Source of the DNA: Paracoccaceae bacterium
GTDB taxonomy: Bacteria > Pseudomonadota > Alphaproteobacteria > Rhodobacterales > Rhodobacteraceae
DNA length: 64,000 bases
Reading direction: 5' to 3'
Assembly (NCBI GenBank): GCA_006226775.1
Contig: SBGD01000076.1
Span: 1-64,000, forward strand
How positions within the stretch are numbered: position 1 is the first letter of the stretch; each line of letters starts with the position of its first letter. Below are positions 1 to 64,000 of this stretch, piece by piece. The position numbers were made by a program, and so were the translations under genes. The notes beneath the pieces were generated by a model. That model ran no database searches. It saw only the letters and a list, made by a program, of their open reading frames with translations, and was not told the DNA's origin.

Positions 1-121
1 CAAGATCGGCGGTAGCGGCAGCCCGGGGGGCGGGCAGCCGCTGGCCCGGCGGGCTACGCCCTTGATTCCGGGCCGGGATAGCGCGACGGTTGTCCGCTTC
101 AGGCCATTCGCGCCGACCGCC
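1..121. other. Left edge, no gene recognised
   Basis: This GC-rich stretch lies downstream of the pgk stop codon. I see no convincing coding signal or recognisable protein end in it. It has several G/C runs with partial dyad symmetry that could end pgk transcription, but no clear T tract. Confidence 0.4.
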
Positions 122-1297
122 CTATCCCAGCGCCGCCACCCCGGGCAGCTCCTTGCCTTCCATCCATTCCAGGAACGCGCCCCCCGCGGTCGAGATATAG
201 GTGAAGTCCGCCGCCGCCCCGGCCTTGTTCAGCGCCGCCACGGTATCGCCGCCGCCGGCCACCGAGACCAGCTTGCCCGCGCGCGACAGATCCGCCGCCT
301 GTTTCGCCGCGGCATTGGTGGCGGCATCGAAAGGCTCGATCTCGAAAGCCCCCATCGGCCCGTTCCAGATCAGCGTCTTCGCCGCGGCCAGCGCCTTTGC
401 CACCAAGGCCACCGTCTCGGGGCCCGCGTCGAGGATCATCGCATCGGCGGGGCAGGCATCGGCGGGCACCGTCTCATGCGCCGCGCCGGCCTTGAACTCG
501 CGCGCGACCACCACGTCGACCGGCAGGAGGATCTCGCAGCCCGCGGCCCTGGCCTTGTCCATGATCTCGCGCGCGGTGCCGGTCATGTCATGCTCGGCCA
601 GCGACTTGCCGACATCGATGCCCTGGGCGGCGAGGAAGGTATTGGCCATGCCGCCGCCGATCACCAGCGTGTCGACCCTGGCCACCAGGTTGCCCAGCAG
701 GTCGAGCTTGGTCGAGACCTTGGCGCCGCCCACCACCGCCACCACCGGGCGTTCGGGCGTGCCCAGCGCGGCCTCGAGCGCGGACAGTTCCGCCTGCATC
801 AGCCGCCCGGCACAAGACGGCAGCAGCCGCGCCACGCCCTCGGTCGAGGCATGCGCCCGGTGCGCCGCCGAAAAGGCATCGTTGCAAAAGACATCGCCCA
901 GCGAGGCCAGGAACTGCGCCATCTCGGGGTCGTTCTTCTCTTCCATCGGCGAGAAGCGGGTGTTTTCCACCAGGATCACCGCGCCCTCGGCGGTGGCGTC
1001 GATCTCGGCGCGCGAGGGTTTTTCGACAAAGACCACCGCCTGGCCCAGTGCCGCCTCCAGCGCGGGCTGGACGATGCGCAGGCTCATCTCGGGCACCGGC
1101 TTGCCCTTGGGGCGGCCGAAATGCGCCAGCAGCACCGGCTTGCCGCCCTTGGCCAGGATGTCGCGGATGGTGGGCAGGATGCGCTGGATGCGGGTGTCGT
1201 CGGTCACTTTGCCGTTATCCACCGGTACGTTGATATCCACCCGGGTCAGCACCACCTTGCCGGTCAGATCCATGTCGTCGAGGGTTTTCCAGGCCAT
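122..1297 (-). CDS. pgk: Phosphoglycerate kinase
   Basis: This cytosolic enzyme interconverts 1,3-bisphosphoglycerate plus ADP with 3-phosphoglycerate plus ATP in lower glycolysis and gluconeogenesis. The 391-residue product has the family length. Seen directly: the RVDINVP signature at residues 19-25, the HFGRPKG substrate loop at about 59-65, and the nucleotide-binding GGGDTVAAL with a terminal STAGGA segment near the C-terminus. An in-frame start 66 bases upstream exists. I chose the ATG at 1297 because AAGGAG lies just before it and because [11 protein letters not shown] matches the usual N-terminus of alphaproteobacterial PGK. It is transcribed away from the cyclophilin genes across a 133-base divergent region. 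No TTAGCGCTAA site is visible in its promoter, unlike eno. Confidence 0.97.
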
Positions 1298-1430
1298 CTT
1301 GCCGCTCCTTTGACGGAAATGTAAGTTGCGCCATTGTTTGACCGCTGCGGCAGGCCGGGTCAATCGCTGGCTTGCCGCCGGGGGCGCGGCTGATTAGGTA
1401 TCGGTCCATCCAGGTTATGAGGAGGGCCCA

Positions 1431-1937
1431 ATGGCCGAGATCAAGGATCCCGAAAACACCATCCTGATGGAGCTCAAGGACGGCACCGTCACCATCGAGC
1501 TTCTGGCCGACGTGGCCCCCAAACATGCCGAGCGCATGAAGGAACTGGCGCGCGCCGGGGAATACGACAATGTCGCCTTTCACCGGGTGATCGACGGCTT
1601 CATGGCCCAGACCGGCGATGTCCAGCACGGCGACATGGAAGACGGCTTCAACCTGCGCATGGCGGGCACCGGCGGCTCTGCGCTGCCCGATCTGCCGGCG
1701 GAGTTCTCGAAACTGCCGCATGCCCGCGGCACCCTGGGGGCGGCGCGCTCGCAGAACCCCAATTCGGCCAATTCGCAGTTCTTCATCAACTTCAAGGACA
1801 ACGATTTCCTCAACGGGCAATACACGGTCTACGGCCGGGTCATTTCCGGCATGGAGCACGTCGACGCCATCACCCGCGGCGAACCGCCAGCCGAGCCGGA
1901 CCGGATGATCTCGGTCAAGGTGGCCGCCGATGCGTAA
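1431..1937 (+). CDS. Peptidylprolyl isomerase, cytoplasmic cyclophilin
   Basis: This cyclophilin-type cis/trans prolyl isomerase assists protein folding. The 168-residue protein has no signal peptide, so it is inferred to be cytosolic. The catalytic motif FHRVIDGFMAQTGD begins at residue 50, and the NSANSQFFI segment and FLNGQYTVYG follow, as in bacterial PpiB proteins. The start at 1431 has a GAGGAG ribosome-binding site. Its last 8 bases overlap the next gene, which is a second cyclophilin with a signal peptide. The two share an identical 46-base stretch around the active site (1577-1622 and 2112-2157), which indicates tandem duplication or later gene conversion. Confidence 0.93.
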   Translation: MAEIKDPENTILMELKDGTVTIELLADVAPKHAERMKELARAGEYDNVAFHRVIDGFMAQTGDVQHGDMEDGFNLRMAGTGGSALPDLPAEFSKLPHARGTLGAARSQNPNSANSQFFINFKDNDFLNGQYTVYGRVISGMEHVDAITRGEPPAEPDRMISVKVAADA

Positions 1938-2484
1938 GCTGGCGTTTGCCTTTTCGCTGCTGGCCAGCCCGGCGCTGGCGACCGGCCTGGAGATCGAGAT
2001 CGAAGGCGAGGCCAATGGCACCGTGACCATCGACCTCTTCGAGGAGATCGCGCCGGCCCATGTCGCCCAGATCGCCGACCTGGCAGAGAGCGGCGCCTAT
2101 GACGGCGTGGTCTTTCACCGGGTGATCGACGGCTTCATGGCCCAGACCGGCGATGTCGAGTTCGGCAATACCCGGGCGGAGGCCTTCTCGATGCGGATGG
2201 CGGGGCGGGGCGGCTCGGACCGACCGGACCTGCCGGCGGAATTCAGCGACCGGCCCTTCGATCGCGGTGTGGTCGGCATGGCCCGGTCGCAGGATCCCAA
2301 CAGCGCCAATTCGCAGTTCTTCATCATGTTCGATGCCGACCATCTCCTCAACGGGCAATATACCGTGGTGGGCGTGGTCACCGAAGGCATGGAGGTGGTC
2401 GACGCCATCAAGCGCGGCCAGGGCCAGAACGGCGCCGTCGTGGGCGAGCCGGACGTGATGAAGACGGTCACGGTCACGCCGTAA
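1930..2484 (+). CDS. Peptidylprolyl isomerase, exported cyclophilin
   Basis: This is a cyclophilin-type prolyl isomerase of 184 residues. It starts with a short hydrophobic signal peptide that ends at about residue 17 (LLASPALA, then TG), so it is probably periplasmic. The catalytic FHRVIDGFMAQTGD starts at residue 62, followed by NSANSQFFIMFDADHLLNGQ. It overlaps the upstream cytosolic paralogue by 8 bases, so translation of the two is likely coupled. The arrangement provides one isomerase for each side of the inner membrane. The export claim rests only on the N-terminal sequence. Confidence 0.9.
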   Translation: MRKLAFAFSLLASPALATGLEIEIEGEANGTVTIDLFEEIAPAHVAQIADLAESGAYDGVVFHRVIDGFMAQTGDVEFGNTRAEAFSMRMAGRGGSDRPDLPAEFSDRPFDRGVVGMARSQDPNSANSQFFIMFDADHLLNGQYTVVGVVTEGMEVVDAIKRGQGQNGAVVGEPDVMKTVTVTP

Positions 2485-2571
2485 ACCGTCGCACATCCGA
2501 TCACAGGCGCGTGCGGGGGGATGGGCAATCGCCCCCCGCCGTTGCATCCTTTGCCGAAGGGGGATGCGCGC

Positions 2572-3543
<972 letters not shown>

Positions 3544-3548
3544 GGGGG

Positions 3549-3593
3549 CAAAAATCTTGCAAGATTTTTGACCAAATTCCTTGCAGGAATTTG
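3549..3593. repeat. Twin-palindrome unit 1
   Basis: Two palindromes are separated by 2 bases. The first (3549-3570) is a perfect 22-base palindrome with half-site CAAAAATCTTG. The second (3573-3593) has 9-base arms CAAATTCCT/AGGAATTTG around a 3-base loop. The downstream flank CCCGCC recurs after unit 2. Such a pair could fold into two adjacent hairpins at the end of the DUF3179 mRNA or form a protein-binding site. There is no T tract, so it is not a classical terminator. Confidence 0.8.
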
Positions 3594-3625
3594 CCCGCCG
3601 CCGGGAACCGACCTTCGCGAGGACC

Positions 3626-3668
3626 CGAAATCGTCAACGATTTCGTCAAAATTCATCGATGAATTTTG
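3626..3668. repeat. Twin-palindrome unit 2
   Basis: This is a second pair of palindromes. 3626-3645 has arms CGAAATCGT/ACGATTTCG with a 2-base loop. After 1 base, 3647-3668 is a perfect 22-base palindrome with half-site CAAAATTCATC. The second member resembles the second member of unit 1 and is followed by the same CCCGCC. The format (two roughly 20-base palindromes with a 1-2 base gap) is also that of the units at 38.6 kb, though the sequences differ. Confidence 0.8.
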
Positions 3669-3829
3669 CCCGCCCGGCCCCGCGCGACGCGCCATGAGGC
3701 CGAGGCCGCGCCCCCGCCCGCACCGCCTGCAATGTCAATCCCCAACATATTTTCCACCGCCATTGTGAAGCGCGAAATGCGTGTTAGACTTTTGCTGGGA
3801 CACGGGGTAAACGTGCGTCGAAGGGCTCT

Positions 3830-3841
3830 GTTAGCGCTAAC
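3830..3841. promoter_or_regulatory. GTTAGCGCTAAC operator upstream of zwf
   Basis: This is a perfect 12-base palindrome centred 72 bases before the zwf start. The identical 12-mer occurs upstream of eno, and TTAGCGCTAA also occurs upstream of glgP. Odd-even palindromes with a central CG step are typical of LacI-family operators. Lying downstream of the predicted promoter, it would suit a repressor. The likely protein is a CceR-like regulator of central carbon metabolism (inference). Confidence 0.65.
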
Positions 3842-3907
3842 GAGTCGACAGGTCGCAACCGAAAACGGCCCCGTGCCGGGCCGAACAGACAAGAAAGAGG
3901 GTTAACC

Positions 3908-5362
3908 ATGGTCTCACGCGTCATTCCTGTGGACCCATTCGACCTCGTGATCTTTGGCGGCACCGGCGATCTGGCCCGCCGCAAGATCCTGCCGGGTCTG
4001 TTCCGCCGCCATTGCGCCGGCCAGATGCCCGAGACGGCGCAGGTGATCGGCGCCGCGCGCTCTGACATGGATTCAGCCGCGTATCGCCAGATGGTCCGCG
4101 ACGCGATCCACGAATTCGACGGCGAACGCCCCGACGATTGCCCGGATCTCGCCGGTTTCCTCGAGCGGCTGCACTACGTGGCGGTCGATGCCCAGGGCGA
4201 GGGCGGCTGGCAGGAGCTCAAGGACCTGCTGCGCAAGAACACGGTCAAGGCCTTCTACTTCTCGGTCGCGCCCTCGCTTTTCGGCGACATTGCCGAGCGG
4301 CTCAAGAACAAGGGCCTGGCGCGGCGCGATGCGCGGATCGTGCTGGAAAAACCCTTCGGTCGCGATCTCGACTCGGCGAAGGCGCTGAACAAGACCCTGG
4401 CGACCTATTTCCACGAGGATCAGATCTATCGGATCGACCATTACCTCGGCAAGGAAACCGTCCAGAACCTGATGGCGGTGCGATTCGGCAACATGCTGTT
4501 CGAGCCGCTGTGGAACAGCCAGTACGTCGATCACATCCAGATCACCGTGGCCGAGACCGTCGGCGTCGGCGGGCGCGGCGGTTACTACGACAAGTCCGGC
4601 GCGATGCGCGACATGGTGCAGAACCACCTGATGCAGCTTTTGTGCCTGATCGCCATGGAGCCGCCCTCGCGGTTCGAGCCGGACGCGGTGCGCGACGAAA
4701 AGCTCAAGGTGATCCGCGCGCTCGAGCCGGTGCAGACCCAGGACATCGTGCGCGGCCAATATGCCGCCGATGGCGACCAGCCGAGCTACCGCGACGATGC
4801 GGAAGACCCGCGCTCGACCACCGAGTGTTTCGTGGCGATGAAATGCCATATCTCCAACTGGCGCTGGGCCGGCACGCCCTTCTACCTGCGCACCGGCAAG
4901 CGCCTGAAAGAGCGCACCAGCGAGATCGCGGTGGTGTTCAAGGAAACGCCGCATTCGATCTTCGACGCCGATGCCGGGCGGCACCGCAACATCCTGATCA
5001 TCCACCTCCAGCCCAAGGAGGGCATGGAGTTGGGCGTCACCATCAAGGAGCCGGGACCGGGCGGGATGCGGCTGGTCGATGTGCCGCTCGACATGTCGTT
5101 CTCCGACGCGCTGGGCCCGGATGCCGAGGATGTGCCCGACGCCTATGAACGGCTGATCATGGACGTGATCCGCGGCAACCAGACGCTCTTCATGCGCGGA
5201 GACGAGGTCGAGGCCGCCTGGGCCTGGACCGATCCGATCATCGAAGGCTGGGAGGAGCGCGGCGAAGTGCCCAAACTCTATGACGCCGGATCCACGGGGC
5301 CCGAGGATGCGCTGATGCTGATGCACCGCGACGGCCGCAAGTGGCGCGAGATCAGATCGTGA
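3908..5362 (+). CDS. zwf: Glucose-6-phosphate 1-dehydrogenase
   Basis: This enzyme oxidises glucose-6-phosphate to 6-phosphoglucono-lactone with NAD(P)+, the entry to the Entner-Doudoroff and oxidative pentose-phosphate routes. The 484-residue protein has the usual length. The N-terminal dinucleotide-binding motif FGGTGDLARR is at residues 16-25, and the active-site signature RIDHYLGKE is at about 175-183 with its catalytic His. It heads a zwf-pgl-pgi cluster. The TTAGCGCTAA palindrome upstream suggests control by a LacI-type carbon regulator. Oddly, the last 11 or so codons and the bases just after the stop codon recur 95 bases downstream (see the duplication entry). Confidence 0.97.
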   Translation: MVSRVIPVDPFDLVIFGGTGDLARRKILPGLFRRHCAGQMPETAQVIGAARSDMDSAAYRQMVRDAIHEFDGERPDDCPDLAGFLERLHYVAVDAQGEGGWQELKDLLRKNTVKAFYFSVAPSLFGDIAERLKNKGLARRDARIVLEKPFGRDLDSAKALNKTLATYFHEDQIYRIDHYLGKETVQNLMAVRFGNMLFEPLWNSQYVDHIQITVAETVGVGGRGGYYDKSGAMRDMVQNHLMQLLCLIAMEPPSRFEPDAVRDEKLKVIRALEPVQTQDIVRGQYAADGDQPSYRDDAEDPRSTTECFVAMKCHISNWRWAGTPFYLRTGKRLKERTSEIAVVFKETPHSIFDADAGRHRNILIIHLQPKEGMELGVTIKEPGPGGMRLVDVPLDMSFSDALGPDAEDVPDAYERLIMDVIRGNQTLFMRGDEVEAAWAWTDPIIEGWEERGEVPKLYDAGSTGPEDALMLMHRDGRKWREIRS

Positions 5363-5464
5363 GCCGGGCAAGGCCGGCAAAGCGCCTCTTGCAGGGGGTG
5401 GCCCCGGCAGGCAAGCCTGCCCGTGACGGACGAACATGGCGCGAGGTCAGAGCGTGAACCGGGC
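5330..5464. repeat. Tandem duplication of the zwf 3' end around a palindrome
   Basis: The bases 5330-5369, covering the zwf end and stop, align without gaps to 5425-5464 with a constant offset of 95. The blocks TGGCGCGAG, TCAGA, CGTGA and CCGGGC are shared. Read in the zwf frame, the real tail is RKWREIRS-stop and the copy is RTWREVRA-stop. Between the two copies lies GGCAGGC-AA-GCCTGCC (5406-5421), a perfect 7-base-arm hairpin. The copy is not part of any gene. It resembles the arrangement at 38.6-38.8 kb. Confidence 0.8.
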
Positions 5465-5517
5465 GGGGCAGACCGGCCCCGCCTGACCCGCGCCGGGATC
5501 AAGAGAGAGGACAGGTC

Positions 5518-6189
5518 ATGGACTTCTTCGAATATGCCGACCGCGAGATGCTGGCGATCGACCTCGCCAACAAGCTGACCGGCGAATTGCGCTCGGCGCT
5601 GGAACACCAGGAGCGGGTGCTCATGGCGGTGCCCGGCGGCACCACGCCGGGGCCGGTCTTCGACGCGCTCTGCGGCACCAACCTCGACTGGGCGCGGGTC
5701 GATGTCATGCTGACCGACGAACGCTGGGTGCCCGAGGACAGCGACCGGTCAAACACCCGGCTGCTGCGCCGGCGCCTGCTGGTCGACCGGGCCGCCGCCG
5801 CCAGCTACCTGCCGCTCTACCTGCCCGCCGAGGAACCGGAAGAACGGCTGGCCGAGCTCGAGGCCGCTATCGCGCCGCACCTGCCGATCCAGGTGCTGCT
5901 GCTGGGCATGGGCGCGGACATGCATACCGCCAGCCTCTTTCCCGGCGCCGACCGGCTGGAAGAGGCGCTGGCGCCCAAGGCGCCGGTCCTGTTGGCGATG
6001 CGCGCGCCCGGCGCGCCCGAGCCGCGCATCACCCTGACCGCCCATGTGCTCGACGATGCCATGTCGAAACACATCGTCATCTTCGGCGACGACAAGCGCG
6101 AGGCGCTGGAAAAGGCGCGCAACGCCACGCCCCAGGAGGCGCCGGTGGCCGCCGTGCTGTCGCAAGCCTCGGTCCACTGGGCGCCCTGA
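5518..6189 (+). CDS. pgl: 6-phosphogluconolactonase
   Basis: This enzyme hydrolyses 6-phosphoglucono-lactone, the Zwf product, to 6-phosphogluconate. The 223-residue protein shows the glucosamine-6-phosphate isomerase/6PGL fold signatures: a glycine-rich [14 protein letters not shown] loop at about residues 39-52, [12 protein letters not shown] around 64-75, and [16 protein letters not shown] (the usual [11 protein letters not shown] block, here with ADMH instead of the more common DGH). The start at 5518 follows AGAGAGGACAGG. It lies between zwf and pgi in the same direction. The gap to zwf is enlarged by the tandem duplication. Confidence 0.95.
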
Positions 6190-6226
6190 TCGGCCGCCCG
6201 CCCCTCACTGCAAGGAAACAGACCCC

Positions 6227-7828
6227 ATGTGGAGCACCCTGAAATCCCTGGCCGCCGATACCGAAGGCCGGAAAATCATCGATTTGTTCGAAAACCCCGG
6301 GCGCGCGGCGGAATTTTCCGCCACTTTCGACCACTTCCTGTTCGATTTCTCCAAGACCAATATCGACGACACCGCGCTTGCCGCGCTGCTGGACCTGGCC
6401 GAAAACGCCGGTGTGGCGCAGAAACGCGAGGCGATGTTCGCCGGCCGCAAGATCAACGAGACCGAAGGCCGCGCGGTGCTGCATACCGCGCTGCGCAACC
6501 TCGATGGCGCGCCGGTCAACGTGGATGGCGTGGATGTCATGCCCGAGGTCCTCGACACCCTGGCGCGGATGGAGAGCTTCGCCACCGAGGTACGCGACGG
6601 CACCTTCACCGGGCAGGGCGGGGCGATCACCGATGTGGTCAATATCGGCATCGGCGGGTCCGACCTCGGGCCGGTGATGGCCTACCGGGCGCTGTCGCCC
6701 TATGCCGACGGGCCGCGGGTGCATTACGTCTCGAACGTCGATGGCGCCGATATCGCCGACACCCTGCGCGGGCTGGACGCGACAACGACGCTGGTCATCG
6801 TCGCCTCCAAGACCTTCACCACCATCGAGACCATGACCAATGCCCGCACCGCGAGGGCCTGGATGTCGGACAAGGTCAGCGACCCGGCGGCGCAATTCGC
6901 CGCGCTTTCCTCGGCCACCGACAAGACCGGCGATTTCGGCATCGCGTCCGAGCGGGTCTTCGGCTTCGAGGATTGGGTCGGCGGGCGCTATTCGGTCTGG
7001 GGGCCGATCGGCCTGTCGCTGATGATCGGCATCGGGGCAGAGGCCTTTCGCGCCTTCCTGCGCGGCGGCCAGTCGATGGACCGGCACTTCCAGACCGCCG
7101 AATTTGCCGAGAACCTGCCGGTGCTGCTGGCGCTGGTGGGGATCTGGCACAACCAGGTGCTGGGCCATGCCACCCGCGCGGTGCTGCCCTATGACAACCG
7201 GCTGGTGCGGCTGCCGGCCTACCTGCAACAGCTCGAGATGGAATCGAACGGCAAGAGCGTGGCGATGGACGGCACGACGCTGGACTATCACAGCGGGCCG
7301 GTGGTCTGGGGCGAGCCGGGCACCAATGGCCAGCACGCCTTTTACCAGTTGATCCACCAGGGCACGCGGGTGGTGCCCTGCGAATTCCTGGTCGCCGCCG
7401 AAGGCCATGAGCCGGATCTGGCGCATCACCACCAGTTGCTGATCGCCAATTGCCTGGCCCAGTCCGAGGCGCTGATGCGCGGGCGCAGCCTCGACGAGGC
7501 GCGCGAGAAGGTAAAGGATGCCTTCGAGGGCGAGGAACTGGAACGCCAGGCCCGCCACCGGGTCTTTCCCGGCAACCGGCCCTCGACCACGCTGATCTAT
7601 CCCAAGCTGACGCCCGAGGTGCTGGGCCAGATCGTGGCGCTCTACGAGCATCGGGTCTTCGTCGAGGGGGTGATCCTGGGCATCAACTCCTACGATCAAT
7701 GGGGGGTGGAGCTGGGCAAGGAACTGGCCACCGCGCTGGGCCCGATCGTCGCCGGCGAGGAAAGCGCCGAGGGCAAGGACGGCTCGACCCGGCAACTGGT
7801 CGACTACCTGCGCCGCCACCGCGCCTGA
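6227..7828 (+). CDS. pgi: Glucose-6-phosphate isomerase
   Basis: This enzyme interconverts glucose-6-phosphate and fructose-6-phosphate, letting gluconeogenic carbon and fructose enter the Entner-Doudoroff route. I start at the ATG at 6227 (AAGGAAA upstream, N-terminus [14 protein letters not shown]). The reading frame is open further upstream, but that part overlaps pgl and does not look like PGI. The 533-residue product has the normal length. It contains [12 protein letters not shown] with [12 protein letters not shown], the [11 protein letters not shown] block and the C-terminal signature [11 protein letters not shown]. It is the last gene of the zwf cluster. A hairpin downstream faces the opposite strand. 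Confidence 0.96.
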
Positions 7829-7851
7829 TCCGCGCGCCTGAAACGAAAAAA

Positions 7852-7873
7852 AACGGGGGTAAAAACCCCCGTT
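7852..7873 (-). terminator. Rho-independent terminator of the DoxX-like gene
   Basis: AACGGGGG and CCCCCGTT form an 8-base stem with a 6-base loop. On the minus strand it is followed by TTTTTTTT, so it best serves the gene at 7925-8338. It could also weakly stop pgi transcripts from the other side. Two more hairpins (7886-7903 with arms GAGTGC/GCACTC, and 7908-7928 with arms ATAACCGGG/CCCGGTTAT) precede it in the same transcript. Confidence 0.8.
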
Positions 7874-7924
7874 CAGTCAGGTAGAGAGTGCTGTCATGCA
7901 CTCAGTCATAACCGGGAGGCCCGG

Positions 7925-8338
7925 TTATAGCAGGCCTTCCCAGCCGCCGCGCACAAGGGCGGTTTCGCCGCCGCCCTGCAGGGTCAGGATGAGAAGGGAA
8001 AACAGAAAGACGGTCGCATGTCCGAACTCCCACACCGCCGTGAGGCCGGTGACCGGCACCGGTGAGGCGACGTCGAACAGGATCAGCACGGTCACCAGCA
8101 CCAGCGATGCAAAGGCGATGATCCGCGTGCGGATTCCCAGCATCAGCCAGATCGCGAAGATGCCGATCAAGATCACCAGGGGAATGCGCATGAAGGCAAA
8201 CTCGGACACGTAGTCGAAGTTCAGCCAGGTATGTGCCAGGGCTCCGTCATAAAGCCCGATCGTGGTCAATGCGCTGATCACCAGCGTAAAGCCCGTGAAG
8301 AGTCGCGCGCAGAGTTGCGCGGATAGATATTTGCCCAT
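7925..8338 (-). CDS. Small four-helix membrane protein, possibly DoxX-like
   Basis: I do not recognise this 137-residue protein with certainty. It is almost entirely hydrophobic, with about four membrane segments (near residues 10-30, 48-68, 70-92 and 103-122). The block IWLMLGIRTRIIAFASL resembles the G-L-TR-AA helix turn of DoxX-type proteins, and the end LQGGGETAL also fits loosely. GAGG precedes the ATG by a short gap. It is a single gene followed by three hairpins and a T tract, and its promoter must lie in the AT-rich stretch to its right. Function is unknown. Its base composition is less GC-rich than the neighbouring genes. Confidence 0.7.
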   Translation of the reverse strand: MGKYLSAQLCARLFTGFTLVISALTTIGLYDGALAHTWLNFDYVSEFAFMRIPLVILIGIFAIWLMLGIRTRIIAFASLVLVTVLILFDVASPVPVTGLTAVWEFGHATVFLFSLLILTLQGGGETALVRGGWEGLL

Positions 8339-8884
8339 GTCTGCCTCGGTATTACTTATGAGTGTTTTTCTTTAATTGTTATCCCGCGGGGTGGCAGGCG
8401 GCAATAACCTCTGGGTAGTTTTCTTAAGCAAAGTTAACGTGACGTTGCGTCATATAGGGATCAAGTATCTGTTATGATGGGGTTTTATGCAGGCTTGGGG
8501 CGGCGCTAAAGGTGAATAATAAATAAATCTTATTTATTAACGCGCTAAAAAACAGGCGGCGCGCATGAATCAAATGCCGGTGGGCGCGTCGAATTTATTA
8601 TGAGAAAATTCCTGGAACTATTCCAAGTCGTAAAGAAACGTTACACTCCGGTTGATTTCCCCGGCCTTTTCGCCCGCAAGCCCGTATCATGATACCGGCG
8701 GCATGCTGGCGGCGCACGATCACGCAAAGGTCAGCGCGGCGCGGGGCGTCGGCAAGATTTCGCCGGTCGGGGCGGGATTCCCCGCGGGAAAGCGCTGTCG
8801 GGGCAAACCAGCGATGGATGATGCGGTCAAAAACGCTACCATGCGTCCGAAGCCAGGCATTGAATGCTGGCGAAAGGAGACAAG
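8339..8884. other. Gene-free AT-rich region
   Basis: This 546-base stretch lies between the DoxX-like gene and the lipoprotein gene. From about 8345 to 8645 the G+C content is near 42 percent by eye, far below the rest of the window. It contains a strong inverted repeat AATAAATAA-ATC-TTATTTATT (8518-8538). From about 8650 the composition returns to normal. It probably holds the promoters of both divergent neighbours. I could not assign any gene. It may be the edge of transferred DNA or a bent-DNA promoter region. Confidence 0.5.
8518..8538. repeat. AT-only inverted repeat
   Basis: 9-base arms AATAAATAA/TTATTTATT surround a 3-base loop inside the AT-rich region. It could be a regulator binding site, or a hairpin if transcribed. 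No similar copy was noticed elsewhere in the window. Confidence 0.7.
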
Positions 8885-9163
8885 ATGAAACTGCACGTAT
8901 TTGCTGCTGCTGCCGTGGCGATTTCGACCCTCACCGCCTGCAACACGCTCACCCCCGACCAACGCTCGATCGTGGGCGTCACCGGCGGCGCCGCCGCCGG
9001 CCTGATCGCCGCGCGGGTCCTCGAGGCCGATCCGGCCTGGACGCTGATCGCCGCCCTCGGTGGCGCCGCGGCCGGGACCGTGGTGGCGCAGAACACCTCG
9101 ACCGGGAACTGCGCCTATGCGCGCGGCGACGGCACCTATTACACCGCGGCGTGCCCGCGGTAA
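8885..9163 (+). CDS. Small glycine-zipper lipoprotein
   Basis: This 92-residue putative lipoprotein was not recognised as a named gene. The N-terminus MKLHVFAAAAVAISTLTAC is a lipoprotein signal peptide with lipobox LTAC, so Cys19 would be lipidated. Two short glycine- and alanine-rich hydrophobic segments follow (GVTGGAAAGLIAARVL and LIAALGGAAAGTVVAQ), typical of outer-membrane glycine-zipper proteins. Two further cysteines in the tail (NCAYA and AACPR) may pair. I chose the ATG at 8885 because AAAGGAG lies directly upstream. It is monocistronic, with its own terminator. Confidence 0.8.
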   Translation: MKLHVFAAAAVAISTLTACNTLTPDQRSIVGVTGGAAAGLIAARVLEADPAWTLIAALGGAAAGTVVAQNTSTGNCAYARGDGTYYTAACPR

Positions 9164-9190
9164 CTGACGCACCGATCTTTGTGCCAGAAG

Positions 9191-9219
9191 ATGCCCCTCG
9201 GTTTCCGGGGGGCATTTTT
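9191..9219 (+). terminator. Rho-independent terminator of the lipoprotein gene
   Basis: The arms ATGCCCCTCGG and CCGGGGGGCAT pair over 11 bases with one G-T, a TTT loop and a following TTTTT. It sits 27 bases after the stop codon of the plus-strand lipoprotein gene. Confidence 0.88.
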
Positions 9220-9259
9220 CGTTGTGGCAGGGCGGGGCCTATGTCCGACCCCGGACATG

Positions 9260-9289
9260 AAAAGGCCCCCGCAGTCGCCTGCGGGGGCC
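9260..9289 (-). terminator. Rho-independent terminator of eno
   Basis: GGCCCCCGCA and TGCGGGGGCC form a 10-base stem (9264-9289). On the minus strand it is followed by TTTT, about 28 bases after the eno stop codon. A second small palindrome (ATGTCCG/CGGACAT) lies just beyond it. Confidence 0.85.
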
Positions 9290-9316
9290 GAAACGGTGTG
9301 ACCTGCGGACAGCCGA

Positions 9317-10627
<1,311 letters not shown>

Positions 10628-10661
10628 TTACCAGAGGTCAGCCGGATAGGGAACAGGGCTC

Positions 10662-10673
10662 GTTAGCGCTAAC
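10662..10673. promoter_or_regulatory. GTTAGCGCTAAC operator upstream of eno
   Basis: This 12-base palindrome, identical to the zwf site, is centred 77 bases before the eno start codon. A regulator that represses glycolytic genes and activates gluconeogenic ones could use the same site type at both. The eno promoter itself is not obvious, so the sign of regulation cannot be read from the sequence. Confidence 0.65.
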
Positions 10674-10738
10674 CCGTACCGCGGGCGCGGGGGCAGGCGG
10701 GTCGGGGGCGATTCGGCCGGAGCCTGTCCGCCTGACGC

Positions 10739-10957
10739 TCAGACCGGCCCGCCGGGGGCGGCGGCGCGCGCCAGGTGCGCCGCGATCCGGCGTTCGCGAA
10801 AGAAGCTGTAAAGCCCCGCCGCCAGGATGATCGCCGCCCCGGTCAGGGTGAGCGCGTCCGGCCTGTCGCCCAGCCCCAGCACGCCCAGCCCCATGGTGAA
10901 GACCAGCCGGCTGTAGCGGAAGGGCGAGACCACCGAGGCCGGTGCCAAGGGCGTCAG
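10739..10957 (-). pseudogene. C-terminal remnant of an EamA/DMT-family transporter
   Basis: The reading frame from about 10957 down to 10739 encodes some 70 residues that match only the last quarter of a DMT (EamA) permease. A helix-start segment PASVVSPFRYSRLVF runs into TMGLGVLGLGDRPDALTLTGAAI, then ILAAGLYSFFRERR and a basic tail. A whole transporter has about 290-300 residues and ten helices. The N-terminal part is missing because the frame runs straight into the end of the OsmC gene. No good start codon or ribosome-binding site is present. I read it as a deletion relic. A translated micro-peptide from a TTG at 10948 is possible but unlikely. Confidence 0.72.
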
Positions 10958-11376
10958 GCCGCGCCGGTCTCGCGCACCTCGAAGTCATGGGTCAGCGTCG
11001 CGGTGGCCGCCAGCATCGCCGAGGCCGAGCAGTATTTCTCGACCGAAAGCGCAATGGCGCGTTCCACCCGCGCAGGGTCGATGCCGCGGCCGGTGACGAT
11101 GAAATGCATGTGGATGCGGGTAAAGACCCGGGGTTCGGTCTCGGCCCGGTCGGCATCGAGTTCGACCACCACGTCGTCGATCTTCTGGCGGCCCTTTTCG
11201 AGGATCGACACCACGTCATAGGCCGAACAGCCGCCGGTGCCGATCAGCACCAGTTCCATCGGGCTGGGCCCGGGTTTGAGCCCGTCCTCGCCGGCGGTGC
11301 CGAAGGCAATCGTGTGCCCGGTGGCGCTTTGCCCGGTGAAGAGGCGTTGGCCGGCCCATTTGACCTGAGTTTTCAT
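10954..11376 (-). CDS. OsmC/Ohr family protein
   Basis: This is a 140-residue member of the OsmC family, whose characterised members are thiol peroxidases that reduce organic hydroperoxides. The two conserved redox cysteines are visible, in TGGCSAYDVVSILEK near residue 50 and in VEKYCSASAM near residue 118, as is the family start VKWAGQRLFTG. The spacing and the GPSPMELVL motif are nearer the YhfA-like OsmC branch than Ohr. Its 3' end touches the transporter relic, so a deletion apparently joined the two. It appears to be a single-gene unit. Confidence 0.88.
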   Translation of the reverse strand: MKTQVKWAGQRLFTGQSATGHTIAFGTAGEDGLKPGPSPMELVLIGTGGCSAYDVVSILEKGRQKIDDVVVELDADRAETEPRVFTRIHMHFIVTGRGIDPARVERAIALSVEKYCSASAMLAATATLTHDFEVRETGAA

Positions 11377-11479
11377 CTGCGTCTCCTGACTGTATCGCCG
11401 CGCTTATACCAGATCGGGCGGCACAGGGAATGCAACCCGCACCGGGTCGTTTCGCCGCCGCCCGGTCCCTGGCCCACCG

Positions 11480-11600
11480 CCGTCCCGGACCTGATCCAGC
11501 CTGCCCCGGACCTGATCCGGGGGGACCTCATGGCCGACGCTCGAAGAGGTCCCGGATCAAGTCCGGGACTGCGGATCGCGCCGGATCAGGTCCGGGACGG
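11480..11600. repeat. REP-like cluster of four palindromic repeats
   Basis: Four copies of a motif based on GTCCCGGACCTGATCC lie between the OsmC and Fur genes. They are 11482-11499, 11504-11524, a self-complementary copy at 11549-11569 (arms GTCCCGGA/TCCGGGAC) and an inverted copy at 11581-11600. The outer two form an 18-base inverted repeat (11480-11497 with 11583-11600). Repeats of this GATCAAGTCCGGGAC type are widespread in alphaproteobacterial intergenic DNA. They may act as a bidirectional RNA structure or nucleoid site. Confidence 0.75.
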
Positions 11601-11631
11601 CGGATCGCTCTGGATCATGCCGCCGCCGCAC

Positions 11632-12042
11632 TCACTTCTTGATCGGCACGCCGTAAAGCTCCAGCCGGTGGCCGATCAGCCGATAGCCCAGCTTCTCGGC
11701 AATCCGCTCCTGCAGCGCCTCGATCTCGGGGTCGACGAATTCGATCACCTCGCCCGAGTTCATGTCGATCAGGTGGTCGTGATGGTCGCGCTCGGCATCC
11801 TCGTAGCGTGCCCGGCCATCGCCGAACTCGAGCTTGTCGAGAATGCCCGCCTCCTCGAACAGCTTCACCGTGCGGTAGACCGTGGCGATGGAAATCGCCG
11901 AATCGCGGGCCGCGGCGCGGGCGTAAAGCTCCTCGACATCGGGATGGTCGTCGCTGTCCTCCAGCACCGCGGCAATCACCCGGCGCTGGCCGGTCATGCG
12001 CAGCCCCTTGGTCTCGCAGCGTTCCTGAATGGTCTGAGCCAT
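11632..12042 (-). CDS. Fur-family metal-responsive regulator (Fur/Mur type)
   Basis: This 136-residue DNA-binding repressor has a winged-helix domain (GLRMTGQRRVIAAVLEDSDDHPDVEELYARA, ISIATVYRTVKLFEEAGIL) and the dimerisation/metal domain with HHDHLIDMNSGEVIEF and GYRLIGHRLELYGV. It lacks the CxxC zinc motifs of many Fur proteins. In alphaproteobacteria this type often responds to manganese (Mur) rather than iron. I cannot tell which from sequence alone. I start at the ATG at 12042, giving MAQTIQERCETKG, because the longer open frame upstream does not look like this family. It is divergent from the helicase gene. Confidence 0.88.
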   Translation of the reverse strand: MAQTIQERCETKGLRMTGQRRVIAAVLEDSDDHPDVEELYARAAARDSAISIATVYRTVKLFEEAGILDKLEFGDGRARYEDAERDHHDHLIDMNSGEVIEFVDPEIEALQERIAEKLGYRLIGHRLELYGVPIKK

Positions 12043-12356
12043 GGTCCTGTCCGATCGTCCTCGCAGCGCGCCCGGGTCTAGGCGATTTGTCCGCCTTCGG
12101 AAAGCCCCGGGGTTGACTTTGCCGCCGAAAGGGCCGATGTGACCCCCAGCGATGTCCACTGCCGCGTGAGCAGCCTGTGCGCCGAAAGGCGCCGATCCTT
12201 GGACCGCAGCCGTTCCCAAAATCACGCGTGGGGCCGAAACGCAGACGGCAACGTCCCGGCAATCCTGCCCGGCGTGGGCTTTCTGTGCGCACCACTTCGC
12301 CCCGCGTACCGGGGCACCATGGGCGGGCCAGGGGGCTGCGCCCGAAAGGAATTATC
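12043..12356. other. Divergent region between the Fur-family gene and the helicase
   Basis: This region of about 314 bases has no recognised gene. It must hold both promoters and probably a long leader for the helicase mRNA. One detail is a perfect 5-base-stem hairpin GCGCC-GAAA-GGCGC with a GNRA tetraloop (12179-12192). I see no clear Fur box or riboswitch. Confidence 0.4.
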
Positions 12357-13628
12357 TTGACTCAATTCGACATGATGGGCCTGCCCCAGCAACTTGTCAC
12401 CAAACTTGCCGCCCTCGGCATGACCGAGCCGACGCCGATCCAGAGCCGCGCCATTCCGGCCGCCCTCGATGGCCGCGACGTCATGGGCCTGGCCCAGACC
12501 GGTACCGGCAAGACCGCCGCCTTCGGCCTGCCGCTGATGGCCGGGCTGATGGCCTATGGCTCCAAGCCCGCGCCGCGCAGCATCCGCGCGCTGATCCTGG
12601 CCCCGACCCGGGAGCTGGCCAAACAGATCGTCGATCATATCGCCGCGATGGCCCATGGCACCTCGATCAAGACCGCCATGGTGGTCGGCGGCCAGTCGAT
12701 CAATGCCCAGATCAAGCGGCTGGAACGCGGCACCGACCTGCTGGTCGCCACCCCGGGCCGGCTGATCGACCTGATGGACCGCCGGGCGCTGAACCTCAGC
12801 GAGACCCGCTTCCTGGTGCTCGACGAGGCCGACCAGATGCTCGACCTCGGCTTCATCCACGCCCTGCGCCGGATCGCCCGCGACCTGCCGTCCGAGCGCC
12901 AGACCATGCTGTTCTCGGCCACCATGCCCAAGCAGATGAACGAGATCGCTCAGAGCTATCTCACCGACCCGGTGCGCATCGAGGTCTCGCCTCCGGGCAT
13001 GGCCGCCGACAAGGTCACCCAGGCGGTGCATTTCGTGGCCAAGGCGCACAAGCCGGCACTGCTGACCGAACTGCTCGACGCGCACCGCGACGAGCTGGCG
13101 CTGGTCTTCTGCCGCACCAAGCACGGCGCCGAGCGGCTGATGAAATCGCTGGTGGCGGGCGGCTTCTCGGCAGCCTCGATCCACGGCAACAAGAGCCAGG
13201 GCCAGCGCGACCGCGCCCTGGCCGGCTTCCGCGCCGGGGATGTCCGCATCCTCGTGGCGACCGACGTGGCCGCCCGCGGCATCGACATTCCCGACGTGCG
13301 CCATGTCTACAACTTCGACCTGCCCAACGTGGCCGACAACTACGTCCACCGCATCGGCCGCACCGCGCGGGCGGGCCGCGACGGCGCGGCCGTGGCCTTC
13401 TGTGCGCCGGACGAGATGGGCCAGCTGAAGGACATCCAGAAGGTGATGAAACTCTCGATCCCGGTGGCCTCGGGCCGTCCCTGGGAAGACATCACCCCGC
13501 CGGAATCCACCGGCAAGGGTAGGGGCCGCGGCCGTGGGCGTCCCGGCGGGCCGGGCAAGCCGGCAGGCCAGGGCAAACCGTCCAACCGCCGCCGCCAGCC
13601 GCGCCGCGCCAGGTCGCAGGCAGCCTGA
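12357..13628 (+). CDS. DEAD-box ATP-dependent RNA helicase
   Basis: This ATP-driven RNA-unwinding protein of 423 residues is likely involved in ribosome assembly or RNA turnover. All core motifs are present in order: Q motif (TPIQSRAI), Walker A AQTGTGKTAAF, PTRELAKQ, TPGRLIDL, DEAD in VLDEADQMLDLGF, SAT, then RGIDIPDVRHVYN and HRIGRTARAG. The C-terminal tail is basic and glycine-rich ([20 protein letters not shown]), as in RNA-binding extensions of the RhlE type. I prefer a TTG start at 12357, preceded by AAAGGAA, because it gives the family-like TQFDMMGLPQQLVTKLAALGM. The first ATG only appears six codons later. Confidence 0.93.
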   Translation: MTQFDMMGLPQQLVTKLAALGMTEPTPIQSRAIPAALDGRDVMGLAQTGTGKTAAFGLPLMAGLMAYGSKPAPRSIRALILAPTRELAKQIVDHIAAMAHGTSIKTAMVVGGQSINAQIKRLERGTDLLVATPGRLIDLMDRRALNLSETRFLVLDEADQMLDLGFIHALRRIARDLPSERQTMLFSATMPKQMNEIAQSYLTDPVRIEVSPPGMAADKVTQAVHFVAKAHKPALLTELLDAHRDELALVFCRTKHGAERLMKSLVAGGFSAASIHGNKSQGQRDRALAGFRAGDVRILVATDVAARGIDIPDVRHVYNFDLPNVADNYVHRIGRTARAGRDGAAVAFCAPDEMGQLKDIQKVMKLSIPVASGRPWEDITPPESTGKGRGRGRGRPGGPGKPAGQGKPSNRRRQPRRARSQAA

Positions 13629-13636
13629 GAACGCTT

Positions 13637-13734
13637 CCGGAGGTCCCTTTCAGGGCTTCTCCGGTTTCGCAAATATCCTGGGGGAGGGCGCGCGCAGGCG
13701 CGTCCGGGGGCAAAGCCCCCAACACCCCCGGGGG
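13637..13734. repeat. Hairpin-rich intergenic repeat between convergent genes
   Basis: After the helicase there is a long interrupted hairpin (CCGGAG..CTCCGG, 13637-13664) followed by TTT, a plausible terminator. Then come CAAATATCCTGGGGGAG, GGGGGC-AAA-GCCCCC (13706-13720) and CCCCCGGGGG (13725-13734). Blocks of this kind are very common between genes in Rhodobacteraceae. They serve both this gene and the convergent DUF533 gene. Confidence 0.65.
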
Positions 13735-13748
13735 TCACGCAAAACGGC

Positions 13749-14591
13749 TCAGGCGTAGAGCGGCTGAACCCCCATCTGCACATGCAGCATGTTGACCGTC
13801 TGCTGATCGAGCCCCAGCGCCGCGGCCAGCTTGTCGAGGTATTGCGCCTCGGCCGCGGTATCGACGCGGATCGACATCAGCGACATCGAATAGACCTGCA
13901 TCTTCTGCGCCTCCGGCGTGTCCTCGGCCAGCCCGTCGATATCCACCGGCGCTTTCAGCTGCGCCTTGACGAAGGCCACGTCCTCGGCCTCGGCGTCCTC
14001 GCCCATGGCCTCGAGGATCTTGGCCTGTTCCTCCTTCGAGACATCGCCATCGGCCTTGGCCGCCTGGATCATCGCCCGCAGCATCAGCGCCGAGGCCTGT
14101 TCCGCCTCCGGTGCCGTGGGCGCGTCCTTGAACTGGTCGAGCAGCGCGCCGACCCCCTTGCCCGAGGCCGCCGCGGCACCGCCCGCCATGGCCAGAAGCC
14201 CGGCGAGACCGGCCCCCCCGGCGCCCGACAGAAGCCCGCTGCCGGCACCTTCGGCCTTCGGCCTGTCGCCGGTCAGCCCGGCCATCATCGCCGAGAGGTC
14301 AAAGCCCGCGCCGCCGCCCGCGCCCACCATCTTGGCCATCATGTCCTGCATGTTGCCCAGGCCCTGGCTGCCGGTCTCCTGCATCTGGCCCATCATGCCT
14401 TTCAGCTGGTCCATGCCGGGCACCTGGTTCATCGCCGCCAGCGTCGCGTTCTGCTCGGCCCGGGCTTCGCCCGTCTTGACCTGTGCGCCGCCCAGCAGCC
14501 CGCCAAGCCCCTGGTTGCGGCTCATGTGATCCACCCCGCGCGCCGCGGCATAGCCCAGCGCGATCTTGGCCAGCGTGCCCATCATACCCAT
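13749..14591 (-). CDS. DUF533 / TerB-like protein
   Basis: This 280-residue protein of unknown function resembles YebE-type DUF533 proteins. The N-terminal half is low-complexity, rich in Gly, Ala and Met (GLGGLLGG, GLLSGAGGAGLAGLLAMAGGAAAASGKG), and could associate with membranes or self-assemble. The C-terminal half is an alpha-helical TerB-like domain: LMLRAMIQAAKADGDVSKEEQAKILEAM, with acidic residues that in TerB bind metal, ending in a helix pair. I chose the start at 14591 because GGGAGGA lies 7 bases upstream. An upstream start at 14612 would sit on that ribosome-binding site. Confidence 0.8.
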   Translation of the reverse strand: MGMMGTLAKIALGYAAARGVDHMSRNQGLGGLLGGAQVKTGEARAEQNATLAAMNQVPGMDQLKGMMGQMQETGSQGLGNMQDMMAKMVGAGGGAGFDLSAMMAGLTGDRPKAEGAGSGLLSGAGGAGLAGLLAMAGGAAAASGKGVGALLDQFKDAPTAPEAEQASALMLRAMIQAAKADGDVSKEEQAKILEAMGEDAEAEDVAFVKAQLKAPVDIDGLAEDTPEAQKMQVYSMSLMSIRVDTAAEAQYLDKLAAALGLDQQTVNMLHVQMGVQPLYA

Positions 14592-14673
14592 GACGTATCC
14601 TCCCTGTGACATGAACTGGGGCGCAGTCTGACAGGTTTTTCGGATCCTGTAACCCGTCCGCTGAGCCCAAGGC

Positions 14674-15624
14674 TCAAATCAGCCGCAGCAGCCGCAGCAC
14701 CGCCAGCACCAGCGCCACGGCACCCGCCATGCCGAGACAGACGATCAGGAAGCCCGCCGGCGTGTCGGTCCAGGGCAGCCCGCCGACGTTCATCCCGAAA
14801 AGCCCGGTGACGAAGCCCAGCGGCAGGAAGACCGCCGCCACCACCGACAGCCCGTAGCCGTTGCGCGACAGCTGGTCGGCCTTCTGGGCATATTGGTGGT
14901 CGGCCAGCGCGGTCAGCCGGTGCTGCACCGCGTCCAGCTCCTCGAGCGCGCGCTGCGCGCGGTTGGCGCTTTCGCGGATCTCGGCCGGGGGCAGGGCGAT
15001 CGGCCCCTCGGGCCCGCGCGCCTCGAGCTTGCGCAGGGTGTCGCTTTGCGGCCGCAGGTAGCGGATCAGCCGGATCGCGGCGCGGCGCATCTGCGGCAGG
15101 GGCTTGAGGATGTCGGGGTCGCAATCGGGCTCGACAATGGCCTCTTCGAGGTCGTCGACATCGTCGTCCAGCGCCAGGCTGACCTGTTCGATCCGGTCCA
15201 CCAGCCGCTCGACCAGTTCCGCCACCAGCATGCCGGGCCCGCCGGCCAGCCGCGCCCCGGCCTCAAGCTCGCCCTGCAATTCGCGCACCGCAAAGACCGG
15301 GCGATGGCGCAGGGTGATGACCAGCCCGGCCTCGGCCCAGAGCCGCAGCGAGACCATGTCGTCGCTCTGCTGGCCGGGGTTGAAGTTCGCCCCGCGCAGG
15401 ATCAGGATCATCGCCTCGCCCTGGCCAAGGTAGCGTGGCCGGGTTTCGGGCTGCAGCAGGATCTCGGCGGCATGCGGCGGCACCATCTGGCCGACCCGCG
15501 CCTCGGTGCCCGGCGCGGTCAGGTCGAAATGCACCCAGCGCCAGTGCCCCTCGGGCACCGCGGCATCCAGCCCGCCGGCCCGGGTGCGGCCTTCGGCGTC
15601 GATGTCGAGAACGAAGAGCGCCAT
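14674..15624 (-). CDS. zntB: CorA/ZntB-family metal transporter
   Basis: This is a 316-residue pentameric-type inner-membrane metal ion channel or transporter. A long soluble N-terminal domain of about 255 residues, with helices rich in charged residues, is followed by two membrane segments. The loop after the first carries the family signature GMNVGGLPW, which fits the ZntB (zinc) branch better than CorA magnesium channels. The C-terminus is RLLRLI. Its start codon overlaps the stop codon of the upstream antiporter gene (TGATG), so the two cation transporters are translationally coupled. The substrate is not certain. Confidence 0.86.
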   Translation of the reverse strand: MALFVLDIDAEGRTRAGGLDAAVPEGHWRWVHFDLTAPGTEARVGQMVPPHAAEILLQPETRPRYLGQGEAMILILRGANFNPGQQSDDMVSLRLWAEAGLVITLRHRPVFAVRELQGELEAGARLAGGPGMLVAELVERLVDRIEQVSLALDDDVDDLEEAIVEPDCDPDILKPLPQMRRAAIRLIRYLRPQSDTLRKLEARGPEGPIALPPAEIRESANRAQRALEELDAVQHRLTALADHQYAQKADQLSRNGYGLSVVAAVFLPLGFVTGLFGMNVGGLPWTDTPAGFLIVCLGMAGAVALVLAVLRLLRLI

Positions 15625-16880
15625 CAGACGAGATCCGGCTCGCGGCCGAAGCGGTTGGCCAGCCGCGCCACCGTCAGCCCCTGGACGATGATCGAGAAGA
15701 TCACCACCACGTAGGTCGCGGTCAGGATCAGCGGTTTCCAGTCGCCCTCGGGCAGCGACAGCGCCAGTGCCACCGAGATGCCGCCCTTGAGCCCGCCCCA
15801 GGTCATGATCGGGATCACGCCGGGTGCGAAGGCGCGGAACGGTTTGAGCACCAGCACCGGGATCGCCACCGCCGCAAAGCGCGCCACCAGCGACAGCCCG
15901 ATCGCCATCACCCCGGCCAGCAGGTAATCGAGGTTGAGCGCCACGGCAAAGACCTCGAAGCCGATCATCAGGAAGAGCACCGCGTTGAGGATCTCGTCGA
16001 TCATCCGCCAGAAGGCATCGACATACTCGCGCGTCGCCTCGCTCATCCCGTCCCGGGCGCCGATATCGCCGATCAGGAGCCCGGCACAGACCGCCATGAT
16101 CGGCGCCGAGACATGCAGAAAGACCGCCAGTTCATAGCCGCCGAAGGCCAGCCCCAGGGTCAGCAGCACCTCGAGCGAATAATCGTCGATATGGCGCATC
16201 AGCCGGAAGGTGAGCCAGCCCAGAACGATCCCCAGCACCGCGCCGCCCAGCGCCTCCTGCGCGAACAGGAGTGCTGCCGATTCCAGCACGTCGCCATTGC
16301 TCTCGCCATGGCCCGCGCCCTCGAAGGCGATGCCGACGAGGACCAGGAAGACCACGTAGCCGACGCCATCGTTGAACAGCGATTCCCCGGCGATCTTGGT
16401 CTCGAGATCCTTGCGCAGGTTGGCCTCGCGCAAGACCCCCAGCACCGCCACCGGATCGGTGGGCGAGATCAAGGCGCCGAAGACCAGCGCGATCAGGATC
16501 GGCATGCCGGTGATCCAGTGAAACCCGACCCCCGCGATCACCGTCGAGAGCGCCACCCCCAGCGTCGCCATCAGCACCACCAGCCGCCATTGCGCGCGCA
16601 GATCCGACAGCTTCACATGCAGCGCCCCGGCAAAGAGCAGCAGGCCCAGCATCCCTTCCAGCAGCGCATCCGAGAACTCGACCCCCAGCACCGTGCTGCG
16701 CACCGTGTCGGCCAGCCCCAGCGCCGGCCAGGCCAGGTCGAGCAGCATGATCCCGAACGAGGCGAGCAGGGCCACCACCAGGATGCCGATCGCCGCGGGC
16801 AGCTTCAGCACCAGGTAGTTGATCGCCCCGAAAAGCCCCGCCATCACGATCAGAAGCGAGGTGATCTGCAGTATGTTCAT
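15624..16880 (-). CDS. CPA1-family Na+(or K+)/H+ antiporter
   Basis: This 418-residue inner-membrane cation/proton antiporter has about 12-13 hydrophobic segments. Diagnostic motifs are ISPTDPVAVLGVL and AGESLFNDGVGYVVFLVLVG in the middle (the Asp residues carry the ions in NhaP/NHE-type exchangers), and ILNAVLFLMIGFE and MTWGGLKGGISVALALSLP further on. I start at the ATG at 16880, which opens directly into the first membrane helix. A longer frame upstream is not membrane-like. It forms a two-gene unit with the ZntB-like gene and is divergent from a DMT transporter gene. Confidence 0.9.
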   Translation of the reverse strand: MNILQITSLLIVMAGLFGAINYLVLKLPAAIGILVVALLASFGIMLLDLAWPALGLADTVRSTVLGVEFSDALLEGMLGLLLFAGALHVKLSDLRAQWRLVVLMATLGVALSTVIAGVGFHWITGMPILIALVFGALISPTDPVAVLGVLREANLRKDLETKIAGESLFNDGVGYVVFLVLVGIAFEGAGHGESNGDVLESAALLFAQEALGGAVLGIVLGWLTFRLMRHIDDYSLEVLLTLGLAFGGYELAVFLHVSAPIMAVCAGLLIGDIGARDGMSEATREYVDAFWRMIDEILNAVLFLMIGFEVFAVALNLDYLLAGVMAIGLSLVARFAAVAIPVLVLKPFRAFAPGVIPIMTWGGLKGGISVALALSLPEGDWKPLILTATYVVVIFSIIVQGLTVARLANRFGREPDLV

Positions 16881-16982
16881 GGCACGTCCGTCCTGGTTTT
16901 CGGTGCTCTGCGGTAGCACGCAGGGCAGGGCGGGGAAAGTGCCCGGCTTGACCGCCCCCGCGGTCCGTGATCTGTCGCCCGG

Positions 16983-17876
16983 ATGAACACGCGTATCGAA
17001 CTTGACCGCACCGGCTTTGTCAGCCTGACCGTGCTGACCGTCGTCCTGGCGCTGAACCAGGTGGTGATCAAATACACCAATGGCGGCCTGCAGCCGGTGT
17101 TCCAGGCCGGGCTGCGCTCGACCCTGGCGCTGATCCCGCTGCTGATCTGGGTGGCCCTGTCGCGCCGCGAGATCCGCTTCGAGCGCAGCCAGGTCGCCGC
17201 CGGGCTGATGCTGGGCGGCTGGTTCGCGCTGGAATTCCTGCTGCTGTTCACCGCGCTCGACCGCACCACCGTCTCGCGCTCGGCCATCCTGTTCTATTCG
17301 ATGCCGGTCTGGCTGGCGGTGGCGGGGCATTTCCTGCTGCCGGGCGAGCGGCTGACCTCGGTGCGGCTGACCGGGCTGGCGCTGGCCATGGCCGGCGTGA
17401 TCTGGGCGCTGGCCGACCGCGATGCCGCCGGTGGCGACATGCTGGGCGACCTGATGGCGCTGGCCGGGTCGTTCTGCTGGGCGGCGCTGGCGCTGACGGT
17501 GCGGCTGTCGTCGCTCAAGCGGGCCTCGGCCGAGACCCAGCTGGCCTGGCAATTGCTGGTCTCGGCGCCGATCCTGCTGGGGGTGGCGCTGCTGGGCGGG
17601 CCGGTGCTGCGCGATCCGACGCTGCTGCACTGGGTCGGGCTGGGCTTCCAGGCGGTCCTGGTCGCCAGCCTGTGTTTCCTGTGGTGGTTCTACCTGCTGG
17701 CGCGCTACAAGGCCTCGGCGGTGGGATCCTTCGGCTTTCTCACCCCGGTGCTCAGCGTGGTGCTGGGCGCGGTGCTGCTGGGCGAGCGTCCGGGCTTTGA
17801 AGTCGTGGCCTCGCTGGGGCTGATCATCGCCGGGATCGCGCTGATGAACCGCAAGCCGCGGCTGCCGATGACCTGA
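16983..17876 (+). CDS. EamA/DMT-family transporter
   Basis: This 297-residue drug/metabolite-family permease has ten predicted membrane segments and two EamA repeats (about residues 12-140 and 152-290). The substrate is unknown. Members export amino acids, nucleotides or toxins. Seen: VVLALNQVVIKYTNGGLQPVFQAGLRS at the first repeat and the family end FLTPVLSVVLGAVLLGERPGFEVVASLGLIIAGIALMN. It stands alone, 4 bases from the convergent GNAT gene. It is not closely similar to the second DMT gene at 21.3 kb or to the relic at 10.7 kb. Confidence 0.88.
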   Translation: MNTRIELDRTGFVSLTVLTVVLALNQVVIKYTNGGLQPVFQAGLRSTLALIPLLIWVALSRREIRFERSQVAAGLMLGGWFALEFLLLFTALDRTTVSRSAILFYSMPVWLAVAGHFLLPGERLTSVRLTGLALAMAGVIWALADRDAAGGDMLGDLMALAGSFCWAALALTVRLSSLKRASAETQLAWQLLVSAPILLGVALLGGPVLRDPTLLHWVGLGFQAVLVASLCFLWWFYLLARYKASAVGSFGFLTPVLSVVLGAVLLGERPGFEVVASLGLIIAGIALMNRKPRLPMT

Positions 17877-17880
17877 GCCT

Positions 17881-18330
17881 TCAGAGCTTGCGCGACATCA
17901 GGAACGAGCCTTCGCGCGCCGCGAAATGCGCCTTGCGATAGAGCGTCTGCGCGCCGGTATCGTCGCGCCGGACCTCGAGGTGCAGCGCCTTCAGCCCGGC
18001 CTCCTTCAGCGCCTTGGGCAGCGAATAGAGCACGTCCGAGGCCATGCCGCGCCCGCGCACCGCCGGGCGGATGTACAACTCGTCGACGAAGCCGTCCATG
18101 CCGCCGAATTCCAGCGACCAGCCGAAGCTGAGCAGGATATAGCCCACCGGCGCGCGCTGCGGCCCGATCAGGTAGACCGCGCCATGCGGGCAGCCTTCGA
18201 GCAGCGGCATCAGCCCGTCGCGGCGGGTGTCGTCGTCGGTATAGATGCCCATCTCGGTGCAGAAGGCGCGGGTCAGCGGCACCAGCCGCTCGAGATCCTC
18301 GGGACCGGCAAGGTGAAGTCGGGTACTCAT
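17881..18330 (-). CDS. GNAT-family N-acetyltransferase
   Basis: This 149-residue acetyl-CoA-dependent acetyltransferase has an unknown substrate. The acetyl-CoA loop motif is visible in FVDELYIRPAVRGRGMASDVLYSLPKALKEAG (about residues 82-113), preceded by the GYILLSFGWSLEFGGMDG strands. The C-terminal LEVRRDDTGAQTLYRKAHF matches the usual GNAT end. The start ATG at 18330 overlaps the stop codon of the nucleoside hydrolase gene (ATGA), so the two form a coupled pair. Confidence 0.88.
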   Translation of the reverse strand: MSTRLHLAGPEDLERLVPLTRAFCTEMGIYTDDDTRRDGLMPLLEGCPHGAVYLIGPQRAPVGYILLSFGWSLEFGGMDGFVDELYIRPAVRGRGMASDVLYSLPKALKEAGLKALHLEVRRDDTGAQTLYRKAHFAAREGSFLMSRKL

Positions 18331-19268
18331 AGACGGGCCAGCCTTTCGGTGAGCAGCGCAAAGAAGCCGTCGGCATCCAGATCGCCGACAAAGAGCGCAT
18401 TGGCGGCGCGGTCGGTGACGCCCCACCAGTCGGCCACGGTCATGCCCAGCGTCAGGTCCGAGGTGGTCTCGATCTCGACATTGATGTGCCGGCCCCGGAA
18501 CAGCTCGGGGCGGATCAGGTAGGCGGTGACGCAGGGGTCATGCAGCGGCGCGCCGGAACTGCCGTATTTCTCCTTGTCGAACCGCTCGAAGAAATCGGTC
18601 ATCTCGGCCACCGCATCGCCCACCGGTGTGCCCAGCGCGCGGAAGGCGTCGTTGCGCGGGGGGGTGACCAGCGCCTTGTGCGTCACATCGAGCGGCATCA
18701 CCACCAGCGGAACGCCGGATTTGAACACGATATCAGCGGCATGCGGGTCGACGTAGATGTTGAACTCGGCCGCCGGGGTGATATTGCCCACCTCGAAATA
18801 GGCCCCGCCCATGAGCACGATCTGCTGTACCCGCTCCTTGATGTCGGGCGCGCGCTCAAAGGCGGTGGCGATATTGGTCAGCGGCCCCAGCGGGCAGAGC
18901 GTGACGGTCCCGGCCGGTTCGGCGCGCAGGGTGTCGATGAGGAAATCCACCGCATGACCCTCTTGCAGCGGCATCTGCGGGTCGGGCAGCACCGGGCCGT
19001 CGAGGCCGGTCTTGCCGTGGACATGTTCCGCCGTGACCAGCGGACGTTTCAGCGGGCGGTCGCAACCGGCAAAGACCCGCATATCGGGCCGGCCCGCCAG
19101 TTCGCAGACGATTCGCGCGTTCCTGGCGGTCAGCGCCAGCGGCACGTTGCCCGCGACGGCGGTAATGCCCAGCACCTCGATCTCCTCGGGGCTGGCCAGC
19201 GCAAGCAGGATGGCGACGGCGTCGTCCTGCCCCGGGTCGGTGTCGATGATGATCCTGCGTGCGGCCAT
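18327..19268 (-). CDS. Inosine/uridine-preferring nucleoside hydrolase
   Basis: This enzyme cleaves the N-glycosidic bond of ribonucleosides to free base plus ribose (salvage). The 313-residue protein has the calcium-binding signature DTDPGQDDA at residues 9-17, LCPLGPLTNIATAFERAP, the VLMGGAYFEVGNITPAAEFNIYVDPHAA active-site block and HDPCVTAYLI near the C-terminus. I start at the ATG at 19268, with GAGGGGG upstream, rather than nine codons earlier. Whether it prefers purine or pyrimidine nucleosides is not decidable here. Confidence 0.93.
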   Translation of the reverse strand: MAARRIIIDTDPGQDDAVAILLALASPEEIEVLGITAVAGNVPLALTARNARIVCELAGRPDMRVFAGCDRPLKRPLVTAEHVHGKTGLDGPVLPDPQMPLQEGHAVDFLIDTLRAEPAGTVTLCPLGPLTNIATAFERAPDIKERVQQIVLMGGAYFEVGNITPAAEFNIYVDPHAADIVFKSGVPLVVMPLDVTHKALVTPPRNDAFRALGTPVGDAVAEMTDFFERFDKEKYGSSGAPLHDPCVTAYLIRPELFRGRHINVEIETTSDLTLGMTVADWWGVTDRAANALFVGDLDADGFFALLTERLARL

Positions 19269-19389
19269 GGCTACCCCCTCGCGTTGCGGCGTCAACTAAC
19301 CGATCGGGCGCGCAAGAGTCCATGACCGGTTTGCGTCCCGCACCGGTCCAGGCAGCCCGGCACAGGCGGTTTCCGGCCCGCAATGGCAA

Positions 19390-19420
19390 GACGCCCCGCC
19401 GGTCCTGCCGGCGGGGCGTC
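19390..19420 (-). terminator. Candidate terminator after the iron-binding protein gene
   Basis: Perfect 13-base arms GACGCCCCGCCGG/CCGGCGGGGCGTC surround a 5-base loop, 24 bases after the stop codon of the gene at 19444. The following T tract on the minus strand is poor, so it may act as an RNA-stabilising 3' end rather than a strict terminator. Confidence 0.6.
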
Positions 19421-19443
19421 GCTTTCATGGTTCGGGGCTTGGG

Positions 19444-20457
19444 TTATTCCCAGCCGACCTCGTTGAACAGCTTCTGCGCCGTGGGGTTCTGTTCGCCCAG
19501 CACCGAGAGGTTCAGGTCATCGGCACGAAACAGGCCCAGCCGCGCCGGGTTCTCGGCCAGCGCGATCCCCGGCACCGCGGCATATTCGTTGTTCTGGTTG
19601 GCGAAATAGGCCTGCGCCTCGTCCGTCACCAGGTATTCGAGGAAAGCCACCGCGTTGTCGCGGTTGGGCGCGTTCACGGTCACGCCCGCCGCGGCCACGT
19701 TCACATGCGCGCCGCGGTCGGACTGGTTGGGAAAGACCCAGCCGATGCCCTCGATGCCGTCGGACAGCCCGTCGACCCCGCCGGCCAGCCCGCGCAGGAA
19801 GTAATAGGTATTGGCGACCGCGATGTCGCATTCCCCCGAGACGATGGCGCGCAGCTGGTCGGTGTCGCCGCCCTGCGGATCGCGCGCCATGTTGGCGACC
19901 ACGCCCGCGGCCCAGTCGCGGGCGCCGTCCTCGCCCAGCGCGTCGATCATCGAGGCCATCAGCGACTGGTTGTAGACATTGCCCGACGAGCGGATGCAGA
20001 CCTGCTCCTCATAGGCGGGATCGGCCAGCGCCTCGTAGGTGCGCGGCGGGTTTTCCACCTCGGTCTTGTCGTAGAAGATGATCCGCGCGCGCTGGGACAT
20101 GCCGAACCAGTGGCCCTCCGGGTGGCGCAGATGCGCGGGGATGCGCGAGGTCAGCACCTCGGAGTCGACGGCCTGGAGCAGCCCGGCCTCGTCGGCGCGC
20201 CAGATGCGCCCGGCATCCACGGTCAGAAAGACATCCGCCGGCGAATTGGCGCCCTCGGCGGTCAGCCGCGCGATCAACTCGTCGGCATCGGCCTCGATGC
20301 GGTTCACCTCGATGCCGGTCTTCTCGGTAAAGGCCTGGTAGAGCGATTCGTCGTTGTCGTAGTGGCGCGAGGAATAGATATTGACTACGCCATCCGCCAG
20401 CGACGCGGTGGCGCCGAATGTCAGGGCAAGAAGCGAGGTGAGGGCGGTGATACGCAT
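19444..20457 (-). CDS. Fe(III) ABC transporter substrate-binding protein
   Basis: This 337-residue periplasmic iron-binding protein is of the FbpA/FutA type. It has a signal peptide of about 21 residues (LLALTFGATASLA, then DG), the typical opening VVNIYSSRHYDNDESLYQAF, and the pair of adjacent tyrosines in VANTYYFLRG that bind Fe(III) in this family. It lies alone. No permease or ATPase gene is adjacent, so the rest of the transporter must be elsewhere. A 7-base inverted repeat TTACTGA-N5-TCAGTAA lies 24 bases upstream of the start and probably makes it iron-responsive. Confidence 0.92.
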   Translation of the reverse strand: MRITALTSLLALTFGATASLADGVVNIYSSRHYDNDESLYQAFTEKTGIEVNRIEADADELIARLTAEGANSPADVFLTVDAGRIWRADEAGLLQAVDSEVLTSRIPAHLRHPEGHWFGMSQRARIIFYDKTEVENPPRTYEALADPAYEEQVCIRSSGNVYNQSLMASMIDALGEDGARDWAAGVVANMARDPQGGDTDQLRAIVSGECDIAVANTYYFLRGLAGGVDGLSDGIEGIGWVFPNQSDRGAHVNVAAAGVTVNAPNRDNAVAFLEYLVTDEAQAYFANQNNEYAAVPGIALAENPARLGLFRADDLNLSVLGEQNPTAQKLFNEVGWE

Positions 20458-20480
20458 GGGCGTCTCCTGAGGTTGTATTC

Positions 20481-20499
20481 TTACTGAAACACTCAGTAA
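20481..20499. promoter_or_regulatory. Inverted repeat TTACTGA-N5-TCAGTAA, candidate iron-response site
   Basis: Perfect 7-base arms are separated by 5 bases, 24-42 bases before the start codon of the Fe(III)-binding protein gene, where an operator would overlap the promoter. Rhodobacterales have a described iron-responsive element (the so-called Iron-Rhodo-box, linked to IscR). I cannot check here whether this sequence matches its consensus. Confidence 0.55.
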
Positions 20500-20646
20500 T
20501 GCGCGGCAAAGCGCGTTGCAATCCCTAATTCTGACTAAATCGCTTGGTTAAGCGTTTTGCCCCGGTCCGCCCCTCCGGCACCGGGGTTTGCAGGTCGTGA
20601 AAGCGCTTGGTAAAGACGTCGAAAGGTCCGGCAAGGGAGAGGGCGG

Positions 20647-21243
20647 ATGCACGCGGCTTTGGCAGGCTTTGCCCTCGGGTTCTCGCTGATCCTGGCGATC
20701 GGCGCGCAGAATGCCTTCGTGCTGCGCCAGGGGCTGCGCGGCGCGCATGTGCTGGCGGTGGTGCTGACCTGCGCGCTCAGTGATGCGCTGCTGATCGCGG
20801 GCGGGGTGGCGGGCTTTGGCGCGCTGGCCGAGGCGGTGCCGCTGTTCGAGACCGTCATGCGCTGGGGCGGGGCGGCCTTCCTGGTCTGGTACGGGGCGCG
20901 CAATTTCGCCGCGGCCCTGCGCGGCGGCGCGGCGCTGAAAGACCGCGGCGACACCGGCCAGAGCCTGAAGGCGGCGGTGCTGACCTGCCTCGCACTGACC
21001 TGGCTCAACCCGCATGTCTATCTCGACACCGTGGTGCTGATCGGCTCGATCTCGGCGCAATACGACGACCGGCTGGCCTTTGGCGCGGGCGCGATGAGCG
21101 CCAGTTTCGCATTCTTCTTCTCGCTGGGTTACGGCGCGCGGGCGCTGCGCCCGCTGTTCACCTCGGCGCGGGCCTGGCAGGTGCTGGACGTGGTCGTCGG
21201 GCTGACCATGTGGGCCATCGCCGCCAAGCTGATCTTTGCCTGA
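20647..21243 (+). CDS. LysE/ArgO-family amino-acid exporter
   Basis: This 198-residue inner-membrane exporter has about six membrane segments. Its opening GFALGFSLILAIGAQNAFVLRQGLRG closely follows LysE/ArgO proteins, which export lysine and arginine. The conserved LTWLNPHVYLDTVVLIGSIS block is also present. AGGGAGAGGG precedes the start. The next gene begins about 32 bases downstream and encodes a DMT exporter, so both may share a transcript. Arginine or lysine is the inferred substrate. Confidence 0.9.
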   Translation: MHAALAGFALGFSLILAIGAQNAFVLRQGLRGAHVLAVVLTCALSDALLIAGGVAGFGALAEAVPLFETVMRWGGAAFLVWYGARNFAAALRGGAALKDRGDTGQSLKAAVLTCLALTWLNPHVYLDTVVLIGSISAQYDDRLAFGAGAMSASFAFFFSLGYGARALRPLFTSARAWQVLDVVVGLTMWAIAAKLIFA

Positions 21244-21274
21244 GCCCTTGTGCATCCCCCAAGGCCAATGCTTG

Positions 21275-22222
21275 ATGCGGGCCATGACACAGACCAAGAC
21301 AGATGCAGACCCCCAGGCGATCCCCAAGGCGGCGGCCACTCCGGTGCTCGGGGTGTTCTGGATGGTGGTCACGGGACTGAGCTTCGTGGCGGTGACCGCG
21401 CTGGTGAAATACCTCGACAATGCGGTGCCCGCGGCCGAGGCGGCCTTCCTGCGCTATGTGCTAGGGCTGGTGTTCCTCTTGCCGATGGCGCGCAGCCTGG
21501 TGGCGACGCGGCTGAGCGCCCGGCAATGGCGGCTGTTCGGCATTCGCGGCGCGGTGCATACGCTGGGCGTGATCCTGTGGTTCTTTGCCATGACCCGCAT
21601 CCCGATCGCCGATGTCACCGCGATGAACTATCTCTCGCCGATCTATGTCACCGTGGGGGCGGCGCTGTTTCTGGGCGAGACGCTGGCCACCCGGCGCATC
21701 ATCGCGGTCTGCGTCGCGCTGGTGGGGGCGCTGATCATCCTGCGCCCCGGCTTTCGCGAGGTCAACGCGGGCCATATCGCCATGCTGGGCACGGCGATGC
21801 TTTTTGCCTGCTCCTACCTGGTGGCCAAGATCCTTGCCGACGAGACCCCGGCCAGCCTCGTGGTGGCGATGCTGTCGATCACCGTGACCATCGGGCTGGC
21901 ACCCTTTGCCTTCGCGGTCTGGGTCACGCCGGATCTCTGGACGCTGGCGGTCTGTTTCGGCGTCGCCTGCTTCGCCACCGGCGGCCATTTCGCCATGACG
22001 CTGGCCTTCCGCGCCGCGCCGCTGACGGTGACCCAGCCGGTGACCTTCCTGCAGCTGATCTGGGCGGTGACGCTGGGCGCGCTGGTCTTCGGCGAGCCGG
22101 TGGACGTGGCGGTGGTGCTGGGCGGCTCGCTGATCCTGGCCTCGGTGGTCTTCATCACCCTGCGCGAGGCGCATCTGAAGCGCCGCGCGGTGACGCCAGG
22201 CGTCAACGTGCCCAAGACCTGA
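21275..22222 (+). CDS. EamA/DMT-family transporter (RhaT-like)
   Basis: This is a 315-residue permease with ten predicted membrane helices in two EamA repeats. After a hydrophilic N-terminus (MTQTKTDADPQAIPKAA) come GVFWMVVTGLSFVAVTALVKYL and, in the second repeat, FRAAPLTVTQPVTFLQLIWAV and LGALVFGEPVDVAVVLGGSLILASVVFIT. I use the ATG at 21275, with AAGG about 11 bases upstream. An ATG at 21284 is an alternative. An earlier in-frame start at 21236 overlaps the LysE gene and adds sequence unlike the family. The substrate is unknown. Confidence 0.86.
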   Translation: MRAMTQTKTDADPQAIPKAAATPVLGVFWMVVTGLSFVAVTALVKYLDNAVPAAEAAFLRYVLGLVFLLPMARSLVATRLSARQWRLFGIRGAVHTLGVILWFFAMTRIPIADVTAMNYLSPIYVTVGAALFLGETLATRRIIAVCVALVGALIILRPGFREVNAGHIAMLGTAMLFACSYLVAKILADETPASLVVAMLSITVTIGLAPFAFAVWVTPDLWTLAVCFGVACFATGGHFAMTLAFRAAPLTVTQPVTFLQLIWAVTLGALVFGEPVDVAVVLGGSLILASVVFITLREAHLKRRAVTPGVNVPKT

Positions 22223-22293
22223 GACGCGGCGCGACAATCCGGTTGCGCGGCGCCGGGGCGCGGCCCAGACTTGCGCAAAACCCAAGGGAAAGC

Positions 22294-23178
22294 ATGGCCA
22301 AACCTGTCTTTCTTCACATCGGCGCGCATCGCACCGGGACCTCGTCGTTCCAGATGTGCCTCGATCTCAACCGCGGCGCCCTGCAGGCCCGCGGCTTCGA
22401 CCCGGCCTATCCCGGGCGCGACGGCATCCCCGGCGGAAAGCTGCGGCTGCGCCTGCCGGGGCCGGGCAGGCGCGCACCGCAGGACATGATCCCGCGCGCC
22501 GCCAGCGCCATCGCCGCGCAAAGCGCCGATCCGGGCCGCGCGCTGATCCTGTCGGAAGAAAACATTCCCGGGCGCATGTTCCACTTCTACCAGGGCCGGT
22601 TCTACCCGGCCGCCGAGGCGCGGCTGGGCGTGCTGAAGGCCGCGCTGGAAAGCCTCGGCGCCCCCCGCATCGCCCGGGTGCTGCTGGTGCTGCGGCCCTA
22701 TGACGGGCTCTTTGCCAGCGCCTATCGCAAGCGGGCCGAAGACAATGCGGTGCCGCCCTTCGCCACCCTCGTGCCGAAGTTCCTTGCCATGGACCGCGGC
22801 TGGCCGGCGCTGGTGCGGGCGGTCAAGACCATCCTCGCGCCCGAGGAGCTGCTGGTCGTCGACTTTGCCCGCCGGGGCGAGAGCCGCGCCCTGCTGCACC
22901 GTCTTGTGCCGGGGCTCGATATGGAATTGCAGGAGCCCGCGCGCGTGATGAACCTCAGCGCCAGCGATGCCGCCCTGGAGGCGCTGCAAGAGCGCTATCG
23001 CGCCGGCGAGACCCTGGAGCGGGACGCCTGGCAGGCGGTGATCCGCGCGCATTCCGACCAGCGCGCCCCGACCGGATTCGCGGGGTTCACCGATCAGGAA
23101 TCGCGTGTCCTGTCAGAGCGTTACGCCGCGAACCTCGACAAGATCGCGCGCATTCGCGGCATCACTTTCCTGCGTTGA
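22294..23178 (+). CDS. Sulfotransferase-like P-loop protein
   Basis: This 294-residue protein begins FLHIGAHRTGTSSFQMCLDLNRGALQARGF, the phosphosulfate-binding loop of sulfotransferases. The rest is divergent, with a plausible second nucleotide-contact region at VLLVLRPYDGLFASAYRKR (R-x8-SAY-R is typical of the 3'-phosphate loop). Its acceptor is unknown. It might sulfate a surface polysaccharide. AAGGGAAAGC precedes the ATG at 22294. An open frame continues far upstream but overlaps the DMT gene and is not used. Its 3' end overlaps the convergent mazG gene by 17 bases. Confidence 0.8.
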   Translation: MAKPVFLHIGAHRTGTSSFQMCLDLNRGALQARGFDPAYPGRDGIPGGKLRLRLPGPGRRAPQDMIPRAASAIAAQSADPGRALILSEENIPGRMFHFYQGRFYPAAEARLGVLKAALESLGAPRIARVLLVLRPYDGLFASAYRKRAEDNAVPPFATLVPKFLAMDRGWPALVRAVKTILAPEELLVVDFARRGESRALLHRLVPGLDMELQEPARVMNLSASDAALEALQERYRAGETLERDAWQAVIRAHSDQRAPTGFAGFTDQESRVLSERYAANLDKIARIRGITFLR

Positions 23179-23995
23179 GGCCCTTGCGCTCGGCCGCTTT
23201 CGCCGCGTCCCAGAGCGCATCCATCTCTTCCAGGGTCGACTCGCACGGTTGTTTGCCCTTTGCTGCAAGATCGGCCTCTATCGACTTGAAACGCCGCACG
23301 AATTTCGCATTCGCCCGGCGCAGCGCCTGTTCCGGCTCAACCTCGAGGTGCCGGGCGAGATTGGCCATGACGAAGAGCAGATCGCCCATCTCCTCCTCGA
23401 TCTTGTCCTGCGGCAGGCTCTCGCGCGCCTCGACCAGCTCGCGCGCCTCCTCGGCGATCTTGTCCAGCACTTGCGCGGTCTCGGGCCAGTCGAACCCGAC
23501 CCGCGCCGCGCGTTTCTGCAGCTTGCAGGCCCGGAGCAGCGCCGGAAGCCCCACCGCGACGCCGTCCAGCGCGCCCTGCTGGGCCTTGCTCGCCCGTTCG
23601 GCGGCCTTGATGCTTTCCCAGTCGTCGACCTGCTGTTCGGCGCTCTTGTCGCGGCTCTCATTGCCGAAGACATGCGGGTGACGGTCGACCATCTTGTCAG
23701 CTATCGCCTTGGTCACGCTGGCAAAATCGAAATGTCCGGCCTCGGCGCCCATCTGGGTGTGATAGACGGTCTGCAGCAGAAGATCGCCCAATTCGCCCTC
23801 GAGCTCGGCCCAATCCTCGCGCTCGATGGCGTCGGCGACCTCGTAGGCTTCTTCGATGGTATAGGGCGCGATCGAGCGGAAATCCTGTTCGATGTCCCAG
23901 GGACAGCCGCTCTGCGGGTCGCGCAACCGGCGCATGATCTCGAGCAGCCGGGGCAACCCGCCGTCGGGGTCGTGGATCAAAGCGTCATCGGCCAT
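23162..23995 (-). CDS. mazG: Nucleoside triphosphate pyrophosphohydrolase MazG
   Basis: This enzyme hydrolyses (d)NTPs to NMPs plus pyrophosphate, a housekeeping and stress-response activity. The 277-residue all-helical protein has two MazG units. The first carries GCPWDIEQDFRSIAPYTIEEAYEVADAIE and ELEGELGDLLLQTVYH, with the E-x2-E..E-x2-D magnesium-binding arrangement. The second carries EEARELVEARE and IEEEMGDLLFVMANLARHL. The C-terminal 17 bases overlap the convergent sulfotransferase-like gene. It is divergent from speB. Confidence 0.95.
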   Translation of the reverse strand: MADDALIHDPDGGLPRLLEIMRRLRDPQSGCPWDIEQDFRSIAPYTIEEAYEVADAIEREDWAELEGELGDLLLQTVYHTQMGAEAGHFDFASVTKAIADKMVDRHPHVFGNESRDKSAEQQVDDWESIKAAERASKAQQGALDGVAVGLPALLRACKLQKRAARVGFDWPETAQVLDKIAEEARELVEARESLPQDKIEEEMGDLLFVMANLARHLEVEPEQALRRANAKFVRRFKSIEADLAAKGKQPCESTLEEMDALWDAAKAAERKGLNAGK

Positions 23996-24082
23996 TGCAG
24001 CCCTCGGTCAATTGCGGTTCTCTGCACCCTGTCGCGGGCGGACCGGGGAGTCCAGACCCGGGGCGCGCCACAGGAGGGTAGC

Positions 24083-25054
24083 ATGGCACTGGAAGACGCA
24101 AAAACCACGGTAGACGAGGCGTTTACGCGGCAAAGTTTAAGCGGTCTCGGCTTCGAGAACACCTTTGGCGGCGCCACCTCCTTCCTGCGCCGGCGCTATA
24201 CCAAGGACCTGACCGGCGTCGATCTGGCGGTGACCGGCGTGCCCTTCGACCAGGCGGTGACCAATCGCCCCGGCACCCGTCTCGGCCCCCGCGCGATCCG
24301 CGAGGCCAGCGCGTTGCAAAGCCCCGATGCGCCTTACGGTTGGGGCTATAACCCCATGGAAGCGCTGAATATTATCGACTACGGCGATTGTCCTTTCGAT
24401 TACGCCAAGGTGGCGGATTTTCCCGCCGCCTTGCAGGCCCATATCGCCCGCATCCTGTCCGCCAGGACCGGGACGGTCACGCTGGGCGGCGATCACTTCA
24501 TCACCCTGCCGATTCTGCGCGCCTATGCCGAGGTTTACGGGCCCCTGTCGCTGATCCAGTTCGACGCGCATTCCGACACCTGGACCGATGACGACATGAC
24601 GCGCATCGACCACGGAACCTTCGTCTACAAGGCGATCAAGCTGGGGCTGATCGATCCGGCGCGCTCGGTGCATGTGGGCATCCGCACCGACAACCCGGAC
24701 AGCCACGGAATGAACATCATCGACGCCCGGGAAGTGCATGAAATCGGGGCGAAAAGCACCGCCGCCAAGGTCAGGGAGATCGTCGGCGAAAGCCCCAGCT
24801 ACCTGACCTTCGACATCGACTGCCTCGATCCGGCCTTTGCGCCGGGCACCGGCACCCCGGTCTGGGGCGGGCTGAGCTCGGCCCAGGCGGCGGCGACGCT
24901 GCGCGACCTGGCGGGGATCAACCTGAAGGGCGGCGACGTGGTCGAGGTCTCTCCGCCCTTCGACACCACCGGGGCGACGGCGATTGCCGGGGCGCATGTG
25001 GCGGTGGAATTGATCTGCCTCTGGGGCTGGAGCCACTTGAAGATGGGGGCGTAA
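24083..25054 (+). CDS. speB: Agmatinase / ureohydrolase
   Basis: This manganese-dependent ureohydrolase of 323 residues probably hydrolyses agmatine to putrescine plus urea. The three metal-ligand blocks are clear: GGDHFITLPI (about residue 133), FDAHSDTWTDD (about 156) and FDIDCLDPAFAPGTG (about 241). It begins at the ATG at 24083 with AGGAGGG upstream. An open frame runs further upstream but overlaps mazG. A guanidinobutyrase or proclavaminate amidinohydrolase-like specificity cannot be excluded. The DUF1499 gene begins one base after its stop codon. Confidence 0.9.
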   Translation: MALEDAKTTVDEAFTRQSLSGLGFENTFGGATSFLRRRYTKDLTGVDLAVTGVPFDQAVTNRPGTRLGPRAIREASALQSPDAPYGWGYNPMEALNIIDYGDCPFDYAKVADFPAALQAHIARILSARTGTVTLGGDHFITLPILRAYAEVYGPLSLIQFDAHSDTWTDDDMTRIDHGTFVYKAIKLGLIDPARSVHVGIRTDNPDSHGMNIIDAREVHEIGAKSTAAKVREIVGESPSYLTFDIDCLDPAFAPGTGTPVWGGLSSAQAAATLRDLAGINLKGGDVVEVSPPFDTTGATAIAGAHVAVELICLWGWSHLKMGA

Positions 25055-25055
25055 G

Positions 25056-25475
25056 ATGCTGAAAACCATACTGGTTGTCCTGGCCGCTCTGGTCGCTGCC
25101 GGCATCGCCTGGATCCGGCTGGTGCCCGACGATCCCGACCGTTGGCACGCCACTTCCGACATCCGCGACCTGGGCCATGCCTCGGGCGAGAACTGGCACG
25201 TCTACCGCGAAGCGGGCGCGGGAAGGGCGCGGCTGGAAGAACTGGACGCCGCCCTGCAGGCCTTGCCCCGCACCACGCGCCTTGCCGGGTCGGTGGCGGA
25301 GGGCAAGGTCACCTTTGTCACCCGCAGCAAGCTGATGGGGTTTCCCGATTACACCACGCTCAGCCTGACCGGGGGTGGCCAGGTGCTGGAAATCTTCGCC
25401 CGTTCGCGCTATGGCAGGTCAGATCTCGGCGTCAACCGCGCCCGTGTCCTGGGACTGCCGGGGGTTGACGAGTGA
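25056..25475 (+). CDS. DUF1499 family protein
   Basis: This 139-residue protein of unknown function matches DUF1499. One N-terminal hydrophobic segment (TILVVLAALVAAGIAWIRL) anchors or exports it. The remainder is soluble and ends in the family-typical [24 protein letters not shown]. It directly follows speB with a 1-base gap, so the two are co-transcribed, though no functional link is apparent. Its last 57 bases overlap the convergent small secreted-protein gene. Confidence 0.82.
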   Translation: MLKTILVVLAALVAAGIAWIRLVPDDPDRWHATSDIRDLGHASGENWHVYREAGAGRARLEELDAALQALPRTTRLAGSVAEGKVTFVTRSKLMGFPDYTTLSLTGGGQVLEIFARSRYGRSDLGVNRARVLGLPGVDE

Positions 25476-25706
25476 CGAGTTCATGCAGCCTTCGGCCACC
25501 TCGCGCCACATCGGCACGTTCAGCGACATCTGGCACTGCGCCATGAACATCCGGCCATCGACCTGCAGACAGATCGTCTGGCCCAGTTCCACCCGCGCAC
25601 CGGTCTTGTCGGTGCAATAGCAATCGACCGTGCGCCCGCCCGGACCGACCACATCCGCCAGCGCGGGAGAGGCCAACAGGATGAAAAGCAGGGTTCCTCT
25701 CAACAT
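25419..25706 (-). CDS. Small secreted cysteine-containing protein
   Basis: This is a 95-residue protein of unknown function. A signal peptide ([12 protein letters not shown]) is followed by [34 protein letters not shown] and then [23 protein letters not shown]. Five cysteines in the mature part (CYC, ICL, QCQ, EGC) suggest disulfides in the periplasm. I recall similar short proteins in other Rhodobacteraceae without a function. The last 18 or so codons overlap the convergent DUF1499 gene and look unconstrained, so the functional part may end near EGCMNSS. Confidence 0.7.
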
Positions 25707-25754
25707 CTTCCCAGTTTATCACATGATCCTCGTCCTGCAAAACAAAGCTCTGCA

Positions 25755-26807
25755 ATGATCCCCGAAGACCGCCTGCGCCAGATCGAAGACCGGTTCCAGT
25801 TCCTGGAGGCGAAGATGAACGCCGGCGCCGAGGCCGGCGAGATCGCGCAACTGGCCAAGGAATACTCCGATCTCAAGCCGGTGGTCGACCAGATCGCCCT
25901 CTGGCGGCAGTTGCGCGCCGATATTGCCGACGCCCAGGGGATGCTGGACGATCCCGACATGCGCGAACTGGCCGAGGAGGAGCTTCCGGTCCTGCGCAAA
26001 CGCCTGCCGCAGGCGGAACATGCGCTGCAACTGGCGCTGCTGCCCAAGGACGATGCCGATGCGCGCTCGGCCATTGTCGAGATCCGCCCCGGCACCGGCG
26101 GCGAGGAGGCGGCGCTTTTTGCCGGCGATCTGCTACGCATGTACCAGCGCTATGCCGAGGCGCGGGGCTGGACCTTCGAGATCATCGAGGAGAACGCCAC
26201 CGAGCTGGGCGGCATCAAGGAGGTGGTGGCCCATGTGAAGGGCCAAAACGTCTTTGCCCGGCTGAAGTTCGAGTCCGGCGTGCACCGGGTCCAGCGGGTG
26301 CCGACCACCGAATCGGGCGGGCGCATCCATACCTCTGCCGCCACCGTCGCGGTGCTGCCCGAGGCCGAGGACGTGGATATCCAGATCGACGCGGGCGACC
26401 TGCGGATCGACACCATGCGCTCGTCCGGGGCCGGGGGCCAGCACGTCAATACCACCGACAGCGCGGTGCGGATCACCCATCTGCCCAGCGGCATCGTCGT
26501 CACCTCGTCCGAGAAAAGCCAGCACCGCAACCGAGAGATCGCCATGCAGGTGCTCAAGTCGCGGCTCTACGACCTGGAACGCCAGCGGGTCGACAGCGCG
26601 CGGTCCGCCGACCGCAAGGCCCAGGTCGGCTCGGGCGATCGCAGCGAGCGCATTCGTACCTACAACTTCCCCCAAGGCCGCATGACCGATCACCGCATCA
26701 ACCTGACGCTCTACAAGCTCGACCAGGTGATGCAGGGCGACCTGGATGAGATCGTCGATGCGCTGACCGCCGATTTCCAGGCGACGCAACTGGCGGCGCT
26801 GTCGTGA
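25755..26807 (+). CDS. prfA: Peptide chain release factor 1
   Basis: This factor reads UAA and UAG stop codons and triggers hydrolysis of peptidyl-tRNA. The 350-residue protein shows the GGQ loop in [19 protein letters not shown] (about residues 221-239) and the stop-codon-recognition P-x-T motif in [15 protein letters not shown]. It has an N-terminal helical domain ([21 protein letters not shown]). It overlaps prmC, whose product methylates the GGQ glutamine, by 4 bases. The pair order is conserved across Proteobacteria. Confidence 0.97.
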
Positions 26808-27634
26808 CCTGGGCCGAGCTTCTGGCGCGCGGCACGCGGGTGCTCAAGGGCGTGGGGATCGACGGGGCCGGGCGCGATGCCCGCCGTCTTCTGGCCCATG
26901 CGCTGGGGGTCGAGGCCGGGCGGCTGACGCTGGTGCTGCCCGAAGAGGTCGAGAGCACCGCCGCGGCACGTTTCGAGGCGCTGATCGCGCGGCGCGCGGC
27001 GCGCGAGCCGGTGTCGCATCTGACCGGCAGGCGCGCCTTCTATGGCCGCGAGTTCGAGGTCACGCGCGACGTCCTCGACCCCCGGCCCGAGACCGAAACC
27101 CTGATCGAGGCAGCACTCGCCCAGCCCTTCGAGCGGGTGCTGGACCTCGGCACCGGCAGCGGCTGCATCCTGCTGACCCTTTTGGCCGAGACCCAGGGCG
27201 CCTGGGGGCTGGGGGTCGATATCTCGGATGCCGCGCTCGATGTGGCGGCGCGCAACCGCGCGGCGCTGGGGCTGGGGGACTGCGCGCTCCTGCGGCGCAG
27301 CGACTGGTACGGGACGGTCACCGGCACCTTCGACCTGATCGTCGCCAACCCGCCCTATATCGCCGCCGACGAGGTGGCCGACCTCGCCCCCGAGCTCAGC
27401 CACGAGCCGCGTCTGGCGCTGACCGACGAGGCTGACGGGCTCTCGGCCTATCGCAAGATCACCGCGGGCGCGCGGCGCCATCTCGAACGCGACGGCAGGC
27501 TTCTGGTCGAGATCGGCTGGCAACAGGGCGCCGCGGTGGCCGGGCTGATGGCCCGCGCCGGGCTGGCCGAGATCATCGTGATCGCCGACCTCGACGGGCG
27601 CGACCGCGTGGTCACTGCGCGCAATTCGGCGTAA
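26804..27634 (+). CDS. prmC: Release factor glutamine N5-methyltransferase
   Basis: This enzyme transfers a methyl group from S-adenosylmethionine to the glutamine of the GGQ motif in release factors. The 276-residue protein has the N-terminal helical domain, the SAM-binding motif [18 protein letters not shown] (about residue 113), and the catalytic NPPY in [15 protein letters not shown] (about residue 183). It is translationally coupled to prfA through a 4-base overlap. No special regulation is seen. Confidence 0.96.
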
Positions 27635-27883
27635 GTAAGGGCAGAAAACGGTGCAAATGTGCCGCTTTTGGCCGCAGGACGGGGGGTTTTCACGATTTAC
27701 CCTCTTGTAAGGGCGCCCATGACATGTTTAGTGCTGGGATGTCGCCGCTGATGGGTTGCTGTTCCAGCGCCCCGCGTGACACTCGCCGAACACAAAGCAT
27801 GACCGCCGACAGATCTGTGCAGATGCGCGGCACCCGGCGAACCGGCAAAAAATTTTTACGAAAACGGGCTGGACTACAGTAGA

Positions 27884-28624
27884 ATGAGATCAAGCAAGTC
27901 ACGGTCGCGGTCGCGATCCAATCGCAGCAAGCCGACGGGCGGAAATATCATCAACCGTGTGTTCGACAGCTCGGGGCCCGAGGGCAAGGTGCGCGGCACC
28001 CCGCAACAGATCATCGACAAGTACAACCAGCTGACCCGCGACGCCCAATTGTCCGGCGACCGGGTGGCCAGCGAGAATTTCCAGCAACACGCGGAACACT
28101 ACCTGCGGCTGCTGAGCGAGGCGCAGAAGGAAACCGACGCCAAGCGCGAAGAGCAGGAGCGGCAGAACCGCGAACGCCAGGCCCAGCGCGACCGCGAGCG
28201 CGGCGATCGCCAGGACCGCGACACCCCCGACCAGGGGTCCGAGGCTGCCCGCAACGATGCCCCCCGCAACGATGCCCCCCGCAACGACCCGCCGCGCAAC
28301 GATGCGCCCCGGAACGATCCCCCCCGGCACGACCCCGCCGACCTGCCGCAGCCCGACGTGATGGAGGTTGCCGGCGACGATGCCGACAGCGGCCTCGTCG
28401 AGACGCCGGAAAGCAAGGTCGACGAAGTGCCCGAGAAGCCCAAGCGCACCCGTCGCAAGCCGGCCCCGCGCAAGAAGGACGACGCCCCCAAGGCCGAGGA
28501 CGCCCCCCAGACCGAGACGGCTGCCCCGTCCGAACCCGCCGCGCCGAAAAAGCGCGAATCTTCCCGGAAAAAGACGCCCCCGGCCTCCGACAACGGCGAT
28601 GAGCCGTCCCAGGCCGCCGAGTAA
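27884..28624 (+). CDS. DUF4167 domain protein
   Basis: This 246-residue protein belongs to DUF4167, common in Rhizobiales and Rhodobacterales and of unknown function. The conserved part is the N-terminal third: a basic Arg/Ser-rich start (RSSKSRSRSRSNRSK), then NRVFDSSGPEGKVRGTPQQIIDKYNQLTRDAQLSGDRV and ENFQQHAEHYLRLL. A charged helix rich in Glu/Arg follows, then degenerate repeats of the pentamer NDAPR/NDPPR (about residues 123-147) and a Lys/Pro/Ala-rich tail. It looks disordered and able to bind nucleic acid. No strong ribosome-binding site precedes the ATG. The 250-base region upstream probably carries its promoter. Confidence 0.85.
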   Translation: MRSSKSRSRSRSNRSKPTGGNIINRVFDSSGPEGKVRGTPQQIIDKYNQLTRDAQLSGDRVASENFQQHAEHYLRLLSEAQKETDAKREEQERQNRERQAQRDRERGDRQDRDTPDQGSEAARNDAPRNDAPRNDPPRNDAPRNDPPRHDPADLPQPDVMEVAGDDADSGLVETPESKVDEVPEKPKRTRRKPAPRKKDDAPKAEDAPQTETAAPSEPAAPKKRESSRKKTPPASDNGDEPSQAAE

Positions 28625-28630
28625 GGCGTG

Positions 28631-28653
28631 GTCAGCCGCGTCTTGCGGCTGAC
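28631..28653. terminator. Hairpin at the junction of convergent DUF4167 and rsmA genes
   Basis: Arms GTCAGCCGC/GCGGCTGAC (9 bases) with a 5-base loop overlap the stop codon of rsmA and lie 7 bases after the DUF4167 stop. The two genes are only 7 bases apart, so this hairpin may serve as a bidirectional RNA end. No T tract is visible. Confidence 0.45.
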
Positions 28654-29483
28654 ACCTCGCGCGCCAGCGCGCAGAAGGCCTCGAGCGGCACCTGCTCGGC
28701 GCGCTCCGTGGGCGCGATGCCCGCCGCCCGCAGCAGGTCCTCGATGTCCGGGTGCAGCCCCTTGAGGCTGGCGCGCAGCATCTTGCGGCGCTGGTTGAAG
28801 CCGCGGGCCACCACCTCCTGCAAGACCTTGGCATCCGCCGGAAAGCGCGGCTCGGGCAGGGCGGTCAGATGCACCACTGCCGAGGACACCTTGGGCGGCG
28901 GCGAAAACGCCTCGGGTGGCAGGTTCAGCACGATGCGCACGTCGCAGCGCCATTGCGACAGGATCGCGAGGCGGCCATAGGTCTTCGAGCCCGGCTCGGC
29001 CACGATCCGCTGCGCCACCTCACGCTGGAACATCAGCGTCAGCGACTGCCAGAAGGGCGGCCACGCCTGCGGCGTCAGCCAGCGCACCAGCAACTCGGTA
29101 CCGACATTGTAGGGCAGGTTGGCCGCCACCCGGATCGGCGGCATCAGGTGGGCCAGCGGCGCCACCTCCAGCGCATCGCCATTGATCACCTCGAGCCGCC
29201 CGGGATATTGCGCCGCGATCTCGGCCAGCGCCGGCAGGCAGCGGGCATCCTTCTCGATCGCCAGCACCTTGCGCGCGCCCTCGGCCAGAAGCCCGCGGGT
29301 CAGCCCGCCGGGGCCGGGGCCGATCTCCAGCACGTCGCAGGCCGACACGTCCCCCGCCAGCCGCGCGATCTTGGCGGTCAGGTTCAGGTCCAGCAGGAAG
29401 TTCTGGCCCAGCGATTTCTTCGCCGCCAGCCCATGCTCGGCAATCACCTCGCGCAGGGGGGGCAAGCCGTCAATCGCCGACAT
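28632..29483 (-). CDS. rsmA: 16S rRNA dimethyladenosine transferase
   Basis: This SAM-dependent enzyme dimethylates two adjacent adenosines near the 3' end of 16S rRNA. The 283-residue protein has [18 protein letters not shown], the SAM motif [16 protein letters not shown], and the [15 protein letters not shown] block with the catalytic N-L-P-Y. I use the ATG at 29483 ([13 protein letters not shown]). A GTG at 29498 is in frame and possible. It is the last gene of the lptF-lptG-lptD-surA-pdxA-rsmA string, 36 bases after pdxA. Confidence 0.95.
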
Positions 29484-29519
29484 CTTCGTCGCTTTCACAA
29501 ATACGCATGTCCCGCCCTC

Positions 29520-30482
29520 TCATCCCGTCGCTTCGCCCGCCATCTCCAGTGCGGCGATCAGCGAGGCCGGATTGGCCAGCCCCTTGCCCGCGATGTCGAA
29601 GGCGGTGCCGTGATCGGGCGAGGTGCGCAGGAAGGGCAGGCCCAGGGTGACATTGACCCCGCGGTCGAAATCCAGCGTCTTGATCGGGATCAGCGCCTGG
29701 TCGTGGTACATCGCAATCGCCACGTCATAGCGCGCGCGGGCCGCCGGGTGGAACATCGTGTCCGCCGACAGCGGGCCGGTGATGTCGAAGCCCTCGCCGC
29801 GCAGGCGGTCGAGCACCGGCGCGATCAGCGTGATCTCTTCGCGCCCCATGCGCCCGCCTTCGCCGGCATGCGGGTTCAGCCCGGCGACGGCCAGCCGGGG
29901 CGAAGACAGCGAGAAGCGCTGGATGAGCCCCGCCCGGGTGATGCGGAGGGTCTGTTCCAGAAGCTCCGGCGTCAGCGCCGCGGGCACCTCGGCCAGGCTC
30001 AGGTGGATGGTCACCGGCACCACCCGCAGCGCCGGCGAAGCCAGCATCATCACCACCCGCTCGACCCCGGCAAGGGCGGCGAGATACTCGGTATGGCCCG
30101 GATAGGCAAAGCCCGCGCCCTCGGCCAATGCCTGCTTGTGGATCGGCGCGGTGCAGAGCGCCCGCGCCTGGCCCGATTGCACCAGCGCCACGCCTTCGGC
30201 AATGGCGTCGATCACCCCCTGCGCATGGGCGGCCTGGGCCACCCCGGGCGTGACCGGCGGGCCGAAGTCGCGGTGCAGCACCGGCAGGCCCCGGGCCATG
30301 GCAGAGGCGGCATCGGCGGGATCGGTGATCCGCACATGCGGCGCATCGCCCGGCAGGTGCCCGGCATCGCCGATCAGGAAGAAGGGCAGCCGGTCGCGCA
30401 GCGCCGCCCAGGCCTTGAGCGCCAGTTCCGGCCCGACACCCGCCGGTTCGCCACAACTCAGCGCCACCGGCAGGGCGGTCAT
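29520..30482 (-). CDS. pdxA: 4-hydroxythreonine-4-phosphate dehydrogenase
   Basis: This enzyme oxidises 4-phosphohydroxy-L-threonine in the DXP-dependent pyridoxal phosphate pathway. The 320-residue protein shows SCGEPAGVGPELALKAW at the start, CTAPIHKQAL, YPGHTEYLA, AMYHDQALIPIK and NVTLGLPFLRTSPDHGTAFDIAG, with the conserved metal-binding histidines. The ATG at 30482 overlaps the surA stop codon (ATGA). The order surA-pdxA-rsmA is the classical proteobacterial one. Confidence 0.96.
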   Translation of the reverse strand: MTALPVALSCGEPAGVGPELALKAWAALRDRLPFFLIGDAGHLPGDAPHVRITDPADAASAMARGLPVLHRDFGPPVTPGVAQAAHAQGVIDAIAEGVALVQSGQARALCTAPIHKQALAEGAGFAYPGHTEYLAALAGVERVVMMLASPALRVVPVTIHLSLAEVPAALTPELLEQTLRITRAGLIQRFSLSSPRLAVAGLNPHAGEGGRMGREEITLIAPVLDRLRGEGFDITGPLSADTMFHPAARARYDVAIAMYHDQALIPIKTLDFDRGVNVTLGLPFLRTSPDHGTAFDIAGKGLANPASLIAALEMAGEATG

Positions 30483-31705
30483 TGCAGGTCGACGATCCGC
30501 GCGTCGGCGCGCAACTGCTCGAGGTAGCTGTCGGCCAGCGAGGCCAGGCGGCGGTTGCGCAGCGAGTTGACCACCGCTTCGCGGTCGGGCTGCTCTTGCT
30601 CCAGCGCCGGGCTGCGGCCGCAGAGCATCAGCAGCACCAGCGTCTGCCCGCCCGCCCGCGTCAGCGCGGTGGAAACCTCGCCGGGGTCGAGCTTGGCCAG
30701 TTCCATCGCCACATCCGCCGGCACCTGGTCGGGCGGCAGGGCATTGCGGTCCAGCACCTCCTCGGGCTGGCCCTTGGCCACGCCGTAAAGGTCGTCGCAG
30801 GTGTCGACCCGCGCGGCGATGGCCTCGGCCTGGGCCAGGGTCTGCGGGCTGCGCCCGCCGTCCATGTAATAGGCGGCATATTCCACCGCCGAATAGCTGG
30901 GCCGGTTGAATTCGGTCTCCTCGATGGCGCGCAACTGGAACAGCGCGACGGCATTGGGGATCTGGATCGGTTCGGTCACCTCGCCCGGCCCCAGCGCCAG
31001 CACCAGCGGCCGCAGGATCGGCGGCAGGTCTTCCAGCTTCTGCCAGGGCAGCTTGCCGCCCGAGCCGCGGGTCTTGGTCGCCGAATACTGCCGCGCGGCG
31101 GCGGCAAACTCGGCCTCGGTGGTATATTGCGCGATCCGCTGGGCGCGCGCCAGCACCGCCTGCGCCTCGGGCGGCGGGGCGGGCATGATGATCTCGGCCA
31201 AGAGCACCCGCACCGAGGATCCGCCGCCCGCCGAGGACAGCGCCCGGTCGACCTCGTCCTCGGAAACCTGCGCCGATCCGGCAAAGCGCGCCCGCACCAG
31301 CTGCCGCCAGGCGACGCCGGAGATGATGAAATCGCGGAAGGTCTGGGCCTCGATCCCGGCCTTGCCGAGCTCGGTGATGAACTGTTCGGTGCTCAGGTTG
31401 GCCCGCCCGGCGAATTCCTCCATCCCGGCGGCGATCTCGCCTTCGGACGGCGTGAAGCCCGCGTCGCGCGCCGCGCTGACCTTGAGCCGGTCGTCGATCA
31501 ACTGCTCGCGCGCGGTGTCGCGCGGGTCGCCGGGCGAACGCAGGACCTGCAGCATCAGGGCGCGCTGGTTCAGCTCGTAATTGGTGATCACCTGATCGTC
31601 GACCTTGATCGCGGGCGAGAACAGCCCCTGCGCCGCCCCCGGCGCGGGGGCCAGCATCAGGGCGGTCAAACCGAGGCAAAGAACCCGGGAAAGTCTGGAA
31701 ATCAT
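30479..31705 (-). CDS. surA: Periplasmic chaperone/peptidylprolyl isomerase SurA
   Basis: This periplasmic chaperone escorts outer-membrane beta-barrel proteins, including the neighbouring LptD, to the assembly machinery. The 408-residue protein has a signal peptide ending near GAAQG, an N-terminal SurA domain (IKVDDQVITNYELNQRALMLQVL) and a parvulin-type segment around TRGSGGKLPWQKLEDLPPILRPLVLALGPGEVTEPI. Compared with E. coli SurA the second parvulin domain is hard to see. I chose the ATG at 31705, which overlaps the lptD stop codon. An in-frame ATG at 31714 is also possible. Confidence 0.88.
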   Translation of the reverse strand: MISRLSRVLCLGLTALMLAPAPGAAQGLFSPAIKVDDQVITNYELNQRALMLQVLRSPGDPRDTAREQLIDDRLKVSAARDAGFTPSEGEIAAGMEEFAGRANLSTEQFITELGKAGIEAQTFRDFIISGVAWRQLVRARFAGSAQVSEDEVDRALSSAGGGSSVRVLLAEIIMPAPPPEAQAVLARAQRIAQYTTEAEFAAAARQYSATKTRGSGGKLPWQKLEDLPPILRPLVLALGPGEVTEPIQIPNAVALFQLRAIEETEFNRPSYSAVEYAAYYMDGGRSPQTLAQAEAIAARVDTCDDLYGVAKGQPEEVLDRNALPPDQVPADVAMELAKLDPGEVSTALTRAGGQTLVLLMLCGRSPALEQEQPDREAVVNSLRNRRLASLADSYLEQLRADARIVDLQ

Positions 31706-33852
31706 GGTTTGCATGTCCTGCTGTAGCCTCCTGCGTCGCCGCCTGTGCTAAATCCTTTGAGCGAGACTGTTAGCTCATAAGTGGTCGAGGGGTCCAGATT
31801 GGATGAATCCGCAAAGGTCCGGTCCGCGGAAAACGCCGCCTCGATACATTCGTTCTGATAGCTGACGCCCAGCCCGGCCTTGGCGGCGCGCTTGTCGGCG
31901 ATGTCGTAGCGCAGCTTGGCAAGCGCGGTCCAGTGGCGGGCGACGCGGTAGGATCCGTCGAACGACCATTCGGCCACCTGCTCGTCGCGGTTCTCCTCGA
32001 GATCGGGCTCGAGCATCAGGAAGGCGGCGCCAAGGTCGATCCGGTCATTGGACCAGGCGCCCCGGGCCTCGGATTTCGACACCGTGCCATCGTCGGTCAC
32101 CAGCGCGCGGCCGATGATGTAGAGCCCGTCGACATGGCGCCAATGGGTCGCCAGAAGCCAGTCGGAATGCGCCTCGTCCAGCCCCGAGGTGGGGGTGAAG
32201 TCCGGCTCCTTGTCGCTGCGCAGCACGCGGCCGACGGTCAGCCCGGCCTCCCAGCCCGTGGGATTGTGGTGCAGGAACCGCGCGCCCAGCACCGCGGCAA
32301 GCCCGCGCTCGCGCCGGTCGGGCTCGGGGAAGCGCGACAGGGTCAGCAGGTTGGCCTCGTCGAACTCCTGCCGGGTGCTTTCGTCGTTGGCGACATTCGC
32401 GTCACTGCCGCCGACCCAGCCGATCTGGGCCACGGGCATCAGCATCTGGCGCGCGCCGCTGGCGGTGGTGCGCAGGAAGGGATAGCGGAAGGTCAGCGCC
32501 GCACTGGGGGTGAGGCTGTAATCCTCGGCGGCGACGGTGGAATCATGGGCGGTGGTGAACTGGTCCAGCGCCACCCCGATCCGCGCCGCCACCTGCACCC
32601 CCGAGGGCAGGGTCCATTGATCGAGCCAGGTGCCCTCGACCGTGGCGCGGCTGACATCGCGCCCGTCGACGTCCTTGTCGGAATAGCGGATATGGCCATG
32701 GCCCTCGAGCGCCAACCGAAGCTCGCCGCCCAGCGGTTCGTCCACCTGGTAGCGCTTTTCGAACCGCAGGTCGGGGATGATCGTCGGCTGGGTCGAGTTC
32801 AACTCGTCGTCGCGCAGGGTGTTGTAGAGCACCAGGGACGTGCGCAGATCGGTGGCCCGCGTGGTGCGCGACAGGCTGAGTTCGCTGCTCAGCCGGTCGC
32901 TGTCGGAATAATCGTATTCCGAGAGATAGGATTCGTCGCTGGTGATCTCGAAATCGAAGCTCAGCACGTAGTCGTTCCCGAGCTCGAAACTGCCTTCGCC
33001 GAACAGGTAGGCGCGCGGCTCGTCCGGCAGCAGCGTGTCATTGGTCACCGCGCCGTTCAGCTCGATATCGCCGGTGCGAAAGGCCTGGCGGTAGCGGAAT
33101 TCCAGCGTCCGGGTCTCTTGCGAGAGATACGGCGTCAGGGTGACATCGGCATGATCGCCCAGCGGGATGAAATAGGGGATCTTGACGCCGGTGCCCAGCT
33201 CGGTGGTGGTGCGGATCGAGGGGAACAGGAAGCCGCGCGCGCGTTTCAGCGTCGGATCGGGCAGGCGCAGCCGCGGGATATAGGCGATGGGCACGTCCAG
33301 CACCCGGAATTGCGCGCCCTCGAAGTAAAGCTGCTGCTCCTCTTGGTCATGGATCGCCTTGCGGGCGCGGATCGACCAGAGCGCCACGCCGCGCGGCCCG
33401 CAGATCTGGCAGGAGGTGACGGTGACCTTGGAGAGCTGCGCATAGCGGCCCTCGACCCGCGCCATCTGGACCGCGGCAATCTGCAATTGCTGGTCGAGCA
33501 CCAGCCGCGCGCCCTTGAGCAGCCCGTTGCGCAGGTCGCTGTCCAGCTCGGCGCTGTCGGCCAGCACCACGATGCCCTCGCCGGTGTCGATGCGGATCGG
33601 GCCTTCGATCACCAGCTGGTCGGTCTCGCGCAGGTAGATGATGCGCCTGGCCCAGAGCCGCGTGCCCTGGTAGAGCGCCTCGACATTGCCATCGGCGATC
33701 AGCCGCTTGTCGGGGGTGACGACCACGCTGTCGGCAACCAGCAGCGCGGGGTCCTCCGCCGGGGTCTCGTCCAGGGCCAGGACCGCCAGCGGCGCCAGCA
33801 CCAGCATGAGTGCCAGAAACGGGGCCAGCATCGGGCTCAATCGGTGACGCAT
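31702..33852 (-). CDS. lptD: LPS-assembly outer-membrane protein LptD
   Basis: This beta-barrel protein inserts lipopolysaccharide into the outer leaflet of the outer membrane. The 716-residue product has a signal peptide of about 26 residues, an N-terminal LptA-like domain (about 38-170) and a long C-terminal barrel rich in aromatic-ending strands. The only cysteines I see are C148, C151, C669 and C714, two in the N-domain and two at the C-terminus. This matches the known need for disulfides between the two parts in E. coli. The start at 33852 overlaps the lptG stop codon (TGATG). Confidence 0.94.
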   Translation of the reverse strand: MRHRLSPMLAPFLALMLVLAPLAVLALDETPAEDPALLVADSVVVTPDKRLIADGNVEALYQGTRLWARRIIYLRETDQLVIEGPIRIDTGEGIVVLADSAELDSDLRNGLLKGARLVLDQQLQIAAVQMARVEGRYAQLSKVTVTSCQICGPRGVALWSIRARKAIHDQEEQQLYFEGAQFRVLDVPIAYIPRLRLPDPTLKRARGFLFPSIRTTTELGTGVKIPYFIPLGDHADVTLTPYLSQETRTLEFRYRQAFRTGDIELNGAVTNDTLLPDEPRAYLFGEGSFELGNDYVLSFDFEITSDESYLSEYDYSDSDRLSSELSLSRTTRATDLRTSLVLYNTLRDDELNSTQPTIIPDLRFEKRYQVDEPLGGELRLALEGHGHIRYSDKDVDGRDVSRATVEGTWLDQWTLPSGVQVAARIGVALDQFTTAHDSTVAAEDYSLTPSAALTFRYPFLRTTASGARQMLMPVAQIGWVGGSDANVANDESTRQEFDEANLLTLSRFPEPDRRERGLAAVLGARFLHHNPTGWEAGLTVGRVLRSDKEPDFTPTSGLDEAHSDWLLATHWRHVDGLYIIGRALVTDDGTVSKSEARGAWSNDRIDLGAAFLMLEPDLEENRDEQVAEWSFDGSYRVARHWTALAKLRYDIADKRAAKAGLGVSYQNECIEAAFSADRTFADSSNLDPSTTYELTVSLKGFSTGGDAGGYSRTCKP

Positions 33853-34946
33853 CAGCCATCCTCCATATGCAGGATCAGCCCGAGCCCGATCAGCACCGAC
33901 GCCACGGGCGGCGCCCAGGCGGCAAGGATGGCGGGGATTTGGCCGTTCTCGCCCAGGATCTGCGCGAAGTTGCGCACGTAGTAAAGCCCGAAGCCCAGAA
34001 GCAGCGCGCTGAGCACCGCAAGGCCGGTGCCGCCGAAACGGGCGTGGCGCATGGTAAAGGCCGCCCCCAGCAGCACCATCGCCACCAGGAAGACCGGGCG
34101 GGCCAGTTCCATCTGCATCCAGACCGTGTGACGCCGGGCCGAGAAACCGGCGGTTTCCAGGTCGGCGATGAAATCCGGCAGGTCCCAGATCGACACCGCC
34201 GCGGGCTTGCCGAAACTGTCGCGGATCCGCTCCTGCGTCAGGCTGGAGGGCAGGCGCAACTCGGCGTGGACCGCCGCATTGGTCTCGGGGTTGAGCCCGG
34301 TCACCAGCGGCCAGACCTTGGCATTGGTCAGCACCCATTGGCCGGGGGCAAGCGCGGCCTCGTCGGCGGCGATCCGCCGTACCGGCCCGCCCGAGGCGGC
34401 ATAGGCGATGAAGGTCACGTCATGCAGCACCGTGGCATTGGGGTTGGAGCGTTCGGCGTGGATCACCGTCTGGCCGCGGGCATCGCCCTGGCGCAGCCAG
34501 AGCCCCTCGCGGCCGATCGACAGGGTCGAGGTGCCGCCGCTGTCGTAAAGCTCGCGCAGGTCGTGATAGCGCGTCGAGGTGGCCGCCACGATCGGGTTGA
34601 AGACCGCCACCGCCACCGCCCCCACCAGTGCCGCGACCAGCAGCGGCCCGGTCAGCGCCGACAGCCCCGAGCGGCCCGCGGCGCGGCTGACCACAAGCTC
34701 GGACGAGCGCGCCAGCGCCAGGCAAAGCGCGATGGCCGAGAGGATCATCACCAGCGGCAGCATCTGGTAAAGCCCTTCGGGGGTATTGAGCAGGGTGATC
34801 TTCAGCACCTGGGAAAAGCCCACCTCCTCGTCGAAGCGGCCCAGTTGCTCGATCAGGTCGATCAGCATGACGAACAGGAAGAAGACCGTCACCATCCCGG
34901 CGAAGATGCCGAAGAAGCGGCGGGCGAAATAGCGATGCAGCGTCAT
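33852..34946 (-). CDS. lptG: LPS export permease LptG
   Basis: This is an inner-membrane subunit of the LptB2FG transporter that extracts lipopolysaccharide and passes it to LptC. The 364-residue protein has three N-terminal membrane helices (MTLHRYFARRFFGIFAGMVTVFFLFVMLIDLIEQL..), a periplasmic beta-jellyroll (about 120-270) and three C-terminal helices. ARSSELVVSRAAGRS is the cytoplasmic coupling region contacting LptB. The start overlaps the lptF stop codon (ATGA). The ATPase LptB and LptC are not in the window. Confidence 0.94.
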   Translation of the reverse strand: MTLHRYFARRFFGIFAGMVTVFFLFVMLIDLIEQLGRFDEEVGFSQVLKITLLNTPEGLYQMLPLVMILSAIALCLALARSSELVVSRAAGRSGLSALTGPLLVAALVGAVAVAVFNPIVAATSTRYHDLRELYDSGGTSTLSIGREGLWLRQGDARGQTVIHAERSNPNATVLHDVTFIAYAASGGPVRRIAADEAALAPGQWVLTNAKVWPLVTGLNPETNAAVHAELRLPSSLTQERIRDSFGKPAAVSIWDLPDFIADLETAGFSARRHTVWMQMELARPVFLVAMVLLGAAFTMRHARFGGTGLAVLSALLLGFGLYYVRNFAQILGENGQIPAILAAWAPPVASVLIGLGLILHMEDG

Positions 34947-36100
34947 GTGGCCCCCTCGGCCCGCGGCGCGCGGCGCCAGCGCCGGAAGGCCATCGGATGC
35001 GCCGCCCGCCAGTAAAGCGCGCCGGCGATCGCCAGCCCGACCGCGATATGCACGTAGGCCAGCGGCCAGAGCGCCGCGTTGCGCCGCACAGGCTCGGTCA
35101 TCGCGCCTTCGATCAGTTGCACCAGTACCAGCAGGAAGATCGCCATGACGATCTGCCGGGTCACGCCGAAGCGGCTGAACCCGCCGACCAGAAGGGCCGC
35201 CTGGCCCATCAGCGCCGCCACGACGCACAACAGCGCCTGCGAGATCCGCTGGTGGCCTTCCAGCACCACGTCGCCCGGATCCTCGCGGATTTCTTCCGAC
35301 ACCGCCGCGGTGTCGAACAGAAGCTCCCGGGTCGAGACATAGCGCAGCTTGCGCCTTCCCTGGCCGTTCTGGGTGATCAGGCCGCTGATATCGCGCGAGA
35401 ACTGGGCGAAATTGGTGGTCGAGAGCTGCCCGGTCTGGGGGGTCAGAACCTGGGCCATGCCGTCCTGCATGATCAGCTTGGGGCCTGCGTCATCGCGCAG
35501 AAGATAGGCGCGCTCGGCGGTATAGGTGACATGGCGGTCGGGGTTGCGCACGTCGGACATGAAGACATCGGCCAGTTCCCCCTCGGGCGAGATCTCGCGG
35601 ATGTAGAAGGTCACGCCGGAGGCGGGATGCAGAAACACGCCCTCGCGCAGAAGCCGCGCGCTGATCGAGCCTGAAATTTCGCGCTCGCGGTCCTTCAGCC
35701 GCTCGAGACTGGCCGGGATCAGCAGATGGGTGAGCACCGACATCAAGAGCGCCAGCATGAGCCCGTAGACCAGGTGCGGCCGCGCCAGTCGCCAGGGCGA
35801 AAAGCCGGTGGCCTGCATCACCGTCAACTCGCTGTCGCCCGACAGCCGGTTGGTGACGAAGACCGCCGCGGCAAAGGCCGCCATCGGCAGCACCATGCCG
35901 ATCACCCGGGGCAGCGAGAGCGCGGTGAATTCGAGAAAGACCGAGGCCGCATGGCCGTCGGCGATCAGCTGGTCGAACAGGATCACCGCCCGGTTGACCC
36001 AGTAGACCGCGACAAGAACCAGCGCGAAAAAGCCGAAAAGCATGAACAGCTGCGACAGGATGTATCTGTCGAATCTTGCCACCCGGTCCCCCAACCTCAT
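34943..36100 (-). CDS. lptF: LPS export permease LptF
   Basis: This is the second permease of the LptB2FG lipopolysaccharide exporter. The 385-residue protein has the same plan as LptG: FDRYILSQLFMLFGFFALVLVAVYWVNRAVILFDQL at the start, the coupling region NRLSGDSELTVMQATGFSPWRL, a periplasmic domain and three C-terminal helices. I start at the ATG at 36100 (MRLGDRVARFDRYIL). The frame is open for 21 further codons upstream, which are not typical of LptF. It heads the lptF-lptG-lptD-surA-pdxA-rsmA operon and is divergent from pepA, so the 148 bases between hold both promoters. Confidence 0.93.
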   Translation of the reverse strand: MRLGDRVARFDRYILSQLFMLFGFFALVLVAVYWVNRAVILFDQLIADGHAASVFLEFTALSLPRVIGMVLPMAAFAAAVFVTNRLSGDSELTVMQATGFSPWRLARPHLVYGLMLALLMSVLTHLLIPASLERLKDREREISGSISARLLREGVFLHPASGVTFYIREISPEGELADVFMSDVRNPDRHVTYTAERAYLLRDDAGPKLIMQDGMAQVLTPQTGQLSTTNFAQFSRDISGLITQNGQGRRKLRYVSTRELLFDTAAVSEEIREDPGDVVLEGHQRISQALLCVVAALMGQAALLVGGFSRFGVTRQIVMAIFLLVLVQLIEGAMTEPVRRNAALWPLAYVHIAVGLAIAGALYWRAAHPMAFRRWRRAPRAEGAT

Positions 36101-36248
36101 GAACTTGCCCGACCCTAGAAGAATTCGCCGGGCGGTAAAACTGGATATTGCCGGCGCTTCCACATAAAGGGGTGGTTTGGCAGGGTCCTGCGCACTAGGA
36201 CTGGTGCCAGACGTGACAATGATGCCACTTTACCCGGAGCAGACAGAC

Positions 36249-37724
36249 ATGACCGCACCCGCCAAGATCACCTTTGCAGAGACCGCCCTGGACCTTGTCG
36301 AGACCGCCACCGGGCGGATCGTGGTGATCCTCGACGAAGAGGGCCGGATGGACCCGGGCGCGCGCCGGGTGAACCGGCTGACCAAGCAGGCGCTCAAGCG
36401 GTTCTCGGAAGGCAAGCAGTTCGGCAAGATGAAGGATGGCGAGTTGGCCTCGCTGATCTCGCCCGCGGGGCTCGAGGCCGAGGCGCTGGACGTGCTCAAG
36501 CTCGCGCGGCGCCCCGACCGGGCGGTGGCGCGCCGCGCCGGCGCGGCGCTGGCCAAGGCGCGCGGCGAGGCCGACCTGCTGATCCTCGCCGGCGGCCGCG
36601 CCGGGATGGAGGACCTGGCGCTGGGCCTGGCGCTGCGCGGCTATGACTTCGACACCCACAAGACCGGCAAGGATGCCCCGCGCGAGGCGGCGCTGACCAT
36701 GATGTGCTCGAAACCCGCCGAGCTGGAAGAGACCTTTGCGCCGATGGCCGCCATGGCCGAGGGCGTGTTCTTCACCCGCGACCTGGTGAGCGAGCCGGCC
36801 AATGTGCTGACCACCACCGAGTTTGCCGCAAGGCTCGAGGCGCTGCGCGGGCTGGGCCTCGAGGTCGAGGTGCTCGAGGAGGACCGGCTGGCCGAGCTTG
36901 GCATGGGCGCGCTGCTCTGCGTCGGGCAGGGCTCGGACAGCCCCTCGAAGGTGGTGGTGATGAAATGGTCCGGCGGCGAGGCAGGGGCGGCGCCGCTGGC
37001 GCTGGTCGGCAAGGGCGTGGTGTTCGACACCGGCGGCATCAGCCTGAAACCGGCGCAGGGCATGGAAGAGATGACCATGGACATGGGCGGCGCCGGCGTG
37101 GTGGCCGGGGTGATGAAGACGCTGGCGCTGCGCAAGGCCCGCGCCAACGTGGTGGGGCTGGTCGGGCTGGTCGAGAACATGCCCTCGGGCAATGCCACGC
37201 GGCCCGGCGATATCGTGACCTCGATGAAGGGCGACACCATCGAGGTGATCAATACCGATGCCGAGGGCCGCCTGGTGCTGTGCGACGTGATGTGGTACGC
37301 GCAGGAGACCTTCCAGCCCGCCGCCATGGTCGACCTGGCAACCCTGACCGGGGCGATCATCATCGGGCTTGGCCATGACAATGCCGGGGTGTTTTCCAAC
37401 AACGACAAGTTCTGCAACGGCTTTCTCAAGGCCGCCGAGGCCGAGGGCGAGGGCGCCTGGCGGATGCCGCTGGGCAAGAGCTATGACGACCAGCTGAAAT
37501 CGGATAAGGCCGACATGAAGAACGTCGGCGGACGGCCCGCGGGCTCGATCACCGCGGCGCAGTTCCTCGGGCGCTTCGTCAAGGAAGAGACGCCCTGGAT
37601 TCACCTCGACATCGCCGGTGTCGCCCAGGTGAGCAAGGACACCGACCTTGCCCCCAAGGGCGCGACCGGCTGGGGGGTCATGGCGCTCGACCGGCTGGTG
37701 CGCGATGCCTACGAGACGGAGTGA
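36249..37724 (+). CDS. pepA: Leucyl aminopeptidase (M17)
   Basis: This two-metal cytosolic aminopeptidase degrades peptides. E. coli PepA also binds DNA at cer and carAB sites. The 491-residue protein shows VGKGVVFDTGGISLKPAQGMEEMTMDMGGAG and the signature NTDAEGRLVLCD with the metal-binding Asp/Glu. I start at the ATG at 36249 with GGAG upstream. An open frame begins 72 bases earlier but overlaps the promoter region. It is followed at 3 bases by a VOC protein gene and then holC. The pepA-holC link is conserved in many Proteobacteria. Confidence 0.95.
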   Translation: MTAPAKITFAETALDLVETATGRIVVILDEEGRMDPGARRVNRLTKQALKRFSEGKQFGKMKDGELASLISPAGLEAEALDVLKLARRPDRAVARRAGAALAKARGEADLLILAGGRAGMEDLALGLALRGYDFDTHKTGKDAPREAALTMMCSKPAELEETFAPMAAMAEGVFFTRDLVSEPANVLTTTEFAARLEALRGLGLEVEVLEEDRLAELGMGALLCVGQGSDSPSKVVVMKWSGGEAGAAPLALVGKGVVFDTGGISLKPAQGMEEMTMDMGGAGVVAGVMKTLALRKARANVVGLVGLVENMPSGNATRPGDIVTSMKGDTIEVINTDAEGRLVLCDVMWYAQETFQPAAMVDLATLTGAIIIGLGHDNAGVFSNNDKFCNGFLKAAEAEGEGAWRMPLGKSYDDQLKSDKADMKNVGGRPAGSITAAQFLGRFVKEETPWIHLDIAGVAQVSKDTDLAPKGATGWGVMALDRLVRDAYETE

Positions 37725-37727
37725 GCC

Positions 37728-38129
37728 ATGCTGATCCCCGCCACCCGCTACCGCGACCCCGAGGCCGCGCTCGGCTTTCTGCGCGACGTGCTGGGGCTCG
37801 AGGAACATGCGGTTTACCGCGATGACGACGGGCGGATCGTGCATGTGCAGATGACGCTGGGTACGGGGCTGATGATGTTCGGCCCCGATACCGCCTCGCC
37901 GTTTCAGCGGTTCATGGTGCATCCCGACCAGACCGGCGGGCGCGAGACCACGACGATCTATGCGGTGGTCGATGATCTTCCGGCCCGCCATGCGCGTTGC
38001 CTGGCCGCCGGGGCGAAGGTGCTGATGCCGCTCGAGGACCAGCCTCATGGCGGCGCGAGTTTCACCGTCGCCGATCCCGAGGGCCATGTCTGGAGCTTCG
38101 GCGACTACGATCCGCGCGCGGCGGGCTGA
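37728..38129 (+). CDS. VOC-superfamily (glyoxalase-fold) protein
   Basis: This 133-residue protein has the paired beta-alpha-beta-beta-beta modules of the vicinal-oxygen-chelate fold. The opening IPATRYRDPEAALGFLRDVLGLEEHAVYRDDDG and closing GASFTVADPEGHVWSFGDYDPR are typical. Some such proteins are glyoxalases, dioxygenases or antibiotic-binding proteins. The active-site metal ligands are not certain here. It sits inside a pepA-VOC-holC unit, 3 bases after pepA and 4 bases before holC, so its insertion separates the usual neighbours. Confidence 0.87.
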   Translation: MLIPATRYRDPEAALGFLRDVLGLEEHAVYRDDDGRIVHVQMTLGTGLMMFGPDTASPFQRFMVHPDQTGGRETTTIYAVVDDLPARHARCLAAGAKVLMPLEDQPHGGASFTVADPEGHVWSFGDYDPRAAG

Positions 38130-38133
38130 GCCG

Positions 38134-38598
38134 ATGGGGGCGGCCTATTTCTATCACCTGACCCGGCGCCCGCTCGAGGTCACCTTGCCGGTGCTGCTGG
38201 ACAAGGCGCGCGGCGCGGGCTGGCGGGTGGCGGTGCGCGGCGGCGATGCCGGGCGGCTCGACTGGCTGGACGAAAAGCTCTGGCTGGACCCCGAGGACGG
38301 GTTCCTGCCGCATGGACTTGCCGGCGGGCCGCATGATGCGCTGCAGCCGATCCTGCTGACCACCGGGGCGGCGGGCAACGATCCGCAGTGCCTGATGACG
38401 ATCGACGGCGCCGAGGTCTCGCCCGCGGAGGTGCAGGCGCTGGAGCGGGTCTGCGTGCTCTTCGACGGCAACGACCCGCAGGCGGTGGACACCGCGCGCG
38501 GCCAGTGGCGGGCGCTGACCGGCGCGGGCTGTGCGGCGCAATACTGGTCCGAGGAGAGCGGACGCTGGGAGAAGAAGGCCGAAAGCGGCGGCGGCTGA
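38134..38598 (+). CDS. holC: DNA polymerase III chi subunit
   Basis: Chi is a clamp-loader accessory subunit that contacts single-strand binding protein on the lagging strand. The 154-residue protein has the family start MGAAYFYHLTRRPLEVTLPVLLDKARGAGWRV, LDEKLWLDPEDGFLPHG and VCVLFDGNDPQAVDTARGQWRALTGAG. The ATG at 38134 lies 4 bases after the VOC gene. The twin-palindrome repeats begin only a few bases after its stop codon. Confidence 0.92.
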   Translation: MGAAYFYHLTRRPLEVTLPVLLDKARGAGWRVAVRGGDAGRLDWLDEKLWLDPEDGFLPHGLAGGPHDALQPILLTTGAAGNDPQCLMTIDGAEVSPAEVQALERVCVLFDGNDPQAVDTARGQWRALTGAGCAAQYWSEESGRWEKKAESGGG

Positions 38599-38603
38599 GG
38601 GGG

Positions 38604-38645
38604 CCGATTTGTCGACAAATCGGTTTCGATCCATTGATGGATCGA
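38604..38645. repeat. Twin-palindrome unit 3
   Basis: 38604-38623 is a perfect 20-base palindrome (CCGATTTGTC/GACAAATCGG). Two bases later, 38626-38645 has arms TCGATCCAT/ATGGATCGA around a 2-base centre. An almost identical unit lies exactly 110 bases downstream. Unit 3 begins 5 bases after the holC stop codon. Confidence 0.9.
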
Positions 38646-38713
38646 CCCCCGCCTGTGCCGCGCCTCGGTCCAACCCCATCATCTGGAGAACCCGGTTCCG
38701 GTCTGTCGCGCCG

Positions 38714-38755
38714 CCGATTTGTCGACAAATCGGTCTCGATCCATTGATGGATCGA
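38714..38755. repeat. Twin-palindrome unit 4
   Basis: This unit differs from unit 3 only by one base in the 2-base linker (TC instead of TT). The palindromes are at 38714-38733 and 38736-38755. It lies 19 bases past the stop codon of the minus-strand TIM-barrel gene, where it could fold as two hairpins at the end of the sugar-operon transcript. Confidence 0.9.
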
Positions 38756-38774
38756 CCCCCGCCCGAGCCCTGCC

Positions 38775-39833
38775 TCAGTCCAGCCCCATCATCCGGCGAA
38801 TCCGGCCCCGGTCGGTCGCGCCGCCGGCGAAATCGTCGAAGGCCTTGTCGGTCACCTCGATGATATGCGCAGCGATGAAGGGCGCGCCCTCGGCGGCGCC
38901 CTGCTCGGGGGATTTCAGGCAGCATTCCCATTCCAGCACCGCCCAGCTGTCATAGCCGTATTGCGCCAGTTTCGAGAAGATCGCGGCGAAATTCACCTGT
39001 CCGTCGCCCAGCGACCGGAAGCGCCCGGCGCGGGTCAGCCAGCCCTGGTAGCCGGAATAGACCCCCTGGCGGCCATCAGGATTGAACTCGGCATCCTTGA
39101 CGTGAAAGGCGCAGATCCGCTCGTGGTAGATGTCGATGAAGGCCAGGTAGTCCATCTGCTGGAGCAGGAAATGCGAGGGGTCGTAGTTGATCCGGCAGCG
39201 CCGGTGGTCGTTGCACGCCGCGAGGAACATCTCGAAGGTCGCGCCGTCGAAGACATCCTCGCCCGGGTGGATCTCGAAGCCGATGTCGACGCCCTGGTCC
39301 TCGTAGGCGTCGAAGATCGGCCGCCAGCGGCGTGCCAGCTCGCCGAAGGCCTCCTCGATCAGCCCGGCGGGGCGTTGCGGCCAGGGGTAGAGGTAGGGAA
39401 AGGCCAGCGCGCCGGTGAAGCTGACCGTGGTGTCGAGGCCCAGCCTGCGCGCCGCGACGGCGGCCTTCTTGACCTGGTCCACCGCCCAGGCCTGCCGCGC
39501 CGCCGGATTGCCGTGCACCGCTTCGGGGGCAAAGGCATCGAAGGCCGCGTCATAGGCGGGATGGACCGCCACCAACTGGCCTTGCAGGTGGGTCGACAGC
39601 TCGGTGATCTCGACGCCTGCGTCGGCGCAGATGCCCTTGACCTCGTCGCAATAGGTGTCGCTTTCGGCGGCCTTGTCGAGGTCGAACAGCCGGGCATCGA
39701 AGCTGGGGATCTGGACGCCCTTGTAGCCCAGCCCGGCGGCCCATTCGGCCATGGATGTCAGCGAGTTGAACGGCGCGTCATCGCCGGCGAACTGGGCGAG
39801 GAAGATCGCGGGACCTTTGATCAGACCGGGCAT
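38775..39833 (-). CDS. TIM-barrel sugar (phosphate) isomerase/epimerase, terminal gene of sugar operon
   Basis: This 352-residue protein belongs to the xylose-isomerase-like TIM-barrel superfamily (AP endonuclease family 2). Typical metal-site blocks are IGFEIHPGEDVFDGATFE, CRINYDPSHFLLQQMDY and CAFHVKDAEFNPDG. Members isomerise, epimerise, dehydrate or cleave sugars and inositols. It opens GLIKGPAIFLAQFAGDDAPFNSLTSMAEWAAGLGYKG. I chose the ATG at 39833 because AAAGG lies at good spacing. An ATG at 39851 overlaps the preceding stop codon and is possible. It is the last gene of the nine-gene sugar operon. Its 3' end is partly duplicated downstream. Confidence 0.85.
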   Translation of the reverse strand: MPGLIKGPAIFLAQFAGDDAPFNSLTSMAEWAAGLGYKGVQIPSFDARLFDLDKAAESDTYCDEVKGICADAGVEITELSTHLQGQLVAVHPAYDAAFDAFAPEAVHGNPAARQAWAVDQVKKAAVAARRLGLDTTVSFTGALAFPYLYPWPQRPAGLIEEAFGELARRWRPIFDAYEDQGVDIGFEIHPGEDVFDGATFEMFLAACNDHRRCRINYDPSHFLLQQMDYLAFIDIYHERICAFHVKDAEFNPDGRQGVYSGYQGWLTRAGRFRSLGDGQVNFAAIFSKLAQYGYDSWAVLEWECCLKSPEQGAAEGAPFIAAHIIEVTDKAFDDFAGGATDRGRIRRMMGLD

Positions 39834-39847
39834 GGGGGGACCTTTCG

Positions 39848-40708
39848 TCATCGGGGTTCTGGAAAGTAGCGGACAAAGGCGAAGCGGCGGCTGTCGGGCG
39901 CCCAGCTTGGCACGTTGAGCGTGCCCTGGCCGCCGAACAGCGCCACCAGCCGGCGCGAGGCGCCGCCATCGGCGGGCATCAGCCGCAGCTCGACATCGCA
40001 GCCGAAGGGGTGGCCTTGGGTGCCCGGCGGATAGGCCAGGTAGCAGACATGCGCGCCGTCGGGCGAGGGATGGGGGAACCAGTCGACGCTGGCGCCGCGG
40101 GTCATCTCTTGCGGATCGCTGCCGTCGCGGCGCATCCGCCAGAGGTGCATCCCGCCGCCGCGGTCGGAGTTGAACCAGATCCAGCCGCCATCGGGGGTGT
40201 AATCCGGCCCGTCATAGTGATGCGGGCCGGTGATCAGCAGCGTCTCCGCGCCGCCGGTCGCGGGGCAGGTGGCAATGCCGAATTGTTCGTCGCGGCGGCA
40301 GGTATAGGCGATCTCGGCGCCATCGGGCGACCAGCCGTGCCACCAGCTTGGCGCGGTCCTCGTGATCCGGCGCGGCGTGCCGCCCCCGGCGGGCAGGACA
40401 TGGATCAGCGAGGTGCCGCGTCCCGGCGATTGCGAGACTGCCAGGGTGCGGCCATCGGGCGAAAGCCCGTGATCGTTGTTCAGTCGGGTCAGGGGGCCGG
40501 TGTCGATCGGCACCAGCTCCGGCCTGTCCAGCTCCGGCCCGTCCAATTCCGGCCCGTCCAGCGGCAGGCGGTAAAGCCGCCCTTCCGCATTGACGATCAG
40601 CGCGCGGCCGTCCGGCGTCCAGTTGGGCGCCTCGACATGCCGGTCGGTTTCCAGCACCACCCGGGTCTCGCCGGTGACGATATCGACCCATTCCACCGAG
40701 GCCAGCAT
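39848..40708 (-). CDS. TolB-like beta-propeller (PD40) protein
   Basis: This 286-residue protein is built from repeated beta-propeller blades with the TolB/PD40 signature: NWTPDGRALIVNAEG, GLSPDGRTLAVSQSP, GWSPDGAEIAYTCRR, DYTPDGGWIWFNSDR, HPSPDGAHVCYLAYP and SWAPDSRRFAFVRY. It has no signal peptide, unlike TolB, so it is probably cytosolic. Its short length and setting suggest a sugar-binding or enzymatic propeller, as in oligogalacturonate-lyase-like proteins, rather than part of the Tol system. Between the first two blades, three 15-base repeats (about 40513-40557) encode GPELD, GPELD, RPELV. The start at 40708 has GGGAGG upstream. Confidence 0.8.
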   Translation of the reverse strand: MLASVEWVDIVTGETRVVLETDRHVEAPNWTPDGRALIVNAEGRLYRLPLDGPELDGPELDRPELVPIDTGPLTRLNNDHGLSPDGRTLAVSQSPGRGTSLIHVLPAGGGTPRRITRTAPSWWHGWSPDGAEIAYTCRRDEQFGIATCPATGGAETLLITGPHHYDGPDYTPDGGWIWFNSDRGGGMHLWRMRRDGSDPQEMTRGASVDWFPHPSPDGAHVCYLAYPPGTQGHPFGCDVELRLMPADGGASRRLVALFGGQGTLNVPSWAPDSRRFAFVRYFPEPR

Positions 40709-40766
40709 CAGCGCCTCCCGGGCAAATGGCCCGCACCGGGGCGATCCGGCAGGACCCGGAGGCGCG

Positions 40767-41816
40767 TCATTTCTTGCGCTGCGGGCCGTCGCGTTCGGCG
40801 GAGGCGGCCCAGAGGTTGATGTTCATGTCCTTGGCGTGCCGGTCGATGCGCGCCAGTTCCTCGTCCGAGAAGTCGAGATTGCCGACCGCGCCGACGCAAT
40901 CGACCACCTGCTCGGGCCTGGACGCGCCGATCAGCGCCGTGGTCACCCGTCCGCCGCGCAGCACCCAGGCCAGCGCCATCTGCGCCAGGCTCTGGCCGCG
41001 TTCTTCGGCGATGCCATTGAGCGCGCGGATGTTGTCCAGCGCCTCGGTGCTCAGGAATTCCTCGCGCAGCGACTTGCCCTGTGCCGCGCGGCTGCCCTCG
41101 GGAATGCCGCCGAGGTACTTGCCGGTCAGCATGCCCTGCGCCAGCGGCGAGAACACGATCGAGCCGATGCCCAGATCGTCGAGCGCATCGAGCAGCCCGT
41201 CCTCCTCGACCCAGCGGTTGAGCATGGAATAGCTCGGCTGGTGGATCAGGCAGGGCGTGCCGAGGTCCTTGAGGATCGCCGCCGCCTCGCGCGTGCGGCG
41301 GGCATTGTAGGACGAGATCCCGACATAGAGCGCGCGGCCCGAGCGCACGATGTGATCGAGTGCCATCATGGTCTCTTCCAGCGGCGTGTCGGGGTCGAAG
41401 CGGTGCGAATAGAAGATGTCGACGTAGTCCAGCCCCATGCGTTTGAGCGATTGGTCGCAGGAGGCCACCAGGTACTTGCGGCTGCCCCATTCGCCGTAGG
41501 GGCCGGGCCACATGCCGTAGCCCGCCTTGGACGAGACGATCATCTCGTCGCGGTAGGGCGCGAAATCCTCGCGCATGAGCTGGCCGAAGGCCGCCTCTGC
41601 CGAGCCCGGCCTCGGGCCGTAGTTGTTGGCCAGGTCGAAATGGGTGATGCCGTGGTCAAAGGCGGTGCGGGTGATCGCGCGCTTGACCTCATGCGGCGTA
41701 TCCTCGCCGAAGTTGTGCCACAGCCCCAGCGAGATCGCGGGCAGTTTCAGCCCCGAGCGCCCGCAGCGGCGGTAGGGCATGGTGTCATATCTCGTGTCGG
41801 ATGCGGTCCAGACCAT
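40767..41816 (-). CDS. Aldo/keto reductase (MgrA/YghZ type)
   Basis: This is a 349-residue NADPH-dependent aldo/keto reductase. The catalytic tetrad is visible: Asp and Tyr in THFDLANNYGPRPGSAE, Lys in EMIVSSKAGYGMWPGPYGE and His in YVDIFYSHRFDPDTPLEE. The N-terminus MPYRRCGRSGLKLPAISLGLWHNFG and GSRKYLVASCDQSLKRM match the L-glyceraldehyde-3-phosphate reductase group. In this operon it may reduce a keto-sugar intermediate. AGGAG precedes the ATG at 41816. The open frame continues upstream but overlaps the dehydrogenase gene. Confidence 0.92.
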   Translation of the reverse strand: MVWTASDTRYDTMPYRRCGRSGLKLPAISLGLWHNFGEDTPHEVKRAITRTAFDHGITHFDLANNYGPRPGSAEAAFGQLMREDFAPYRDEMIVSSKAGYGMWPGPYGEWGSRKYLVASCDQSLKRMGLDYVDIFYSHRFDPDTPLEETMMALDHIVRSGRALYVGISSYNARRTREAAAILKDLGTPCLIHQPSYSMLNRWVEEDGLLDALDDLGIGSIVFSPLAQGMLTGKYLGGIPEGSRAAQGKSLREEFLSTEALDNIRALNGIAEERGQSLAQMALAWVLRGGRVTTALIGASRPEQVVDCVGAVGNLDFSDEELARIDRHAKDMNINLWAASAERDGPQRKK

Positions 41817-41827
41817 TTTGTCGTCTC

Positions 41828-42949
41828 CTAGGCCAGCAGCGCCTGCGCGGCCTCCGGGGCCAGGGCCTCGGGGCGGTCGCAGGTGGTGCGCAGTTCGATG
41901 GGGTTTCCGGTCTCGCCTGAATGCAGGATTGCGGTCATGACGTCCACCACATGCAGCGAGAAATCCAGCGAACAGCGATGCGGACGGCCCGCAAGGATGG
42001 CCTGTCCCATGTCGGCCAGCCCGGCACAGCGGTAATTGGCGCGGGTGTCCTCGTTGGCGATGCCGAAGGGATGCGCCCAGGGCTCGGCCACGTTGACGAA
42101 GGCCGATTTGCGCGTCATCCGCACCTCGCCGCCAAAGAAGTTGGGGTCGGGGACATGCAGCGTGCCCTCGGTGCCGTAAAGCTCCATCGGGCCGTGGCCG
42201 TGCTGCCAGACATCCCAGCTGGCGCAATAGGTCACCTGCGCGCCCGAGGCGAATTGCATGATGGCGTGGATCGTGGTCGGGGTCTCGACCTTGATTGTCT
42301 CGCCGTGGCGCGGCTGCGAGGTGATGGTGCGGGTGTCCGAGGCCGAGGTGCTCAGCGCCGTGACCCGCGCCACCGGGCCCAGCATCTGCACGAGGTTCGA
42401 GATGTAATAGGGGCCGAGATCGAGGATCGGCCCGCCGCCGGGCTGGAAGAAGAAGTCGGGGTTGGGGTGCCACATCTCCATTCCGGGGCTCTGCACGAAA
42501 CAGGTGCCCGAGGTGATCCGCCCCACCGCGCCGCTGTCGACCAGGTGGCGGGCCAGTTGATGCGCGCCGCCCAGGAAGGTGTCGGGGGCCGAACCCACCC
42601 GCAGGCCCTTGTCCTCGGCCAGCGCCTTCAAGGCCCGGCCTTCCTCGACCGACAGCACGAAGGGTTTTTCCGAATAGACGTGTTTGCCCGCTTCCAACAC
42701 CGCTTTCGAGACCTCGAAATGCGCCGCCGGAATGGTCAGGTTGACGACGATGTCCACATCCCTGGCGGCCAGCATCTCGTCGAGGCTCAGCGCCTTGATG
42801 CCGTATTCCCCGGCCCGCAGCGTGGCGGCCTCGGGGTTGAGATCGGCGCAGGCGCGCATCTCGATGCCGCCGAAGAGCGGCGCGAGGCGCATGTAGGCGG
42901 CCGAGATATTGCCGCAGCCGATGACGCCTATTCCCAGTGTCTTGCTCAT
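41828..42949 (-). CDS. Gfo/Idh/MocA-family sugar dehydrogenase
   Basis: This is a 373-residue NAD(P)-dependent oxidoreductase. The Rossmann N-terminus IGVIGCGNISAAYMRL is at residues 6-21, and the catalytic EKP appears in HVYSEKPFVLSVEEG (about residue 96). The C-terminal domain carries GGGPILDLGPYYISNLVQMLGPV, with the usual conserved Asp and Tyr/His region. Members oxidise sugars, often at C3, or reduce keto-sugars. AAGGGG precedes the ATG at 42949. The gene lies between the TIM-barrel and aldo/keto reductase genes, which suggests all three act on one substrate. Confidence 0.92.
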   Translation of the reverse strand: MSKTLGIGVIGCGNISAAYMRLAPLFGGIEMRACADLNPEAATLRAGEYGIKALSLDEMLAARDVDIVVNLTIPAAHFEVSKAVLEAGKHVYSEKPFVLSVEEGRALKALAEDKGLRVGSAPDTFLGGAHQLARHLVDSGAVGRITSGTCFVQSPGMEMWHPNPDFFFQPGGGPILDLGPYYISNLVQMLGPVARVTALSTSASDTRTITSQPRHGETIKVETPTTIHAIMQFASGAQVTYCASWDVWQHGHGPMELYGTEGTLHVPDPNFFGGEVRMTRKSAFVNVAEPWAHPFGIANEDTRANYRCAGLADMGQAILAGRPHRCSLDFSLHVVDVMTAILHSGETGNPIELRTTCDRPEALAPEAAQALLA

Positions 42950-42959
42950 GTTCAGCCCC

Positions 42960-43709
42960 TTACAGCGTCTTGAAGGTCTCGATGGAGCGGCGCGCGAAGC
43001 GTTCGGTATCGGACGGCTTGTCATGCTCCATCACGAACAGCGTCACCCCGGCGCCGCGCAGCGCCCTGGTCAGGCCTTTCCAGTCCAGCGTGCCATGGCC
43101 CACATCGGCCCAGCCGTCCTCGTCGGCACATTCGCCATCGGGGGCGATGTCCTTGACATGGGCGGCGGTGATCCGCGACTTGTGGTTCTCGATCCAGACC
43201 AGCGGGTCCGAGCCGCCGCGCACCACCCAGGCCACGTCCATCTCCCATTCGATGCTGGGCGCGGTCTCGAGGATCAGGGTCATCGGGAGGGTGCCGTCGT
43301 CCAGCGGCATGAACTCCCAATGGTGGTTGTGCCAGCCAAAGCGCAGGCCCGCGTCCTGCACCCGCCTGGCGGCCTCTTCCATACGCCGGGCCAGCGCGAT
43401 CCAGGCCGCGGCATCGGCGCCCTTGCGCAGATCGTCCTCGGGGGCGGGGCAGTAAAGCTGGCTCATGCCCAGGGTGCGGGCGGTGGCGATGGTCTTGTCG
43501 AAATCCGCCTCGAAACTGCCGATCGGAAAGAAATGGCCCGAGGGCATGGTCAGCCCGTTGGCCTCCATCATCGCCTTTGTCGCGGCGGGGTCGTCGTAGA
43601 TGCCGCCGAAGCCTTCGACCTGGGTATAGCCGAGCTTGCCCAGAAGCGCGAAAGTGTCCTCCCAGGAGGTATGGTTGCGGGCGGAGTAAAGCTGGAATGA
43701 GACGTCCAT
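42960..43709 (-). CDS. TIM-barrel sugar isomerase/epimerase-like protein (IolE/Hyi superfamily)
   Basis: This 249-residue xylose-isomerase-like TIM barrel begins SFQLYSARNHTSWEDTFALLGKLGYTQVEGFGG. Metal-site blocks are FGWHNHHWEFMPLDDG, IEWEMDVAWVVRGGSDP and ITAAHVKDIAPDGE. The short length and the motif VGHGTLDWKGL are typical of the group that includes inosose dehydratase-like and 3-keto-sugar-processing proteins. It is the first catabolic gene after the transporter. The gap to the ABC ATPase gene is about 42 bases, and the dehydrogenase gene starts 10 bases after its stop codon. Confidence 0.87.
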   Translation of the reverse strand: MDVSFQLYSARNHTSWEDTFALLGKLGYTQVEGFGGIYDDPAATKAMMEANGLTMPSGHFFPIGSFEADFDKTIATARTLGMSQLYCPAPEDDLRKGADAAAWIALARRMEEAARRVQDAGLRFGWHNHHWEFMPLDDGTLPMTLILETAPSIEWEMDVAWVVRGGSDPLVWIENHKSRITAAHVKDIAPDGECADEDGWADVGHGTLDWKGLTRALRGAGVTLFVMEHDKPSDTERFARRSIETFKTL

Positions 43710-43751
43710 GAGCGGGGTCCTGTGCTTGGGGTGTCGGTTGCGAAGCGCCGG

Positions 43752-44837
43752 TTACAGCCGGTCTTCGGTGTGCTTGTCGAAAAGGTTGACGCGTTCGGGG
43801 GCGAAACCGATGGCGATCTCGTCGCCCTCGGCGATGCTCGATTGCCCGTCCATGCGCACCCAGAACCGCTGATCGCCCACCGCCACCCGGACCAGCGTGT
43901 CCGAGCCCAGGGGTTCGACCAGCCGCACCCGGGCGTCAAGCCGGATCGGCATAGGCTCGGCGGCCGCGCCGGTGGCGATATGCTCGGGGCGGATGCCCAG
44001 CCAGGCCGGGCCCGCGACCGGGCCGTGCCCGAAGGCATAGCCATCCAGCGCGAAGCTCCCGCAGCCGCAGGTGAAGCGCGGCGCTTGCGCGGTCTCGACC
44101 GCGCCGTCGAGGAAGTTCATCGACGGCGAGCCGATGAAATCGGCGACATATTTGCAGGCCGGGGTGTTGTAGATCTCGTTGGGCGAGGCCAGTTGCAGGA
44201 TCAGCCCGCCGCGCATGATGGCGATGCGGTCGGCCAGGGTCATGGCCTCGATCTGGTCATGGGTGACATAGATCATCGTGTTCTTGAGCTGGTGGTGCAA
44301 CTCCTTGATCTCGGCGCGCAGATCGGTGCGCAGCTTGGCATCGAGGTTGGACAGCGGCTCGTCGAACAGAAACACATCGACATCGCGCACCAGCGCCCGG
44401 CCGATGGCCACCCGCTGCCGCTGCCCGCCCGAGAGGGCTGCGGGCTTGCGCTTCAAGAGCGGCTCGATCTGCAGCACCCTGGCGGCGCGGTTGATCCGCT
44501 CGGCGATCTCGGCCTTGGGGATGCCGGCGTTCTTCAACCCGAAGCTCAGGTTGCCCTCGACCGTCATCTGCGGATAGAGCGCGTAGCTCTGGAACACCAT
44601 GCCGATGCCGCGTTTCGACGGCTCTTCCCAGGTCACGTTCTTGCCCTGGATGTGGATCTGCCCGTCGGTCACGTCCAGCAGCCCGGCAATGCAGTTGAGA
44701 AGCGTGGACTTGCCGCAGCCGCTTGATCCCAGCAGCACCAGGAATTCGCCCTGGCCGACATCGAGGTTGAGGTCCTTCAGAACCTCCACCGCGCCGAAGC
44801 TGAGGTCGAGATGCTTGATTGAAATGCTCGGGTCCAT
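43752..44837 (-). CDS. Sugar ABC transporter ATPase (MalK/UgpC type)
   Basis: This is a 361-residue ATPase subunit of a CUT1-type carbohydrate importer. It has Walker [13 protein letters not shown]-loop [12 protein letters not shown], signature [18 protein letters not shown], Walker [16 protein letters not shown] and the switch His in [11 protein letters not shown]-terminal TOBE/MalK-like regulatory domain of about 120 residues follows ([10 protein letters not shown]..). The ATG at 44837 has GAGGCAGAC upstream and lies 7 bases after the permease gene. It probably energises the two adjacent permeases. Confidence 0.94.
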
Positions 44838-44844
44838 GTCTGCC

Positions 44845-45786
44845 TCAGCCTTTGACCGCGCCGGCGGCAATGCCGCGCACGAAGAGTTTTCCGGAGACGA
44901 AGTAGATGACCAGCGGCACCAGCCCGGTCAGCAGTGTCGCCGCCATGTTGACGTTGTATTCCTTCACGCCCTGCACCGAGTTGACGATATTGTTCAGCTG
45001 CACCGTCATCGGGTAGAGATCGGGCTTGGTATAGACCACGCCGAACAGGAAATCGTTCCAAATTCCGGTGACTTGCAGGATCATCGCCACCACGAAGATC
45101 GGCAGGGACATCGGCAGCATGATCTGGACATAGATCTGCCAGAACCCGGCGCCATCGACCCGGGCGGCCTTGAACAATTCCTCGGGCAGCGAGGTGAAGT
45201 AGTTGCGAAACAAAAGCGTCAGGATCGGCATTCCGAAGATCGAATGCACCATGACCAGCCCGGTGAGCGAGCCGTAGAGCCCCATCTCGCGCAGCAGGAT
45301 CACGATGGGATAGAGCATCACCTGGTAGGGGATGAAGGCGCCGAAGATCAGGATGGTAAAGAACATGTCGGCGCCCTTGAACCGCCAGTTGGCCAGCGCA
45401 TATCCATTGACCGATGCGATCACGATCGAGACCACCACCGAGGGCACGGTGATCCTGACCGAGTTCCAGAAGCCGCGCGACAGCCCGTCGCAGTTCAGCC
45501 CGGTGCAGGCCTCGGCCCAGGCCTTGACCCAGGGCTCAAAGGTGATTTCGACCGGCGGGGCGAAGATATTGCCCATGCGGATCTCGGGCATGCCCTTGAG
45601 CGAGGTGACGACCATCACCCAGAGCGGCAGCAGGTAGTAGAGCGCCACCACGATCAGCGTGCCGTAGATGAAGATGTTGCGGCGCGAGAAGCGGCGGCGC
45701 GGTTTCGGCCCGCGCGGCCCGGCCAGCGCGTCGCGCGCGGCGTCCGCGCCCACCACCGTGGCCGAGAGGATACCGGGATCAGACAC
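44845..45786 (-). CDS. Sugar ABC transporter permease (MalG type)
   Basis: This is a 313-residue inner-membrane permease with six membrane segments. The EAA loop that contacts the ATPase is [25 protein letters not shown] (about residues 207-231). The N-terminus has an extended basic leader ([13 protein letters not shown]) before the first helix. It overlaps the upstream permease gene by 8 bases. Together with that gene it should form the heterodimeric pore of a CUT1 importer. Confidence 0.93.
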
Positions 45787-46669
45787 GTTTCCTGCCTCCG
45801 AATTCGAGGAATGCCCAGGGGATCACCACCACCAGCACCGCCAGCAGCATCATCGTCGAGGCGGCAAAGCCCTGGCCCAGGTTCTGGCCCTGGAACATGT
45901 AGTCATAGACGTATTTCGCCGGCACCTCCGAGGCGATGCCGGGGCCCCCGCCGGTCTGGGCGACGATCAGGTCGTAGACCTTGACGATGCCGCTGGCGAT
46001 GATCACCAGCGTGGTGATGAAGACCGGGCGCATCATCGGGATGACGATGAAGACATAGGTCTTCCAGGCCGGGATGCCGTCGACGCGGGAGGCCTTCCAG
46101 ATGTCCTGGTCGATGCCGCGCAGCCCCGCCAGCATCAGGCACATCACCAGCCCGGTGCCCTGCCAGAGCCCGGCGATCAGCACGCCGTAGATCACGATGC
46201 GGGCGTCATAGAGCGGATCGAAGGTGAAGCTTTCCCAGCCGAACCCGCGGATCACCGATTGCACCCCGAAATCCGGGTTCAGCAGCCATTGCCAGACCAG
46301 CCCGGTGACGATGAACGACAGCGCGAAAGGATAAAGCAGGATGGTGCGGAAGGTATTCTCGAAGCGGATCTTCTGATCCAGCAGCGCGGCCAGCAGAAAG
46401 CCGATCACCAGGCTCAGCACCATCATGCAGATGCCATAGATCAGCAGGTTCTCGATCGAGATCAGCCAGCGCGCGGTGCCCCAGAGCCGCTCGTATTGAT
46501 CGAGCCCGACGAACTTGGTCTTCGGCAAGAGCTTCGACGAGGTGAAGGAATAGGTCACCGTCCAGGCGGTGCCGCCGACAAAGACCACCATGGCGGTCAG
46601 GATCATCGGGATGGCGGCGATCTTGGCCGAGAGGTTGCGGAAAAGCCGGATCGGGCGGGTGGCGGCCAT
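45779..46669 (-). CDS. Sugar ABC transporter permease (MalF type)
   Basis: This is a 296-residue inner-membrane permease with six membrane segments. The EAA loop is DIWKASRVDGIPAWKTYVFIVIPMM (about residues 188-212). The segment SYSFTSSKLLPKTKFVGLDQYERLW after the first helix is the usual periplasmic stretch of MalF-like subunits without the large MalF P2 domain. It overlaps the next permease gene by 8 bases and lies 79 bases after the binding-protein gene, with a hairpin between. Confidence 0.93.
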   Translation of the reverse strand: MAATRPIRLFRNLSAKIAAIPMILTAMVVFVGGTAWTVTYSFTSSKLLPKTKFVGLDQYERLWGTARWLISIENLLIYGICMMVLSLVIGFLLAALLDQKIRFENTFRTILLYPFALSFIVTGLVWQWLLNPDFGVQSVIRGFGWESFTFDPLYDARIVIYGVLIAGLWQGTGLVMCLMLAGLRGIDQDIWKASRVDGIPAWKTYVFIVIPMMRPVFITTLVIIASGIVKVYDLIVAQTGGGPGIASEVPAKYVYDYMFQGQNLGQGFAASTMMLLAVLVVVIPWAFLEFGGRKRV

Positions 46670-46702
46670 GGGCGTGCCTCGCGCTGAAGAAGGGCGGAAA
46701 TC

Positions 46703-46729
46703 CGGCCGGGCCGATGGGCGGCCCGGCCG
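46703..46729 (-). terminator. Intercistronic hairpin after the sugar-binding protein gene
   Basis: A 10-base stem (CGGCCGGGCC/GGCCCGGCCG) with a 7-base loop lies between the binding-protein gene and the first permease gene. It has no T tract. Such hairpins commonly stabilise the upstream mRNA and lower expression of the permease part, giving excess binding protein. That role is inferred. Confidence 0.65.
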
Positions 46730-46748
46730 TCAGGATGGTGCGTGGCGC

Positions 46749-47984
46749 TCAGTCCTTGCTGGCGACGATCTCGACGAATTGCGCCTGGGCGTCCTCGGCA
46801 CTGATCGAGGTGTCCTGGAAGAACTGCACGAAGAGGTCGTTCAACTGGTTGTTGGTGTCCTCGGTGTTCAGCATGTTCACATCCGGCATGATCGCCCCCG
46901 AGGCCAGGATCTCGAGCCCCTTCTTCATGCAGTCGTTGGCAGCCTCGAGATCGACATCCGAGCGCACCGGCAGGGAGCCTTTCTTGAGGTTGAAGGCGAC
47001 CTGGGTCTTCGGGTTCAGCAGGGTCGCGGCCAGCGCGTCCTGTGCCGCCTCGATCTCGGCATCGCCGGTCTCGGGGAAATAGAAGGCATCGCCGCCGGTC
47101 GAGATCACCTCGTGCACGCCCAGCCCCGGCAGGCAGGTGTAATCCTTGCCCGCGACCTCGCCCGCGACGGCGAATTCGCCCTGCGCCCAGTCGCCCATGA
47201 TCTGGCCGCCGGCCTGGTCGGTGATGACAAGGTTGGTGGCCTGGTTCCAGTCCTGCACGTTCGAGCCCTGCACCATCTCGCGCATGTCCGAGGCGGCCTT
47301 GAAGACCCGCTTCATCTCTTCGCCCGCGGCCAGGTCGGCATCGCCGTCGCCGTAGATCTTCTGCAGCACCTCGGGCCCCGCCAGCGTCGCCATCAGCACG
47401 TTGAACGCGCCCGAGCTTTGCCAGGGCTGGCCGCCCAGCGCCATCGGCGTGATCCCGGCCTCGCGCAGCGCCGGGGCGGCGGCGACAAACTCGTCCCAGT
47501 TCTTCGGCACCTCGAGCCCGGCCTTTTCAAAGGCGGCATTCGACAGCCAGAGCCATTGCCAGGAATGGATATTGACCGGCGCGCAGTAGATCCGGCCATC
47601 GACGGTGCAGGCATCCAGCAGCGAGGGCGGGTTGACGATGTCGCGCCAGCCCTCGGCCTCGGCCACATGGGTCATGTCGCGCAGAAGGCCGGCCTCGATC
47701 AGCTCTTCGGCCTGGCGGCCATGGTTGAACTGGAAGGCCGCCATCGGATCGCCGCCGATGATCCGGCTGACCATCACCGGGCGCGCGGTGCCGCCGCCGC
47801 CGGCAATCGCGCCGTCGACCCAGGTGTGTTCGGTCTGCTCCTCGAACTCGCGGGCGAACTCGGCCACCGCCGCGGCCTCGCCGCCGGAGGTCCACCAATG
47901 GGTCACCTCCAGGTCGGCGGCGGACACCGCACCGGTGGCGCAAAGCGCGGTGGTGGCGGCAAGCGTAGTGCGAAGATGGGTCAT
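46749..47984 (-). CDS. Sugar ABC transporter substrate-binding protein
   Basis: This is a 411-residue periplasmic solute-binding protein for a CUT1 importer. It has a cleavable signal peptide (LAATTALCATGAVSA, then ADL) without a lipobox. The mature start DLEVTHWWTSGGEAAAVAEFAREFEEQ, and later GGGGTARPVMVSRIIGGDPMAAFQFNHGRQAEEL and NIHSWQWLWLSN, resemble glucose/mannose-type binding proteins such as GtsA. Glucose, a glucoside or a related hexose is therefore the likely ligand, but that is inference. GGGAGGACCAG precedes the ATG at 47984. It is the first gene of the operon. Confidence 0.92.
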   Translation of the reverse strand: MTHLRTTLAATTALCATGAVSAADLEVTHWWTSGGEAAAVAEFAREFEEQTEHTWVDGAIAGGGGTARPVMVSRIIGGDPMAAFQFNHGRQAEELIEAGLLRDMTHVAEAEGWRDIVNPPSLLDACTVDGRIYCAPVNIHSWQWLWLSNAAFEKAGLEVPKNWDEFVAAAPALREAGITPMALGGQPWQSSGAFNVLMATLAGPEVLQKIYGDGDADLAAGEEMKRVFKAASDMREMVQGSNVQDWNQATNLVITDQAGGQIMGDWAQGEFAVAGEVAGKDYTCLPGLGVHEVISTGGDAFYFPETGDAEIEAAQDALAATLLNPKTQVAFNLKKGSLPVRSDVDLEAANDCMKKGLEILASGAIMPDVNMLNTEDTNNQLNDLFVQFFQDTSISAEDAQAQFVEIVASKD

Positions 47985-48060
47985 CTGGTCCTCCCTGTGG
48001 GCCTTTTTTGCGGCCCGTCGTGGTGATCCGGGGTTATCGGTCTGGCGAATCCCCGGGCTC

Positions 48061-48074
48061 TGAAATCGTTTACA
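48061..48074. promoter_or_regulatory. LacI-type operator O1 of the sugar operon
   Basis: The sequence TGAAATCGTTTACA, read on the minus strand as TGTAAACGATTTCA, is a near-palindrome centred on CG. It has one mismatch to the symmetric form TGTAA-NCGN-TTACA. Its centre is 42 bases from that of O2. It would lie just downstream of the predicted start of the sugar-operon transcript. Confidence 0.7.
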
Positions 48075-48079
48075 TTGAC

Positions 48080-48116
48080 AGTTAAGCAAAGTTGTGACCC
48101 CCTGTAAACGATTACA
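48080..48116 (-). promoter_or_regulatory. Sugar-operon promoter with operator O2
   Basis: O2 is TGTAAACGATTACA (48103-48116), a palindrome with central CG. On the minus strand a possible -35 TTTACA (48103-48108) lies inside O2. A weak -10 TTAACT (48080-48085) follows after 17 bases. A repressor bound at O2 would therefore cover the -35 box, and together with O1, 42 bases away (four helical turns), could loop the DNA. The promoter boxes are inference. Confidence 0.6.
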
Positions 48117-48184
48117 TCGACCAATTCGAGGGCAGGGCGGTCCGGCGCGCAAAGGCCGGCCCGCCCCGGGGACAGTGCGGACGG

Positions 48185-49228
48185 ATGACACAGAAAGCGG
48201 CCAGAATTCAGGATGTTGCCCTGGCGGCGGGGGTCTCGACCGCCACCGTCAGCCGGGCGCTGTCCAACCCCGACCTGCTGACCGAGGCGACGCGCCGCGC
48301 GGTCTTCGACGCCATCCGCACCACCGGCTACCGGGTGAATCGCGCCGCCCGCAACCTGCGCAAACAGCGCGCCGGGGCGGTGCTGGTGCTGGTGCCCAAC
48401 CTCGGCAATCCGTTCTTTTCGCAGATCCTCGCGGGCATCAGCGCCGGGTTCGCCGGCACCGATTATTCCGTGCTGATCGCCGATACCGCCGACCATCCCG
48501 ACCGCGAGCGGGTCCTGATCGATTATTTCCGCGACAGCCGGATCGACGGCATGATCTCGCTCGATGGCAGCCTGACCGGCGAGGATCTGGCGCTTTTTGC
48601 CCGCGAAGGGGTGGAAGAGCGGATCGTCTTTGCCTGCGAATGGGTGCAGGGTGCGGCTTTTCCCTCGGTGCGCAGCGACAATGAGCGCGGCGCGCGGCTG
48701 GCGGTGCGGCACCTGCACGAACTGGGCCACCGCGACATTGCCCATGTCACCGGGCCCAAGGGCAACGTGCTGACCCGGATGCGGCGCGAGGGCATGATGA
48801 CCGAACGCGAGAGGCTGGGGCTGACGGTGCGCGACGAATGGATCATCCGCGGCGATTTCTCGTTGCAGTCCGGCCATGCCGCCGCCGGGGCGATCCTGGC
48901 GATGGCGCATCGGCCGACGGCGGTGTTCTGCGCGTCCGACATGGTGGCCTTCGGGCTGATCGCCGGGCTGACCCGCGGCGGGATCTCGGTGCCCGGCGAG
49001 ATGTCCGTGGTGGGGTTCGACGATATCGAGATGTCGGAATTCTACGTCCCGGCGCTGACCACGATTCGCCAGCACCGCCGGGAGCTGGGATCAAGAGCGG
49101 CGCGGAACCTTCTGAACAGGCTGGACAATGCCGGATCTCTGGCCTGCAGCGCGCCCGAGTTGATCGACGTGGATCTCGTGGTGCGCGCCAGCACCCAAGC
49201 GCGCCGGGGCGGGATGCTTCAAGGCTGA
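48185..49228 (+). CDS. LacI-family transcriptional regulator of the sugar operon
   Basis: This is a 347-residue repressor with an N-terminal LacI helix-turn-helix (RIQDVALAAGVSTATVSRALSNP, residues 7-29) and hinge. A periplasmic-binding-protein-like effector domain follows, with NLGNPFFSQILAGI, LHELGHRDIAHVTGP, AVFCASDMVAFGLI and VVGFDDIEMSEFYVPALTTIRQ. It is divergent from the sugar operon and shares its promoter region, which contains two operators of the TGTAAACGATTACA type. It therefore most likely represses the operon and itself until the sugar or a catabolite binds. The effector is unknown. Confidence 0.94.
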   Translation: MTQKAARIQDVALAAGVSTATVSRALSNPDLLTEATRRAVFDAIRTTGYRVNRAARNLRKQRAGAVLVLVPNLGNPFFSQILAGISAGFAGTDYSVLIADTADHPDRERVLIDYFRDSRIDGMISLDGSLTGEDLALFAREGVEERIVFACEWVQGAAFPSVRSDNERGARLAVRHLHELGHRDIAHVTGPKGNVLTRMRREGMMTERERLGLTVRDEWIIRGDFSLQSGHAAAGAILAMAHRPTAVFCASDMVAFGLIAGLTRGGISVPGEMSVVGFDDIEMSEFYVPALTTIRQHRRELGSRAARNLLNRLDNAGSLACSAPELIDVDLVVRASTQARRGGMLQG

Positions 49229-49637
49229 CCCATCGAACGAAGATGGTCTGGGGCAGGCGTTTGGCGCTCAGCACCCGCGCGGAATCAAGGGCGCAGCCCG
49301 CCGCGCATCGTCATGCCGAAGGCATGCCTCCGGCATGACGCGCCCCCACGCGTCGGCGATATGGCTGATGTCCGCACATAGCTGAGGGCTATTGCGGATT
49401 TGGCAGCCATAAAGCGCCCTGCAAGACCGTAGGATCGCCAACGCGCGCGCCGGCAATGCGCGGCGCGTCATTCAGCCGACGCGAAAGTCGCCGCCTTGCC
49501 AAGATCCTCTGCTTTAACATGGTGTCGTCCCGCTCAGGGTGTCGGGGTCGGAAGCGAGGCTCCGGGTAAACCCATGAGACCAGTTTTTCCCCGACGCCGC
49601 CCTTTTGACGCCCGAATCCGGGCATTAAAGTCGCCGC
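49229..49637. other. Gene-free region between lacI-type gene and NYN nuclease gene
   Basis: This 409-base stretch has no convincing gene. It contains a hairpin with outer arms GTCATGCCG/CGGCATGAC (49310-49318 and 49331-49339) and an inner GGCATGCC, about 80 bases after the LacI gene. That is a possible transcript end, but without a good T tract. Short open frames on both strands lack ribosome-binding sites and family resemblance. The last 80 bases probably contain the promoter of the nuclease gene. Confidence 0.45.
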
Positions 49638-50219
49638 ATGTCCGTGCCGATCCTTCTGCTTCTCGCCTCTGTCGCCCTCGGGGTCTTCGCCCATGATTCG
49701 GATGCCTCCGGCCCGGGCGATCTTCTGCTGCTTGGCCTGATCACCGGTGTCGCCGCGCTGGTGCTGGTGCTGCGCGACGTCTTTGCCCCCGGCAAGGCGC
49801 GGCCCAGAACTTTGGGCCGGCGCAAGCCGTATATCGTGCTGGATGGCTCCAACGTCATGCATTGGGACGGCAAGGCGCCTTCGCTCGACCCGGTGCGCAG
49901 CGTCGTCGAGAGGGTGCGGGCCGAGGGGCTGGAGCCGGTGATCTGGTTCGACGCCAATGTCGGCTACAAGATCGGCGACGGTTATCTCGGCCCGGCAGCG
50001 CTGGCCCGGCGGCTGGGCTGCGCCAGGGCGCGCGTCCATGTGGCGCCAAAGGGCACGCCCGCCGATCCGCTGCTGCTGCAACACGCGGTCAGCCTGGATG
50101 CGCGGGTGGTGTCCAACGACCGCTTCCGCGACTGGCAGGAAGCCTTCCCCGCGCTGGAGCGCGCGGATTTCCTGGTGCGCATGCGGGCGCGGGACCAGTC
50201 CGGAACCCTGGAGTTGTAA
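49638..50219 (+). CDS. Membrane-anchored NYN/PIN-type ribonuclease-like protein
   Basis: This 193-residue protein has two hydrophobic N-terminal segments (VPILLLLASVALGVFA, and LLLLGLITGVAALVLVLRDV near 29-48). A cytosolic domain of the Zc3h12a/NYN (PIN-like) nuclease fold follows. Likely metal-binding acidic residues are in YIVLDGSNVMHWDG (about 65-78), VIWFDANVGYKIGDGYL (D104), and VVSNDRFRDWQE, the usual SND-RFRD block (about 153-164). The arrangement suggests an RNase tethered to the inner membrane. It stands alone, convergent with pgm. Confidence 0.82.
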   Translation: MSVPILLLLASVALGVFAHDSDASGPGDLLLLGLITGVAALVLVLRDVFAPGKARPRTLGRRKPYIVLDGSNVMHWDGKAPSLDPVRSVVERVRAEGLEPVIWFDANVGYKIGDGYLGPAALARRLGCARARVHVAPKGTPADPLLLQHAVSLDARVVSNDRFRDWQEAFPALERADFLVRMRARDQSGTLEL

Positions 50220-50231
50220 GCGCCCTCGCGG

Positions 50232-53835
<3,604 letters not shown>

Positions 53836-53839
<4 letters not shown>

Positions 53840-55944
53840 TCCCCGGGCTCCTCGCGCAGGACAAAGGCCGTGACCGATTCCGCCGCCACGCGGGTGCGCC
53901 GCACATCCATCGCCATCGCCGATTGCTCGGCCTGCGCGGTGTCGATCTTGCGCACCCAGGTCCGGGTGCCGGGATCGGGCAGCACCAGCACCTGCGACCG
54001 GGCCTCGCGGTTGAAAGCGATCAGCACGGTGTCCATCGAGGCATTGCCCGGCACGCTTTCGGCACAGCCGCGCAGCACGAGGCAGAGGCTCGACAGCCCC
54101 GGGTCGCGCCAGTTCAGGCTGGAGCCGTCAAAGGCCCGCCATTCGACGTCCTTCAGCCCGTCGACCTGGCGCACCGCGCCGTGCAGGAAGGTGTTCTGCC
54201 GCACCGCGGCGTGCTCCTTGCGAAACCGGATAAGGGCTGCGGTAAAGGCGATCTGGGCGTCGTCGAGCTTGTCCCATTCGATCCAAGCCGTCGGATTGTC
54301 CTGGCAATAGGCGTTGTTGTTGCCGCCCTGGCTGTTGCCGCCTTCATCGCCCGCCAGCAGCATCGGCGTGCCCTGCGACAGCAGCACCGTGGCCAGCATG
54401 TTGCGCTGGCGCTGCTTGCGCCCGGCAACGATCAGCGGCAGGTCGGTGTCGCCCTCGACGCCGAAATTGTCGGAATGGTTGGCGTGGTGGCCGTCGTGGT
54501 TGTCCTCGCCATTGGCCTCGTTGTGGCGTTCGATATAGGCGGTGGCATCGGCCAGGGTAAAGCCGTCATGCGCAGCCACGAAATTCACCGAGGACCAGGC
54601 GCGCCGCCCCTGCTTGTCGAAGAGCGAGGCCGAGCCCAGCAGCGCCGAGCCCAGGTCCTGCGCGCTATGCCCGTCACCGCGCCAGAAGCGGCGCACGGTA
54701 TCGCGGCTGCGGTCGTTCCACTCGGCGAAGTTCGGCGGGAAGTTGCCCAGCTGATAGCCGCCGGGGCCGATGTCCCAGGGCTCGGCGATCATCTTGACCC
54801 CGGCCAGCACCGGGTCCTGGCGCAGCGCGGTCAGGAAGGTGCCGCCCGCCTCGAACCCCTGCCAGCCGCGGCAGAGCGTGGTGGCCAGGTCGAAGCGGAA
54901 ACCGTCGACGCCCATCGCCTGCACCCAGAAGCGCAAGCTGTCCATGATCATCCGCAGCACGAAGGGATGGCTGACATCCAGCGTATTGCCGCAGCCGGTG
55001 TCGTTGACGTAATAGCGCGGCTGGCCGTCGAGCAGCCGGTAATAGGCGGCATTGTCGAGGCCGCGAAAGCACAGGGTAGGCCCCATGTGATCGCCCTCGG
55101 CCGAGTGGTTGTAGACCACGTCGAGAATCACCTCGATCCCGGCGGCATGGAAGCGCTCGACCATGGCGCGAAAGCCGCGCACGCCCTTGGGCCCGAAATA
55201 GCGCGGCTCGGGGGCGAAGAAGCCGATGGTGTTGTAGCCCCAGTAGTTGACCAGCCCCTTGTCGCGCAGCATGGCTTCCGACTTCAGCGCCTGCACCGGC
55301 AGGATCTCGACCGCGTCGACGCCCAGCCGGGTCAGATGCTCGAGCATCGCATCCGAGGCAAAACCGTCATAGGTGCCGCGCTGTTTCTCCGGCACTTCGG
55401 GGTGCAGCATGGTGGCGCCCTTGACATGGGCCTCGTAGATCAGCCCGCCGTCATGGCCGCAGGCCAGGGTCCGGGCGTCCATCGGGAAATCGCCCGGATC
55501 CGAGACCACCGATTTGGGCACATGGCGCGCGCTGTCGGCGGTGCTGAAGGACATGTCGCCCTCGGGCGCGCCGATCTGGTAGCCATAGGTGGCGCCATGC
55601 CCGGTGAAGGCGCCAAAGAACTCGCGGGTATAGGGGTCCAGCAGCAGCTTGTTGGGGTTGAAGCGGTGGCCGCGTTCGGGCGCATGGGGCCCGTCGACCC
55701 GGTAGCCATAAAGCGTTCCGGGCCGCAGCCCCGGCACATAGCCGTGCCAGACCGCGCCGGTGCGCTCGGGCAGGGCGATGCGGTGCTCCTCGCGCAGGCC
55801 ATCGGCCGAGAACAGGCAGAGCGTGACTTTCGAGGCATTCTCGGAAAACACCGCGAAATTGGTGCCGTCGCCGGTGAAATGCGCGCCCAGCCGGTTGGCC
55901 CGGCCGGACTGGATGTCGATGGTCATCGGCGCCCTCGTGTTCAT
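53836..55944 (-). CDS. glgX: Glycogen debranching enzyme GlgX
   Basis: This GH13 isoamylase-type enzyme removes alpha-1,6 branches left by phosphorylase. The 702-residue protein has an N-terminal CBM48 (about 10-110), DVVYNHSAEGDH, the nucleophile Asp in DGFRFDLATTLCR, the acid/base Glu in MIAEPWDIGPGGYQ and VAAHDGFTLADA. I use the ATG at 55944, which overlaps the glgA stop codon (ATGA) and has GAGG upstream. MTIDIQSG at 55926 is an alternative. It is the fifth gene of the glycogen operon. Confidence 0.95.
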
Positions 55945-57392
55945 TCCGACAGGACCTCTTGATATAGCGCGGCATAGGCCCGTGCCGAGGTGTCCCAGCC
56001 CACTTCCTGGCGCATCGCCGCGCGTTGCAGCATCTGCCAGGCGTCGCGGTCGGCATAGGTCCGAAAGACCCGGTCGAGCACCCCGGCGATGCCCTCGGCG
56101 CTGACCTCCTCGAACAGAAAGCCGGTGCCGACCCCGGCGCGGAGCGCGGCGAGATTGGCATCGATCACCGTATCGGCCAGCCCGCCGGTGCGCGCCACCA
56201 CCGGCAATGTGCCGTAGCGCAGCCCGTAAAGCTGGGTCAGCCCGCAAGGCTCGAACCGCGAGGGGATGAGGATCGCGTCGCTGCCGCCCTGCATCAGGTG
56301 CGAAAACGCCTCGTCATAGCCGATGTAACAGCCGACCTTGCCGGGGAACTCTTCCGCCGCCGCCTTGAAGGCGGCTTCCAGCTCGGGCGCGCCGGTGCCC
56401 AGCACCGCCAGTTGCCCGCCACCCGCGACCAGGTGCGGGATCGCGCCGACCAGCGCGTCCAGCCCCTTCTGCTCGGTCAGCCGGCTGATGACGCAAAAGA
56501 GCGGCCCTTGGTGGTCGGGATCGAGCGCCAGTTGCTTGCAGAGCGCCGCGCGATTGCCGGCCTTGCGCGCCAGCGTCTTGCTGTCGAAGGTCTGCGCCAG
56601 CGCCTTGTCCTTCGCCGGATTCCAGGCCGCGGTGTCGATGCCGTTGAGGATGCCCGAAAGCACATCGGCGCGCGCCTGCAGGATGCCCTCGAGCCCCATG
56701 CCGAACTTCGGCGTCAGGATCTCGCGCGCATAGGTCGGGCTGACGGTGGTGATCCGGTCGGCAAAGGCCAGCCCGGCCTTCAGAAAGGCGACATCGCCGT
56801 GATATTCGTAGCCCGCACCGGGATAGAACCAGTCGCCGCGCAGCCCCAACTCGCCCCGGGTATGCCCGCCGAAGCGGCCCGGAAAGGCGATGTTGTGGAT
56901 CGTCATCACGGTTTTCGGCACCGGCACGCCGGGTTGCTTGAGATAGACCGGCGTCAGCCCGGCCTGCCAGTCATGGGCATGGACCACATCGGGTTTCCAG
57001 CCCAGCAGCCCGTCGAAGCTGATCCGCGCCGCCGCCTGGGCCAGCGAGCCGAAGCGGCGGTGATTGTCGTCCCAATCCTTGCCCGCCGGGTCGGAGTAGG
57101 GCCCGCCCGGCCGGTCGAAAAGCTGCGGCGCATCGAGCAGCAGCAGGGTCACGCCCTCGGCCTCGACCTCGACCAGCCGCCCGGCCCCGCCGGGCAGGTC
57201 GCCGAAGCTCGCCACCTCGGTGCCCCGTGCCACCAGCGGCATCAGCGCCGGATAGGCCGGCAGCACGGTCTTGACGTCGATCCCCAGGGGCCCAAGCGCC
57301 CCGGGCAGGGCGCCGGCCACATCCGCCAGCCCGCCGGTCTTGATGAAGGGCGCGCATTCGGAGGTGACCATGAGCACGTTCATCTCAGCCAT
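55941..57392 (-). CDS. glgA: Glycogen synthase (ADP-glucose)
   Basis: This GT5 enzyme adds glucose from ADP-glucose to the non-reducing ends of glycogen. The 483-residue protein has the N-terminal nucleotide-sugar motif [13 protein letters not shown] (about 18-30), [41 protein letters not shown] and the C-terminal E-x7-E motif region [23 protein letters not shown]. It overlaps glgC by 8 bases. An ATG at 57383 (MNVLMVTSE) is an alternative start. Confidence 0.96.
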
Positions 57393-58647
57393 CGAGCTTG
57401 TCGATCATGCTTTGGGTGATCAGGCAGATGCCGTTCTCGGACCGGCGGAACCGGCGCGCATCCTCCTTGGGATCCTCGCCCACCACCAGGCCATCGGGGA
57501 TCTTGACGCCGCGGTCGATCACCGCGTTCTTGATCTTCGCCTTGCGGCCGATATCGGCATAGGGCAGCACGATCACCCCGTCGAGCTCGGCAAAGCTGTG
57601 GGTGCGCACCCCGGTGCTGAGCAGGCAGCGATGCAGCTTTGAGCCCGAGATGATGCAGCCGCCCGAGACCATCGAGGACACCGCCGAGCCGCGGCGGCCT
57701 TCCTCGTTGTGGATGAACTTGGCCGGGGGGACCAGCTCGGAATAGGTCCAGATCGGCCAGTCATGCTGGAAGAGGTCAAGCTCGGGCTTGAAATCGGTCA
57801 GGTCGATATTGGCCTGCCAATAGGCATCGATGGTGCCGACATCGCGCCAGTAGGGCGTGTCCTCCAGCCCCGAGAGCACGCACGAGCGGCCGAAGGGATG
57901 GGCATAGGCGCCGCCCTGGGCGACGATGGCGGGAATGATGTCATGGCCGAAGTCATGGGTGCTGTCGGGGTTCGCCGCATCCTTCTTCAGCACCTCGTAG
58001 AGATATTCGGCCTCGAAGACATAGATCCCCATGCTGGCCAGCGCGCGGCTCTCGTCGCCGGGCATGGCGGGCGGGTTCTCGGGCTTTTCGACGAATTCGA
58101 GGATCTTGTCGGTGTCGTCGACGCCCATCACGCCAAAGGCCCGGGCCTCGTCGCGCGGCACCTCGATACAGCCCACGGTGACCTTGGCACCAGAGCGCAC
58201 ATGCTGCTCGACCATGATCGAGTAGTCCTGCTTGTAGATATGGTCGCCCGCCAGGATCAGGATGTACTTCGGCCCGTAACCCTTGATGATATTGAGGTTC
58301 TGCGTCACCGCATCCGCGGTGCCCTTGTACCAGTTGGTCTCGTCGAGCTGTTGCGAGGCGGGCAGGATATCGAGGCTCTCGTTGCGCTCGGCGCGGAAAA
58401 AGCTCCAGCCGCGCTGCAGGTGGCGGATCAGCGAATGCGCCCGGTATTGCGTCGCCACGCAGATCCGCCGCATCCCGGAATTGACCGCGTTGGACAGCGC
58501 AAAGTCGATGATCCGGGTCTTGCCGCCGAAATAGACCGCCGGCTTCGCCCGGATATCGGTCATCTCCTTCAATCGGCTGCCGCGCCCGCCCGCCAGCACA
58601 TAGGCCATGGTCTGTTGTGCAAGAATATGTCTCGGTGTGTCTGTCAT
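57385..58647 (-). CDS. glgC: Glucose-1-phosphate adenylyltransferase (ADP-glucose pyrophosphorylase)
   Basis: This is the committed step of glycogen synthesis, glucose-1-phosphate plus ATP to ADP-glucose. The 420-residue protein has [37 protein letters not shown] at the nucleotide site, [28 protein letters not shown] and a C-terminal beta-helix ([22 protein letters not shown]). The N-terminal Arg/Lys of the activator site point to allosteric control, which in this order is often by fructose-6-phosphate and pyruvate. It lies 34 bases after glgB. Confidence 0.96.
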
Positions 58648-58681
58648 CGGGTCCTCCCCTGGTTCCGACAGGAGCCTCTGG

Positions 58682-60892
58682 TCATTTTCCCTGGAATTTC
58701 AGGAACATGGTCGCCAGCGGCGGGATTGTGAGTTCAAGCGACTGCGTGCAGCCATGGGCCGCCTCGGCGGTGGTCCGGCGGGGGCCGGGATTGACCTGGC
58801 CCGAGCCGCCGTAAACGGTCGCATCGGTGTTCAGAACCTCCTCCCAGGGGCCTTCGACCGGTACGCCGATCCTGTAGCCGGTGCGCGTGACCGGCGTGAA
58901 ATTGCACACGACCAGGACAGGGTCGGCGCCGTCCTTGCCGGACCGGACCCAGGAGAAAATGCTCTCTTCCGCATTGCCGCCATCGATCCAGCGGAAGCCC
59001 TCGGGTTTGCTGTCCAACTGGTACAGACCCGGCGTCGCGCAATAGAGCCGGTTGAGATCGCGCACCAGCGCCTGCACGCCCTTGTGCGGCGCGAAATCCA
59101 GCAGGTGCCAGTCGATGCTGGTCTCGTTGTTCCACTCTTCGGATTGCGCGATCTCGCAGCCCATGAAGAGCAGCTTCTTGCCCGGATGGCCCCACATGAA
59201 GCCGTAATAGGCCCGCAGGTTGGCAAAGCGCTGCCAGTCGTCGCCCGGCATCCGCCCCAGCATCGAGCCCTTGCCATGCACCACCTCGTCATGGCTGATC
59301 GGCAGCACGAAATTCTCGGAAAAGGCATAGTGCAGCCCGAAGGTCATCTTGTCGTGGTGGTACTTCCGGTTGATCGGGTCTTCGCCCATGTAGCGCAGGG
59401 TGTCGTTCATCCAGCCCATGTTCCACTTGAAGCCGAAGCCCAGCCCGCCGGTGTCGGTGGGGGCGCTGACGCCGGGAAAGGCGGTGCTTTCCTCGGCGAT
59501 GGTCATGATGCCGGGCTGGTCGGCATAGACCGCCTCGTTCATCCGCTGCATGAAGCTGATCGCTTCCAGGTTCTCGCGCCCGCCGTGGACATTGGGCACC
59601 CATTCGCCCTCTTTGCGCGAATAGTCGCGATAGAGCATGGAAGCCACCGCATCGACCCGAAGCCCGTCGATGTGGTATTCGTCCAGCCAGAATTTCGCGT
59701 TGGCGATCAGGTAGTTGGCCACTTCGACGCGGCCATAGTTGTAGACCAGCGTGTTCCAGTCGGGGTGAAAGCCTTCCTTCGGATCGGCATGCTCGTAAAG
59801 CGCCGAGCCGTCGAACCGGCCCAGCCCGTGCTGGTCGGTCGGGAAATGCCCGGGCACCCAGTCGATGATCAGCCCCAGCCCGGCGGCGTGGCAGGCATCG
59901 ACGAAATGGCGGAAATCCTCGGGTGTGCCAAAGCGCGAGGTCGGCGCGAACAGCCCCACCGGCTGATAGCCCCAGGATCCGCCGAAGGGATATTCGCTGA
60001 TCGGCGTGGTCTCGATATGGGTGAAGCCCATGTCCTTGACATAGGGCACCAGGACATCCGCCATCTCGCGCCAGGTCAGCGAGCGGCCGTCTTCCTCCGG
60101 CACCCGCCGCCAGCTTTCGAGATGCACCTCGTAGACCGAGATCGGCGCGTCGATGCGGTGCGCCTCGGCGCGCGAGGTCATCCAGGGCTTGTCCTGCCAG
60201 TCGTAACCGCGCAGGTCGCGCACCACCGAAGCCGTGCGCGGCGGCAGTTCGGCGCCGAATCCCACCGGGTCGGCCTTGAGCGGCAGAAGCTGGCCGCCGG
60301 CATCCAGAAGCTCGTACTTGTAGGAGGTGCCGTCGCCGATGCCGCCGATGAAGATCTCGTGCACGCCGGTGGCGCCGCGCCGGCGCATCACGCAGCGCCG
60401 CCCGTCCCAGCCGTTGAAATCGCCCACCACCGAGACCCGCTTGGCATTGGGCGCCCAGACCGCGAAATGCGTGCCGTCGACGCCCTCATGGGTCATCACA
60501 TGGGCGCCCAGCGCGCGCCACAGGTGGCCATGGGTGCCTTCGCCCAGCAGGTATTCGTCGATCTCGCCCAGAACCGGGCCGAAGCCGTAGGGATCGGCCT
60601 CGGTCCAGGTCTCGCCGGCGCGGGTCAGGCGCAGGCGATAGGCAAAGCGGCTTTTTCGTCGTGGAATCAGCGCGGCAAAGACGCCGTTGCCCCCTTCGGC
60701 CCGGTCGAGCGTCACCACCGGCTTGCCGGTCGCGGCGTCGAGGACCTCCACGCTGTCGGCCTCGGGCCGGAAGGCGCGGATCACCAGTTTGCCGTCGTGG
60801 TCGTGCAGGCCCAGCACGGCAAAGGGATTGCCGTGACTGCCCGAGGCCAGCGACGCCGCTTCGTCGGGGTGAATGAGGGGGCTATCCGTCAT
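58682..60892 (-). CDS. glgB: 1,4-alpha-glucan branching enzyme
   Basis: This GH13 enzyme creates alpha-1,6 branches in glycogen. The 736-residue protein has an N-terminal module followed by CBM48 ([24 protein letters not shown]), [15 protein letters not shown], the nucleophile Asp in [26 protein letters not shown], the acid/base Glu in [12 protein letters not shown] and [18 protein letters not shown]. The start overlaps the glgP stop codon (ATGA). It is the second gene of the operon. Confidence 0.97.
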
Positions 60893-63267
60893 GCGCTTTT
60901 TTCCAATCCTCCCAGGTCCGCCGGGCCCACGCGCCAGATGTCGCGCGCATAGCCCCGGATCGTGCGGTCGGACGAGAACCAGCCCATGTTTGCCGTGTTC
61001 TTCAACGCCATGGCCGACCAGCCGGTCTTGTTGCGGTATGCCAGATCGACGCGGCGCTGGGCGTCGAAATAGCTGTCGAAATCGCAGGTCACGAGGAAGT
61101 AGTCGTGATCGTAGAGATTGCCGACAAGCTCATGATACCGCGTCACCTCGTCGGGGCAGAACACGCCGTCGACGATCTGGCCCAGGACCCGGCGCAGGCG
61201 CGGGCTGGCCTCGATGGCGGCGCGGGCGAAGCCGTGTTCCTGGCGCCGGGCCTCGACCTCGCGGGCGGTCAGGCCGAAGAGAAAGAAGTTCTCGGGCCCC
61301 ACATGCTCGCGGATCTCGACATTGGCGCCGTCCAGCGTGCCCACGGTCAGCGCGCCGTTCAGGGCGAACTTCATGTTGCCGGTGCCGGACGCCTCCTTGC
61401 CCGCGGTCGAGATCTGTTCCGAGAGGTCGGAGGCGGGGATCAGGGTCTCGGCCATGGTGACGTTGTAGTTGGGCGGAAACACCACCTTGAGCAGATCGCC
61501 GGTCACCGGGTCGTTGTTGATCTTGGCCGCCACGTCGTTGATCAGCCGGATGATCTGTTTGGCGGTGTGATAGCCCGGCGCCGCCTTGCCGCCGAAGACC
61601 TTCACCCGCGGGGTCCATTCCGCCTTGGGATTGTCGCGGATCTCGTTCCAGAGCGCGATGGTCTCGAGAATGTTCATCAACTGGCGCTTGTACTCGTGGA
61701 TCCGCTTGATCTGGACGTCGAACATCGCGTCGGGGTCGACCCGCACGCCGCAGGTCTCGTCGATCCACTGCGCCAGCTTCACCTTGTTGGTGCGCTTGGC
61801 GGCCCGGAAATCGGCCAGGAAGGCCTTGTCGCCGGCCTTGGCGTTGAGTTGCGCCAATTGCTCGAGGTCGGAGACCCAGCCGTCGCCGATCTCGCGGCTG
61901 ATCAGCTCGCTCAGCGGCTCGTTGCAGGTATAGAGCCAGCGCCGCGGGGTGATGCCGTTGGTCTGGTTGACGATCCGGTCGGGATGGATGCGGTGCAGGT
62001 CGGCAAAGACCGTTTCCTTGACCAGTTCGGTGTGCAGCGCGCTGACGCCGTTGACCTTGTGCGCCATGATGAAGGCCAGTTCGCCCATGCGCACCTCGGA
62101 ATGTTCGATGATGCGCGGGCTGCCGGGGTATTCGGCCTGGTGGGCGGCGTCGATGGCGCGGATGATCTCGAGGTGGCGGGGCAGGACATAGCCCATCAGC
62201 CCCTCGTGCCAGCGCTCGAGCGCCTCGGGCAGCAGGGTGTGGTTGGTATAGCCCAGGCATTTGCGGGTGATCTCGATGGCGGCGTCCATCTCGATCCCGT
62301 GGTCGTCGACCAGCTGGCGGACAAGCTCGGGGCCGGCAATCGCCGGGTGGGTGTCGTTGAGCTGGATCGCGACGTGATCGGGCAGGGTGGCCAGGTCGTC
62401 GTGATCGTAGAGGAAGCGGCGGATCAGGTCCATGATCGAGGCGGCGGTGAAGAAGTATTCCTGCTTCAGCCGCAACTGCTTGCCCGCGTCGGTGGTGTCA
62501 TCGGGATAGAGCACGCGGCTGATGGTCCGCGCCAGCGCCTCGGAGCGGCCGGCGGCGAGGTAATCGCCGCGGTTGAAACTGTCGAGGTCGAAGACCCCGG
62601 CGGGCTTGGCGCCCCAGAGCCGCAGGGTATTGCCCCAGACCCCCTGCCAGCCGATCACCGGCGTGTCATAGGCGGTGGCCAGCACGGTTTCCGAGGGGTG
62701 CCAGCGGGCCTTGCCCTCGTGATGCTCGACATGGCCGCCGAAACGGATGCGGTATTTCACTTCCGGGCGCTCGAATTCCCAGGCATGGCGCTGGCTCAGC
62801 CAGGTCTCGGCGGTCTCGATCTGCCGGCCGTCCGAGAATTTCTGCTCGAACAGCCCGTGCTCATAGCGGATGCCGTAGCCGTAGGCCGGAATGCCCAGGG
62901 TGGCCAGCGAATCCATGAAACAGGCGGCCAGCCGGCCCAGCCCGCCATTGCCCAGCGCCGCATCGGGCTCGTCCAGCACGATCGCGTCGTAGTCCTGGCC
63001 GAGGTCCTCGATCGCCGCGCGGGCGATCTTGTCGAGCCCGAGGTTGGAGGCGACATCCTCGACCAGGCGACCGACCAGGAACTCGAGCGACAGGTAATAG
63101 ACCCGTTTCGCACCGGTCTCGTAGGTCTGTCTGGTGCTGCGATACCAGTGGTCGACCATCCGGTCGCGCAGGGCCAGCGACAGCGCGATCCGCCAGTCAT
63201 AGACCGAGGCATGGTCGGCGTCCTTGCCCAGCGAATAGCGGATATGGTGAAGGATTTCGTCTTTCAT
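60889..63267 (-). CDS. glgP: Glycogen/starch/alpha-glucan phosphorylase
   Basis: This PLP-dependent enzyme phosphorolyses glycogen to glucose-1-phosphate. The 792-residue protein has the family length. The PLP-binding lysine is in [28 protein letters not shown] (about residues 635-662), and [18 protein letters not shown] and [16 protein letters not shown] are conserved N-terminal blocks. No strong ribosome-binding site is seen before the ATG at 63267. It heads the glgP-glgB-glgC-glgA-glgX-malQ-pgm operon. TTAGCGCTAA lies about 36-45 bases upstream of the start, suggesting co-regulation with zwf and eno. Confidence 0.96.
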
Positions 63268-63301
63268 GCGTACAAGCTCACAAGTTTGGCGTTGCGCGAC
63301 T

Positions 63302-63313
63302 GTTAGCGCTAAA
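63302..63313. promoter_or_regulatory. TTAGCGCTAA operator upstream of glgP
   Basis: GTTAGCGCTAAA is centred 40 bases before the glgP start. Its 10-base core is a perfect palindrome identical to the zwf and eno sites. It would put the whole glycogen operon under the same LacI-type regulator. Confidence 0.62.
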
Positions 63314-63414
63314 ACGCCTCAAGATCTACCGTGTTCCTGCGGCATTGGCGGAAATGCCACAAGATCAACTCACCTTGCGCGTCCGGCGGGCGCGGGGCAA
63401 GGGGCGTCGCGCCT

Positions 63415-64000
63415 TCAGCGCGCGCAAAGGTGCAGGGCGTCGAGCCCGTGGAAGTGGTAGAGATCGGCGTAGCGCGGCGGCGTCGTGATGTGCAGCCCCG
63501 GCAGGCGGTCGAAAAGCACCCGCAGGGCGATCTGCGTCTCCAGCCGCGCCAGCGGCGCGCCGACGCAGAAATGCCGCCCGGCGCCAAAGGCGGCATGCGC
63601 CTTGAGCGGGCGGGTCGGGTCGAAAGTGTCGGGGGCGTCCCACATCTGCGGATCGCGCCCGGCGGCGCCCAGCAGAAGGCCGATGCGCTGGCCCCGGCGG
63701 ATCTCGGCGCGGCCGATCTGCACATCCTCATAGGCCCAGCGGGTGAACATGTGCAGCGGCGGATCAAAGCGCAGGATCTCCTCGACCGTGGCGGCAATCG
63801 CCCCGGGGGTCAGCCAGGCAGGATCGGCGCCATGCTCGAGCAGCGCCTTCACCCCGTTGCCCAGGGTATGCACCGTCGCCTCGTGCCCGGCATTGAGCAG
63901 CAGAACGCAGGTGGCAATCAGCTCCTCGGCGCTCAGCCGGTCGTCATCGCTGCCGGCCGCGATCAACTGGCTGATCAGGTCGTCCTGCGGCGCGCGGCGC
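63415..64000 (-). CDS. Cytochrome P450, partial (5' end outside the window)
   Basis: Only the C-terminal part of about 194 residues is present. The frame continues to the right edge, reading APQDDLISQLIAAGSDDD. The I-helix oxygen-activation motif is LLNAGHEATVHT. The usual A-G-x-(E/D)-T appears as AGHEAT, with Ala before the Thr. The K-helix E-x2-R is in EEILRFDPPLHMF, and the haem-thiolate signature FGAGRHFCVGAPLARLE carries the axial Cys. It is a bacterial class I P450 that hydroxylates an unknown substrate with a separate ferredoxin. It is transcribed toward glgP but separated from it by a promoter region. Confidence 0.9.
   Translation of the reverse strand, partial: RRAPQDDLISQLIAAGSDDDRLSAEELIATCVLLLNAGHEATVHTLGNGVKALLEHGADPAWLTPGAIAATVEEILRFDPPLHMFTRWAYEDVQIGRAEIRRGQRIGLLLGAAGRDPQMWDAPDTFDPTRPLKAHAAFGAGRHFCVGAPLARLETQIALRVLFDRLPGLHITTPPRYADLYHFHGLDALHLCAR

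Follow-up and report, generated by a model that had tools for sequence, protein, structure and literature searches.

A twin-palindrome unit duplicated with a gene end between holC and a TIM-barrel gene belongs to a dispersed, lineage-specific REP-like family

The duplicated locus between two convergent genes

In the window (the whole 64-kb stretch of DNA that was analysed), the convergent genes holC and a TIM-barrel gene are separated by two copies of a 42-base unit (left, 38604-38645; right, 38714-38755), each with the plan palindrome 20, spacer 2, palindrome 20 and each followed by filler related to the end of the TIM-barrel gene (Table 1). Units and fillers make up ungapped 110-nt direct repeats in tandem, 38603-38712 and 38713-38822, which are identical at 97 of 110 positions (88%). 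A tandem 110-base duplication carrying a 42-base twin-palindrome unit had been proposed in a sequence-only reading of this DNA, and it is borne out by the 13 base differences, now located base by base: 1 lies inside the unit and 12 in the following 68 nt. The earlier count of 1 in 42 for the unit stands; that of 12 in 60 for the gene-derived part becomes 12 in 68 by the boundaries used here. The sole difference within the unit (38625 T, 38735 C) falls in the 2-nt spacer, and the palindromes of the two copies differ at 0 of 40 positions against 12 of 68 in the following part (Fisher p = 0.003; 1/42 against 12/68 for the whole unit, p = 0.016). When up to three mismatches are allowed, the unit pattern occurs twice in the window and not once in 100 shuffles, which excludes chance for the pattern. 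RNA folding predicts two hairpins for each unit, those of the left unit on a GGGGG/CCCCC stem (z -3.55; right unit, z -2.98). No Rfam model matches at its gathering score in the 64-kb window.

Table 1. Positions of the genes, units and fillers in the window
Feature	Position	Strand	Remarks
Twin palindrome with other stems, centres CTTGCAAG and CCTTGCAGG	3549-3593		5 bp after stop of ORF 2521-3543
Twin palindrome with other stems, centres TCAA and TCGA	3626-3668		
holC, DNA polymerase III chi subunit (PF04364), convergent neighbour	38134-38598	+	Stop 5 bp from left unit
Left unit, palindrome 1	38604-38623		CCGATTTG-TCGA-CAAATCGG
Left unit, 2-nt spacer TT	38624-38625		Carries the only difference between the two units
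Left unit, palindrome 2	38626-38645		TCGATCCA-TTGA-TGGATCGA
Left filler, decayed copy of the TIM-barrel gene 3' end and short trailer, stop lost	38646-38713	-	12/68 differ from 38756-38823
Right twin-palindrome unit (20+2+20)	38714-38755		
Filler source, true TIM-barrel gene end and trailer	38756-38823	-	49 bp coding
TIM-barrel gene (PF01261, xylose isomerase-like)	38775-39851	-	Stop codon 19 bp from right unit

The left copy had been said to encode ATDRNRVLQMMGLD against the real ATDRGRIRRMMGLD, and both strings are present in the ORF translations, the latter as the true end of ORF 38775-39851 on the minus strand. The left copy lacks a stop codon, with TCG at 38665-38667 where the right copy has TCA at 38775-38777 (plus-strand letters). 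The right-copy RIRRMMG is closer than the left-copy RVLQMMG to LRRMLG of a relative in the same genus (translated by eye), so the left copy is the drifted one. We picture an original state in which a single unit separated the two convergent genes. A local tandem duplication reaching from the left edge of the unit to 49 bp into the TIM-barrel gene would have produced unit and gene end twice, with the letters GCCG shared at the break (by eye), and the outer gene-end copy, being useless, would then drift.

A dispersed family with a fixed architecture

The unit is not a one-off, as a search at other loci establishes. When the window's own genome (G000; 4.58 Mb, 104 contigs) was searched with 301 nt of the region, at least 43 matches besides the query were found with 40 of 155 candidates scored, each centred on the unit and extending at most 18 nt past it. 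Exact TGTYRACA and CCATYRATGG cores at the unit spacing occur 76 times in this genome (control 0) and GATC-framed palindromes 182 times (control 0); a covariance model gave at least 146 matches among the 150 of 2897 candidates scored, some places being counted on both strands. The pieces of the genome examined (73 islands, 230,775 bases) contain 108 twin units at 77 sites. This count treats each of two triples that share a palindrome (C31:166061, C103:28825) as two units, with that palindrome counted twice; it includes C88:25493, added by hand, and omits two of the 109 twins from the first scan, C93:17111 (judged to match by chance) and C10:5831 (same architecture, other stems). The five intervals between neighbouring units that were viewed for a larger parent element contain ordinary-looking genes and, by eye, no transposase. 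The unit is thus a member of a dispersed, lineage-specific REP-like family built of two unlike palindromes of 20 nt each, TYRA-centred and separated by 2 nt.

The sequence-only reading had also suggested that the element may spread together with host gene ends. The genomic matches lend this no support, as they end within 18 nt of the unit, and neither do the fillers of the other arrays, which are locus-specific; for the gene-derived part of the present locus, no second place was found in the genome among the 40 of 155 candidates scored. The gene end looks like a passenger of a local tandem duplication.

The architecture is nearly invariant. Of the 108 units, 103 have a 2-nt spacer and the other 5 a 3-nt one, an xGTYRACx palindrome is paired with an xATYRATx palindrome, in either order, in 97 of 108 units, and 211 of 216 palindromes have a TYRA centre. 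Only 10 of 1944 outer stem pairs are not Watson-Crick, and pairing is kept in the stem variants (CCGATC, CTGATC, AAAATC, CCGATT, CCGAAT). An alignment of 26 sequences shows two-sided changes in 7 of 16 pairs and one-sided changes in none; its covariation score and its number of pairs changed on both sides exceed those of all 500 shuffles, a control that takes no account of relatedness among the sequences, and the number of further pair types does not rise above the shuffles (448/500 reach it). The unit is flanked by about 7 nt made up largely of G and C, with G prevailing on the left side and C on the right; each of the 7 positions is G or C in 81-97% of the 154 pooled flanks from the 77 sites. 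These flanks show no locus-specific pairing that would extend the stem (158/308 pairs at 4 nt, shuffle mean 161.8), and within the 7 nt the unit edges have no GTAG or CGTC terminal tag in common. The 2-nt spacer is rarely pure G/C (3/103) despite this G/C-rich setting, and it is also more variable than the filler of the arrays.

Two familiar classes were considered and rejected. Ordinary intrinsic terminators carry a T run after the hairpin, and here T makes up only 2-18% per position of the 7 nt after the unit (read as A in the pooled outward flanks). REPINs consist of two inverted copies of one REP, whereas 97 of 108 units pair two different palindromes.

The regular spacing invites a reading at the level of DNA, in which the palindromes are two dyads, 22 bp from centre to centre or about two helical turns, bound by an oligomeric protein with a boundary, nucleoid or gyrase-like role. 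The 2-nt spacer in 103 of 108 units, the triples, which hold a 22-23-nt step (C103, C31:166061 and genome G098), the lack of one-sided changes and the lack of strand bias all agree with it. The stems, however, vary widely without losing their pairing, as would be expected of a hairpin more than of base-specific contacts, and we regard dyads for a DNA-binding protein as a possible but minor contender. ArgR-type tandem operators likewise consist of two palindromes about two helical turns apart and stand at promoters; the twin units differ from them in being mostly at 3' ends and in their variable stems. Three palindromes at 22-nt steps also stand in a series from G098 (L139, 1444-1564) whose centres are TGTCGACA and CGTTGACG.

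Twin palindromes with other stems were also seen. Two with AT-rich stems follow a DUF3179 gene (2521-3543) in the window stretch 3541-3670, the first 5 bp past the TAA and with centres TTGCAA and TTGCA; they can be assigned to the family by architecture only. A strict scan of 400 kb of the source genome away from known units gave 2 other-stem twins, and an 800-kb Markov control for the genus relative gave 3. A looser scan gave 5 in the same 400 kb against 4 in the Markov control and 5 in the window against 0, so only the count in the window stands out; outside the window, such twins were judged by long perfect stems. One of the twins from the 400 kb (L204) carries the family's own cores. Paired long hairpins with TTTYRAAA-like centres occur in the source genome and in a more distant genome of the bacterial family, G210 (L208:2000, L209:12959, L140:1502), in numbers not above chance.

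Uneven divergence in arrays and among relatives

Two or more units lie within 130 bp of each other at 19 of 77 sites, with filler between the units at 17 of these. In the eight arrays that were selected for alignable filler, among them the holC/TIM-barrel locus, variable columns number 5 of 320 in palindromes, 85 of 412 in filler and 10 of 16 in spacers (palindrome against filler, p = 1e-17; palindrome against spacer, 5e-12; spacer against filler, 5e-4). Columns share their history within an array, and these p-values are a guide. The other 9 filler sites were left out; at the 5 of them with a readable order, both units stand in the same order. Uneven divergence had been attributed to homogenisation or replacement of the palindrome unit or to selection on it. 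The uneven divergence is general, and constraint on the palindromes is its best reading; the variable spacers do not favour homogenisation or replacement of whole blocks.

The near-identity of units within arrays is what homogenisation would predict, that is, units converted by one another or replaced and hence younger-looking than the filler. The spacer, however, lies in the middle of the unit and is its most variable part (10 of 16 columns), which favours separate constraint on each palindrome over conversion of the unit as a whole, and arrays retain their own stem variants, such as GCGATC in 4 of 5 units of C51 and CTGATC in C81. Conversion tracts of exactly one 20-nt palindrome may escape the spacer argument; even so, we consider homogenisation very unlikely. 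A different route to perfect palindromes would be hairpin-templated (quasipalindrome) correction in selfish REP-like DNA that has no host function. The near-perfect pairing, the paired changes and the near-absence of intermediates are in keeping with this. Such correction should copy changes as readily as it removes them, so that paired changes should pile up between array copies, and the eight arrays hold 1 (C90); it also leaves the decay seen in the genus relative (below) unexplained. We hold it to be unlikely.

The fillers have mixed sources. At the 17 filler sites, the proposal that units elsewhere are also followed by a copy of the adjacent gene's 3' end holds clearly for the holC/TIM-barrel locus and for C81 (37/50, 0/500 shuffles) and weakly for C18 (1/500 shuffles, among 34 comparisons), and fails at most others. 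C4 (13/500 shuffles) and C52:103797 (6/500, 21 bp) are borderline. Likeness to non-coding flank was found for C19, C39:25878 and C52:103797 (0/500 shuffles each) and weakly for C102 (4/500), and the remaining filler sites, among the 17 multi-unit sites compared, are like neither a coding end nor a flank.

Relatives show both conservation and decay. G003, of the same genus, was sampled over 800 kb (about 15% of its genome), and 16 of the 77 sites could be matched there by a flanking gene, 11 of these by both; at C19, C20:12204 and C102 the two flanking genes stand more than 1 kb apart. By eye, decayed remnants are present at 4 of the 16 (C31:103895, C19:1474, C31:30851, C39:36123), and none was seen at the other 12. 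The latter include the holC/TIM-barrel site, whose counterpart, a relative's locus lacking the unit of the kind that the sequence-only reading had wished to see compared, matches in holC alone and has a different next gene. Target-site duplications are not visible by eye at the empty sites, which are too diverged to place the joint. Twin palindromes in the 800 kb do not exceed the Markov control (2 against 3; looser scan, 1 against 1), and the covariance model finds at least 3 places with 40-46 bits on the better strand among 150 candidates scored. In two further genomes, G001 and G002, the model has no match among the 150 candidates scored per genome.

Across 394 genomes of the bacterial family, the core pattern occurs 101 times in the source genome, 3 times in G262 and once each in 8 others, with 3 in the reversed control; the single matches look like chance, judging by their unpaired stems. 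A survey of 198 family genomes with the covariance model, in which at most 32 candidates were scored in each and which we rate below the core-pattern count, gave matches in G000, G098 and G210. Among named genomes, a scan from which records of the window itself or of very close sequences may be missing found one contig only, from an uncultured Nioella (L048; NCBI: Rhodobacterales, Paracoccaceae), and searches of plasmids, phages and viral contigs, to which the same proviso applies, found no match. Two of the three core places in G262 agree with the Nioella contig, and since places of that contig recur in a member of the same family set, we infer that the source genome is close to Nioella. The Nioella unit lies at the same place as one in the source genome, between transketolase and a small gene, with palindromes identical at 40 of 40 positions, the spacer at 0 of 2, and six 100-bp pieces upstream of the unit at 59-74%. 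Unless the unit entered the same spot twice, comparison of the two sequences would make this a second case of palindromes held while spacer and surroundings drift. At least 5 more twin palindromes with other stems were seen among the Nioella places viewed (L142-L144, L147, L148). The unit is thus intact in Nioella and, in the genus relative, decayed at 4 and absent at 12 of the 16 matched sites. In this lineage, selection seems to maintain each palindrome of the array copies; it seems to do so at the one comparable Nioella site as well, but apparently no longer in G003.

The same genomes bear on the classical REP/REPIN scheme, in which a resident RAYT (Y1 transposase) mobilises the repeats. 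The source genome has one Y1_Tnp gene (C93:70017), at 24.6-24.9 bits just above the cut-off of 23, and in excerpts of PMC3733652 the position and the clusters of the units are common to REPs. That gene is followed, however, by another palindrome pair, starting GTAG (L049 1923-1997, by eye), rather than by the unit; the presence of Y1_Tnp does not follow that of the family, since G003 has 9 matches (some at contig ends) and decayed units, and Nioella G041 has none and intact units; and the unit edges have no common tag. We find mobilisation by a RAYT highly improbable and reject it as the driver, the Y1_Tnp gene of the source genome being followed by a different palindrome pair and the family and the gene not going together. 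The L049 stretch 1423-1997, near C93 70017, reads as a RAYT-like Y1 gene and then GTAGGGTGCGCA..TGCGCACC and their mirror, unlike the twin units.

Position at gene ends and a possible role

Genes were called with a home-made codon-usage caller. Neighbouring genes are convergent at 36 of the 77 sites, co-directional at 34 and divergent at 7, compared with 10, 98 and 32 among 140 other neighbouring pairs in the same pieces and 5, 50 and 32 among the 87 control pairs with gaps of at least 40 bp (convergence, p = 6e-10). The nearest called stop lies 0-15 bp from the outer edge of the unit at 55 of 77 sites and 5-9 bp from it at 40; at the others it is inside or overlaps the unit (4), is further away (11) or is absent (7). 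None of the 77 sites is classed as inside a called gene, and the units show no orientation bias along the transcript (19 against 15).

At C6:20977, C73:8384 and C6:105258, long called genes enter the unit and end inside it, at two of these from both sides. Their TGA is formed by the spacer and the second palindrome; the element thereby supplies the stop codons of these genes and lengthens their proteins by tails such as ADPSMDQS and ADLSTDQD. In the Nioella contig (L048 3401-3739), a small ORF reads through the unit (ADPSMDRIRSVDRS), again with an element-added tail. By eye, the unit stands behind an ordinary terminator at C102, C43:6711, C43:29098, C52:85170 and C49:49297, and at several sites with a distant stop an ordinary terminator lies between stop and unit, with a half-unit at C83 and C19; terminators were judged by eye because an automated finder missed bulged ones.

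Several of these traits are known from REPs. Excerpts of PMC3733652 describe REPs as short dispersed hairpins beside gene 3' ends, mostly between convergent or co-directional genes and, in the two species plotted, less than 20 bp from the gene end at most convergent sites. The same excerpts report that REP clusters repeat in tandem with flanking DNA, that REPs are patchy among species, that sub-families have alternative paired stem bases, that some REPs give the adjoining gene a stop codon, and that stems of the GTAG families often contain G-T pairs (PMC3733652). Like GTAG/CGTC REPs, the 108 units at 77 sites are dispersed, extragenic and of high copy number, with 70 of 77 sites convergent or co-directional and a called stop at a distance of 0-15 bp from 55 of them. 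Unlike them, they are a fixed pair of different symmetric palindromes with TYRA centres, 2 nt apart and without a GTAG/CGTC tag, and one-sided stem changes are almost absent, in contrast to the GTAG families. The twin-unit family is REP-like and of a new make, without the tag or a matching RAYT. In mitochondrial DNA, double-hairpin elements are dispersed units of two adjacent hairpins with paired stem changes; compared by description only, the twin units differ in lying on a bacterial chromosome and in being tied to stop codons. In the open-access literature, with Rhodobacteraceae as the family name, we did not find the architecture described.

In E. coli, excerpts of PMC12306157 state that REPs within 15 nt of a stop codon, a zone said to stall ribosomes, act on translation, and they count 446 of 4,072 in the stop-proximal zone, with 260 of 496 quoted from an older study. 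Twin units share this placement: at 55 of 77 sites a called stop is no more than 15 bp away. The position and the analogy with REPs near stop codons (PMC12306157 and PMC3733652, in excerpts) suggest that a role at transcript ends is likely.

Our main reading, to which we give a probability of roughly 55%, is that the units form paired hairpins at the transcript 3' ends of both converging genes and that the palindromes are under purifying selection after local duplication. At the holC/TIM-barrel locus, each palindrome of both units would be kept as a hairpin or dyad. The hairpins at the 3' end would act as a barrier to 3' exonucleases or as a 3' boundary that affects ribosome or polymerase. We further infer that selection on the palindromes serves a host function. 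Units behind ordinary terminators, the 7 divergent sites and genes ending inside the unit count against a role at transcript ends. The retention of all five copies in one array is hard to explain if one suffices, and zero one-sided pair changes are odd for selection on RNA alone; together with the lack of orientation bias, the missing one-sided changes would suit an element that acts through both strands, or also as DNA.

More speculatively, and with considerable doubt on our part, the TYRA-looped twin hairpins might be the target of a putative dedicated trans-acting factor that would mark, on both strands, where converging genes meet. Its protein would read hairpin shape and loop jointly and would have been kept by the source genome and Nioella and lost by G003, whose elements decayed. 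If true, this 3'-boundary system would differ from terminators, REPs and operators alike. A relative in which such elements decay gives a means of searching for whatever factor lends them their importance. It has long been asked whether the palindromic repeats of bacteria are selfish or useful. The arrays are natural experiments on it, since palindrome, spacer and filler were duplicated together, their divergence is directly comparable, and of the three only the palindromes are conserved. The uneven divergence within these tandem arrays is clean evidence that a dispersed bacterial palindrome is under constraint.
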